From a virus, in IMG/VR virus record IMGVR_UViG_3300045999_009520, positions 1 through 39,330 of that record: 39,330 nt of DNA, one strand, 5' to 3'. The notes under the pieces were generated by a model. The model saw only the letters and a list, made by a program, of their open reading frames with translations, made no database searches and was not told the DNA's origin. Shown piece after piece: positions 1 through 39,330 of the stretch (positions are counted from its first letter, which is position 1; each line of letters begins with the position of its first letter). The translations under genes were made by a program, and so were the position numbers.

Positions 1-115
1 AACTGCTACAATTTTTTGTTTCCAATCCCAATAAAATTTTGTAAAAAATTCTTGCACAACTTTTCAATCTCAAAATAGATTGTGGGTTAAAAAATTTTTT
101 TATATTTTTTTCGTT

Positions 116-547
116 TTAAAAATGCAACCTATCCCTTTTAATATTTCTATTAACATGAGAGCATAGTGGTCTAAGGTTAATATAATTTTTTTTAAGTTTT
201 TGTTCTTCTGTTAAGTTTCTAGGTTTAGAAGGGTATTTATATTTACCTTTATATTTTTCTTTTAAGGTTTCTTTATTCTCTTCCCAATATTCTTTTCTGT
301 ATTCTTTTTTCTTTTCTATATTTTCTTGATAATATTCTTTTATTCTTTCTTTATTTTCCTCATAGTATTCTTTTCTTTTATCTTTATATTTATCATAATA
401 TTCTTTATGGTCATATTTACCTTTATATTTTTCTCTTATTTCTTTTTGACAATCTTTACAATAAATTGATAATCCATCTTTCTTGGATTTATCAACACCA
501 AATTCTGATTCATCTTTTGGGTTTAGACATTTCTTACAAATTTTCAT
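116..547 (-). CDS. Zinc-ribbon protein with Lys/Tyr/Glu-rich helical tail
   Basis: 143 aa. The N-terminus has two Cys pairs, CKKC (residues 4-7) and YCKDC (about 29-33), separated by a DESEF...KKDGLS segment. This is the small zinc-ribbon module common in phage and bacterial proteins, often next to or fused with HNH endonucleases. Residues 35-105 are a low-complexity charged helix with repeated KEYYEEN/KEYYQEN units. No HNH catalytic residues are visible, so it is either a stand-alone nucleic-acid-binding protein or a nuclease remnant. It starts at an ATG with an A/T-rich leader. Family resemblance is seen in the sequence; function is unknown. Confidence 0.65.
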   Translation of the reverse strand: MKICKKCLNPKDESEFGVDKSKKDGLSIYCKDCQKEIREKYKGKYDHKEYYDKYKDKRKEYYEENKERIKEYYQENIEKKKEYRKEYWEENKETLKEKYKGKYKYPSKPRNLTEEQKLKKNYINLRPLCSHVNRNIKRDRLHF

Positions 548-593
548 ATACTATTCTTTTGTATAAGTAGTATAAATTTTTTACAAAATTTTA

Positions 594-622
594 TTTCCAA
601 CACTTTTAAAATGTAAAGTAAA
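594..622 (+). repeat. Direct repeat, left copy (flanks the 661-1203 gene)
   Basis: The core at 600-622 begins ACACTTTTAAA and ends TGTAAAGTAAA. It recurs with one mismatch at 1272-1294, after the 661-1203 gene. The preceding TTTCC also matches. The two copies therefore bracket a single gene. Confidence 0.7.
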
Positions 623-640
623 AGTATTTATATAAATTAA

Positions 641-649
641 CTATTTATA
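641..649 (+). promoter_or_regulatory. CTATTTATA motif upstream of the 661 gene (candidate late promoter)
   Basis: CTATTTATA ends 11 nt before the ATG. It is one of 13 copies of CTATTTA(T/A/C) found just upstream of virion or late-type genes on both strands of this window. Promoter function is inferred from position only. Confidence 0.5.
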
Positions 650-660
650 AAAAAATAGAG

Positions 661-1203
661 ATGAAAATTATCATAAATAAGAATCAGTTAAATAAATTAA
701 AAAGATATATAGCTGAAACATATTATGAATCTAGGAAGCCTGTTGATGGGTATGTGGATGCGAATGATTTAGTTGGTGAGAGGTTATGGTTTCATACCAA
801 TAGAACACATAGGAATCATAATAAAAATGGTCTTATTGGTATATATAATACAACTAGGAATGGTACAAAGGCAGGGGAATCGGGTAGATATACAAATGAG
901 GTAAGATTAAAGTCACCGATTTATTTTCAGACATCTGAAAGTGGTGCTGAAAGAATTCAATCAACAGGAAAAAGGGATTTAATAGCAGGAGTATCGGGTA
1001 TTGTAGTACCTACTAATAATAATACTAGTGGCATGGTTAATATAACATTTAATCCTTTTGGTTTAGGATATTTTCATATTATTGATGATACATTAAAAAG
1101 GGAGATTATTTCTGCTGATGAGGTTTACTTTTATGCATCAGAGGATGGTGAATGGGAAATATGGGCTAAGAATCCTAAGTTTATTAATTCAGAGAATCCT
1201 TGA
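661..1203 (+). CDS. Unknown protein with N-terminal capsid-signal-like helix
   Basis: 180 aa. The first 19 residues form a basic helix ending in YIAE, followed by TYYES. This resembles T4 internal-protein leaders, which are cut by the prohead protease after (I/L/F)xE. The body has an LWFHTN motif (about 41-46), a GIYNTTRNG loop, SPIYFQTSESGAERIQ, AGVSGIVV and a C-terminal EVYFYASEDGEWEIWAKNP. The HTN-plus-loop layout is vaguely like ADP-ribosyltransferase folds, but no catalytic triad can be assigned. A CTATTTATA motif precedes it and a repeated element flanks it on both sides. Function unknown; packaging is inferred. Confidence 0.7.
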   Translation: MKIIINKNQLNKLKRYIAETYYESRKPVDGYVDANDLVGERLWFHTNRTHRNHNKNGLIGIYNTTRNGTKAGESGRYTNEVRLKSPIYFQTSESGAERIQSTGKRDLIAGVSGIVVPTNNNTSGMVNITFNPFGLGYFHIIDDTLKREIISADEVYFYASEDGEWEIWAKNPKFINSENP

Positions 1204-1205
1204 TA

Positions 1206-1275
1206 ATTCCCGACACAATTAGAGTATTCCCGACAGATTTAAATGATTTGCGACAGATATTTGCTTTCCCGACAC
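1206..1275. repeat. Four 20-bp-spaced CGACA iterons
   Basis: CGACA occurs at 1211, 1231, 1251 and 1270, nearly exactly 20 bp apart, mostly in an ATTCCCGACA context (the third copy is ATTTGCGACA). The last copy runs into a 15-bp inverted repeat, ACACTTT-T-AAAGTGT (1272-1286). Two helical turns per unit suggests a protein-binding array (operator or origin-like). Confidence 0.6.
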
Positions 1276-1294
1276 TTTTAAAGTGTAAAGTAAA
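1265..1294 (+). repeat. Direct repeat, right copy, plus partial third copy
   Basis: The core 1272-1294 matches 600-622 with one mismatch. A further AAAGTGTAAAATAAA (from about 1304) partly repeats its end. The ACACTTT-T-AAAGTGT portion is a perfect inverted repeat here. Confidence 0.7.
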
Positions 1295-1323
1295 TTGTTT
1301 ATAAAGTGTAAAATAAAAAAAAA

Positions 1324-1368
1324 TTCCTATGGGGGTTTTTGTTTAAAAAAAGTAGGGGGGTATAGGAA
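1324..1368. other. G-run-containing hairpin in a convergent intergenic region
   Basis: TTCCTAT (1324-1330) can pair with ATAGGAA (1362-1368). Directly inside the arms lie GGGGG (1331-1335) and GGGGGG (1355-1360), separated by a T-then-A-rich loop. A run of T follows (1371-1376). It lies between the convergent 661-1203 and 1397-2398 genes and could be a terminator or another structured element. G runs are very rare in this AT-rich DNA. Confidence 0.45.
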
Positions 1369-1396
1369 AATTTTTTATAGTTTTTTTGTTTAGGGA

Positions 1397-2398
1397 TTAA
1401 ATCATTTTTAATATATAATTAACATCTGAATCATTTAAATTATATAATTCATTATCATCCTCAAGGCTTAAAAGATTATATTCATTGATATAGTCTTTAT
1501 GTTTTACATTATCTAATAGCATTTCTTTTCCATTTCGATAAATATCTATGTTATCATATAAATCAACATTTAGTATTTTAAGATAAAAGAAATTATCATC
1601 AAATTTAAGACAATCTTCAAGAACTAATTTATTATGAAAAAGGGTTTTAAGTCCTACTGCGTTTCTAAGAACATCAATAGATATATTATTTTTATTATTA
1701 TATTTTATTAACTCATCAATAACATAATCATCGGTGATTTTGAATGATTTTTGTATACCATCTACTTTAATATGCATTTTTACATAGTAAAATACATTAA
1801 GTTTATTTTTCATTATATATAATAAACTATCTAGTAAATAATATTCATAACCTTTAGCTATACATTCTAGTAGGTTAAGTTGAGATTTAAAATCTTTATT
1901 AAATTTAACATAATAGGAATCATCAATTTTTATTAGGTCATCCCATTTACCAATCTTATCAGATATATTATTATCATATTGGATTACATCTTGATATAGG
2001 CAGAGTACAGGTATTTTTTTTTGACCTAATTGATTAGCAGCGACAACTCTGTGTCTACCTTCTTGTTGTTTATTAACATAATTTAGATAAGGCATATTAT
2101 ATTTAACACCACTAATCATATTTTCTTTAATATCCTCAACATTAGATTTGTCTATATATTTAAATTGGTCTTGATAAGTGGTATCTTGTAATTTAGCGCA
2201 TTCATATATATAATCTTCTGCTGAAAGGAATTTAATTTCAGCGTACCAATCATGATATTTTTTGGGTAGGTTAGATAATTGATTAAATAAGATTGCGTCA
2301 AAGTCAGGGATATTGGTTTTATTTTTAAAATACCCATAAGAAGAGTTAGAATTATTTTGCAGTTCTTCCTTTATAATTCTTTTAATTATATGTAACAT
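1397..2398 (-). CDS. ParB/sulfiredoxin-like protein with leader helix
   Basis: 333 aa from the ATG at 2398. A longer frame upstream would run into the divergent gene, so this start is preferred. Residues 1-11 (MLHIIKRIIKE) are a basic helix ending in IKE, like the putative packaging leaders elsewhere in the window. Residues 103-136 (MPYLNY...QEGRHRVVAANQLGQKKIPVL) match the conserved core of ParB/Srx-superfamily domains, with the GRHR nucleotide-binding motif. Such domains bind or hydrolyse nucleotides or nick DNA. The C-terminal 190 residues are unrecognised. Divergent from the M15 gene at 2431, with a 32-bp gap holding a perfect palindrome. Confidence 0.65.
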   Translation of the reverse strand: MLHIIKRIIKEELQNNSNSSYGYFKNKTNIPDFDAILFNQLSNLPKKYHDWYAEIKFLSAEDYIYECAKLQDTTYQDQFKYIDKSNVEDIKENMISGVKYNMPYLNYVNKQQEGRHRVVAANQLGQKKIPVLCLYQDVIQYDNNISDKIGKWDDLIKIDDSYYVKFNKDFKSQLNLLECIAKGYEYYLLDSLLYIMKNKLNVFYYVKMHIKVDGIQKSFKITDDYVIDELIKYNNKNNISIDVLRNAVGLKTLFHNKLVLEDCLKFDDNFFYLKILNVDLYDNIDIYRNGKEMLLDNVKHKDYINEYNLLSLEDDNELYNLNDSDVNYILKMI

Positions 2399-2403
2399 TG
2401 ATA

Positions 2404-2423
2404 TTTTTCTATATATAGAAAAA
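2404..2423. promoter_or_regulatory. Perfect 20-bp palindrome between divergent genes
   Basis: TTTTTCTATA followed by its exact reverse complement fills most of the 32-bp gap between the starts at 2398 (-) and 2431 (+). Its symmetry and position suit an operator or a bidirectional start region. Confidence 0.5.
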
Positions 2424-2430
2424 ATAGAGT

Positions 2431-2850
2431 ATGTTAACATCAGCACAGTGTTTAAAGAAGTATGGAGAGCCATCGAAGACTAATCCATGTATGGTATTAT
2501 GGGATGTGCCAAGTGAATTAGAGATTGGATTAATACCAAAGAAGATATATTGCAATAGGGATATGATTACACCATTATCAAAAGCTTTTAAGAATTTAAT
2601 TGATACAGGATTTGTATCAGAGTTAAAAACTTTTGATGGATGTTTTAATATTAGAAAGAAGAGGGGATTATCATCAATGTCATTGCATTCATGGGCAGTT
2701 GCCATTGATTTTAATGCATTTGAGAATTGTTTAGGATGTGAGCCAAAGTTTAGTTCAGGATTTGTTAAATGTTTTACAGATGCAGGATTTGATTGGGGTG
2801 GTGTATGGAAAAGGAAGGATGGGATGCATTTCCAATTAAAGGGTATTTAA
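2431..2850 (+). CDS. M15-family peptidase (VanY/L-Ala-D-Glu type)
   Basis: 139 aa. Zinc ligands of the M15 fold are visible: SLHSWAVAIDFN (SxHxxxxAxD, about residues 90-101) and DGMHFQL near the C-terminus. The length and the GGVWKRKDGMHFQL ending fit the short M15_4 peptidases that cut peptidoglycan cross-links. No signal peptide is visible, as for a holin-released endolysin or a virion lysin. It overlaps the convergent 2836-3312 gene by 15 bp at the 3' ends. A second M15 enzyme of a different subtype is at 9594-10091. Confidence 0.8.
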   Translation: MLTSAQCLKKYGEPSKTNPCMVLWDVPSELEIGLIPKKIYCNRDMITPLSKAFKNLIDTGFVSELKTFDGCFNIRKKRGLSSMSLHSWAVAIDFNAFENCLGCEPKFSSGFVKCFTDAGFDWGGVWKRKDGMHFQLKGI

Positions 2851-3312
2851 TTTTTTCCAATTACCTTTTTGATTTTTGTAGAAAAGTTGGCATTGTGCTT
2901 TAGGTATATCAATAAAATCTTCTTTATAGGTATTAACGCATTTAACATTAACAATGTTATCAATGTGTTTATTAATTACTGAGTAAGGTATAAGAAAGAA
3001 TTCTGTCATTTGGGTATTCCAAACGATATAATAATCTGCTTTTGTATTTTTTTTTCTTATGGGGATATGGATTGTATTATAGTATGATTTAATTTTATCG
3101 AAGTTAGCTCTTGTTTCGTTTTCAAATGCTAGTATTTTATTTGAGTTATTGTGTTTAAATATTAAATCATATTTTTTATAATGTTCTTCGTTTATATCAC
3201 CCATAAGGGAATAGCCTTTCTTTTCCATTAGATTTTTTAATTCTAATTTATTAGAATGGTCATAGTTATCATAAGCTTCTTTATTAAATTTTCTTTTTGG
3301 TGAAGAATTCAT
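2836..3312 (-). CDS. PD-(D/E)XK nuclease-like protein
   Basis: 158 aa. The layout KKYDLIF (D49), ILAFENETR (E64, E66) and then a strand-rich segment IHIPIRKKNTKADYYIVW (about 81-98) suggests the restriction-endonuclease-like core. The catalytic Lys is not certain. The start ATG overlaps the stop of the upstream gene (ATGA), so the two are translationally coupled. No partner methylase is present. Fold assignment is inference; the protein could be a non-catalytic member. Confidence 0.45.
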   Translation of the reverse strand: MNSSPKRKFNKEAYDNYDHSNKLELKNLMEKKGYSLMGDINEEHYKKYDLIFKHNNSNKILAFENETRANFDKIKSYYNTIHIPIRKKNTKADYYIVWNTQMTEFFLIPYSVINKHIDNIVNVKCVNTYKEDFIDIPKAQCQLFYKNQKGNWKKLNTL

Positions 3313-3617
3313 TTCTTATGATGTTTTGTGATATACTCATGTAATGATTCTAAATCTTGGCATATAAGATTTTTATTTTCATCCCATGCTTCTAATTTTT
3401 TATTTCCATAATCGGTTTCATAGATAAACCAATTAATCCAATCAACACCATGTTCTGTATAATGGGAAGATAATGCTATATCAATTATTTTATCTACATA
3501 GGATACTAATTGATATTTTCCTTCATAGAAATCAAATCCCATATCATGTAGTTCAGATGCTTTATCTGAGAAGGATTTAAACTTTTCTAGGAGATTTTGG
3601 AATTCTTTTAGTTGCAT
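3309..3617 (-). CDS. Conserved phage hypothetical protein
   Basis: 102 aa from the ATG at 3617; a longer GTG-started reading would overlap the upstream membrane gene almost completely. The sequence GFDFYEGKYQLV...HYTEHGVDWINWFIYETDYG...LEAWD...ICQDLESLHEYI is Trp- and acid-rich and resembles a small protein found in several phages, with no assigned function. It overlaps the preceding gene by 41 bp and the following gene by 4 bp (ATGA), so it is part of a tightly coupled minus-strand group. Confidence 0.7.
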   Translation of the reverse strand: MQLKEFQNLLEKFKSFSDKASELHDMGFDFYEGKYQLVSYVDKIIDIALSSHYTEHGVDWINWFIYETDYGNKKLEAWDENKNLICQDLESLHEYITKHHKK

Positions 3618-3789
3618 TGATATTAGATTTTCTTTCGTATCTTTTTTTAGCTTCTTTTTTAATATTTGGTTTACTAGGGAAGTATATTTGTTCAGCCATT
3701 TGAACACATACTCTAATTGTAAGTACACCTAGTATAATAACTATAGAAGCTAACAATATTAGAAGAATAAAGAATGTAGTTAATGTCAT
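3577..3789 (-). CDS. Small single-pass membrane protein
   Basis: 70 aa. Residues 5-26 (FFILLILLASIVIILGVLTI) form one hydrophobic segment, followed by a basic tail rich in Lys and Arg that should sit in the cytoplasm. No recognised family. Its ATG overlaps the TGA of the 33-aa membrane ORF upstream, and its 3' end overlaps the next gene by 41 bp. Could be a holin-like or superinfection-type membrane protein; that is speculative. Confidence 0.65.
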   Translation of the reverse strand: MTLTTFFILLILLASIVIILGVLTIRVCVQMAEQIYFPSKPNIKKEAKKRYERKSNINATKRIPKSPRKV

Positions 3790-3887
3790 TTTTTATTTTT
3801 AAAAAATTCGCTAAAGAATAAATATGATAGGATAGACAGAATAAATATAGTTAATAATAGCAGATATGATTTAATCAATAGAGCCAT
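3786..3887 (-). CDS. 33-aa membrane microprotein
   Basis: Short ORF MALLIKSYLLLLTIFILSIL followed by SYLFFSEFFKNKK. It has one hydrophobic helix and a short basic end. Its ATG lies inside the end of the aaRS-like gene (17-bp overlap) and its TGA overlaps the next ATG (ATGA), as for coupled genes. No family is recognised. The coupling and clean membrane profile are the support; expression is not shown. Confidence 0.5.
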   Translation of the reverse strand: MALLIKSYLLLLTIFILSILSYLFFSEFFKNKK

Positions 3888-4689
3888 TTAATTTTAATGC
3901 TCTAGCCATTCTAGTCATTCCTATACCACCACCAAATCTTTCAAAGAAGTCATGAGAGAAGAAATCTTCTAATTCTTTTTCAACTCTATCTTTACCAAAG
4001 AGTTCAAATAATTTTTGTGAGTATGCACCATTTTCGATTGTATAGAACATTTCTCTCATTTTTTCAACATCACAACTTCTTTCAGCAGAGCCAATGGTTT
4101 CTTGACCATAAAGGATAACATCAACTTTATTAAAGATTCCATTATCGTTATGTTGCATATTCCAAAATGGATTTGTTCTTAAAGGAAAGTTTTGTAAAGA
4201 TACTACTGGTCCTTTTTCTTCCCACATTCTTGTTTCATGTTCATTTTCAAGAATTTCAACTCCACCATATTCTTGACATACATCATCATAATTTACTTCG
4301 ATTGGTTTTTCAAAGCAAAGATGTTCTAGTAGTTCAGCTTCAAGTTGAAGCATATCTTTCATAGTACCTTTAGATTCAAATTCAAACATAGGGAAGATAA
4401 GTTCATGTCTACCTTGAATTGGATTTTTTTCTTGTCTGTATGAAGTTGATACACAGAATACACCATCCCAAGTTGGGTTTTTAAGAAGTTCGTATTCTAA
4501 CCACATTTGACCTGTTTGAGGAAGAGGCCAAATTTGATTTACATATTCAAATTGTGTTATTGAGTGGGGGTTTTCACAAGCAGCAAGGATGGATAATCTT
4601 GATTGTGTTGGTACTTCGATGAAGTTTTTCTTTTGGAAGAAGGTTCTTAATTTGTTTACTGAATGATGATAGTCGAGGGTATTATACAT
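3871..4689 (-). CDS. Class II aaRS-like / asparagine synthetase A-like enzyme
   Basis: 272 aa. Class II aminoacyl-tRNA synthetase motifs are present: motif 2 around YRQE (residues 84-87) within GVFCVSTSYRQEKNPIQGRH followed by FPMFEFE, and motif 3 GGGIGMTRMARAL (about 253-265, Arg260). The catalytic core resembles Asp/Asn-RS, but no anticodon-binding domain is present, as in AsnA and AsnRS-derived asparagine synthetases. It probably activates aspartate (or a related acid) with ATP and transfers it to ammonia or another acceptor. It sits among nucleotide and accessory genes rather than in the tRNA cluster. The acceptor is unknown. Confidence 0.7.
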   Translation of the reverse strand: MYNTLDYHHSVNKLRTFFQKKNFIEVPTQSRLSILAACENPHSITQFEYVNQIWPLPQTGQMWLEYELLKNPTWDGVFCVSTSYRQEKNPIQGRHELIFPMFEFESKGTMKDMLQLEAELLEHLCFEKPIEVNYDDVCQEYGGVEILENEHETRMWEEKGPVVSLQNFPLRTNPFWNMQHNDNGIFNKVDVILYGQETIGSAERSCDVEKMREMFYTIENGAYSQKLFELFGKDRVEKELEDFFSHDFFERFGGGIGMTRMARALKLNGSID

Positions 4690-4703
4690 AAAATTATTTC
4701 TTA

Positions 4704-4850
4704 TTAACTAGTAAGATGTAGGTATAAATTTATTAAACTTATGATAAAATTTGTTATGGAAAAAACCAATAACACATTATCTTTTCTTAGGGTTTTGTAT
4801 TCACCCTTATAGAGATTCCAATTATATTCAAAGAAAAAATTATTCTTCAT
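4704..4850 (-). CDS. Small putative membrane protein
   Basis: 48 aa from the ATG at 4850, overlapping the end of the Api92-like gene by 11 bp. The N-terminus is aromatic and polar (MKNNFFFEYNW). Residues 25-45 are hydrophobic (VLLVFSITNFIISLINLYL). Unrecognised. Supported only by position and tight overlap on the same strand. Confidence 0.4.
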   Translation of the reverse strand: MKNNFFFEYNWNLYKGEYKTLRKDNVLLVFSITNFIISLINLYLHLTS

Positions 4851-5430
4851 CTTCACTATCTTCTTCCTCTTCTTCGTTATGGTATTCATTCCAAATTTCC
4901 ATTACCTTATCCATATCAACTTTATCTGTAAGGTTATTTGTTTCTAAAAACTCATCAAGGTCATCCATATATTCTGCATTAAATGAAAATTCATCATAGA
5001 AGTTACCTTCTTTAAATTGCCATTCCCAATAAGTGTATTCATCATCAAGGATACATACACCTTCTTCATCATACATTTGTTCACCTGCAAAGTTCATCCC
5101 TTGTTCTTCAAAAGTAATTCTTGCACTAACTTTAAATACATGACTAATTATACCAACAAGTTCAGTAACAGGAGTCCAAGCTGAGTCACCATATAGGTTT
5201 AATTGACCATCTAGAATATGCGGTTCTTCAGGATGAAACCATTTTGGATGTTCATCACTAAAGTCGTAATCTTCATAAGATTCAATGAAGATTGGTTCAT
5301 TAGCGAATAGGTCTTTATAGTTTTCATAATTTAAACCTGTTGTAACAAAAGGTAAAATTACATCTCTAAGTTTATTAAGTTTTTCGATGTCACCTTCAAA
5401 GGTGATAATGTTGTAACAGTTATTTGCCAT
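4840..5430 (-). CDS. Api92/YubB-like ferredoxin-fold protein
   Basis: 196 aa. The N-terminus MANNCYNIITFEGD matches the start of the Api92-like/YubB family (MAN-x-C-x-N-x-(I/V)-T-F), found in many phages and plasmids. The conserved middle with WTPVTELVGIISHVFKVSARITFEEQG and EEQGMNFAGE is also typical. The C-terminus is a long acidic tail (EEEEEDSEDEE). The role of the family is unknown. Its ATG lies exactly 4 nt after a TATATTTA box, an arrangement shared with thioredoxin, MazG, ThyX and the phosphoesterase. Confidence 0.75.
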   Translation of the reverse strand: MANNCYNIITFEGDIEKLNKLRDVILPFVTTGLNYENYKDLFANEPIFIESYEDYDFSDEHPKWFHPEEPHILDGQLNLYGDSAWTPVTELVGIISHVFKVSARITFEEQGMNFAGEQMYDEEGVCILDDEYTYWEWQFKEGNFYDEFSFNAEYMDDLDEFLETNNLTDKVDMDKVMEIWNEYHNEEEEEDSEDEE

Positions 5431-5434
5431 GATA

Positions 5435-5442
5435 TAAATATA
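5435..5442 (-). promoter_or_regulatory. TATATTTA box 4 nt before ATG (Api92-like gene)
   Basis: TATATTTA-TATC-ATG on the minus strand. It resembles the Bacteroidota -7 element TAnnTTTG (last base A). The spacing matches four other genes in the window. Confidence 0.5.
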
Positions 5443-5465
5443 ATACGTTTTTTTTAAAAAAAAGA

Positions 5466-5474
5466 CTATTTAAA
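5466..5474 (+). promoter_or_regulatory. CTATTTAAA motif upstream of the 5483 gene
   Basis: Copy of the candidate late motif ending 8 nt before the ATG, in the short divergent gap with the Api92-like gene. Confidence 0.5.
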
Positions 5475-5482
5475 GTAAAAAT

Positions 5483-6559
5483 ATGGAAAACATTTTTTTG
5501 CTTGAGGAGGTATTAAAATTTCAAAAATTATCTGGATTGATAAGTGAAAAGGATTATAAATCTAATTTAAAAAAAATTAATACTTTTGAGGGTACTGTTT
5601 TAGGTACATTAACAAAGGAGTTACAAAAAGAATATATAAATAATATTGATAGAAGTAGTTTATTTAGTGAAAGTGAATGTAAATATTTAAAAGAGTATTT
5701 TAAGACATATGATTCAATCAATGAATCAAATATTAGAAAACACAATTTATTATTAAAGGAGGGATTTTTTGGTGATGTTGCTAAGTTTTTTGGAGATGCT
5801 TGGAGTAAGATTAAGCAGGTATATGGTAATATAAAAGATTTTGTTTTAAAGGTTTGGGAATTTTTAAAGAATTCTGCTATACAACTCTCTAAAGCATCAT
5901 ATAATTTTATTAAAAATCAACTTAATAGCAAAAAGCAAGCTATGTTAGCATATATTGCTAAAGTACAAGATAAACAAGGATTAAGTAAAGAAGTAAATCA
6001 TTCTAAGGCAATATTCACATTTATTGGTAATTTAATTAAAAACTTTTGGAATACATTAACAAGTAAGCTTCAAAGTAATCCTGAATTAAGTCAGATGGGT
6101 AAAGATAATTTAAGAGAAATTTTCACAAGTAGAAGATTATTTAAATTATTTGAATCTGCACCAGCAGGTGGTTTATCATTACATCCTGAAGATTTAATTA
6201 AAAATCCTGTAGCAAAGGAAATTGTTAAATTTATACTTAATAGTGTAAAATTTATGTTAAATCCGGTTGCAGCTATATTTATTGATGTAGTTAAATATGG
6301 TCTTCCTAAAAGTTTTGAATTAACAAATAAATGGGTAAATAAATTAGGTGGACCTGCGGTTATTCAATGGGTTATACTACCACCAATGATGACAACATTA
6401 TTGGAAAATACACCACCAATACATCATTTTATTGAAGAACAAGCTTTAAATTTATTAGGAACGCTTGTTCCATTTGCAAAAGAATTAGTAGAAGCAGGTA
6501 CTGCTTTATACTTCATATATGGTTGGTATGAATTCTGTGCAGGATTATATAATATATAA
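5483..6559 (+). CDS. Putative internal/ejected virion protein with propeptide
   Basis: 358 aa. Residues 1-93 are a charged helical segment ending in LLLKE, followed by GFFGDVAKFFGDAWSKIKQ. This is a good (L/I)xE-G cut site for a T4-type prohead protease and matches the LKE-G near the start of the phage's own protease. The rest is helical and partly hydrophobic (about 238-270 and 290-355, including PAVIQWVILPPMMTTLL and GTALYFIYGWYEF), as expected for a protein acting on membranes during genome delivery. A CTATTTA motif precedes it. Virion location is inferred; no known family is recognised. Confidence 0.6.
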   Translation: MENIFLLEEVLKFQKLSGLISEKDYKSNLKKINTFEGTVLGTLTKELQKEYINNIDRSSLFSESECKYLKEYFKTYDSINESNIRKHNLLLKEGFFGDVAKFFGDAWSKIKQVYGNIKDFVLKVWEFLKNSAIQLSKASYNFIKNQLNSKKQAMLAYIAKVQDKQGLSKEVNHSKAIFTFIGNLIKNFWNTLTSKLQSNPELSQMGKDNLREIFTSRRLFKLFESAPAGGLSLHPEDLIKNPVAKEIVKFILNSVKFMLNPVAAIFIDVVKYGLPKSFELTNKWVNKLGGPAVIQWVILPPMMTTLLENTPPIHHFIEEQALNLLGTLVPFAKELVEAGTALYFIYGWYEFCAGLYNI

Positions 6560-6561
6560 GT

Positions 6562-6687
6562 TTATTTGTTAATAAACTTATTATATTCTTCAATCGTTAG
6601 GTATTGTGTTTCTCCATTATCAATTTGGATTACAACACCAATGATTTGTCCTTTTTCTTTTACTAAATTAATTATTTTGCAATCCAT
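6562..6687 (-). CDS. 41-aa hypothetical protein
   Basis: ORF MDCKIINLVKEKGQIIGVVI followed by QIDNGETQYLTIEEYNKFINK. Its ATG lies within the end of the thioredoxin gene (20-bp overlap) and its stop lies 2 bp from the convergent 5483-6559 gene, so it fills the gap exactly. The alternating strand and charged pattern looks like a real small beta-rich domain. Unrecognised. Confidence 0.5.
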   Translation of the reverse strand: MDCKIINLVKEKGQIIGVVIQIDNGETQYLTIEEYNKFINK

Positions 6688-6967
6688 AGTCTAACATTTC
6701 TAAAAGTTTAGTTTTGGTTTGATTTCCTATTAATCTTTTATATTCTTTTCCTTCTTTAAAAGAAATGATTGTTGGGATTGACCTAACACCATATTCAATA
6801 CAAAGTTGTGCTTCAGAATCAGCATCCACTTTATATACAGGAAATTCAGTAATTGTTTCAAGAGTTGGTGTTAACATTTTACAAGGACCGCACCAATCTG
6901 CGCTAAAACTTATAATACAATCTTGATTAATAAGAGTTTTAAACTCTTCTGAGTTAATGATTTTCAT
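6668..6967 (-). CDS. Thioredoxin
   Basis: 99 aa, the usual size of minimal phage thioredoxins. The active site WCGPC is at residues 25-29 and the cis-Pro loop SIPT at 63-66; YKVDAD and FKEG are also typical. It acts in the cytoplasm to reduce disulfides, possibly for host or phage ribonucleotide reductase; no RNR gene is in the window. The ATG lies 4 nt after TATATTTA. It is followed by an overlapping 41-aa ORF. Confidence 0.95.
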   Translation of the reverse strand: MKIINSEEFKTLINQDCIISFSADWCGPCKMLTPTLETITEFPVYKVDADSEAQLCIEYGVRSIPTIISFKEGKEYKRLIGNQTKTKLLEMLDYGLQNN

Positions 6968-6971
6968 ATAA

Positions 6972-6979
6972 TAAATATA
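6972..6979 (-). promoter_or_regulatory. TATATTTA box 4 nt before ATG (thioredoxin)
   Basis: TATATTTA-TTAT-ATG on the minus strand, with ACGTAC just upstream. The neighbouring Api92-like gene has the related ACGTAT-TATATTTA order. Confidence 0.5.
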
Positions 6980-7000
6980 GTACGTTTTTTTATTTTTTTA

Positions 7001-7009
7001 CTATTTAAA
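7001..7009 (+). promoter_or_regulatory. CTATTTAAA motif upstream of the 7027 gene
   Basis: Candidate late motif ending 17 nt before the ATG. Confidence 0.45.
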
Positions 7010-7026
7010 AAAAAATATTATTTATT

Positions 7027-8391
7027 ATGGCAAGACCTAGAACACCTAAAATACCTAAACCACCAAGAATAGAAAGTGTACCTGAAGATTTTTTAAGATA
7101 TAGTGATTTACCACAAGATTTTTTAAACAATTTCAGAAAAAACATAACAAGTAGTGTTGCATTTGTAAAAAAAGATGGTTCTGTAAGAACAATGGCTTTT
7201 AGAAAGCGTCTATTATCTTATAATGAGTTAAGAAGTACAGACCCAAAAAGTGAAAAGGAAACAAATATACTACCAAACAATAATATGTTTAGAGGATATG
7301 ATGTTAACCTATATAATAAAGCTTTAGCGGAATATAATGGTGATTCAATAAAAGCATCAGCAAAAGCATATAGGCAATTCTTTTTAGATAATGTGCTTGC
7401 AATTATGTCAGGAGGTAAAGTATATGATTTTCGTGAAAAAAATCAAATCATGGAAAGATTTGGACCTGAAGTATATAATAGTTTAAGTTCATCAATGATT
7501 AATGCTTTAAAAAGCGATATTCAATCAGCACAATCTGAATCGGGAGAAACTTTACAAGAAAATTTTAAAAATATGAAAAAGAAAATAAATTTAAACCAAT
7601 TTAAAAATTTAGTTAAAAGAATTATTAAAGAAGAAAAAAATAATTTAACTACAAGAAAAACAATCAGAATAAGTGAAAGCCAACTTAGAAATCAAGTTAG
7701 AACAATGTTAAAAGAATATTATGATGAAGATGAGATTGATAAGCAGAGGGGTTATACTAGTTTAAATGATTCAACACGTGTGGAATTACCCAATGGTGAA
7801 GAATTAAATCTTGATTTCTTTGCTGAAATGGATAAAAAGAATGGTGTAATTACCGATGGTCCTAAATGGAAAATTAATAGGGCTTATTTTTATACAAGAA
7901 ACGGACAAAAAGAAATAAATATTTATGACTCTAAGTATTTAAAATTATTAAAATTAGCTGATAAAGCTATTAATGATTATTTAATCAGGCAAGGTTGGTA
8001 TAGAGATAATCTTAGTTCGGATGATTATTGGCCTGAAAGACCATATAGTTCAAGATTAAGAGAAAACATGAAAAAGATGATGAAAGAGTATGATGATGGA
8101 TATAACTATGACCCAGATGAACGTGATGATGAATATAGTGGTTCTGGTGTAAGGGGTACTATAACAATAGACCCATTACCTAATGGAGATGTTTTAGACA
8201 TTAAGTTTACTGGTGGATGGGTTCCTAGTAAATATTCTCCTGATATTGATTGGCATATAGAAGAAGCAATTCTTTACACAGATAATGGCGAAATGAAAAT
8301 AGATATTTATGACCCTAAATATGCGGATATATTAAAAATAGCGGATGAGAATATTAGTGATTATCTAGATGGTGAAGGTATCCATTATTAA
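7027..8391 (+). CDS. Polyprotein-like protein with three internal leader helices and a duplicated domain
   Basis: 454 aa. Residues 1-30 are Pro-rich. Residues 35-165 hold a compact domain with KKDGSVRTMAFRKRLLSY, resembling phage SH3/WYL-like modules. Three basic helices ending in (I/L/M)KE follow: NLNQFKNLVKRIIKE (188-202), RISESQLRNQVRTMLKE (214-230) and RLRENMKKMMKE (343-354). After the second and third comes a related domain of about 75 residues (249-323 and 376-451), for example INIYDSKYLKLLKLADKAIN against IDIYDPKYADILKIADENIS. The helices match the leaders of the 11131 and 12907 genes. Cleavage by the prohead protease would free separate peptides; that is inference. A bidirectional terminator follows. 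Confidence 0.65.
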   Translation: MARPRTPKIPKPPRIESVPEDFLRYSDLPQDFLNNFRKNITSSVAFVKKDGSVRTMAFRKRLLSYNELRSTDPKSEKETNILPNNNMFRGYDVNLYNKALAEYNGDSIKASAKAYRQFFLDNVLAIMSGGKVYDFREKNQIMERFGPEVYNSLSSSMINALKSDIQSAQSESGETLQENFKNMKKKINLNQFKNLVKRIIKEEKNNLTTRKTIRISESQLRNQVRTMLKEYYDEDEIDKQRGYTSLNDSTRVELPNGEELNLDFFAEMDKKNGVITDGPKWKINRAYFYTRNGQKEINIYDSKYLKLLKLADKAINDYLIRQGWYRDNLSSDDYWPERPYSSRLRENMKKMMKEYDDGYNYDPDERDDEYSGSGVRGTITIDPLPNGDVLDIKFTGGWVPSKYSPDIDWHIEEAILYTDNGEMKIDIYDPKYADILKIADENISDYLDGEGIHY

Positions 8392-8404
8392 AAGTTTAAA
8401 ACAC

Positions 8405-8432
8405 AAAAGGTCTGAAATTCAGACCTTTTTTT
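8405..8432. terminator. Bidirectional Rho-independent terminator
   Basis: AAAAGGTCTG and CAGACCTTTT pair around an AAATT loop, with A runs on one side and T runs on the other. It lies between the convergent 7027-8391 and 8431-8970 genes and overlaps the stop codon of the latter. Confidence 0.9.
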
Positions 8433-8970
8433 ATTCCCAATAAATATTTTCTCCTCTTTTATAATATTTTAAATTCTCTCTTGCTTTTTCATCAACAAAA
8501 TGTTTATCACTATAGATAACATAATTGTTTGGTAATAGAGCAAATTGACCTGAATCTAATTGTATAAGATTTAATGGTTTATGTTCTTGTGGATATCTTG
8601 AATAACCATCTGTCCAATCAATGATAATACCTGTGTGTCTACCTTTTGATTTTATTGGTCTTAATGTATCAGCTTGTAAACCTTCAAGCATAGTTGAATA
8701 AAATGTTTCCATATTATCACCCATTGATGTCCAAGGCATTAAATCTTTTCTATCAATAGAAAAGTCTTCAGTTGTAGATAATGCATGAATAGGTAAACCA
8801 CTCCAATTAGCACCTGACTCTAAAAGTACATGACACATTAATGTTTGATATTCTTTACAGTATATACCATGCCATACACCTTTAGTAACACCTTTAGGCA
8901 TATTAGGACCTAAGAATTCATTCTTTACATTTACATAAAAATGAAAAGGTAGGTTTGAATGTTTACCCAT
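8431..8970 (-). CDS. Conserved phage hypothetical protein
   Basis: 179 aa from the ATG at 8970. A longer frame exists, but the sequence upstream belongs to the GIY-YIG gene. The N-terminus SNLPFHFYVNVKNEFLGPNM and the motifs GVWHGIYC, LMCHVLLESGANWSGLPIHAL look like a conserved protein of T4-like phages of unknown role. Its start overlaps the stop of the homing endonuclease gene by 8 bp at an ATGGGTAAA junction, which closely copies the ATGGATAAA junction at the other end of that gene. Expression may therefore depend on coupling to upstream translation. Confidence 0.75.
   Translation of the reverse strand: MGKHSNLPFHFYVNVKNEFLGPNMPKGVTKGVWHGIYCKEYQTLMCHVLLESGANWSGLPIHALSTTEDFSIDRKDLMPWTSMGDNMETFYSTMLEGLQADTLRPIKSKGRHTGIIIDWTDGYSRYPQEHKPLNLIQLDSGQFALLPNNYVIYSDKHFVDEKARENLKYYKRGENIYWE
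8962..8970 (-). repeat. 9-bp junction repeat (downstream side of the homing gene)
   Basis: ATGGGTAAA on the minus strand: start of the 8431-8970 gene overlapping the TAA of the endonuclease gene. The counterpart at 9593-9601 is ATGGATAAA. Confidence 0.6.
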
Positions 8971-9601
8971 TAATATATTTTTTCCATATAAAACCACCTG
9001 CCGTTTTTTGTCTACCACTTAAACAATTACTTATAGATGTTGAATCTAAATTCAATTCATTAATTGCTTGTTTAGCATAATCCCAAACTTTAATAAGATT
9101 TTTTTCTAAATCATATTGTGCTACTTTAAATGCTCTAGGATTATTTTTTCCTTTATGATAAACTTTTAAATATTCTCTTGAAACTTTTTTCTGAGAATCA
9201 GACATTTTTTGTTTAGTTTCAATAGAATATTTTCTATCTTTACATTTTTCTGAAATTTTTAATACAGTTTGTTTATATAATTCTTCATCTAATTCATTTA
9301 ATTTAGGTGGTCTATCTCCACCTATTGTACTATTTACAAGATTTCTTTTCTTTTTGTGTTTAGTAATTATTTTATTTTCTTTTTTGTAACATTCTTTTTC
9401 TGTTCCCCAAAATAAAATCTTATAACAAAGTTCATTCACAGTTCTTAACCATTTAGATTTACCTAAGTTTTTTGTATTTGGATTTTTAGATTCGTATTGA
9501 TGATTTTTAAATCTTTGTTCAGGTTCAATAGAAACACCAATGTACCTTATTTTACAGTCTTTTTTATCATATAAACAATATAAAGAACATTTTTTATCCA
9601 T
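8963..9601 (-). CDS. GIY-YIG homing endonuclease with NUMOD-type DNA-binding tail
   Basis: 212 aa from the ATG at 9601. The GIY-YIG core is at the N-terminus (SLYCLYD ... IRYIGVS), with an Arg/His segment EQRFKNH and a later Glu in the KECYKKEN stretch. The middle has SIETKQKMSDSQK (NUMOD3-like). The C-terminus DLEKNLIKVWDYAKQAINEL followed by SISNCLSGRQKTAGGFIWKK matches NUMOD1-type helix-turn-helix modules. Such enzymes cut DNA of related phages and spread their own gene. It overlaps both neighbours by exactly 8 bp. Confidence 0.9.
   Translation of the reverse strand: MDKKCSLYCLYDKKDCKIRYIGVSIEPEQRFKNHQYESKNPNTKNLGKSKWLRTVNELCYKILFWGTEKECYKKENKIITKHKKKRNLVNSTIGGDRPPKLNELDEELYKQTVLKISEKCKDRKYSIETKQKMSDSQKKVSREYLKVYHKGKNNPRAFKVAQYDLEKNLIKVWDYAKQAINELNLDSTSISNCLSGRQKTAGGFIWKKYING
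9593..9601 (-). repeat. 9-bp junction repeat (upstream side of the homing gene)
   Basis: ATGGATAAA on the minus strand: start of the endonuclease gene overlapping the TAA of the M15 gene. One mismatch to 8962-8970. Confidence 0.6.
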
Positions 9602-10091
9602 AAATTTTAGTAAATAGTTCTTTGCTATAAGGTGAATATTTTGTACCAAATACACCTTTAGTTGCAATTAATATTTGACCTCTCTGTGGTCCATCTGTAT
9701 TATATGATACATGTACCCAACCTAAATCATTTCCTTGTTTAAATTCAGCTATAAGTTGGTCAAAATTTAAATTATCTTTAATCCAATTAAATATTTCAGC
9801 ATTAGTAATTTTAGAACCGCTATTATCCATATCAATATCCATAGCTTCTCCTTTAGAATGTTGAGAAGTCTTAGATGCACCGGGAACTATTTTATTTAAA
9901 GCAGCACTTCTATAACCTGATGAGATATAAATAGGTGAGTTAAAATGTCTTCTAATTGGTTCAAATATTTTTTCTGCCAACACTTTCATATTTTCAATGT
10001 GTTGAGGAGTTGGTTCATTACTGACACCTTTTCTTTTCGCAGTTTCACTCCTTGTCATTTCAAAGAGTTCTAAATGTTTTGATAAATTCAT
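9594..10091 (-). CDS. M15_3-type peptidase, probable endolysin
   Basis: 165 aa. M15 zinc-ligand signatures are SQHSKGEAMDID (His and Asp, about 78-89) and GWVHVSY (His, about 127-133), with SGYRSAALNKIV ahead of them. The length and motif order are those of phage D-Ala-D-Ala carboxypeptidase/endopeptidase lysins. No signal peptide is visible, so release would need a holin. A CTATTTATA late-type motif lies 9 nt before the ATG, consistent with lysis timing. The homing endonuclease gene follows with an 8-bp overlap. Confidence 0.85.
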   Translation of the reverse strand: MNLSKHLELFEMTRSETAKRKGVSNEPTPQHIENMKVLAEKIFEPIRRHFNSPIYISSGYRSAALNKIVPGASKTSQHSKGEAMDIDMDNSGSKITNAEIFNWIKDNLNFDQLIAEFKQGNDLGWVHVSYNTDGPQRGQILIATKGVFGTKYSPYSKELFTKIYG

Positions 10092-10100
10092 AATTTTTTA

Positions 10101-10109
10101 TATAAATAG
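10101..10109 (-). promoter_or_regulatory. CTATTTATA motif upstream of the M15 endolysin gene
   Basis: Minus-strand copy of the candidate late motif ending 9 nt before the ATG. Confidence 0.5.
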
Positions 10110-10116
10110 ATTATGA

Positions 10117-10341
10117 TTATTCTTCATCCTCAAATTCCTCTTCATCTTCCTCATCTTCATCATCAATGAGTTCAATATCATCAGGTCCTAATACTTTTTC
10201 TCTAACGATTTCAGCAGAACCTAAAACATCATTTTCTTCCATGAATTTATCTTCATCCTCAAGATATTGTTTGTATTCTTCAGGAGTAAGTTCATACTCA
10301 TACCAAGTTGTTGTATTAGTTACCCACATTAATTTTGCCAT
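10117..10341 (-). CDS. Small acidic hypothetical protein
   Basis: 74 aa. It begins MAKLMWVTNTTTWYEYELTP and ends in a run of Asp and Glu (residues 55-74). No family is recognised. It starts 4 bp after the stop of the Acb2-like gene on the same strand, so it is probably co-transcribed with it. Confidence 0.65.
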   Translation of the reverse strand: MAKLMWVTNTTTWYEYELTPEEYKQYLEDEDKFMEENDVLGSAEIVREKVLGPDDIELIDDEDEEDEEEFEDEE

Positions 10342-10345
10342 ATAT

Positions 10346-10549
10346 TTATTTAGATTTTATTAAAACCAATCTTTCATTTAAACATTTTAAATAAGTTTCC
10401 ATAGCGGATAATTGTATTTGTAATAAACCTTGCTGATGGAAATCAAGTTGATTAAATGCTCCTGTAAATAAAAATATTTTAAGTTTTTCAACTTTTTCTT
10501 CTAATGAAACTTTTTCATCAAGAAGTCTCTTGTAAAAATTATCTTCCAT
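10346..10549 (-). CDS. Acb2-like (T4 Vs.4-like) small protein, possible anti-CBASS
   Basis: 67 aa, all helical. The pattern FYKRLLDEKVSLEEKVEKLK, then F(L)...FNQLD, then LLQIQLSAMETYLKCLNERL fits the small phage family FxxRLxxExxxLxxKxxKLxxF...LLxxQLxxMxxYLxxLxxR. That family includes T4 Vs.4 and the Acb2 anti-CBASS proteins, which form oligomers that sequester cyclic nucleotide signals. The match is by remembered pattern, not by search. It is the middle gene of a small coupled group (49-aa ORF, this gene, acidic protein). Confidence 0.6.
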   Translation of the reverse strand: MEDNFYKRLLDEKVSLEEKVEKLKIFLFTGAFNQLDFHQQGLLQIQLSAMETYLKCLNERLVLIKSK

Positions 10550-10688
10550 ATAATTTTCTTTTAATATATTTTTTAATACCTAAACACTTAATCACATAGA
10601 GTTCAATACGAAACCATCTCTTTAGTTTAATCAACCAATGGTCTTTTTCCATTTGGTCAAGTATGTTTTGAAATATTTGGCTTCTCAT
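10539..10688 (-). CDS. 49-aa basic hypothetical protein adjoining the tRNA cluster
   Basis: ORF MRSQIFQNILDQMEKDHWLI followed by KLKRWFRIELYVIKCLGIKK and YIKRKLYGR. It is very basic and helical. Its ATG is 3 nt after the 3' end of the tRNA-Ile gene on the same strand, and its stop overlaps the Acb2-like gene by 11 bp. The amphipathic basic helix could bind RNA or membrane. Unrecognised; supported by exact fit between neighbours. Confidence 0.5.
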   Translation of the reverse strand: MRSQIFQNILDQMEKDHWLIKLKRWFRIELYVIKCLGIKKYIKRKLYGR

Positions 10689-10691
10689 TTG

Positions 10692-10764
10692 TTGGCAGGA
10701 TGGGATTTGAACCCATAACCTTGACTGTATAAGAGTCCTGCGCTAACCCTTGCGCCACCTGCCA
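10692..10764 (-). tRNA. tRNA-Ile (anticodon UAU)
   Basis: A full cloverleaf can be drawn: acceptor TGGCAGG/CCTGCCA, D-stem GCGC/GCGC, anticodon loop CTTATAC, T-arm ATGGG-TTCAAAT-CCCAT, discriminator A. The anticodon stem has a G-A mismatch at its top pair (27:43). CCA is not encoded. It would read AUA, which AT-rich phages use often. Confidence 0.85.
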
Positions 10765-10877
10765 TTGTGCTTGTCTTTCCAAGCGGTCATCTGTTTTCCC
10801 CTATTAGCCCAAATCATCTAAGGGGTATGAAATGGATTTTGTTTGGTGCTTGCGCTTTCCACAGAAAACCGAAACAG
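10765..10877. other. Structured 113-nt spacer inside the tRNA cluster
   Basis: There is no ORF and no complete tRNA. It contains a GCTTG-(TCTTTC)-CAAGC hairpin (from about 10768) and a longer stem in which CCCC and the adjacent TAG/CTA segments pair (about 10800-10826). Both could be drawn on either strand. It is more G/C-rich than its surroundings. It may be a decayed tRNA or a small structured RNA. Confidence 0.35.
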
Positions 10878-10977
<100 letters not shown>

Positions 10978-10981
10978 TTAG

Positions 10982-11065
10982 TATCAGAGAAGGGAATCGA
11001 ACCCTTACGGCATTGCTGCCACAGGATTTTAAGTCCTGCATGTCTACCTGTTCCATCACTCTGAC
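10982..11065 (-). tRNA. tRNA-Leu (anticodon UAA)
   Basis: Class II tRNA with acceptor GTCAGAG/CTCTGAT (G-U end pair), anticodon stem CAGGA/TCCTG with loop CTTAAAA, long variable arm GGC-AGCAAT-GCC, T-arm AAGGG-TTCGATT-CCCTT and discriminator A. CCA is not encoded. It reads UUA, the main Leu codon in this DNA. It lies 4 bp upstream of the Arg-like tRNA. Confidence 0.9.
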
Positions 11066-11111
11066 ATAGTGTTTTCACAATTCAAATATATATCTTTTTT
11101 TTTAATTCTGA

Positions 11112-11120
11112 CTATTTACA
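11112..11120 (+). promoter_or_regulatory. CTATTTACA motif upstream of the 11131 gene
   Basis: Candidate late motif ending 10 nt before the ATG. Confidence 0.5.
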
Positions 11121-11130
11121 AAAAAAAAAG

Positions 11131-11472
11131 ATGAAAAAAGTTTTAATCACAGAATCAGACATAAGAAGAATGGTTCGTAAAATGTTAATGGAACAAACTA
11201 CAATGGGTTCTACACCTGTTGGTTCTACAGGTTTTGCACCACAAGGTACAAATTTAACAACTTCTGCTGCTAAACAATCTACAACTGTAGCAACTACTAA
11301 AAATAAAGCATTATCAAGTACTTTAACTCAAGTTGATACTAGACAAGAATTGCTAGGTCAGTTTATGAATATTTTGCAGAATGTAAATGAAAAATTAAAA
11401 CCTGGTGTAATGTCAAAACAATCATTAGTTACAGACTTTACAAAGCTAGTAACTGATTTAGGTTATAAGTAA
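11131..11472 (+). CDS. Short protein with capsid-signal-like leader (twin of the 12907 gene)
   Basis: 113 aa. Residues 1-21 begin MKKVLITESDIRRMVRKML and end ME, matching the 12907 protein leader position by position (MKKV-x-ITE-x-x-(I/L)-R, basic middle, M-(L/I)-x-E). The rest is Thr/Ser/Gly-rich and then a short helical C-terminus. T4 internal proteins have a comparable short leader cut after (I/L)xE, so this may be a packaged protein processed at LME-Q. A CTATTTACA motif precedes it. It overlaps the convergent phosphoesterase gene by 10 bp. Function of the mature part is unknown. Confidence 0.6.
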   Translation: MKKVLITESDIRRMVRKMLMEQTTMGSTPVGSTGFAPQGTNLTTSAAKQSTTVATTKNKALSSTLTQVDTRQELLGQFMNILQNVNEKLKPGVMSKQSLVTDFTKLVTDLGYK

Positions 11473-12140
11473 TCAAAACTATAACCATTGTGAACAAATG
11501 GTAGATTTTCTCCATCTTTAACGCAAGATACATTTGCAAATATTGTTTTATATTCTGCAAATTTAAATGTACCATTATTTAAATTATCTTCATTATCATG
11601 GATATGACCAAATATATGATATTTAGGTTGTATCTTTAATACTCTTTTAAGTAATGCAGAACAACCTACATGTTCACTTACATGTCTATCTCTTGCTGCT
11701 GAATCTAAAACACTTTTAGGTGGTCCATGTGTAATTAAAATATCCATATCATCAGGCATTGTATCCCAAATTCTTCCAATTTTATTTCTTGCACGATTAA
11801 ATGCCCAATTACAAAACTCAGGAGTATAAGGAGAACCAAATATTTTAATTCCTTCTATCTCAACTAAATCATGTTCAAGATAAATAATATTTCTATTTTG
11901 AAATTCTTCTTTGTTAATAAATCTACTTTCAATAGATGTATCATGATTACCTGCTATAATCACTTTATATTTAACAGGCTGTTGTTCTAACCAAATTAAA
12001 AATAAATTAACTTCATTGTGGTTCATTGCAGGACTTTTTACATTTGAAAAATCTCCTGCATGAATAAGCATATCTGTTCCTTCAGGAATTTGAACCTGCT
12101 CATGTCTTCCATGAGTGTCTGAGATTGCAAAGATTTTCAT
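11463..12140 (-). CDS. Calcineurin-like metallophosphoesterase
   Basis: 225 aa. All metal-binding motifs are visible: ISDTHGRH (6-13), HAGDFS (27-32), AGNHDTS, ITHGPP and FGHIHDN. It is a full-length member of the small MPPED-like/YfcE-like phosphoesterase group, which hydrolyses phosphodiesters or phosphomonoesters; the substrate cannot be read from sequence. Given the Acb2-like gene nearby, a cyclic-nucleotide substrate is possible but unproven. The ATG is 4 nt after TATATTTG. Confidence 0.9.
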   Translation of the reverse strand: MKIFAISDTHGRHEQVQIPEGTDMLIHAGDFSNVKSPAMNHNEVNLFLIWLEQQPVKYKVIIAGNHDTSIESRFINKEEFQNRNIIYLEHDLVEIEGIKIFGSPYTPEFCNWAFNRARNKIGRIWDTMPDDMDILITHGPPKSVLDSAARDRHVSEHVGCSALLKRVLKIQPKYHIFGHIHDNEDNLNNGTFKFAEYKTIFANVSCVKDGENLPFVHNGYSFDYL

Positions 12141-12144
12141 AATG

Positions 12145-12152
12145 CAAATATA
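12145..12152 (-). promoter_or_regulatory. TATATTTG box 4 nt before ATG (phosphoesterase)
   Basis: TATATTTG-CATT-ATG on the minus strand, an exact TAnnTTTG match. A clear upstream TTTG element was not found here. Confidence 0.55.
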
Positions 12153-12159
12153 AAAAAAA

Positions 12160-12867
12160 TTAATTGTAATAAGTACTAAAACCTTCAGATGTTAGACCAT
12201 AATCAATTAATACTATTTTGTCTTGTCCATTTCTTTTAACTACACCATAAGAATTTAATTTAGTTAAATCTCTCATGAATGTGTTGGTTTTTATAAGAAA
12301 ATATATCATTGTACTTATAAAATCATCTTCAGACATTTTTTTTTCAATTTTAGGGTCTTGACTAAATGCTTGTCCTTTTGTAAAGGATATATATGATGAA
12401 TCTTTTTTAACAGTAAAAAAATATTTCCACATCAATTTAACATAAGAATCCCAATCAAATTTAGTTATTCTCTTAAATAAATCAGGGGTTAGTTCTCTAG
12501 CAAATTCCATTTCAATCCACCCATAATTTATATCATTATCGAATATTTTAGCTAATATATCTTTAATATCTTCATTATCAATATTATCTATATTATTAAT
12601 ATTATAGTCATATTCTGTCTCATTTTGGAATAATCCCTTTTTATTCCATGCTAATTTTAATACCTTTTCATTATTAATTTTATAAATTATTCTACTCGTA
12701 CCATTTGCTATTCTTTCTAAATGTTGGTCACAATACTCTATTCTTTTTTTAAAACTTTTATTAGTTAATCTTTTAAAAAAGTCCATATCAAAACTTTCGG
12801 GATAATCTTCATTTATGAAAGATTCTTTGATAATGTTTTTAATATAGTATTTAATTAAATTATTCAT
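12160..12867 (-). CDS. Protein kinase-like protein with leader helix
   Basis: 235 aa. Residues 1-15 (MNNLIKYYIKNIIKE) form a basic helix ending in IKE, like the putative packaging leaders. Kinase-like landmarks follow: loop ANGTSRIIYKI (54-64), VLKLA with Lys71, QNETEYDY as the helix-C Glu region (81-88), MEFARELT as the hinge (120-127), RDLTKLN (199-205, spaced like HRDLKPEN) and IDYGLT (221-226, DFG-like). It could phosphorylate host proteins early in infection if carried in the head, as inferred from the leader and the CTATTTATA motif 4 nt upstream. Catalytic activity is unproven. Confidence 0.6.
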   Translation of the reverse strand: MNNLIKYYIKNIIKESFINEDYPESFDMDFFKRLTNKSFKKRIEYCDQHLERIANGTSRIIYKINNEKVLKLAWNKKGLFQNETEYDYNINNIDNIDNEDIKDILAKIFDNDINYGWIEMEFARELTPDLFKRITKFDWDSYVKLMWKYFFTVKKDSSYISFTKGQAFSQDPKIEKKMSEDDFISTMIYFLIKTNTFMRDLTKLNSYGVVKRNGQDKIVLIDYGLTSEGFSTYYN

Positions 12868-12871
12868 TTCT

Positions 12872-12880
12872 TATAAATAG
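12872..12880 (-). promoter_or_regulatory. CTATTTATA motif upstream of the kinase-like gene
   Basis: Minus-strand copy ending 4 nt before the ATG, back to back with the plus-strand copy at 12885-12893. Confidence 0.5.
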
Positions 12881-12884
12881 ATAA

Positions 12885-12893
12885 CTATTTACA
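12885..12893 (+). promoter_or_regulatory. CTATTTACA motif upstream of the 12907 gene
   Basis: Plus-strand copy ending 13 nt before the ATG. Together with 12872-12880 it forms a near-symmetric divergent control region of 39 bp. Confidence 0.5.
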
Positions 12894-12906
12894 AATAAAT
12901 ATTTCC

Positions 12907-13245
12907 ATGAAAAAAGTAAGAATTACAGAAACACAATTAAGAGGATTAATTAAAAGAATGATTAGAGAAGAATATCAATCAAAACTTTCAATTTCCGATA
13001 TGTCAAGTCAATTACAAGCATTACCCGATGCAAGTTTAAATTCAGGTAAAGCAATAGAAACATTAATGACTCTTTTACCTCAGTTAGACCCATTAGAGGC
13101 AAAAAAATATGTTAAATCTCATTTATTACAATCGCCAAATGATGGATTTAGACCTTCAGGAAAAATGGTATTTAGATTTCCAAGACCTATGGGTAAAGAT
13201 GTTGATATTCCTATAGATGTTCAAGCATTTAAACAATACTTATAA
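12907..13245 (+). CDS. Short protein with capsid-signal-like leader (twin of the 11131 gene)
   Basis: 112 aa. Residues 1-21 begin MKKVRITETQLRGLIKRMI and end RE, homologous to the 11131 leader. The following EYQSKLSISDMSSQLQALPD starts an unrelated helical body with DPLEAKKYVKSHL and a C-terminal MVFRFPRPMGKDVDIPID. A shared leader on different cargo is the pattern expected of a targeting signal. Possible prohead-protease cut IRE-E. No known family for the body. Confidence 0.65.
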   Translation: MKKVRITETQLRGLIKRMIREEYQSKLSISDMSSQLQALPDASLNSGKAIETLMTLLPQLDPLEAKKYVKSHLLQSPNDGFRPSGKMVFRFPRPMGKDVDIPIDVQAFKQYL

Positions 13246-13250
13246 TATAT

Positions 13251-14639
13251 TTAAAACGGATTATCCATATACTCAACAACTTCATAGTTATGTTCACCAA
13301 AAGGGTCATTTTTTGACCCTTTTATTTTGTTTATATATTTCTTTTCTTTTTTATTTACTTCATTGATAACATCTTGTAACTTAATCATAAGTTCATTTGG
13401 TACACTTGAGTTAGCATAACCTTTGAATTGGTTTATTCTATAAATTTCTTGATTATAATCATCAAGCCAATTATATTTACCAAAACTTATTTCAGCAGTG
13501 TATCTTTTTTCATCATACTCTGTTGTTAGAATACAACATTGTCCTCTATTGATATTATCTGAATAGGAGTTAACACAATGCTTTTGAGTGAGTCCTTCAA
13601 ATAAAAGTTCTTTACCATTTTTAATCATTTTAAATTGTTTTGGTAAATACTTTTCCAAGATAAGATATTTATCATGAACATGAATTGATTTTACTTTCAT
13701 CTTATCAATATTATCCAATAAGATTCTATCATGTTGTTCTTTGATATTATCTTTATTCAAAGAGAAGTTAATCTTTTGGCTAACATCATTTGCCATCTTG
13801 ATTAAATCATCAAAATATGTTTGATATTCAGGAGTTTTCTTTGCAATGTTTTTATATTCTAAAAATTTATCAATATAATTGATTGGATTTTTAAATATAG
13901 GTGCAACTGACATTATCTCATAAATATCATCAAATGATAAACCTGTAAATTGTTTATGTGATAATGGTTCATCAATTGTTTTAATCTTATTAATAAACTG
14001 TTGAAGACTTGAGCAAGAACCATATGATGATTTGGAAAAGTTATTTTGAGAAGTTAATGCTGTATTATTTTTTGCTCTTTTTCTTTCCAAATGATTTTCA
14101 CACCATTCATTCTTTTTATTATTAAAAAGAAGTTTTTTACTTAATTTAATAGTATCAGCATCTCTATTGAGACCAAAATAATTAAAAGGAAACTTTTTAA
14201 TATTTGATAATGAAAGCCATACTGCTTTATTTGATGAAAGCGGATTAAATTTTATTGCACCACTTGGTGAAATAAATACAAATGAAACATTCTTTTTGCT
14301 AGGATAGCAAAGATATTCATAACCTTGTTTTCTCATTTCAAGATGTTCACCTGCAAAAGAAAGTCTTTTCAGTTTAAATTGAGTGGTACTTAAAATAAGA
14401 GAATATCCTTTTTCAGTTACATTACAAAATGTACTATAAAAAACATTGTGAGTGTTATCTTCACCAAATTTTAAATACTTTTTATAGTTATTAAACCTTA
14501 ACTCATACTTATTATTTTCATCAATGATGGTTACATCCTCATTAAGGGCATTTGTATTTGCTTCTTTAGCAAAGTTATACATGCGACCATAGAGTTCAAA
14601 GGCAAGGTCTGAAATTGGAAAACGAAGATTATTGTTCAT
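13251..14639 (-). CDS. PcfJ-like domain protein
   Basis: 462 aa from the ATG at 14639. A TTG seven codons upstream is less likely because it lies inside a TATCTTTG promoter box. The C-terminal region LLFEGLTQKHCVNSYSDNI then RGQCCILTTEYDEKRYTAEI then YRINQFKGYANSSVP has the HCVxxY...TxEI...QxxGxxN signature of the PcfJ family, known from conjugative plasmids, phages and mobile elements. The role of PcfJ is unclear. The N-terminal 300 residues are unrecognised. Convergent with 12907-13245, 5 bp apart. Confidence 0.7.
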   Translation of the reverse strand: MNNNLRFPISDLAFELYGRMYNFAKEANTNALNEDVTIIDENNKYELRFNNYKKYLKFGEDNTHNVFYSTFCNVTEKGYSLILSTTQFKLKRLSFAGEHLEMRKQGYEYLCYPSKKNVSFVFISPSGAIKFNPLSSNKAVWLSLSNIKKFPFNYFGLNRDADTIKLSKKLLFNNKKNEWCENHLERKRAKNNTALTSQNNFSKSSYGSCSSLQQFINKIKTIDEPLSHKQFTGLSFDDIYEIMSVAPIFKNPINYIDKFLEYKNIAKKTPEYQTYFDDLIKMANDVSQKINFSLNKDNIKEQHDRILLDNIDKMKVKSIHVHDKYLILEKYLPKQFKMIKNGKELLFEGLTQKHCVNSYSDNINRGQCCILTTEYDEKRYTAEISFGKYNWLDDYNQEIYRINQFKGYANSSVPNELMIKLQDVINEVNKKEKKYINKIKGSKNDPFGEHNYEVVEYMDNPF

Positions 14640-14657
14640 AGGATTTTTAAGTTTGGA

Positions 14658-14690
14658 CAAAGATAAAAAAAGCCTCTGAAATTTTCAAAG
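14658..14690 (-). promoter_or_regulatory. Bacteroidota-type promoter embedded in a terminator
   Basis: Minus strand: TTTG, 20 nt, TATCTTTG (14658-14665), then 18 nt to the ATG at 14639. This fits the Bacteroidota -33 TTTG / -7 TAnnTTTG consensus. The TTTG lies in the arm of the upstream terminator hairpin and the -7 box begins within its T-tract. Confidence 0.65.
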
Positions 14691-14696
14691 GCTTTG
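14669..14696 (-). terminator. Rho-independent terminator of the ThyX-MazG-14707 group
   Basis: On the minus strand AAAGCCTTTGAAA pairs with TTTCAGAGGCTTT (one G-U pair) and is followed by seven T. On the plus strand the same position is a C-A mismatch, so the element is adapted to minus-strand transcripts. Confidence 0.85.
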
Positions 14697-14706
14697 TAAA
14701 AAAAAT

Positions 14707-14919
14707 TTAAATTTTTAATTCTCTATATCTTCTTTTATTATAAATTCTTGAAACGGTTCTTTCATCAAGTTCATAATATCTTTCACCATTTGTGGTAACA
14801 CAAGAACCTGTATAATCATCTTCTTCTCTTAAATTATTTTTTATTTTTGAAAGAAGATAATTTCTTATAATTCCTTGTCTACCTAATATTCTTGTTAAAG
14901 TAATTATTTTTAAACTCAT
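14707..14919 (-). CDS. Small hypothetical protein
   Basis: 70 aa, basic. No family is recognised. LTRILGRQGIIRNYLLSKI is helical, and VTTNGERYYELDERTVSRIYNKRRYREL may be a strand-helix DNA-binding segment. The ATG overlaps the TGA of the MazG gene (ATGA), and a strong terminator follows, so it is the last gene of that transcript. Confidence 0.65.
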   Translation of the reverse strand: MSLKIITLTRILGRQGIIRNYLLSKIKNNLREEDDYTGSCVTTNGERYYELDERTVSRIYNKRRYRELKI

Positions 14920-15467
14920 TCACCTTCAAGTCTTTTCCTTTCGGTTTCTAAATCCCTGTTGATAGCCTTTTCTGTATCAAACTTTTCAGGATAGCGAACC
15001 ATAAGTTTATTGATATTATTTGTCAATGATTGATAAAAATCAAAATTAAGATAGATTGATAATATATAAATCTTAATCATCAATGATGAAATATTCTTTT
15101 TTGGTTTCATTGATAGTTTTACAAAATCAATCAAATGTTTTACATATTCCTCATCAGTATAAGATGGTTTTTGACTTTCCAATAATGCTTCAGGCATTAC
15201 AGGTAATGTTATTTTATTGATTCTACAATAGTTTACAGCATACCAAAGAACATCCCCAATTAGTTCTTCTTGAAGATTTACATAGTCAATATCTTTTTTA
15301 TAAGCAATCTTCTTCTTATACACATCAATTGCTTCAGCAAGTTCTGTAATTAAACCCATTTTCATGTGAAGATTATTTAGTTTTTTACTTCCTAAATCTG
15401 TGCAAGTTCTTGCAGCAAGTTCTTGGTATTCCTTCAATGAGGAAATTTTGTTTTCTAGTTTATTCAT
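14916..15467 (-). CDS. MazG-like nucleotide pyrophosphohydrolase
   Basis: 183 aa. The helix pair GLITELAEAIDVYKKK (E42, E45) and LQEELIGDVLWYAVNY (E67/E68, D72) gives the EExxE...ExxD metal-binding pattern of all-alpha NTP pyrophosphohydrolases. The enzyme converts (d)NTPs to monophosphates and may clean dUTP or odd nucleotides, or lower ppGpp-type alarms. It is next to ThyX, so a role in dTMP supply (dUTP to dUMP) is plausible. The ATG is 4 nt after TATATTTG. Confidence 0.8.
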   Translation of the reverse strand: MNKLENKISSLKEYQELAARTCTDLGSKKLNNLHMKMGLITELAEAIDVYKKKIAYKKDIDYVNLQEELIGDVLWYAVNYCRINKITLPVMPEALLESQKPSYTDEEYVKHLIDFVKLSMKPKKNISSLMIKIYILSIYLNFDFYQSLTNNINKLMVRYPEKFDTEKAINRDLETERKRLEGE

Positions 15468-15471
15468 AATA

Positions 15472-15479
15472 CAAATATA
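15472..15479 (-). promoter_or_regulatory. TATATTTG box 4 nt before ATG (MazG)
   Basis: TATATTTG-TATT-ATG on the minus strand. An upstream TTTG is 17 nt away, near the Bacteroidota -33 position. Confidence 0.6.
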
Positions 15480-15488
15480 TAATTTTTT

Positions 15489-16127
15489 TTAAAATCCAAA
15501 AGCAGTAAGGCTATGTTGAAATGGATTTCCTTCAATATTTTTAACACATTCAAGCATTTCAGCTACTACTTCTCTTGTTTCTTGTTGAGCATCAGGTTTT
15601 AATCTAAGATTACAAAGATGAATAAATGCTTGAAAAGAACCTGTCCAAATAAATGTTGTATTCAAATTCAAAGGTAAGATTGTTCTTGCTTGTTCTTTTG
15701 ATACACCAAGTTCAATAAGTTTTTCATATGCACCTTTACAACGCTCAATAATATCAGCTTCAATAATAGAAGCCATTTCTTGATTCTCAATAACACCTTC
15801 ACTACCCTGTTTAGAAGATGTGGATTGTTTTCTCCATTCTGTTACTGTTGTATATGTATCAGAAAAGTCAACATATCTACCTGAAATAGAATTAGCTGCC
15901 CAACCAACCTGATGTTTAAATAATTGTCTCTCAACATAGATTGGACAGTTGATTCTAAATTGTAAACTACAATGTCTAAATGGTGAAGTATGACCATGTT
16001 TAACAAGATAATTAATTAATTTAATATCTTTATCGGTAAATTCATCAACCTGTTTTCCATAACTCACTCTTGCTGTGTTAGTTATGGTCAAATCACTTCC
16101 AAAGTGGGATAAGAGTTCTGCTTTCAT
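15489..16127 (-). CDS. thyX: FAD-dependent thymidylate synthase ThyX
   Basis: 212 aa, normal length. The FAD/dUMP motif region is ERQLFKHQVGWAANSISGRY (RHRxxS-type, with KHQ in place of RHR as in some phage forms). HTSPFRHCSLQFRINCPIYV precedes it and ARTILPLNLNTTFIWTGS follows, both typical. It makes dTMP from dUMP with methylene-tetrahydrofolate and reduced flavin. It begins a minus-strand transcript with MazG that ends at the terminator at 14669. The ATG is 4 nt after TATATTTG. Confidence 0.97.
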   Translation of the reverse strand: MKAELLSHFGSDLTITNTARVSYGKQVDEFTDKDIKLINYLVKHGHTSPFRHCSLQFRINCPIYVERQLFKHQVGWAANSISGRYVDFSDTYTTVTEWRKQSTSSKQGSEGVIENQEMASIIEADIIERCKGAYEKLIELGVSKEQARTILPLNLNTTFIWTGSFQAFIHLCNLRLKPDAQQETREVVAEMLECVKNIEGNPFQHSLTAFGF

Positions 16128-16131
16128 AGGT

Positions 16132-16139
16132 CAAATATA
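16132..16139 (-). promoter_or_regulatory. TATATTTG box 4 nt before ATG (ThyX)
   Basis: TATATTTG-ACCT-ATG on the minus strand, with TTG 20 nt upstream. This is a good Bacteroidota-type promoter whose start site would fall at or beside the ATG. Confidence 0.6.
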
Positions 16140-16178
16140 AAAGTTTTTTTTTAAATTTTCAATAACAAATAAAATACG

Positions 16179-16187
16179 CTATTTATG
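16179..16187 (+). promoter_or_regulatory. CTATTTATG motif upstream of the giant structural gene
   Basis: Candidate late motif ending 12 nt before the ATG. Confidence 0.5.
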
Positions 16188-16199
16188 AAAAAGGAATAA

Positions 16200-19100
16200 A
16201 TGGCTGAAAATAGTCCACTAAAAAAATATGCTGACGAACAAAGACCTGAATCTTTACAAAAGAATTTGTATAAGATAGATACACCTTATGATTTAAATGA
16301 TGATTTAGTTAGTAAAAGTTTAAATTTATTAAGGTCGTTAACAGGATATGATTATAGGTCAAATACATTATTAAATTTAGTAGAACGACTTGTAGATGTT
16401 GAAAATAGTCAATTACTTATTGAAGGTGGTAAAAGATTAGCTGTTGAATTTGGTAGAAGAGCATTAACAAGAAATTTAGGAAGTTTAATTCCAACACCAA
16501 GAGATTTAACACCAAATTTTAGAAAATACTTTAAAAATCAGGAATATACAAGAAATGATTCTTTTATTACCGACCCTGAAAAAAATCCAAAAAGAACTCT
16601 TGCAGACAAACTTTTAGAAAACACAATTGGGTATGTTGATAATGATAGTTATTTATCTGGTCTTTATGAAAAATATGGTGGTCAAATATCGAATTCTGAT
16701 ATAAATTATAAGTATTCAGGTGATATGATAAAAGAGAAAATATTGCAATTAAATAAAAATTCAGTATTTTCAACTTATAATGTAAAAAATACAAGTAAAA
16801 TTGAATTTGGTAAACAATCATTTACATTTAGAAATACTTATTCTGAAGATTTTGTAAATCAAGACCCTGAAAATAATAGTGGTTTATATACTAAAAGTAA
16901 TAATGTTGATGTTTTGTATACAAAAGGTTATTTTAGAGATGTAAGTGAATTTTACCTTGATAAGATAAGTTCTGGAAAAATACAAAAAGATTATGAAAAG
17001 GAAAAAGAAAGTTTAGAAATAGAGCAAGGATTTGGTACTACTGAACCTAATAGTGCAAGAGAAACAAATACTGATTCAGTAAGTTTAAAAGTTAGTGATA
17101 GTATTTTAAATACTGTAACAACTACACTTATCGGTGATGATTTTAGATATGATAGTCGTGATAACCCCTCATTTATATATCTTGATGAAAATAAAGTAAA
17201 AAGGGGTTTGATATATTTTACATCTAAACTTGCTAAAGAAAATAATATTATTGCACAAGATAAAAAATATATAAAGTCAAAAGATGTAAATGGTAATGTA
17301 ATTAATTATTATAAAGGCAATGGTTTTTGTAGAACTTTTACGGTTTATAATCAATATGATTATTATGGTAGATTAATTAGATTTAAAGGTAATGGACAAG
17401 CAAATTCTGTTTTAAAGGATAGTGTCATGCCAAAAATAGCACCTATGATGGGTGATACTCCTGCGGATAGACGCAATTATTTCTTTACTATGGAAAATCT
17501 TGCAGTAAAAGTAGCTGATACAGATACAGATTGCGATAGAGGTCCAAATGGTGGAAGATGGATGTGGTTTCCACCATACAATGTAAAAATGTCAGATAAT
17601 AATAGTGTAAATTGGTCTGATATGAATTTTCTTGGAAGACCTGAACCAATATTTTCATATCAAAATACAACAAGAAATTTAAGTCTTTCTTTTACTTTGT
17701 TAATTGATACTGTTGCAAAACATCAAGATGTTGCAACAACTATACAAAACCATTATGATTATTTATATGGTTGTAAAGATTTTCCTGATACAAACCCAAA
17801 CCCACCATCTCCACCACCGCCACCACCTAGTCCACCAAAACAAGTACCAACAGGTATATCAAAAACTGAACAAGTTAAAGCAGGTTGTAAATATTATTTT
17901 AAAAATGATAATTATGGTGTTAAAATAACTGATATTGATTATACATCAGGTGATACAGGTAACGATTTAGACGTAAATGGAAACCCTATAAATATACCTG
18001 ATTTAAATAAAAAAACAGCAAATAATTTATTTATTTCAGAGTTGAATAATTCATTAACTAATCTTAATGGTAAAATTACAAAAGATACAAATGCAATAGA
18101 AATAACTATAATTGGTGCTGCTTCTGAACTTTTTTCAAAAAGAAGTAGTAAAAGTGAAAAAGATTACAATCTTGGATTAGGTATGAGAAGAGCGTATTCT
18201 TTAATGAAAACTATTATAAATGAATTTAACACAAACTATGGTACAGGTGAATTAGGTACAATTAATACAAATACACAATCTCCGGCAGTTAATGAAACAG
18301 GAGGATTATATTATTTTGGTGAATATGAAACAAACTCAAATGAGCCAAAAACCAAAACTTTTGAATATAAAAATTCTAAAAATAATTGTACAATTAAATT
18401 TACATTAAAAACAGAAGGTAGTGCAAAAGCATCTGATAATCCAAATTTTAATAATAGAAATAAAACTAATTTTATTTTTGAAAGATATGGTTCTTTAAAT
18501 CTTATAGAAGTTACAACAACAGAAGCTAGTCAATCTACTGCCCCTAACTTAGCTACACCACCAAGTACTAATCCGGCAGGACAACCAGGACAACAAGCTA
18601 CATCTCAAGCACAACCTTGTGACCCTTCATTAACTTTAGACTTTCAAAAAGTTGATGAAAGAACAAGATTTCCAATTGGTCCTGAAAGACTTAAAACATT
18701 TTCACCTGTATTTAATAGTCAAACACCATTTGATTTTACAAAGCGTTATGTATTTTTACATCAACTTACAAGACCATCTAAATTAAAGAATTTAACTAAT
18801 ATTGAAAATACAGCATTTGGTAGAATGCCTGTATTTATATTGCGTTATGGTGATTTTATTCATTCAAAAGCTATTGCAAGGTCAATTAATTTTGATATAC
18901 AAGAATCAACTTGGGATTTAAATCCTGAAGGTATGGGTGCTATTCCATTAATTTGTAATGTAACAATGGATATAACACTTCTTGGTGGTCAATCTCTTGC
19001 AGGTCCAATTGATAAAATTCAAACTGCTAATGATTCTGCATTTATTGCTAATACTTCATTTAATAGTGGAAGATATAAAGATAATTACAGATTCCAATCT

Positions 19101-19700
19101 GTAAGAGATATAGAAAAAGAAATATATGGTGATATTGTGAATGGAAGTAGTTCTAATAATTCTACTACTAGTCAAGCAAATACTAATGCAGCAGGTGGTG
19201 CAAATCAAAATACGGCATCACAAAATGTGGCAAATGGTTCAAATGCACCTGCTGGTGGTAATCAATCACAAGCACAGAATGCAGCACAAAGTGCAGCAGC
19301 AGCAGGTAGTGCAGCAGCACCAAATGCAAAACCTGAAGAAAGGGATAATAAAGTTCCTAAAAAGGATAAGGATAAAACAAAAACACAACAAACAACAAAT
19401 AAGAAAAAAGAAGATAAATCAAGAAAAGAAAACAAAGATAATTCTACTGCTAATCCAGGAAGCAAATCAAAAGATTTAAAAGTTAATTTAAATAAGAGTG
19501 CAATACCAGGATTGACAACAGAAGAAATAAATCGTGTTGCCAATTTACCAGCACCAAGTTTTAATTTTAACCCTAATACTAGTTTACAATCTGATAATAC
19601 ACAAGTGTATAGAAAAACAGGTGGTATAAATAAACGTGGTAATTTTGGTGGTTTTGGTGGTGGTAGTTTTGGTGGTGGTGGTGCTAGTGGAAATTTCTAA
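16200..19700 (+). CDS. Large tail/baseplate-type structural protein with OmpA-like insert
   Basis: 1166 aa. The N-terminal 530 residues and the region from about 815 to 985 look like a split structural core: WMWFPPYNVKMSD, FLGRPEPIFSYQNTTRNLSL (about 477-496) and MPVFILRYGDFIHSKAIARS with STWDLNPEGMGAIPLICNVT, as in phage baseplate/tail-tube-junction proteins. Between them, after a Pro-rich linker (about 533-547), residues 610-680 resemble an OmpA C-domain (EITIIGAASELFS ... YNLGLGMRRAYSLM), which binds peptidoglycan. The end is Ala/Gln/Lys-rich low complexity and then a Gly-rich tail. Virion role inferred; the exact tail position is unknown. Confidence 0.65.
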   Translation: MAENSPLKKYADEQRPESLQKNLYKIDTPYDLNDDLVSKSLNLLRSLTGYDYRSNTLLNLVERLVDVENSQLLIEGGKRLAVEFGRRALTRNLGSLIPTPRDLTPNFRKYFKNQEYTRNDSFITDPEKNPKRTLADKLLENTIGYVDNDSYLSGLYEKYGGQISNSDINYKYSGDMIKEKILQLNKNSVFSTYNVKNTSKIEFGKQSFTFRNTYSEDFVNQDPENNSGLYTKSNNVDVLYTKGYFRDVSEFYLDKISSGKIQKDYEKEKESLEIEQGFGTTEPNSARETNTDSVSLKVSDSILNTVTTTLIGDDFRYDSRDNPSFIYLDENKVKRGLIYFTSKLAKENNIIAQDKKYIKSKDVNGNVINYYKGNGFCRTFTVYNQYDYYGRLIRFKGNGQANSVLKDSVMPKIAPMMGDTPADRRNYFFTMENLAVKVADTDTDCDRGPNGGRWMWFPPYNVKMSDNNSVNWSDMNFLGRPEPIFSYQNTTRNLSLSFTLLIDTVAKHQDVATTIQNHYDYLYGCKDFPDTNPNPPSPPPPPPSPPKQVPTGISKTEQVKAGCKYYFKNDNYGVKITDIDYTSGDTGNDLDVNGNPINIPDLNKKTANNLFISELNNSLTNLNGKITKDTNAIEITIIGAASELFSKRSSKSEKDYNLGLGMRRAYSLMKTIINEFNTNYGTGELGTINTNTQSPAVNETGGLYYFGEYETNSNEPKTKTFEYKNSKNNCTIKFTLKTEGSAKASDNPNFNNRNKTNFIFERYGSLNLIEVTTTEASQSTAPNLATPPSTNPAGQPGQQATSQAQPCDPSLTLDFQKVDERTRFPIGPERLKTFSPVFNSQTPFDFTKRYVFLHQLTRPSKLKNLTNIENTAFGRMPVFILRYGDFIHSKAIARSINFDIQESTWDLNPEGMGAIPLICNVTMDITLLGGQSLAGPIDKIQTANDSAFIANTSFNSGRYKDNYRFQSVRDIEKEIYGDIVNGSSSNNSTTSQANTNAAGGANQNTASQNVANGSNAPAGGNQSQAQNAAQSAAAAGSAAAPNAKPEERDNKVPKKDKDKTKTQQTTNKKKEDKSRKENKDNSTANPGSKSKDLKVNLNKSAIPGLTTEEINRVANLPAPSFNFNPNTSLQSDNTQVYRKTGGINKRGNFGGFGGGSFGGGGASGNF

Positions 19701-19701
19701 G

Positions 19702-22700
19702 CTAAACCTCTTTTATAATTTCTAAGTCTCCATTTATAACCTGATAAATGAAAAACTTATTTGATTGTACTATTTTTTTGTTTGGTGATGCTTTATAAAT
19801 CTTATATAAGTCTTTATAACTGCTTAGTGGTAGATAAACATTTTCATTATCTAAATATTTATTGAATTTATCATCTACTAATTCATTATTTATATTATAA
19901 GAATTTTTCAAAACTAATACAATATCACCATTTTTATATCTTTGATGTTGCATTCTTAGTCTACTTGTAATTCCCATATTTTTCATCTTGTTTCTGATTT
20001 CAATATACTTATCATAATATTCTTGTGATTTAAGTTCATAATCACATTTATATTCTGTAAATATATCATCAGGTCTAAGTCCTGTTCTATTCCAAAACTT
20101 AACTTCTTTTTCTTCTAAGTAAAAGAAATCTTCAATTGAATCTCTATCAAAGTTTACAAGTTGAATTTCATTATCGGCATAGTATTCTCTATCCATTGGT
20201 TTTTCTTTGATAAGAGTGTTTCTTATCTTTTCAGGGAACACTGTTAATAATGCTGTTACACGTTTATTAAAATTATTAACATAACGAGCAACATTATATT
20301 CTCCAAGCATATCAGGATTATTTTTTAATTCACTTTCAGTAATAACATATGAATTATACATTCCTGTTTTCTTATTGATAGATACATCACCATGAGATTT
20401 GGCAGTACCATTATTTACATAGTAAATAAAGTCCATGCCACTAGTATTAATGTTATTAGCAATAACAAGTTCCATATGTGCTTGTTTAGCTTTTGCTTTA
20501 CCATTAATATCTGTACCTCTATTTTGATATTCTTCTACGGTTTGTTTTAATCTTGATTTAGATGCAATCTTTTTAATAGGAATTTGTTTACAATAAATCT
20601 TTGTCAGATATTCATAATAGAATTCTATAAAGTCTTTCGGCCTGTTAGTAAGGATGAGTTTAATTCCTTCGTTGACAAAATCCTCAATGTATTCCGACAT
20701 GGTTTTAGACTTGATTGTATTTCCTGTGACCTTTGGTTTCGACTTTTTAATTTTAAGGTTCTTAATAGTTTCTCCCAAGTAAGAGTTCTTCTCTGCGTAT
20801 TCTTTAAGGTAGCCATCTTCTTTTCCTAAATATTCTTTTGGAATATTAAATATTTTTTTCTTATTCTTATCTTCAAGTGTTGAGTATTCAAGGTTTGCAT
20901 AGTTCTTTCTTGAAAAGTTAGCAGCAGATATCCACATACCATCATTATCAAGTTTCATATATTGTCCTGCAATGATATCATTATTGAATTTTTCAACCAT
21001 TGCATCTACCCCTTTATATGTTACACCTTCATATTCATAAGTCAAATCATCAATCTTAATTGGTGTATCTAACTTATTAAAGTTTAAATCAATATTTGTA
21101 TATTCAGGTACAGAGAAGTTACAACCATCAGTATCTTCTGTAATTGGAATTGCACCAAATTGCATGAAATAATGAATCATTCTTCTAAGATATTGTCTAC
21201 CTGTACAAGTAATGCGTTCAGCACAATCAAAATCTGCCCAATTAAAATATTCAGACCCAAATGCACCAAAGTTTGAGTTATTAAGAATTTTAATTGGAAG
21301 TTGTAGAGCATCATAAAACTTCCTATCTGATTCAGGTAAAGTTTCATCCTTTGCCCATTTCTTATATTTATCCCTTGTAAATTTAAAATAACTTAATAAT
21401 CTAAATAAGATATTAGTTATATCATGTCTTGGGAATACATAATGTTCAAGTTGAATAGATGGATATAGACCTGCATAGTCTTCTTTATATATGTTTTCAA
21501 AATATCCAACTTTGAATGTTCTTGATAAACCACCTGTGAATTCTTTTTTATTTGGGGTATATGGTATTGCAAGATTATTCTCATAACTCCAAGCTGTCAT
21601 AATCAAATTCCATGAACCTGCACCACCAATAGTTGCGGTTCTTTCCAATGTTGTTGGAAGAAGTTTTGAAAGCATGAATGTAGATTCATTATAAATCTTA
21701 TCAACTTGCAATGTTTCCCATAAATCATCCTCAAGATATTTTTCAATGATTTCTTTACCTGTTATTATTTTATCATAATCAGGATTCATTTCAAGATATT
21801 CAATTACTTTACTTTGATATTCATCAGGTATTAATTCATAATCATTAGTTTCGGATTTATTAATGTAGAACTTATCTTGCTTCCACATCTCATAAATCTT
21901 AGCACCATTCTTAACATACATACGATTAGGTTTGGCAATACCTGCAAATTTGCAAACATATTTCAAACCTGCTTCTTTCATATTTGAATTAATAGCTTGG
22001 GTTTTCCATACTGCGTGAATAATATCTAAAACATTATAACCAAACATAGATGTTTTGGTATAATATTTTGTTTCATTACCAACTTTAAGACTTGAGTTTT
22101 CTAGTCTTTTTATATTCTTACTATCAATATAGGTTGTTTTTAATGATTCAATATCTAATCCTAAAAGTTCTGCTCTTTTAAGAATAAAATTAAAATCAAA
22201 ATCTTCACTATTATAACCAAATATGATTGCAGGTTTAAGTCTATCAATGTTTCTAAAGAGATTTGTGATTAATCTTTTTTCTTCTTCATCATTATTCATT
22301 TCATTGACAAAATCAATTGAAACGAACTTACGATTATCTTTACAACCAATAGCAAAGATTCTATCTTTTTCAGGACTTAAACCTGTGGTTTCAATATCGA
22401 ATACAAACTTATGTACTTCATCATATGTTTTATACCCATTAAACATACGAATACCTTTTTGTATAAGGTATTGTTCTTCGGGTTTAATTGTATAAAATAG
22501 ATTTCTGTTTGATAGTTCATAAAAGACATTTATCTTTTCGCCTTCTTTTAGTTTATCCTTAAAGATGATTCGGTATACATTTTCACTTTCATCATGAAAG
22601 ATTTCATAATTATGAAATAACCCTAATTTTTTTAATGTACCATCATTTTTACTTGCAGTAGGTACATCCTCAATTAAATCGGTTACATCATCATCTTCAT

Positions 22701-23343
22701 CTTTTTCAACTATTTTTTCAGTAAAATCACCCGAATATTTTATTTGGATTGAATTGTATGTAACTCTGTTAATATCTCTGATTATAATTTCATAATTTTC
22801 AGAGATTCGGTTATATGCAATACTATCATTATTGGGGTCAAAGATAAATGGTTTAGTAGTATTTAAATCAGGTGTAAATAATTTTGTTGTAAAAGCTTCA
22901 GTTCCTTTCCAATAAACATCAAGACCACCCTTTCTAAAGAAGGTAAGCAAATCTCTCATACCATACTCTGAATCGGTATAAAAGATATATTTATACCCAT
23001 TTTCAAGTCGGTCTACAATTGCACCATTGCTATCTTTAGTTCTAAGTTCTTTGAAAGATATTTTATATCTTTCTTTATTTTCTTTCTTCTCGCTTAGATT
23101 ATTTCTATAGAAAGGTATGTTAAGCTTTTTAAAATCTTTAACATAAATGAATGGTTTATATTCATCTGTTTTGAAATATTTTCTTTTAGTTTCAGGGTCA
23201 TCAACAACTAATTGAACAGTATTAGAATATGAACTACCTTCAATACATACAATATGTTTTTGGTTTATATTTTTACCATTTAAAAATCTTTCTACCTCTT
23301 CATCTTTAAATGTCTTATAGGTAATCTTTTCTTTTACTGCCAT
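19702..23343 (-). CDS. Family B DNA polymerase
   Basis: 1213 aa, longer than T4 gp43 (898 aa). The exonuclease region has FDIETTGL (Exo I, about 313-320) and FGYNSEDFDF (Exo II). Polymerase motif A is DYAGLYPSI (about 620), motif B is KILNNSNFGAFGS (about 690) and motif C is EDTDGCNF (about 738), with DTDG in place of DTDS. Proofreading and polymerisation residues are therefore present. The extra length is spread over N-terminal and C-terminal extensions. It is the replicative enzyme, convergent with the giant tail gene by 1 bp and 5 bp downstream of the GMP reductase gene. Confidence 0.97.
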   Translation of the reverse strand: MAVKEKITYKTFKDEEVERFLNGKNINQKHIVCIEGSSYSNTVQLVVDDPETKRKYFKTDEYKPFIYVKDFKKLNIPFYRNNLSEKKENKERYKISFKELRTKDSNGAIVDRLENGYKYIFYTDSEYGMRDLLTFFRKGGLDVYWKGTEAFTTKLFTPDLNTTKPFIFDPNNDSIAYNRISENYEIIIRDINRVTYNSIQIKYSGDFTEKIVEKDEDDDVTDLIEDVPTASKNDGTLKKLGLFHNYEIFHDESENVYRIIFKDKLKEGEKINVFYELSNRNLFYTIKPEEQYLIQKGIRMFNGYKTYDEVHKFVFDIETTGLSPEKDRIFAIGCKDNRKFVSIDFVNEMNNDEEEKRLITNLFRNIDRLKPAIIFGYNSEDFDFNFILKRAELLGLDIESLKTTYIDSKNIKRLENSSLKVGNETKYYTKTSMFGYNVLDIIHAVWKTQAINSNMKEAGLKYVCKFAGIAKPNRMYVKNGAKIYEMWKQDKFYINKSETNDYELIPDEYQSKVIEYLEMNPDYDKIITGKEIIEKYLEDDLWETLQVDKIYNESTFMLSKLLPTTLERTATIGGAGSWNLIMTAWSYENNLAIPYTPNKKEFTGGLSRTFKVGYFENIYKEDYAGLYPSIQLEHYVFPRHDITNILFRLLSYFKFTRDKYKKWAKDETLPESDRKFYDALQLPIKILNNSNFGAFGSEYFNWADFDCAERITCTGRQYLRRMIHYFMQFGAIPITEDTDGCNFSVPEYTNIDLNFNKLDTPIKIDDLTYEYEGVTYKGVDAMVEKFNNDIIAGQYMKLDNDGMWISAANFSRKNYANLEYSTLEDKNKKKIFNIPKEYLGKEDGYLKEYAEKNSYLGETIKNLKIKKSKPKVTGNTIKSKTMSEYIEDFVNEGIKLILTNRPKDFIEFYYEYLTKIYCKQIPIKKIASKSRLKQTVEEYQNRGTDINGKAKAKQAHMELVIANNINTSGMDFIYYVNNGTAKSHGDVSINKKTGMYNSYVITESELKNNPDMLGEYNVARYVNNFNKRVTALLTVFPEKIRNTLIKEKPMDREYYADNEIQLVNFDRDSIEDFFYLEEKEVKFWNRTGLRPDDIFTEYKCDYELKSQEYYDKYIEIRNKMKNMGITSRLRMQHQRYKNGDIVLVLKNSYNINNELVDDKFNKYLDNENVYLPLSSYKDLYKIYKASPNKKIVQSNKFFIYQVINGDLEIIKEV

Positions 23344-23348
23344 TATTG

Positions 23349-24434
23349 TTATTTATGAAATCTTCTAAATGAATTCTCTGTAATAAAAATGATATTTGCC
23401 TTTTCTTTAAGTTCTTCAAGGTTAACACAATTCAGATAACTCATTGTGCTTTTCAAATAATCATTAAAGTTCTCAATCCAACCATCAAAAGTATATTCAA
23501 CTTTATTCCATTTTGCAATACCTTCAGATGTTTTGAGTTTGTAATTACCCCAAATCTTTTGAATCTCTTTTGTGGACATACCTACATGCCTCTTGTATAG
23601 AGGGAATTTATTTTCATGCAGCCACTTGGCTAGAGCCATGTTGGTAATCTTGATTTTTTTCCAAAGATACGGATAAGAATCGGAATCCAAACATTTATTT
23701 AAAATTCCACCAAGCATTACATAGTCTGCGCCAAGCGCAAGTGCCTTAATAATGTCAGCAAAATTTTTAAATCCACCATCAGCAACAATTTTAGATTTAT
23801 GGGCATTAGCAATTTTAATTTGATTACATTCATAAATCAATGATGCCATTGGATAATGAACTGATGCGTTAGCACTTGTTGTACAAACACTACCACCACC
23901 AATACCAATACGACAATAATGAACACCTATTTTAGAAAACTCATTATATGTATGTGGATTAGCAATATTACCAATCATTAGTTTCTTATCTTTAAACTTT
24001 TTAATAAAGATTTTAGACAAATCTAAAAGTTTACGCATATGACCATTGGCAATATCAACAAGAATACATTCAGAATCTAATATTAAATTTTGAAATGTTT
24101 CAAAATCAGTTTCAATTAGTTTAAATTCTTGTAATGATATTGATTTAAACATTGATTTATTTAAACTACTATGTTTAAACAATTCAGTATAAATGCTGTA
24201 TTCATAATTTCTTGGAACACAGACCATCATTTCTCTAAGTAATTGATTTAAGAACTCTTCATGAAATCTGTTTTCTTTTTTAATAGAAAGAACAGAGTTC
24301 ATTGGAGAGGCAATCAATGGAAGAAGTGATGGTAAATTAATTTCACTTCTTGATTCTATTTTTGATAGAATGGATGGTACTAAAGCAATGTCATGGAAAT
24401 CAAACTTAGGTGATTCCAAATTATTCAAAAACAT
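23349..24434 (-). CDS. GMP reductase / IMP dehydrogenase family enzyme
   Basis: 361 aa, GMP-reductase size with no CBS domains. FDFHDIALVPS at the N-terminus, MIGNIANP, the catalytic-Cys loop GIGGGSVCTTSANASVHYP and the phosphate site KIVADGGFKNFADIIKALAL plus GADYVMLGG are characteristic. It interconverts guanine and hypoxanthine nucleotides (GMP to IMP with NADPH, or IMP to XMP). The direction cannot be decided from sequence. With ThyX, MazG and DNA polymerase it suggests phage control of the nucleotide pool. The start overlaps nothing; the 53-aa ORF ends 2 bp upstream. Confidence 0.9.
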   Translation of the reverse strand: MFLNNLESPKFDFHDIALVPSILSKIESRSEINLPSLLPLIASPMNSVLSIKKENRFHEEFLNQLLREMMVCVPRNYEYSIYTELFKHSSLNKSMFKSISLQEFKLIETDFETFQNLILDSECILVDIANGHMRKLLDLSKIFIKKFKDKKLMIGNIANPHTYNEFSKIGVHYCRIGIGGGSVCTTSANASVHYPMASLIYECNQIKIANAHKSKIVADGGFKNFADIIKALALGADYVMLGGILNKCLDSDSYPYLWKKIKITNMALAKWLHENKFPLYKRHVGMSTKEIQKIWGNYKLKTSEGIAKWNKVEYTFDGWIENFNDYLKSTMSYLNCVNLEELKEKANIIFITENSFRRFHK

Positions 24435-24436
24435 AA

Positions 24437-24598
24437 CTATTCTTCGGTTTCAGAAGTTTGAGATTGATTTTTGGCTTCCATTATTTTGCGATAGTTTTCT
24501 AAAAACTTTTTAGAAAGCATTTTTGCATCATCTTTAAGTCTTGCAGTTCTAGCAATACTTTTCTTTTTCTGATTTTTTCTTTGTTTTGAAACAGGCAT
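24437..24598 (-). CDS. 53-aa basic protein
   Basis: ORF MPVSKQRKNQKKKSIARTAR then LKDDAKMLSKKFLENYRKIM then EAKNQSQTSETEE, ending in TAG. It has a Lys/Arg-rich N-terminus, a helix and an acidic tail. The stop is 2 bp before the GMP reductase ATG. It may bind nucleic acid. A TATATTTA box is 19 nt before its ATG. No family is recognised. Confidence 0.55.
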   Translation of the reverse strand: MPVSKQRKNQKKKSIARTARLKDDAKMLSKKFLENYRKIMEAKNQSQTSETEE

Positions 24599-24627
24599 AA
24601 ATTTGAAATTTGTACAGTAAATATAAG

Positions 24628-24846
24628 TTAAAACCCTAAAGTTTTCAATAATTTTTTAAAAAAATTATTTTCTTCTTTCATTCTCAGGTTTTTAAATTTT
24701 TCAACCTCTTGGAAAATGTTTTCGGAACGGACTTGTTCTTTTAATTTATTTGAATAGCCCTGCCAAAATCGCTCTTCTTTTAATTCTTCGTCTTTTAGTG
24801 ATTTTATTTCTTTTTGTTCATCACTATTAAAATTTGAAGTCTTCAT
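24628..24846 (-). CDS. Small charged helical protein
   Basis: 72 aa from the ATG at 24846; starts at 24852 and 24858 are also possible. It is Lys/Glu-rich helix throughout (KEIKSLKDEELKEERFWQGY and so on). It overlaps the end of the upstream gene by 20 bp. Unrecognised. Confidence 0.55.
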   Translation of the reverse strand: MKTSNFNSDEQKEIKSLKDEELKEERFWQGYSNKLKEQVRSENIFQEVEKFKNLRMKEENNFFKKLLKTLGF

Positions 24847-25108
24847 CCTCATCTTCAATTTTAAATTCTTTTTTAAGTTCTTCTAATTTATCCAAATATT
24901 TTTCAATCTTTTCTATTTCAAAACCTTCGTTTTTATATGTATTTTCTCTGTCATCCACAACAACGACATCATTATTTGATGCCCATTTATCATTTACTTC
25001 TTTGTAGAAATCATCAAATGAATGATTTGGATAAACTTCTTTTTTAATATCACTTAAAAAATAAACTGCTTTTGGTTTTTGACCAAATGTAAAAAATTTT
25101 GCTTTCAT
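24827..25108 (-). CDS. Small hypothetical protein
   Basis: 93 aa. The start MKAKFFTFGQKPKAVYFLSD then DVVVVDDRENTYK looks like a short alpha/beta domain, followed by a coiled-coil and acidic end (KLEELKKEFKIEDEDED). The ATG overlaps the stop of the 25105 gene (ATGA). Unrecognised. Confidence 0.6.
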   Translation of the reverse strand: MKAKFFTFGQKPKAVYFLSDIKKEVYPNHSFDDFYKEVNDKWASNNDVVVVDDRENTYKNEGFEIEKIEKYLDKLEELKKEFKIEDEDEDFKF

Positions 25109-25545
25109 GGTTTTTTAATAAAAAATAAAAAATATAGGTTTAAGAAATCTTTGATTTCTTTTTCATTTTTATTGTTATAGAGATTAAATCTTTCATTAAT
25201 TAATCTTTTTAAGTTAATTAATAGTTTATTTAAATCTACATCCTTTGATATTATCTCATTGGAATATGTTTTAAAATACGTTAATAATCTTTCTTGTTTT
25301 GAAAAATCAAAATTATATATGTTTTTGTATTCCTCTGATATTTTATTGAAACACCATCTGATGTATTCATCAATTTGCTCTTGGTTTTCAAATGCATCTA
25401 AACCTAAAAAAGAGTCTATGAATAACTTTGTATAATCATTCATAAACTCTTTGCAAATTTCTACTTTTTGATAATCAACATTTTCCGTAAACAAAAGATA
25501 GTAGTTATCCTTCGTCACTTTACTTCTATTTTTTAAGTCCATCAT
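25105..25545 (-). CDS. Hypothetical helical protein
   Basis: 146 aa (or 145 from the second Met). It is all-helical with aromatic and charged residues, and has no recognised motif. It starts 1 bp after the stop of the large modular gene 25547-27685, which places it in the same transcript, and is coupled to the next gene by ATGA. Confidence 0.6.
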   Translation of the reverse strand: MMDLKNRSKVTKDNYYLLFTENVDYQKVEICKEFMNDYTKLFIDSFLGLDAFENQEQIDEYIRWCFNKISEEYKNIYNFDFSKQERLLTYFKTYSNEIISKDVDLNKLLINLKRLINERFNLYNNKNEKEIKDFLNLYFLFFIKKP

Positions 25546-25546
25546 T

Positions 25547-27685
25547 TTAAACCAAATAAACTTTTTTACTTGAGAGAGAGTAAAGAAGTTTTTTGTTTAA
25601 AACTTTATTTTTAAATTCTTCAGATAAAGTCTGACCTAATCCTTTATAATTTAACTCTTTACAATCCACAAGTTTCTTTTCATTCAAAACTTCTATGATA
25701 TTGTTTGCATTAAATATAACAGGTTTTTTTCTATTTTCTTCATCAATGTAATAAGATTGAATCTGATTTAAAATATCTTTTTCATCGACTAATTCAAAAT
25801 TAGATTCTTTTAGAGCCTTATCTGATTTTTTAACTTTTGGTAAATCTCTTTGTAAAAGAACCGCTTTATTTGTACCAAGTTTATGGTCATCTTTATATTG
25901 AATTCTTTTCTCTGCTGATTTAAACGCTTTAGCACCAACTTCTTGTGTACTCATTAATGCCTCTTTTCTTGCTAACCATACAGGGTCGATTTCACCATTT
26001 GGTCCTTTTTCAGGAACAACATCTTCTAATCCTCTGTGAATTTTTTCAAGATATTCTTGTTGGTGTTCAGATTGATATTTATACTTTGGAATATCTTTTC
26101 TTTGTTTGGAATCTTTATCATAAACTAAACCATCCCCTTCACCTTTTTGAACAAGCATAGTAGTGGTTTTATTACTAGCATCTTTCTTGTAATAATTATT
26201 AGTATCTGTTTTAGATTGATTCTTTAATGCATCTATTCTAACTAATGCATCAGGTCTTTTCTCTTCTTCTATTAAATCAAGTCTTTGAACTAATCTAGAA
26301 TAATATTCATTTAAAGTTTTTAAAGATAGAGTATTTAGTTGTCTTTTATTATAAACTTCAGGCAATTCATGGGCTTGATGTTTTAATAAGAATTCAATAA
26401 TGCTATCTCTATTATTTTCTCTTAATAATTCAACTTTAGGACTTTTAAATGCATTTGATGGTGCTGTTATTTTTCTGTACTCAACAATATCATCATTTAA
26501 TAACGCATCTAAATCAACTAATTCATAATCTTCTTTCATTGCTTTCTTTTTAGTACCTTGAAAATGAGTTGTTTTCACAGGTGTAATAAATTCAGGCTCA
26601 GTAGTCTGATGAAATACAGGATTAGAATATTTTGTTTGATAAGATTTAATACCTTTTTTAACAGATGGTAACATATTTTTTGCCTTATACATATCTTGAC
26701 CATCTGATAAATCAAAACCCTTTTTAGGTCTCATATATGGATTAGCTACAGGCATACCTTCAGCACCAAATACACTACCAACATCAGAAGATTCATCAAT
26801 AGTTTCATTTTCTTCTTCTATATCTTCATCAATCATTTCATCCATTTTGCTTCCGCAATATGCTTCATTGATTAATCCTGCCCAATTAGATTCATTTAAA
26901 TAATCTTTAATACCTAACTTATTGAGTTTGCTAGATTTAACAACTACAACATCTTTAGGTGATAAATCAGACCCATAGACTTCTGATAAAATATTTAAAA
27001 AGTATTTACCTTTATTCTCTTTCAATTCATCTTTATCTACATTAGAATAGTCATAACCATAAAGTATATGATTTGTTTCTTTCAATAGGGCAAAGTGAGA
27101 ATAATTATATTTTTGCCAATCTTTTTTATTACTTTCATTTAATTGTCTTTTTTCTAAATTTTTAGAAGTTACAACAACAATTTCATTTTCATTTAAGAAT
27201 GGGTGATTTCTTTTTACATCTTTTGTAAAATACTCATCTTTGTAATTCTTTAATTCATCTTGGTCATAACCTTCATAATTCCAAGATTCCAAAATTTTGT
27301 TAGTATTTTTATTAATAGCAAAATGTGTATTTTTATTATTTACTTTTTTCATTGTACTTTCTTTTAATTTTTTTTGTTTATCAAAGTCATAGCCTTTATT
27401 TATTGCATCTTTTATTTTTTTATACATTTCAAATAATTTCTTATTTGATTTAACATACTTGTGAAACAACAAGATATTCAAGATTTCATTATAATGATAT
27501 CCTAATTTTTCTTGAGCATTAACCGCTAGTGTATCATACTTGGTTTTTAGAAAACTAATTCTATCAACCAATGATTCCATAGCTTTTAAAGAAAAGGTTT
27601 TACGATTTTTAAATTCTCGTTTTTTGCCTTTCTTAACGCTAACTCTAGTATCAACAGGAGGTTGTTGTAATTGTTGATTTTCCAT
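25547..27685 (-). CDS. Modular protein with tandem repeats bounded by (L/I)xE-S/A sites
   Basis: 712 aa. Residues 110-184 and 185-265 are a tandem repeat: HFAINKNTNKILESWNYEGY, then DELKNYKDEYF; and HFALLKETNHILYGYDYSNV, then DELKENKGKYF. The repeats are bounded by LKE-S (109/110), LNE-S (184/185) and LNE-S (265/266), with INE-A at 274/275. Two later segments, KEDYELVDLDALL and KESNFELVDEKDIL, also match each other. These sites fit T4-type prohead-protease cleavage, so this may be a head-packaged polyprotein. A CTATTTAAT motif precedes the gene. No known family. Confidence 0.6.
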   Translation of the reverse strand: MENQQLQQPPVDTRVSVKKGKKREFKNRKTFSLKAMESLVDRISFLKTKYDTLAVNAQEKLGYHYNEILNILLFHKYVKSNKKLFEMYKKIKDAINKGYDFDKQKKLKESTMKKVNNKNTHFAINKNTNKILESWNYEGYDQDELKNYKDEYFTKDVKRNHPFLNENEIVVVTSKNLEKRQLNESNKKDWQKYNYSHFALLKETNHILYGYDYSNVDKDELKENKGKYFLNILSEVYGSDLSPKDVVVVKSSKLNKLGIKDYLNESNWAGLINEAYCGSKMDEMIDEDIEEENETIDESSDVGSVFGAEGMPVANPYMRPKKGFDLSDGQDMYKAKNMLPSVKKGIKSYQTKYSNPVFHQTTEPEFITPVKTTHFQGTKKKAMKEDYELVDLDALLNDDIVEYRKITAPSNAFKSPKVELLRENNRDSIIEFLLKHQAHELPEVYNKRQLNTLSLKTLNEYYSRLVQRLDLIEEEKRPDALVRIDALKNQSKTDTNNYYKKDASNKTTTMLVQKGEGDGLVYDKDSKQRKDIPKYKYQSEHQQEYLEKIHRGLEDVVPEKGPNGEIDPVWLARKEALMSTQEVGAKAFKSAEKRIQYKDDHKLGTNKAVLLQRDLPKVKKSDKALKESNFELVDEKDILNQIQSYYIDEENRKKPVIFNANNIIEVLNEKKLVDCKELNYKGLGQTLSEEFKNKVLNKKLLYSLSSKKVYLV

Positions 27686-27696
27686 AAAAGGTTTTT

Positions 27697-27705
27697 ATTA
27701 AATAG
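27697..27705 (-). promoter_or_regulatory. CTATTTAAT motif upstream of the modular gene
   Basis: Minus-strand copy of the candidate late motif ending 11 nt before the ATG. Confidence 0.45.
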
Positions 27706-27713
27706 TTCAAAAC

Positions 27714-27734
27714 AACTAATTATATTAAAATATT
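27714..27734 (+). repeat. 21-bp A/T leader repeat, copy 1
   Basis: Starts AACTAATTATATTAAA and ends ATATT. An identical 21-mer is at 31019-31039. Both copies lie just before a plus-strand ATG (27744 and 31043). Confidence 0.55.
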
Positions 27735-27743
27735 AAAATTTAG

Positions 27744-27938
27744 ATGACTAAAAAAGAAGAAGAATCTTTTAAAAAAGAAATTATAAAAGAACTTAAACCT
27801 TTTATTGAAAAAGAAATTGAAAAAATTGTAAAAGGAAAGTTTACAGAAGATGAGGTTAAAAAGATAACTGTTAAGACATTATCTAATTTGTTTAGGGTTC
27901 TTTGGAATAGAAAAGGCACTTGGAGTGATGCTGTTTAA
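27744..27938 (+). CDS. Small conserved phage protein
   Basis: 64 aa. An N-terminal Lys/Glu helix leads to a conserved-looking end, VKKITVKTLSNLFRVLWNRKGTW. This pattern (short helix, LW.R...W) is seen in small phage proteins near head genes; function unknown. The gene ends with a 4-bp overlap of the convergent 27935 gene. It shares a 21-bp leader repeat with the 31043 gene. Confidence 0.6.
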   Translation: MTKKEEESFKKEIIKELKPFIEKEIEKIVKGKFTEDEVKKITVKTLSNLFRVLWNRKGTWSDAV

Positions 27939-28381
27939 AAAACTAGTAAGAACAAAGTAATTGCTAAACTTGCTCCACCCAAAAATGAAATTATCATATT
28001 CTTCTTAACTACGATTTCATTTAATTTCTTTATTTCCTCTTGTTGGTCAATATTTAATTTGACACTTTTATCATATCTATTAGAACAAGTATCTAATAAT
28101 ACTTTAGTTGATTTATTAATAATATTTAAATCATCGATTATAGAATCTTTTGATTCAATTATTGAATCTTTATATAAACCCTTTTTAACGCAAATATCTT
28201 TTGAGTTTTTTTCAGTTAAAAAAAATTCTGTTTGAGAACGATTGAATCCATAAATGGTCATACCATTTATTTTTGTAAATAATTCAGGTTTTAATGTGTT
28301 AGTAGGTAGTTTCTGAGAGTATCCTATAAAGGGTACTGTCATCAATAGTACTAATAAAATTTTTAAACTTTTTATCTTCAT
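27935..28381 (-). CDS. Secreted, C-terminally anchored coiled-coil protein (spanin-like partner)
   Basis: 148 aa. The signal peptide is MKIKSLKILLVLLMTVPFIG then YSQ, a Flavobacteria-like ending; there is no lipobox Cys. The middle is polar and coiled-coil, and residues about 127-147 form a hydrophobic C-terminal segment (MIISFLGGASLAITLFLLVF). It overlaps the membrane coiled-coil gene 28299-28640 by 83 bp in another frame, as Rz/Rz1 gene pairs do. A lysis role is inferred from architecture only; the missing lipobox is unlike a standard outer-membrane spanin. Confidence 0.6.
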   Translation of the reverse strand: MKIKSLKILLVLLMTVPFIGYSQKLPTNTLKPELFTKINGMTIYGFNRSQTEFFLTEKNSKDICVKKGLYKDSIIESKDSIIDDLNIINKSTKVLLDTCSNRYDKSVKLNIDQQEEIKKLNEIVVKKNMIISFLGGASLAITLFLLVF

Positions 28382-28640
28382 TTTCTAATTGTTTTATTTT
28401 TTGTTGAAATGTGATAATCTTTACGTTTTGATTATCAATCAAAACAAACATAGAATCATTTATTCTTTCAAGTGTTTGATATTTTACTTTAAAATCAGAA
28501 GATTCTTTTTTGATATCTTCTACCCTTCTTGTAAGTTCATTTGCTTTTTCATTTGTTTTATCATTTACCATATAGAGTAAAACAGATAAAACAATTGTTA
28601 CAATTGATAAAAGTACTATTTGTAAAACATTATTATTCAT
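28299..28640 (-). CDS. Membrane-anchored coiled-coil protein (inner-spanin-like)
   Basis: 113 aa. One N-terminal membrane segment (about 6-24, LQIVLLSIVTIVLSVLLYMV) is followed by a long charged coiled coil with R-x-x-D-S repeats, the Rz/i-spanin layout. Its ATG shares one base with the stop of the upstream gene (TAATG), and its 3' end overlaps the secreted partner by 83 bp. Homology is not claimed. Confidence 0.55.
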   Translation of the reverse strand: MNNNVLQIVLLSIVTIVLSVLLYMVNDKTNEKANELTRRVEDIKKESSDFKVKYQTLERINDSMFVLIDNQNVKIITFQQKIKQLENEDKKFKNFISTIDDSTLYRILSETTY

Positions 28641-29110
28641 TACTTTTCAACAGTAGATTTCCAAGATTCAAAATAAGATGCAATCTGTTCAATTGATTTC
28701 ATCAAATCATCATCTAATGTAATTGCTTTTTTAGTTTGGATTACAGGATTGTTTTGTTTTGAAGAAAATTTAAAATATAAACCTTTTTCTTCATCTGAAC
28801 TTGATACATATCCTTTAACAACTTGTTCATCACCTTCAGGACCAACTGATGTAATAGTAGAATTTAGAATTGCTTTTTCAATTTCTTTTGTATCATCTGT
28901 TTTAGCTAAATCAGCACCTCCCTGTAATTGAGCATCACCCATATTATCAGATGGTGGTGTTTGTATAGGATTACCTGTTATATCAACTTCCTCTTTCAGA
29001 AAGGATGCTGAAACTGATTTATTGGTTGTTTTCATACCTTTTGTAATCGACAACAATTTTTTAAGTTCATCTAATTCTCTATTTGCTTTCTTTTGATTGA
29101 ATCTAAACAT
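28640..29110 (-). CDS. Hypothetical, possibly head-associated protein
   Basis: 156 aa. The N-terminus is a basic helix leading to SVSASFLKEEVDITGNP, containing LKE at residues 38-40. A Gly/Asp-rich linker follows, then a compact C-terminal domain (VVKGYVSSSDEEKGLYFKFS, ITLDDDLMKSIEQIASYFES). A CTATTTATA motif lies 10 nt before the ATG. It is divergent from the NTase gene. Unrecognised. Confidence 0.55.
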   Translation of the reverse strand: MFRFNQKKANRELDELKKLLSITKGMKTTNKSVSASFLKEEVDITGNPIQTPPSDNMGDAQLQGGADLAKTDDTKEIEKAILNSTITSVGPEGDEQVVKGYVSSSDEEKGLYFKFSSKQNNPVIQTKKAITLDDDLMKSIEQIASYFESWKSTVEK

Positions 29111-29120
29111 AATATTTTAT

Positions 29121-29129
29121 TATAAATAG
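29121..29129 (-). promoter_or_regulatory. CTATTTATA motif upstream of the 28640-29110 gene
   Basis: Ends 10 nt before the ATG and is separated by 7 bp from the plus-strand copy. Confidence 0.5.
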
Positions 29130-29136
29130 TTTTTTT

Positions 29137-29145
29137 CTATTTATA
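29137..29145 (+). promoter_or_regulatory. CTATTTATA motif upstream of the NTase gene
   Basis: Ends 22 nt before the ATG at 29168. Forms a divergent pair with 29121-29129. Confidence 0.5.
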
Positions 29146-29167
29146 TGTATAAAATACGATTTTTCAA

Positions 29168-31024
29168 ATGAAAGGAGGTAAAGCAGACAAATTAACATTG
29201 CCAAAAATTGCCAAAAAACATAAAGTACCTATTGAGGATTTAACTTTACAACTCAAGTTGGGTATTAAAACTGAAATGGAACATACTGATAATAAAAGTA
29301 AAGCAAAAGAAATTGCAATGGACCATTTAGCTGAAAATCCAAAGTATTATACAAAACTTAAAAAAGCAAAATTGGAAGAAGCAATCGCTAAATCTCTTGC
29401 AACAGCAGCGTTAGGTTTAAGTTTAATGGGTAATCCATCAGTTGGTAAGTCTAAACAATCTACACCAATATCACAACAGCAAAGTCAAAAAGTTTTGGCA
29501 AAGGTAAGTTTTAGTCGTTCTGAACCTTTATCAAATCCCGATTATGATAATGTACATGGTGCATTAGGTTCAAAAAGATTAACTGACCATTTTGAAAAAA
29601 GAGTTCAAGATGAATTAACAAATCAAGTAAATAAAGGTAACATACCTGACGTATCTAATATACAAGTAAGTACATATGTACAAGGTAATAAAATTATAAC
29701 TGAAGCATCTTGTGATATAATTGAGTCTCAAGATGGTATTCCATATATACATTTTACAACAAGAGGTTCAATTGGTGATACTTATGACATAAGACATGAC
29801 CAACAAATTAATGGTTTAATTGGTAGATTAGAAAACTATTATGGTGGTAAAGCTAAACAAGTAGGCGATACTTTGAATATTAAATTCAATGATATAAACG
29901 GAGATACTGTTAGATATAGACAAAGTTTTTTTGTTGCGTCAGATACTAAACAATCTCAAATACAAAGGCAATCACAACAAACTAAAAAAGAAGATTCAAT
30001 TATTATTGCTAAGAACCACGGTGATTTAAGACAAAAGTTAAAAGAAAAAACAAAGGATATTTATATTGATACAGATAGTATTCAAATTGATATAAATAAT
30101 TTTAAAGTGTCATATAAAGCTGGTACACAGAAAATTAAAGTAATGTCATTTTTATATGATGACCAAGGCCAATTAGAAAATAGATTAGCAAATATAAAAA
30201 CTCAAAATCCAACTTTAAAAGAAATAGTAAAAGGAAAGACAGGAAATGTTGAATGGGTTTTAAGTATAATATTACCTGATGAAACTTTAAAAGAAGAAAA
30301 TTTACCAACAAAATTAAAAACAGATATTGAAATTGAATACCATAAAAATTTAAATCCAAAAATTTGGTTAAATAACCATTTAAAAAGTAATGTAAGGAAA
30401 AAACTTTTAAGTCTTGCTAAATTTTATTTTAATCAACTTGATTTAGGTGTTGAACTTAAAGACATAATTTTTACAGGTAGTTTAGTAAATTATAATTATA
30501 CAAATTTATCTGATATTGATTTACATCTTATTATTGATTATAGTAAGTTAACGGATAATCAAGATTTTGCTAAAGAATTTTTTGGTGATAAAAGAACAAT
30601 ATGGGCTGATTCAAATGAGATACAAATATATGGTTACCCTGTAGAAATATATGTTCAAGATGAATCTGAAATGAGTGGAAAGGGTATGGGTGCTATGTAT
30701 TCAATTCTTAAAAACAAATGGATTAAGAAACCAAAGTATAAATTACCTGAGGTTGATAAGCATTTAATTACTAAAAAGGTTAACAAGTATTTAGATATCT
30801 TAAATAAGATATCAATGACAAAAGATACAATTAAGAAAGTAGACGCTTATAATAAAGTATTTGAAAAGGTTAAAAATGATAGGAGAAAAGCAGCTAAAGA
30901 AGAAGGTGAGTTTTCTGTTGATAACTTAGTTTTTAAAATATTAAGAAATAAAAAAGTATTTGATGCTGTAAGGGAAAATAAAAAAGAAATAGTAAATAAC
31001 GTATTTTCTATAAATTCTAACTAA
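29168..31024 (+). CDS. DUF5661-type domain fused to a nucleotidyltransferase-fold domain
   Basis: 618 aa. Residues 1-64 match the DUF5661-type module (TLPKIAKKHKVPIEDLTLQL, GIKTEMEHTDNKSKAKEIAM, DHLAENPKYYTKL). LEE-A at 69-72 could be a prohead-protease site. The middle has a hydrophobic helix and Gln-rich linkers. The C-terminal domain has the Pol-beta-type motif GS(437-438)...SDIDLHL with D449 and D451, and a further acidic strand in GYPVEIYVQ. It may transfer a nucleotide to protein or RNA. Its place in the head block and the CTATTTATA motif suggest a virion protein. Confidence 0.65.
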   Translation: MKGGKADKLTLPKIAKKHKVPIEDLTLQLKLGIKTEMEHTDNKSKAKEIAMDHLAENPKYYTKLKKAKLEEAIAKSLATAALGLSLMGNPSVGKSKQSTPISQQQSQKVLAKVSFSRSEPLSNPDYDNVHGALGSKRLTDHFEKRVQDELTNQVNKGNIPDVSNIQVSTYVQGNKIITEASCDIIESQDGIPYIHFTTRGSIGDTYDIRHDQQINGLIGRLENYYGGKAKQVGDTLNIKFNDINGDTVRYRQSFFVASDTKQSQIQRQSQQTKKEDSIIIAKNHGDLRQKLKEKTKDIYIDTDSIQIDINNFKVSYKAGTQKIKVMSFLYDDQGQLENRLANIKTQNPTLKEIVKGKTGNVEWVLSIILPDETLKEENLPTKLKTDIEIEYHKNLNPKIWLNNHLKSNVRKKLLSLAKFYFNQLDLGVELKDIIFTGSLVNYNYTNLSDIDLHLIIDYSKLTDNQDFAKEFFGDKRTIWADSNEIQIYGYPVEIYVQDESEMSGKGMGAMYSILKNKWIKKPKYKLPEVDKHLITKKVNKYLDILNKISMTKDTIKKVDAYNKVFEKVKNDRRKAAKEEGEFSVDNLVFKILRNKKVFDAVRENKKEIVNNVFSINSN

Positions 31025-31039
31025 TTATATTAAAATATT
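31019..31039 (+). repeat. 21-bp A/T leader repeat, copy 2
   Basis: Identical to 27714-27734. It includes the stop codon of the NTase gene and ends 3 nt before the ATG at 31043. Confidence 0.55.
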
Positions 31040-31042
31040 GTT

Positions 31043-31606
31043 ATGACAAATAGACAACTATATAATTTAGTTTTTGAAAACTTTGTTCAAGCTAAAAAAG
31101 AATTAATTAGGGAAGGTTATTTAAAGAAAAATCTTGATGAAGTAGATTTTAATGAAATCTTTGACCAAACAAAGAAAAGAATGCTTGAAGAGAAAGTAAA
31201 AAAACTTCAAAGAGAAAATAAAATGCTTAAAAGTAAACTTCAAAAAGAAGGTCTTGTAGGTGGTCAAGGTGGTAAAGGTAGTGAAGGTTCTCGTTTGATT
31301 AACAAAGGATTTAGAAAACTTGGTAAGTTTTTTGGTAATCCAATGGATAAATTAACTGATGTAGCAATGGAATTAAATAAAAATTCTGACAATTATAGAA
31401 TTTTATTAAATTATATTTCTGATGGAACATTAAATAGCGATGCTAAAATAGCAAGAGCAATAAGTTTTGTTGATGCATTAGAAAGAAAGTTGGGTTATGG
31501 TGAAGAATTTCAAAGAACATTACCAAAAGGTCTTATGGCAATTGGTAAAAATGAAGAGCCTGAAGGTGGTATTTTTGAAAATTTCAAAAGAAGAAAAAGA
31601 TATTAA
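31043..31606 (+). CDS. Hypothetical coiled-coil structural protein
   Basis: 187 aa. An N-terminal helix ends KKELIREGYLKK, with IRE-G at residues 22-25 as a possible prohead-protease site. A coiled coil follows (EEKVKKLQRENKMLKSKLQK, about 50-70), then a Gly-rich turn and a helical C-terminal domain (LTDVAMELNKNSDNYRILLN, ARAISFVDALERKLG). It is the second gene of the plus-strand head block. Unrecognised. Confidence 0.6.
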   Translation: MTNRQLYNLVFENFVQAKKELIREGYLKKNLDEVDFNEIFDQTKKRMLEEKVKKLQRENKMLKSKLQKEGLVGGQGGKGSEGSRLINKGFRKLGKFFGNPMDKLTDVAMELNKNSDNYRILLNYISDGTLNSDAKIARAISFVDALERKLGYGEEFQRTLPKGLMAIGKNEEPEGGIFENFKRRKRY

Positions 31607-31636
31607 TAAATTAAAATAATTAAAATTTTTAATAAA

Positions 31637-32830
31637 ATGATTAAAAGAGCAGACGCAAGTAAAATTAATAGAGAAAAAGCAACTAAAGAACAGATTGCTG
31701 AAAATTTTAAAAGGTTAGCTGTTGATACTGATAAAAAGGTTCAATTAAAACCTTCTCTATTAAAGATTCAAAAGACTTTAGATGGTAATACTTTTGGTAT
31801 TATTCACGAAAATAAAACTTATTATTTAAAATACACTAATAAAAAGGGTAGTACAAATCCTGTTGATTTTAAACACTTAGATGGTTTAAATGCTACTTTT
31901 GGTATTGAAAAATTTAATTCTTTTGATAAAGCAATTAATAAAATGTCTTTCATTTGTGAAGCACAAAATAACGCACACAAATTAAGATTATTACTTGAGA
32001 AGGATGAAGATATTACTGATGATAGTGAAGAAACAAAGTCTGTTGAAAAACCTGTAACTTCTGACCCTACTGAAGATAACCTTTTAAAAGACTTAGATAA
32101 AAACAAAGCATCTGCTGCTGCACCTGAAGCACCTGCACCTGATATGGGTTTAGAACCTGCTGCTGATATGACTGCTGAACCACCTGCCGAAGGTGGAGAG
32201 GTTGCTCCTGTTGATACAACACAAACAGGAACTGAAACACCAAAAGAAATCGCAGGTGATATATTAAGTGGTATTGGTGATTCTGCTGAAGCACCTGCTG
32301 AAGCACCTGCCGAAGTACCTACTGAAGAACCTGTCGATACAACTGCTGCTGCTCCTGAATTACCTGCTGAAGAACCTGTTGCACCTGAAGGTGGTGAAGA
32401 AGCACCTGCTGAAGAAGCAAACCCTAAAAAAGATTTTCAAGAAACTGTTGGTAAACTTGGTCAAGTTATTAATGAACTCCAAGATAAAAAGAGTTTAGAT
32501 AAAAAAGATATTAAAAATGTAATGAATAGCATTATTAGTGCTATTGGTGATGATTTTGAACAACTTTCTGATAAAGAAAAAGAAAGTTTTTATCAAAAGA
32601 TTAAGGGTTCTAGTGTTAGTGATGAGGAAGGTGGTGAAGAAGAAGTACCTACTGAAGAACCTGTTGAAGCACCTGCTGAAGAAGAGCCATCTACTGAAAA
32701 ATTAGATGAGAATCTTTTAAGACAATTGAAATCAGAATCTAAAAGATTGTTAAAAGAACAATTACAAAAAGAAATTATGAGAAGGAAAAGAGGTTTTTTA
32801 ATTGAAAATATTAAAAGAAAACTAGTTTAA
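31637..32830 (+). CDS. Large Pro/Ala/Glu-repeat structural protein
   Basis: 397 aa. An N-terminal folded domain (about 25-125, with GNTFGIIHENKTYYLKYTNK) is followed by about 200 residues of acidic Pro/Ala/Glu repeats (EAPAE, EEPV, EVPTEE) on both sides of a helical island (about 267-325, DFQETVGKLGQVINELQDKK). The end is a basic helix with SKRLLKEQLQKEIMRRKRGF. The acidic repeat resembles flexible phage head or core linkers. Position upstream of terminase supports a virion role. No known family. Confidence 0.6.
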   Translation: MIKRADASKINREKATKEQIAENFKRLAVDTDKKVQLKPSLLKIQKTLDGNTFGIIHENKTYYLKYTNKKGSTNPVDFKHLDGLNATFGIEKFNSFDKAINKMSFICEAQNNAHKLRLLLEKDEDITDDSEETKSVEKPVTSDPTEDNLLKDLDKNKASAAAPEAPAPDMGLEPAADMTAEPPAEGGEVAPVDTTQTGTETPKEIAGDILSGIGDSAEAPAEAPAEVPTEEPVDTTAAAPELPAEEPVAPEGGEEAPAEEANPKKDFQETVGKLGQVINELQDKKSLDKKDIKNVMNSIISAIGDDFEQLSDKEKESFYQKIKGSSVSDEEGGEEEVPTEEPVEAPAEEEPSTEKLDENLLRQLKSESKRLLKEQLQKEIMRRKRGFLIENIKRKLV

Positions 32831-32831
32831 T

Positions 32832-33242
32832 ATGTTATCAATTATTTTACAAATAATACCAACCACTCAATTAATTTTTGCAGCACTATCTGCAATAGTA
32901 GGCACTATTTTAACATATGTGTTTGTAATTCCTGTATTGCAAAATAAAATTAATGGTTTAGAGGAAGAAAGAAAATCTCAAAAAGAAACTTTTGAAAAAA
33001 TAAGTTCTGATGTCAATGAAATTAAAACAAGGATTGCAATATTAGAAACTTCTGATAGTAAAATTAATAAATTAATTGATGAATTATTTGATTCTGAAAA
33101 AGAAAATAATGATAAGTTTCAAATAATGATTCAAAAGAATACTGAAGCTATTACTAAGTTAGAAGCAACACTTCAAAACTTAAATGAGCATACAAAAAAA
33201 TTAGACGATTTCTTTACTAGATTTTTAGAAAAGAAATCTTAA
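32832..33242 (+). CDS. Single-pass membrane coiled-coil protein
   Basis: 136 aa. One hydrophobic segment (about 14-36, LIFAALSAIVGTILTYVFVI) is followed by a long coiled coil (KINGLEEERKSQKETFEKIS and beyond). It starts 1 bp after the previous stop. It could be a spanin-, holin- or tail-associated protein; no family can be assigned. Confidence 0.6.
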   Translation: MLSIILQIIPTTQLIFAALSAIVGTILTYVFVIPVLQNKINGLEEERKSQKETFEKISSDVNEIKTRIAILETSDSKINKLIDELFDSEKENNDKFQIMIQKNTEAITKLEATLQNLNEHTKKLDDFFTRFLEKKS

Positions 33243-33257
33243 TAATTATTATTATTT

Positions 33258-33695
33258 ATGGAAAAAGAATATATTAATATTGAACCTATTAAGGTTCAAG
33301 AAGCAGATTTAAAATTAGTTTATGTTAATCCTGTTGGTGAAACTCATAATGGTTCACAAAAATTAGAATTTATATTTTCAAATAATCCCGATGATTGCAT
33401 TGGACCTCAATGGGAAGATGTATGTGATTTAGGTGTTTATCCACCAAGAAAAGGATTCATTAAAAAAGTAATGGAAGTCACATCAGATTCAATTGAGTTT
33501 GATTGTATTGTGGATTCAAGTGAATTTAGGATGCTTGATGCTGTATTTGGTGTTGTTGCACTTGCGTGGGAATATGTTGAGGATTATAGAAAAATGTCTT
33601 CATTAAACAAGAGTCTTGTTGTTTTTAGATATGGTGATTCATATTATGATGTCCGTGAAGTATTGAGAAACAATGATATAAAGTTTGAAGACTAA
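33258..33695 (+). CDS. Hypothetical protein upstream of terminase
   Basis: 145 aa. It has a beta-rich N-terminus (IEPIKVQEADLKLVYVNPVG), the signature QWEDVCDLGVYPP, and a helical end (VALAWEYVEDYRKM ... DVREVLRNNDIKFED). It lies 15 bp before the terminase gene in the T4-like head block. A small-terminase role is possible from position only, but no helix-turn-helix is evident. Confidence 0.6.
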   Translation: MEKEYINIEPIKVQEADLKLVYVNPVGETHNGSQKLEFIFSNNPDDCIGPQWEDVCDLGVYPPRKGFIKKVMEVTSDSIEFDCIVDSSEFRMLDAVFGVVALAWEYVEDYRKMSSLNKSLVVFRYGDSYYDVREVLRNNDIKFED

Positions 33696-33710
33696 TTAAA
33701 ATAAAACCTC

Positions 33711-35489
33711 ATGACCAAACATGAATTAATGATGGAGTATGCCAAGTGCGCTATTGATATAGAGTACTTTGCAAAAAAATATTGTAAAGTTTGGGATAAG
33801 AAAAAACAACAGTTTGTACCTTTTCAATTACTACCACAACAGGTTCAAGTATTAGAAACTTATAAAGAGAGTAACAGAGTTTTAGTTGCAAAATATCGTC
33901 AGGGTGGTATTACTACTGTGACTTGTCTTTATTTAGCACATTCAATTGTTTTTAGAAAGGATATTAAAGTTGGTGTTGCAGCTAACAAATTAAAACTTGC
34001 AAAGGAAAGTATCTTCTATCAGATTGCATCTATTATTAATAATCTACCAAGAGAAATATTTGGTAGAATACCAACTGATTCAGATACAAAAGAAATTAAA
34101 ATTTATAACAACGGTGCAACATTACAGGCTTTCGCAGCATCTGCTGATGGTCTTCGTGGTTTTACACCTGATATATTATTTATAGATGAAGCTGCGTTCC
34201 TTGAAGAAGGTGAAGAGTTTATGTCTTCTGCATCAGGTACAATGTCAGCTGGTGGTCAAATTATATTAAACTCAACACCAAGAGGTCTTGACCCAACATA
34301 TTATGCTCGCTATGAAGGTGCTAGAACAGGAAAAAATAACTTTAAAGTTGTTGAAATCAATTGGTTTGAAGACCCTCGTTATAATGAAGACTTAATTTGG
34401 ATTAGGGGTGATGATTTTATTGAGGAAAAAGACCCCGAAAAATATATGCAATTAAGAGTTGGTGGTTATAGACCATCATCTTCTTGGTTTAGAGATATGT
34501 GCCAAACATTCAATAATGACCCAAGAAAGATTGCACAAGAGTTAGAAAATAAATTCTTAGGTTCAGGTGGTAACCTTGTTGATGAGGAAACTATTATGAG
34601 AATTGAAAAGACTTGTAAAGAACCAATTAAAACAGAATTTGATAATAACTTTTGGATTTGGGAAGAACCAATATTTGGTTATGATTATTATTTAGCTTGT
34701 GACGTTGCAAAAGGAAGTGGTGATGGTGACTATTCTACTATTCAAATATTTAAAAATGATGCAGTAAATATGTTACTCGTTCAAGTAGCTGAATATCAAT
34801 CAAGAGTTCCGCTTGAAGTAATGGGTGAATTATGTTTGCAATATGGTGAAAAATATAATAATGCTTATGTAATTGTCGATGTTACAGGAGGTTGGGGTAT
34901 ATCAGTTATTCGATATTTAGTAAATAAAAAATATAAAAAAATACATTACGATAGACCAAGACAAAATGATGTAAAGATTCAATTAAAGAATTTACAAAGA
35001 GGTGAATTACAGCCAGGTTTCACGATGAAGAATGGTGCTATTCGTGATTATGTTATTAGAGAATTTGAAAGAAGATTAAGAGAGGGTGAAGCATTAATTA
35101 ATTCAATTAGATTACTTAGTGAAATTAAAACATTTGTATTTAATGATAATACAAATAGATATGACCATATGCGTTCAGCACATGATGACTTATTAATTGC
35201 AACAGGTATGTTGTTTGCAGTTTATATGTTTTCAAAGACTATTGGAAATGAATTCAATATTTATTTGAATTATGCTAAGTCTGCAATTGTTAGAAAGGGT
35301 GATGAATTTACCGATGCAAATGTAGAATTTCAAAAGAAAATGTTAAGTCAAGATGGTCAAGATGTAAATTATGAAAGAAAGAATGACATGTTAAAAGGAA
35401 AGGATTGGTACACAAATGGTAACAGTATAGATGTTCCTGAACGTCAAACACCAAAGATTAATAATAATCCTTACATATTTGTCAGATAA
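33711..35489 (+). CDS. Terminase large subunit (T4 gp17-like)
   Basis: 592 aa. The ATPase has a deviant Walker A, KYRQGGITT (about 61-69); the usual Lys is Ile, and an upstream Lys/Arg may replace it, as in other phage terminases. Walker B is DILFIDEAAF (about 154-163), with the coupling motif STPRGL. Nuclease acidic residues are in CDVAKGSGDGDYST, YVIVDVTGGW and AHDDLLIATGM. It cuts and pumps DNA into the prohead through the portal encoded next. Confidence 0.95.
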   Translation: MTKHELMMEYAKCAIDIEYFAKKYCKVWDKKKQQFVPFQLLPQQVQVLETYKESNRVLVAKYRQGGITTVTCLYLAHSIVFRKDIKVGVAANKLKLAKESIFYQIASIINNLPREIFGRIPTDSDTKEIKIYNNGATLQAFAASADGLRGFTPDILFIDEAAFLEEGEEFMSSASGTMSAGGQIILNSTPRGLDPTYYARYEGARTGKNNFKVVEINWFEDPRYNEDLIWIRGDDFIEEKDPEKYMQLRVGGYRPSSSWFRDMCQTFNNDPRKIAQELENKFLGSGGNLVDEETIMRIEKTCKEPIKTEFDNNFWIWEEPIFGYDYYLACDVAKGSGDGDYSTIQIFKNDAVNMLLVQVAEYQSRVPLEVMGELCLQYGEKYNNAYVIVDVTGGWGISVIRYLVNKKYKKIHYDRPRQNDVKIQLKNLQRGELQPGFTMKNGAIRDYVIREFERRLREGEALINSIRLLSEIKTFVFNDNTNRYDHMRSAHDDLLIATGMLFAVYMFSKTIGNEFNIYLNYAKSAIVRKGDEFTDANVEFQKKMLSQDGQDVNYERKNDMLKGKDWYTNGNSIDVPERQTPKINNNPYIFVR

Positions 35490-35500
35490 AATATTTGCAT

Positions 35501-35509
35501 CTATTTAAG
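35501..35509 (+). promoter_or_regulatory. CTATTTAAG motif upstream of the portal gene
   Basis: Candidate late motif ending 20 nt before the ATG. Confidence 0.45.
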
Positions 35510-35529
35510 AAAAACGTATTTTATTAATT

Positions 35530-37341
35530 ATGGCAGAAGATAATAAAAGTCTGTTTTCGAACATTAATACTTTCTTCAAAAGAGCAACCGATGCTTTAGA
35601 TGGTGTAAGTAACAGACAAGAAGCACCCATACAAAAAGAATTTATTACAGCAGCTTCACAAGATGAAGCGATGAAAACCGCAGTTGAAGATGGTGCAATA
35701 AGATTTTATAGACAACAAAGCACCAAAATTGATAGGGGTAATGACCAACGCAAGTTGATGTATGAATCAAGTAGAATGATGCTCTACTATGATTATCTAT
35801 CAATGGATGGTTATCCAATCCTAGGTGCTGCATTAGATTTATTATCGGAAGAAGCTACAACTACAAAAAGTGATACAGGTCAAATTTTAAATGTTTATTG
35901 TTCATCTGATAAAGTTAAAAAAGAACTTGAAAGGTTCTTTTATAAAGTTATGGATGTTAACACTAATTTGTTTTATTGGTGTAGAAATATGTGTCAATAT
36001 GGTGACAACTTTGTTTATTTGGAATTATCAAAAGAAAATGGTATTGTAGACTTTAGACAGCTTGCATCTCAATTCGTTGAAAGAAGCGAAAAATATGATA
36101 ACAAAAATAGATTCAGAGCATTCTTCAAATATAAAGACCCAAATTCAGGAGGTCAAGAAGAATATATGGATTATCAAGTTGCACACTTTAGATTATTAGG
36201 TACAGGTGATAGACTCCCATATGGTTGTAGTGTATATGAAAAAGTAAGAAGGACTTATAAACAACTCTTTATGATGGAAGATGCGATGATGGTATATCGT
36301 ATCACAAGAGCAGCAGAAAGAAGAATTTATAAAGTTCCTGTTGGTAATGTTCCACCTGAAGATGTACCGCAAATCCTTGAAGCATTTGCTAATAATGTAA
36401 AGAAAAAGAAATTAGTTGACCCTAAGACAGGTGATATTAACTTTAAGTATAATATCGCATCAATGGATGAAGATATTTTTATTGCTGATAGAGGTAACTC
36501 ATCAGGTAATTTTGTTGATACTTTACCAGGTGCATCAAATCTTGAAGCCATATCTGATATTACATATCTTCGTGATAATTTATTTACAGGTTTAGGTATT
36601 CACAAAACATTGCTTGGTTTTTCATCTGACCAAGCATCAGGTGAAGGTAAGAATTTATCAATGCTTGATATTCGTTTTGCAAGAAAAGTTAATCGTATTC
36701 AACAAGCATTGCTTGCTGAATTAAATAAAATTGCAATTATTCATTTAGGATTACTTGGTGGTGATTATGAATCGTATATTGATGATTTTAAATTATCTCT
36801 TAACAATCCATCAACAGCATCTGACTTGTTACAACTTGAAATTTGGAAATCTAAATTGGAGGTATATGCTCAAGCTACAACCCCTAATCAAAATACTGGG
36901 TTAAAACCAATGTCAGAAATGATGGCAAGAAAAAGATTCTTCCATATGTCTGAAGAAGATATTATCAATGACCTTCAAGAGCAAATGCTTGAGTCTAAAA
37001 TTGGTGAAGAGGTTAAAGGTGCAGGTATGTTAATCAAAACATCAGGTGTGATGGATAAAATGATTAAATATAAAAATGCAGGATTTAAAGTAGAAGGTCA
37101 AGCGCAAGGTGGTGAACAACAACAGATTGATAATAGTCTTGGTGGTGGATTAGGTGGAACTGAAATGGGTGGTGGTGCGCCTCCATTAGGCGGTGGACCT
37201 GAAGCAGGTGGTGGTGCGCCTCCATTGGGTGGTGGCGAAGGTAGCTTACCACCAGGAGGTGAAGGAGGTGGAGGAGCAGGTTTTTTAAGTGAGGAAATTA
37301 TTAAAAAGACCGATGAATTAAACAGATTAATAAAAGAATAA
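35530..37341 (+). CDS. Portal protein (T4 gp20-like)
   Basis: 603 aa. Portal signatures of T4-like phages are DGYPILGAALDLLSEEATT (about 98-116), LPYGCSVYEKVRRTYKQLFM and MEDAMMVYRITRAAERRIYK, then DITYLRDNLFTGLGIHKTLL. It forms the twelve-subunit DNA channel at one prohead vertex. The C-terminus is unusual: Gly/Pro repeats GGGAPPLGGG (twice), then a short helix ending DELNRLIKE. The spacing to terminase is only 40 bp; in T4 the tail sheath and tube genes lie between them. Confidence 0.96.
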   Translation: MAEDNKSLFSNINTFFKRATDALDGVSNRQEAPIQKEFITAASQDEAMKTAVEDGAIRFYRQQSTKIDRGNDQRKLMYESSRMMLYYDYLSMDGYPILGAALDLLSEEATTTKSDTGQILNVYCSSDKVKKELERFFYKVMDVNTNLFYWCRNMCQYGDNFVYLELSKENGIVDFRQLASQFVERSEKYDNKNRFRAFFKYKDPNSGGQEEYMDYQVAHFRLLGTGDRLPYGCSVYEKVRRTYKQLFMMEDAMMVYRITRAAERRIYKVPVGNVPPEDVPQILEAFANNVKKKKLVDPKTGDINFKYNIASMDEDIFIADRGNSSGNFVDTLPGASNLEAISDITYLRDNLFTGLGIHKTLLGFSSDQASGEGKNLSMLDIRFARKVNRIQQALLAELNKIAIIHLGLLGGDYESYIDDFKLSLNNPSTASDLLQLEIWKSKLEVYAQATTPNQNTGLKPMSEMMARKRFFHMSEEDIINDLQEQMLESKIGEEVKGAGMLIKTSGVMDKMIKYKNAGFKVEGQAQGGEQQQIDNSLGGGLGGTEMGGGAPPLGGGPEAGGGAPPLGGGEGSLPPGGEGGGGAGFLSEEIIKKTDELNRLIKE

Positions 37342-37350
37342 TAATTTATA

Positions 37351-37359
37351 CTATTTATA
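37351..37359 (+). promoter_or_regulatory. CTATTTATA motif upstream of the core protein gene
   Basis: Candidate late motif ending 15 nt before the ATG at 37375. Confidence 0.5.
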
Positions 37360-37374
37360 TTAAACACAAAAAAA

Positions 37375-38139
37375 ATGGTAAATTTTGGTAATGTCAAGTC
37401 AAAATTAAATAAAGCTTATTCTCAAGATTTAATTGAAAATACAAGTAAGTATAAAAAACTCTATGAAGAGTTTTTAAAAACAATTAAATCATCTCCTGTT
37501 CTAATGTTGGAATATACAATTTATGAGAATTTAAAAAAACATAATCTTGAATATAATGAATCATTAAGATTCATTGAAGCTAATATCTCCGCTTTATCTA
37601 AAATTGACAAACCCACATTACTAAAAGAAAACAAAAAACTTGAAAAGTTTGATTTAGAAGAGATAGAATTATCAGAAGATAAACTTAGATTAAATCAAAA
37701 CATTGAAAATGTTATTAGTGAAAGTGTATACAAAAAAATAACTAATGTAAATAAACTTCATGAATCCGTTAATTTCTTGATTGAGTCATTAACTAAAAAA
37801 GATGAAACAAAACTAGAAAAGACAGAAAATGGATTTAAAGTAAGTCATATCTTTCATTTAGCTAAAAAGAAATTAGAAGAGAAGTTCTCAAATCTTCAAC
37901 CTGATGAAATGGAAATAATTTCAAGTTTTATCAAAGGTGATGAAAAAAAGAAAAAAACAGTTTTTGAAAATTATAAAAAATCAACAAAGACTTTTTTATT
38001 AAATGAAAAAGATAATATTAGTTCAGAAGTTTTAAATGAAACATTTGATTTTATTGATACTTTAGAGTATGACTCTGAAACGGCTATTAATAATTTGTCC
38101 AAACTTTTTGAGATTAAAAATCTAAACTCAAATAAATAA
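37375..38139 (+). CDS. Prohead core protein (gp67/gp68 position)
   Basis: 254 aa, helical and highly charged, with (L/I)xE triplets such as LLKE-N, FLLNE-K and VLNE-T that a T4-type prohead protease could cut. It lies between portal and protease, where T4 has gp67 and gp68 core proteins. Sequence similarity to those is not evident, so the assignment is by position and composition. Its stop shares a base with the protease ATG (TAATG). Confidence 0.6.
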   Translation: MVNFGNVKSKLNKAYSQDLIENTSKYKKLYEEFLKTIKSSPVLMLEYTIYENLKKHNLEYNESLRFIEANISALSKIDKPTLLKENKKLEKFDLEEIELSEDKLRLNQNIENVISESVYKKITNVNKLHESVNFLIESLTKKDETKLEKTENGFKVSHIFHLAKKKLEEKFSNLQPDEMEIISSFIKGDEKKKKTVFENYKKSTKTFLLNEKDNISSEVLNETFDFIDTLEYDSETAINNLSKLFEIKNLNSNK

Positions 38140-38840
38140 TGAAAGAAATACAACTACTAAAAGAAGGACAGGAAGGATATGGCTTATTAGTAGAAACCGA
38201 TGCAGGTCTTATTAGTAATGATTTAACCATAAATAATAAAAAAATTTTTGAGGATTTAAATTCAAAATTTAGAAAAAATGATTTTGATGGTCATTTCTAT
38301 ATTGATTGTAAACTTCAAGAAGCTGATGTATTAAATAGAAATGGAAGAGTTTATCCAAGAGCAATTCTTGAAAAACAAATCAATGAATATCAAAAATTAA
38401 TTAATGATTATGCAGCACTTAATGAAGCAGACCATCCTGAAAGCGTTACTATATCTTTACAAAATATATCTCATAGAATTGCCAAAACTTGGTGGTCAGG
38501 AAATGCAGTTTATGGAACACTTGATATTATTGTCAGTGATTCGTTCATGAGAGATGGTATCGGTTGGTGCATTGGTGATAAAATTGCACTTTACTTGCAA
38601 AGAAATCTTAAACTTGGTATTTCTTCAAGAGGATTAGGAAGTGTTAAAAAAGTAGGTGGAAAAAATATTGTTCAAGATGATTTTGAACTTATTTGTTTTG
38701 ACCTAGTTGCTACACCTTCTACCCCTAATGCTTATTTGTTTTTGGAAACAAAAAATGAACCATTGAAGGAGTCAGTACAAGAAATAAACAATAATGTAAA
38801 AAAACATGATGATTCAATAAGAAAAATTATTGGTGGTTAA
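38139..38840 (+). CDS. Prohead protease (T4 gp21-like)
   Basis: 233 aa. The conserved YIDCKLQEADVLNRNGRVYP, catalytic His in LNEADHPES (about 94-102) and catalytic Ser in LGISSRGLGSV (about 157-167) are those of the T4 gp21 serine protease family. It degrades the core and trims head proteins after (L/I)xE. LKE-G at residues 7-10 and LKE-S at 209-212 look like self-processing sites and suggest the preferred cut sequence in this phage. Confidence 0.93.
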   Translation: MKEIQLLKEGQEGYGLLVETDAGLISNDLTINNKKIFEDLNSKFRKNDFDGHFYIDCKLQEADVLNRNGRVYPRAILEKQINEYQKLINDYAALNEADHPESVTISLQNISHRIAKTWWSGNAVYGTLDIIVSDSFMRDGIGWCIGDKIALYLQRNLKLGISSRGLGSVKKVGGKNIVQDDFELICFDLVATPSTPNAYLFLETKNEPLKESVQEINNNVKKHDDSIRKIIGG

Positions 38841-38875
38841 TTTTTTTACTAATTAAATATAGATAATAAATTAAA

Positions 38876-39330
38876 ATGAATAATAAAAAATCTTTATTAC
38901 AAGATAGTTTGCAAGAACTAGAAAATATCAAAAATGAATCTTTAGAACTAGCTAAAGAGCAATTGATTAATGAAAGTGCTGACTTACTTGAAAAAAAATC
39001 TGCTGAATTATTTGAAAAATTAATTGCAGGTGAAGACGTAGAAGAGTCAATTGATGAAGACTCTTCTGTTAATGAAACTATAGAGGAACTTAAAAAAATA
39101 ACAGAAGAAGAATCTGAAGAAGAAGAGTCTGATGAAGAAGATATGTCATCTGATGATGAGGAATCTAGTGATGAAGAAGGTATGGAATCTGATGAAGAGG
39201 AAATGGATTTAGATACTTTAAGAAAAGCAGCAGAAGAACATGGATTTAAACTAATTCAAGTTGATTCTGATGAAGATGAAGAATCTGAAGAAGAAGATAT
39301 GGAATCAGATGAAGAAGAAATGGATTCCTT
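38876..39330 (+). CDS. Scaffold/core protein, partial (T4 gp22-like by position)
   Basis: The ORF begins at the ATG at 38876 and runs off the window; 151 codons are visible. The N-terminal helix has LINES, LLEKK and LFEKLI. It is then dominated by Glu/Asp/Ser runs such as EEESDEEDMSS. It follows the protease, as the T4 scaffold gene does. Acidic scaffold proteins fill the prohead and are degraded before packaging. The major capsid gene probably lies just beyond the window. Confidence 0.7.
   Translation, partial: MNNKKSLLQDSLQELENIKNESLELAKEQLINESADLLEKKSAELFEKLIAGEDVEESIDEDSSVNETIEELKKITEEESEEEESDEEDMSSDDEESSDEEGMESDEEEMDLDTLRKAAEEHGFKLIQVDSDEDEESEEEDMESDEEEMDS

Follow-up and report, generated by a model that had tools for sequence, protein, structure and literature searches.

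In bacteriophage T4, the internal proteins IPI, IPII and IPIII, as well as the propeptides of Alt and gp24, provide the closest described model of a short N-terminal segment that ends in (I/L)xE, precedes unrelated cargo and occurs in a phage encoding an S77 protease. The T4 targeting segments are 10–19 amino acids long, ten residues being enough; positions 4 and 7 serve targeting, and positions 8 and 10 are required for processing. The T4 sequences read MKTYQEFIAE/, MKTFKEFTSTTTPVSTITE/, MAKINELLRE/ and ...FLTE/ (here and below, a slash marks the end of the segment), and T4 gp21 cleaves at L/I-X-E (PMC9026906). In phage P1, the N-terminal segment of DarB sends DarB itself, and likewise a reporter, to the inside of the head (PMC9024508). 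The N-terminal propeptides of SPN3US and phiKZ, 20–24 amino acids long in two proteins, are removed by the prohead protease after Glu (PMC10052503). Finally, polyvalent proteins, i.e., multidomain conflict proteins encoded near late genes, have been proposed to be injected with the DNA (PMC5512222).

The window considered here, the whole 39,330-nucleotide stretch of DNA that was analysed (positions 1–39,330 of the IMG/VR virus record IMGVR_UViG_3300045999_009520), belongs to an uncultivated T4-like phage and encodes proteins with N-terminal leaders that can be compared with these systems. Whereas only a few T4 genes are tagged, the leader described here is a basic amphipathic helix of 11–23 amino acids carried by up to about 20 genes per genome, with several interchangeable families and tandem copies within one protein. 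The N-termini of the Dar proteins lack a consensus (PMC9024508), in contrast to the strong consensus found here, and the propeptides of SPN3US and phiKZ are tied to particular head proteins, many exceeding 100 amino acids, with no common swappable tag described (PMC10052503). One cargo of the window has a predicted fold that occurs inside polyvalent-type multidomain proteins; however, most tagged products here are small proteins that stand alone, every one behind its own leader. A literature search with the leader sequence retrieved no paper on it.

Leaders in the window and leader families

The initial annotation had reported that the products of the ORFs at 11131 and 12907 share a 21-residue start ending in (I/L)xE and diverge thereafter, and reading both ORFs confirmed this. 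ORF 11131–11472 (113 aa) starts MKKVLITESDIRRMVRKMLME/Q and ORF 12907–13245 (112 aa) starts MKKVRITETQLRGLIKRMIRE/E:

11131..11193, plus strand: long leader MKKVLITESDIRRMVRKMLME, 21 aa; predicted cut after E21, possibly after E8
11194..11472, plus strand: cargo of leader MKKVLITESDIRRMVRKMLME; three relatives have an ortholog, with the leader in front every time
12907..12969, plus strand: long leader MKKVRITETQLRGLIKRMIRE, 21 aa
12970..13245, plus strand: cargo of leader MKKVRITETQLRGLIKRMIRE; no family match

Both leaders were N-terminal in a motif search of the window, for which shuffled proteins would give 0.02 N-terminal matches. A position-specific score returned three N-terminal matches among the 49 window ORFs (shuffles, 0.00) and none in residues 46–90 of the same proteins (0/40). 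Two tRNA genes (10691–10764 and 10981–11065, minus strand) directly adjoin the leader genes, an arrangement that we liken to the position of T4 ipI–III on the flanks of the T4 tRNA cluster.

The window holds extra copies that the initial annotation had overlooked, at 661, 1397 (minus strand), 12160 (minus strand) and within ORF 7027:

661..717, plus strand: variant leader MKIIINKNQLNKLKRYIAE, 19 aa, then T; E19 at the boundary is invariant among 10 homologs with differing leaders
718..1203, plus strand: cargo of the 661 product, PF25735 (L5 gp82-like) domain
2366..2398, minus strand: short-class leader MLHIIKRIIKE, then E, at an internal ATG of ORF 1397–2473
12823..12867, minus strand: short-class variant leader MNNLIKYYIKNIIKE, then S, in ORF 12160–12867; assigned by pattern, under the score threshold
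7573..7632, plus strand: internal leader copy MKKKINLNQFKNLVKRIIKE, aa 183–202 of ORF 7027–8391
7657..7716, plus strand: second internal leader copy KTIRISESQLRNQVRTMLKE, aa 211–230 of ORF 7027–8391

The copy MKKKINLNQFKNLVKRIIKE, internal in the window protein, is N-terminal in a homolog from a relative. Polyprotein-like proteins with two leader copies were observed in the window (7027–8391) and in two other phage genomes (G001:50043–50627 and G003:38381–39241); two cuts would free separate pieces from them.

A set of 146 leader proteins that differ in their cargo yields the consensus MKKIIRLTESDLxRIVKRVIxE/. Conservation reaches 2.3–5 bits at most leader columns (1.1–1.4 at columns 13 and 21). 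Two residues beyond the last Glu, by column 24, it has dropped to 0.39 bits, the sampling expectation being 0.1; E22 is present in 99% of these proteins and P3 is I, L, V or M. The long leader contains (I/L)xE twice, as LTE at 9 and IxE at 22 in the consensus and with ITE at 8 in the window form, so that mature termini after E21 are likely rather than certain: the predicted cut is most likely at the last Glu (E21), possibly with an extra one at the mid-leader ITE/LTE (E8). There is also a short leader family, MK-x-LI(K/R)xI(I/L)KE/, similar to the long leader over its second half, as well as a third family on unrelated cargo that ends ...LLESTLGDVKPLIxE/; all three close with (I/L/V)xE. The form MKHLLNNxSxEEKNxIREQHTGG...LLESTLGDVKPLIxE/ of the third family was observed in L126, L128, L130, L133, L136 and L150.

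Leaders retain their amino acids while many codons differ, and their codon identity (0.62) exceeds the codon-usage expectation (0.49), which suggests that they have spread partly via copying. The same excess, together with the promoter common to leader genes (see below), would suit a cassette acting at the DNA level, in which promoter and start region are copied through recombination and the common start has no protein function. We give this explanation almost no credence, because it accounts neither for amino acids conserved across differing codons, nor for in-frame internal copies, nor for the convergence of separate leader families on (I/L/V)xE.

Leaders are also exchanged in front of one and the same cargo. 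In related phages, the cargo of the 661 product follows at least seven different leaders, each with E right before the cargo; leaders on 661-type cargo elsewhere include MKHLIKKILKE/, MKSFYEYVKVRDINE/, NIVKTLLRE/ and MKYLKTFEE/, among others. In the predicted model of the 661 protein, residues 1–27 have a pLDDT <50 and are followed by the folded cargo. Likewise, the RYMFFSNL cargo bears a long leader in some phages and a short one in others. In one RYMFFSNL homolog (G009:77734), Q replaces the last E, which counts against a role of the leader in capsid targeting.

The prohead protease and the distribution of leaders

The gp21-like protease that the initial annotation had placed at 38139 is a Pfam Peptidase_S77 match (E=4e-24, 85.6 bits vs. 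a cut-off of 27), and its gene adjoins those for portal and terminase:

33711..35489, plus strand: terminase large subunit
35530..37341, plus strand: T4-type portal (gp20), head module
38139..38840, plus strand: prohead protease, Peptidase_S77 (T4 gp21 family), predicted cutter of leaders
38876..39328, plus strand: acidic scaffold-like protein in gp22 position, contains QLINE; clipped by the window end

The window stops before its own capsid gene, and the capsid comparison was made on the major capsid proteins of relatives. Aligned with T4 gp23, these keep the cleaved E65 invariant, within QIVSE, YLINE, ALLNE and HLINE. The conservation of this position as (L/I/V)xE suggests that the protease has the specificity needed for cutting leaders; on the other side of the balance, (I/L)xE is a short and common motif.

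Leaders were found in 9 of 12 contigs picked solely for a related S77 gene and in 0 of 17 random viral contigs. Conversely, S77 was present in 22 of 35 leader contigs, against a base rate of 3/17 in random contigs. Among the 13 leader contigs without S77, the T4-type portal gene is missing as well from 12, which are for that reason probably fragments; the remaining one is cut beside the portal. N-terminal matches numbered 9 among 223 ORFs in a 170-kb relative (G001), 5 among 116 in another relative (G003) and 19 among 235 in a distant S77 phage (G009), with none in residues 46–90 of the same proteins, and two relatives of 280–300 kb (G013 and G041) carry 20 leaders each. A scan of IMG/VR gave at least 497 matches. 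Across the genomes of 85k species of bacteria and archaea, only 7 leader loci were found, at least one of them on a 63,985-bp contig equal in bp to an S77 phage contig. No leaders were found in the S77-less Bacteroidota phages crAss001 and phi38:1. Short-peptide tblastn searches against named phages gave no matches, the 22–25-residue query being too short to reach significance. The best terminase match among cultured phages is a Flavobacterium-infecting phage; a cultured relative, Flavobacterium phage immuto_2-6A, has no long leader and encodes one DUF5872-like protein starting MGKVNKAYIENIIKEILSE/K.

The entire 22-residue helix is conserved, well beyond the needs of a protease, and some proteins contain two internal copies, as might be expected if the leader were an uncut docking tag whose helix contact recruits late proteins to the scaffold, the tail or another assembly site, the final Glu being part of the contact. 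We regard such a tag as unlikely, since leaders that differ in sequence replace one another at an invariant E, the leader boundary matches the capsid cleavage motif and leaders co-occur with S77.

Late-type promoter and predicted loading into the head

A promoter-like element, (A/G)ACTATTTA(T/C)A (the AACTATTTATA element), was derived by k-mer enrichment and lies 20–30 nt 5′ of the ATGs at 11131, 12907 and 661:

639..651, plus strand: late-type promoter element AACTATTTATAAA, 22 nt before ATG 661
11110..11122, plus strand: late-type promoter element GACTATTTACAAA, 21 nt before ATG 11131
12870..12882, minus strand: late-type promoter element preceding the 12160 (minus strand) gene
12883..12895, plus strand: late-type promoter element AACTATTTACAAA, 24 nt before ATG 12907
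29119..29131, minus strand: late-type promoter element

About 86–104 of the 564 genes of five related genomes carry the element (2–3 expected), including genes for the major capsid protein, sheath, tube and endolysin. With a matrix trained on non-leader genes only, it was found on 13 of 19 leader genes and on 86 of 545 others in this lineage (p=8e-7); the six leader genes without it weigh against a capsid-targeting role. Since leader and virion genes have this late-type promoter in common, leader genes are probably late genes in this lineage, as judged by the promoter element rather than by transcripts. The T4-like TATAAATA was also considered as the leader-gene promoter and was rejected, its upstream count showing no clear enrichment.

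We consider it probable that the leader acts as a capsid-targeting propeptide in the manner of those on T4 IPI–III, and we infer packaging, cleavage and injection of the proteins that bear it. This explanation is supported by the presence of one leader on unrelated cargo, by conservation that ends at E and by leader swaps at an invariant E, as well as by the co-occurrence with S77, the matching capsid cleavage position and the common late promoter. The T4-like targeting signal put forward by the initial annotation thus gains support, with three amendments: the leader is a widespread family rather than just a pair, it has no sequence similarity to the T4 targeting sequences beyond (I/L)xE and N-terminal position, and its second (I/L)xE site leaves a mature terminus after E21 likely rather than certain. 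As far as sequence comparison goes, the resemblance is limited to (I/L)xE, length and position. Sequence similarity to the T4 sites was considered and rejected: the leader matrix scores most known T4 sites like random Glu sites, overall no better than chance. The leader is therefore grouped with targeting sequences by its presumed function, and no homology to those of T4 is claimed.

According to the proposed mechanism, the amphipathic basic helix of the leader would bind the prohead scaffold or core and bring the attached protein into the assembling head, where the S77 prohead protease would cleave after (I/L)xE and free the cargo, which would then be positioned for exit with the DNA at infection. 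On a broader scale, and with evenly divided confidence, we propose that interchangeable tags constitute a general virion-import code in this uncultivated T4-like phage clade, by which each genome would load as many as about 20 different proteins into every particle, some of them multi-tag polyproteins cut in the head, for delivery to the host.

If capsid targeting is true, cleavable-leader head loading, known from few T4 proteins, would be a broad modular strategy. A simple sequence rule would identify the head-loaded, probably first-injected proteins of these phages, and the leaders would be portable tags for putting proteins into phage heads.

Cargoes of the leaders

The tag may mark proteins delivered into the bacterium alongside the viral DNA, in which case the leader cargoes would be candidates for host takeover and anti-defence. 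Pfam and PHROGs identified a small fraction of the cargo; recognised parts are thioredoxin, annexin-like, DUF5872, MORN, PG_binding, LysM, YkuD, Tae4-like amidase and M23+VanY. The predicted fold of the 661 cargo corresponds to a domain within giant multidomain phage proteins with ART-PolyVal-like, Zeta toxin, PcfJ-like and lysozyme annotations; PDB searches with this cargo by sequence and by fold gave no match.

Several cargoes are active on peptidoglycan (M23/VanY, YkuD, PG_binding and Tae4) and would work in the periplasm, not in the cytoplasm, which speaks against capsid targeting and would favour an export or membrane-attachment helix taking late proteins to the cell envelope, e.g., for lysis. 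Such a helix appears very improbable: the leader, read by eye, has charged residues throughout and neither the hydrophobic core nor the signal-peptidase site of a Sec-type signal peptide, the majority of the cargo is not recognisably envelope-related, and the leader is missing from the S77-less Bacteroidota phages and almost missing from bacterial genomes. Two minor observations concern the arrangement of cargoes. In L280 (503–1546), another N-terminal domain is fused ahead of 661-type cargo, and the two are separated by a zinc ribbon and a leader. Leaders also stand on an annexin-like protein in L137 (1596–2030) and on an M23+VanY peptidase in L138 (5256–6617).
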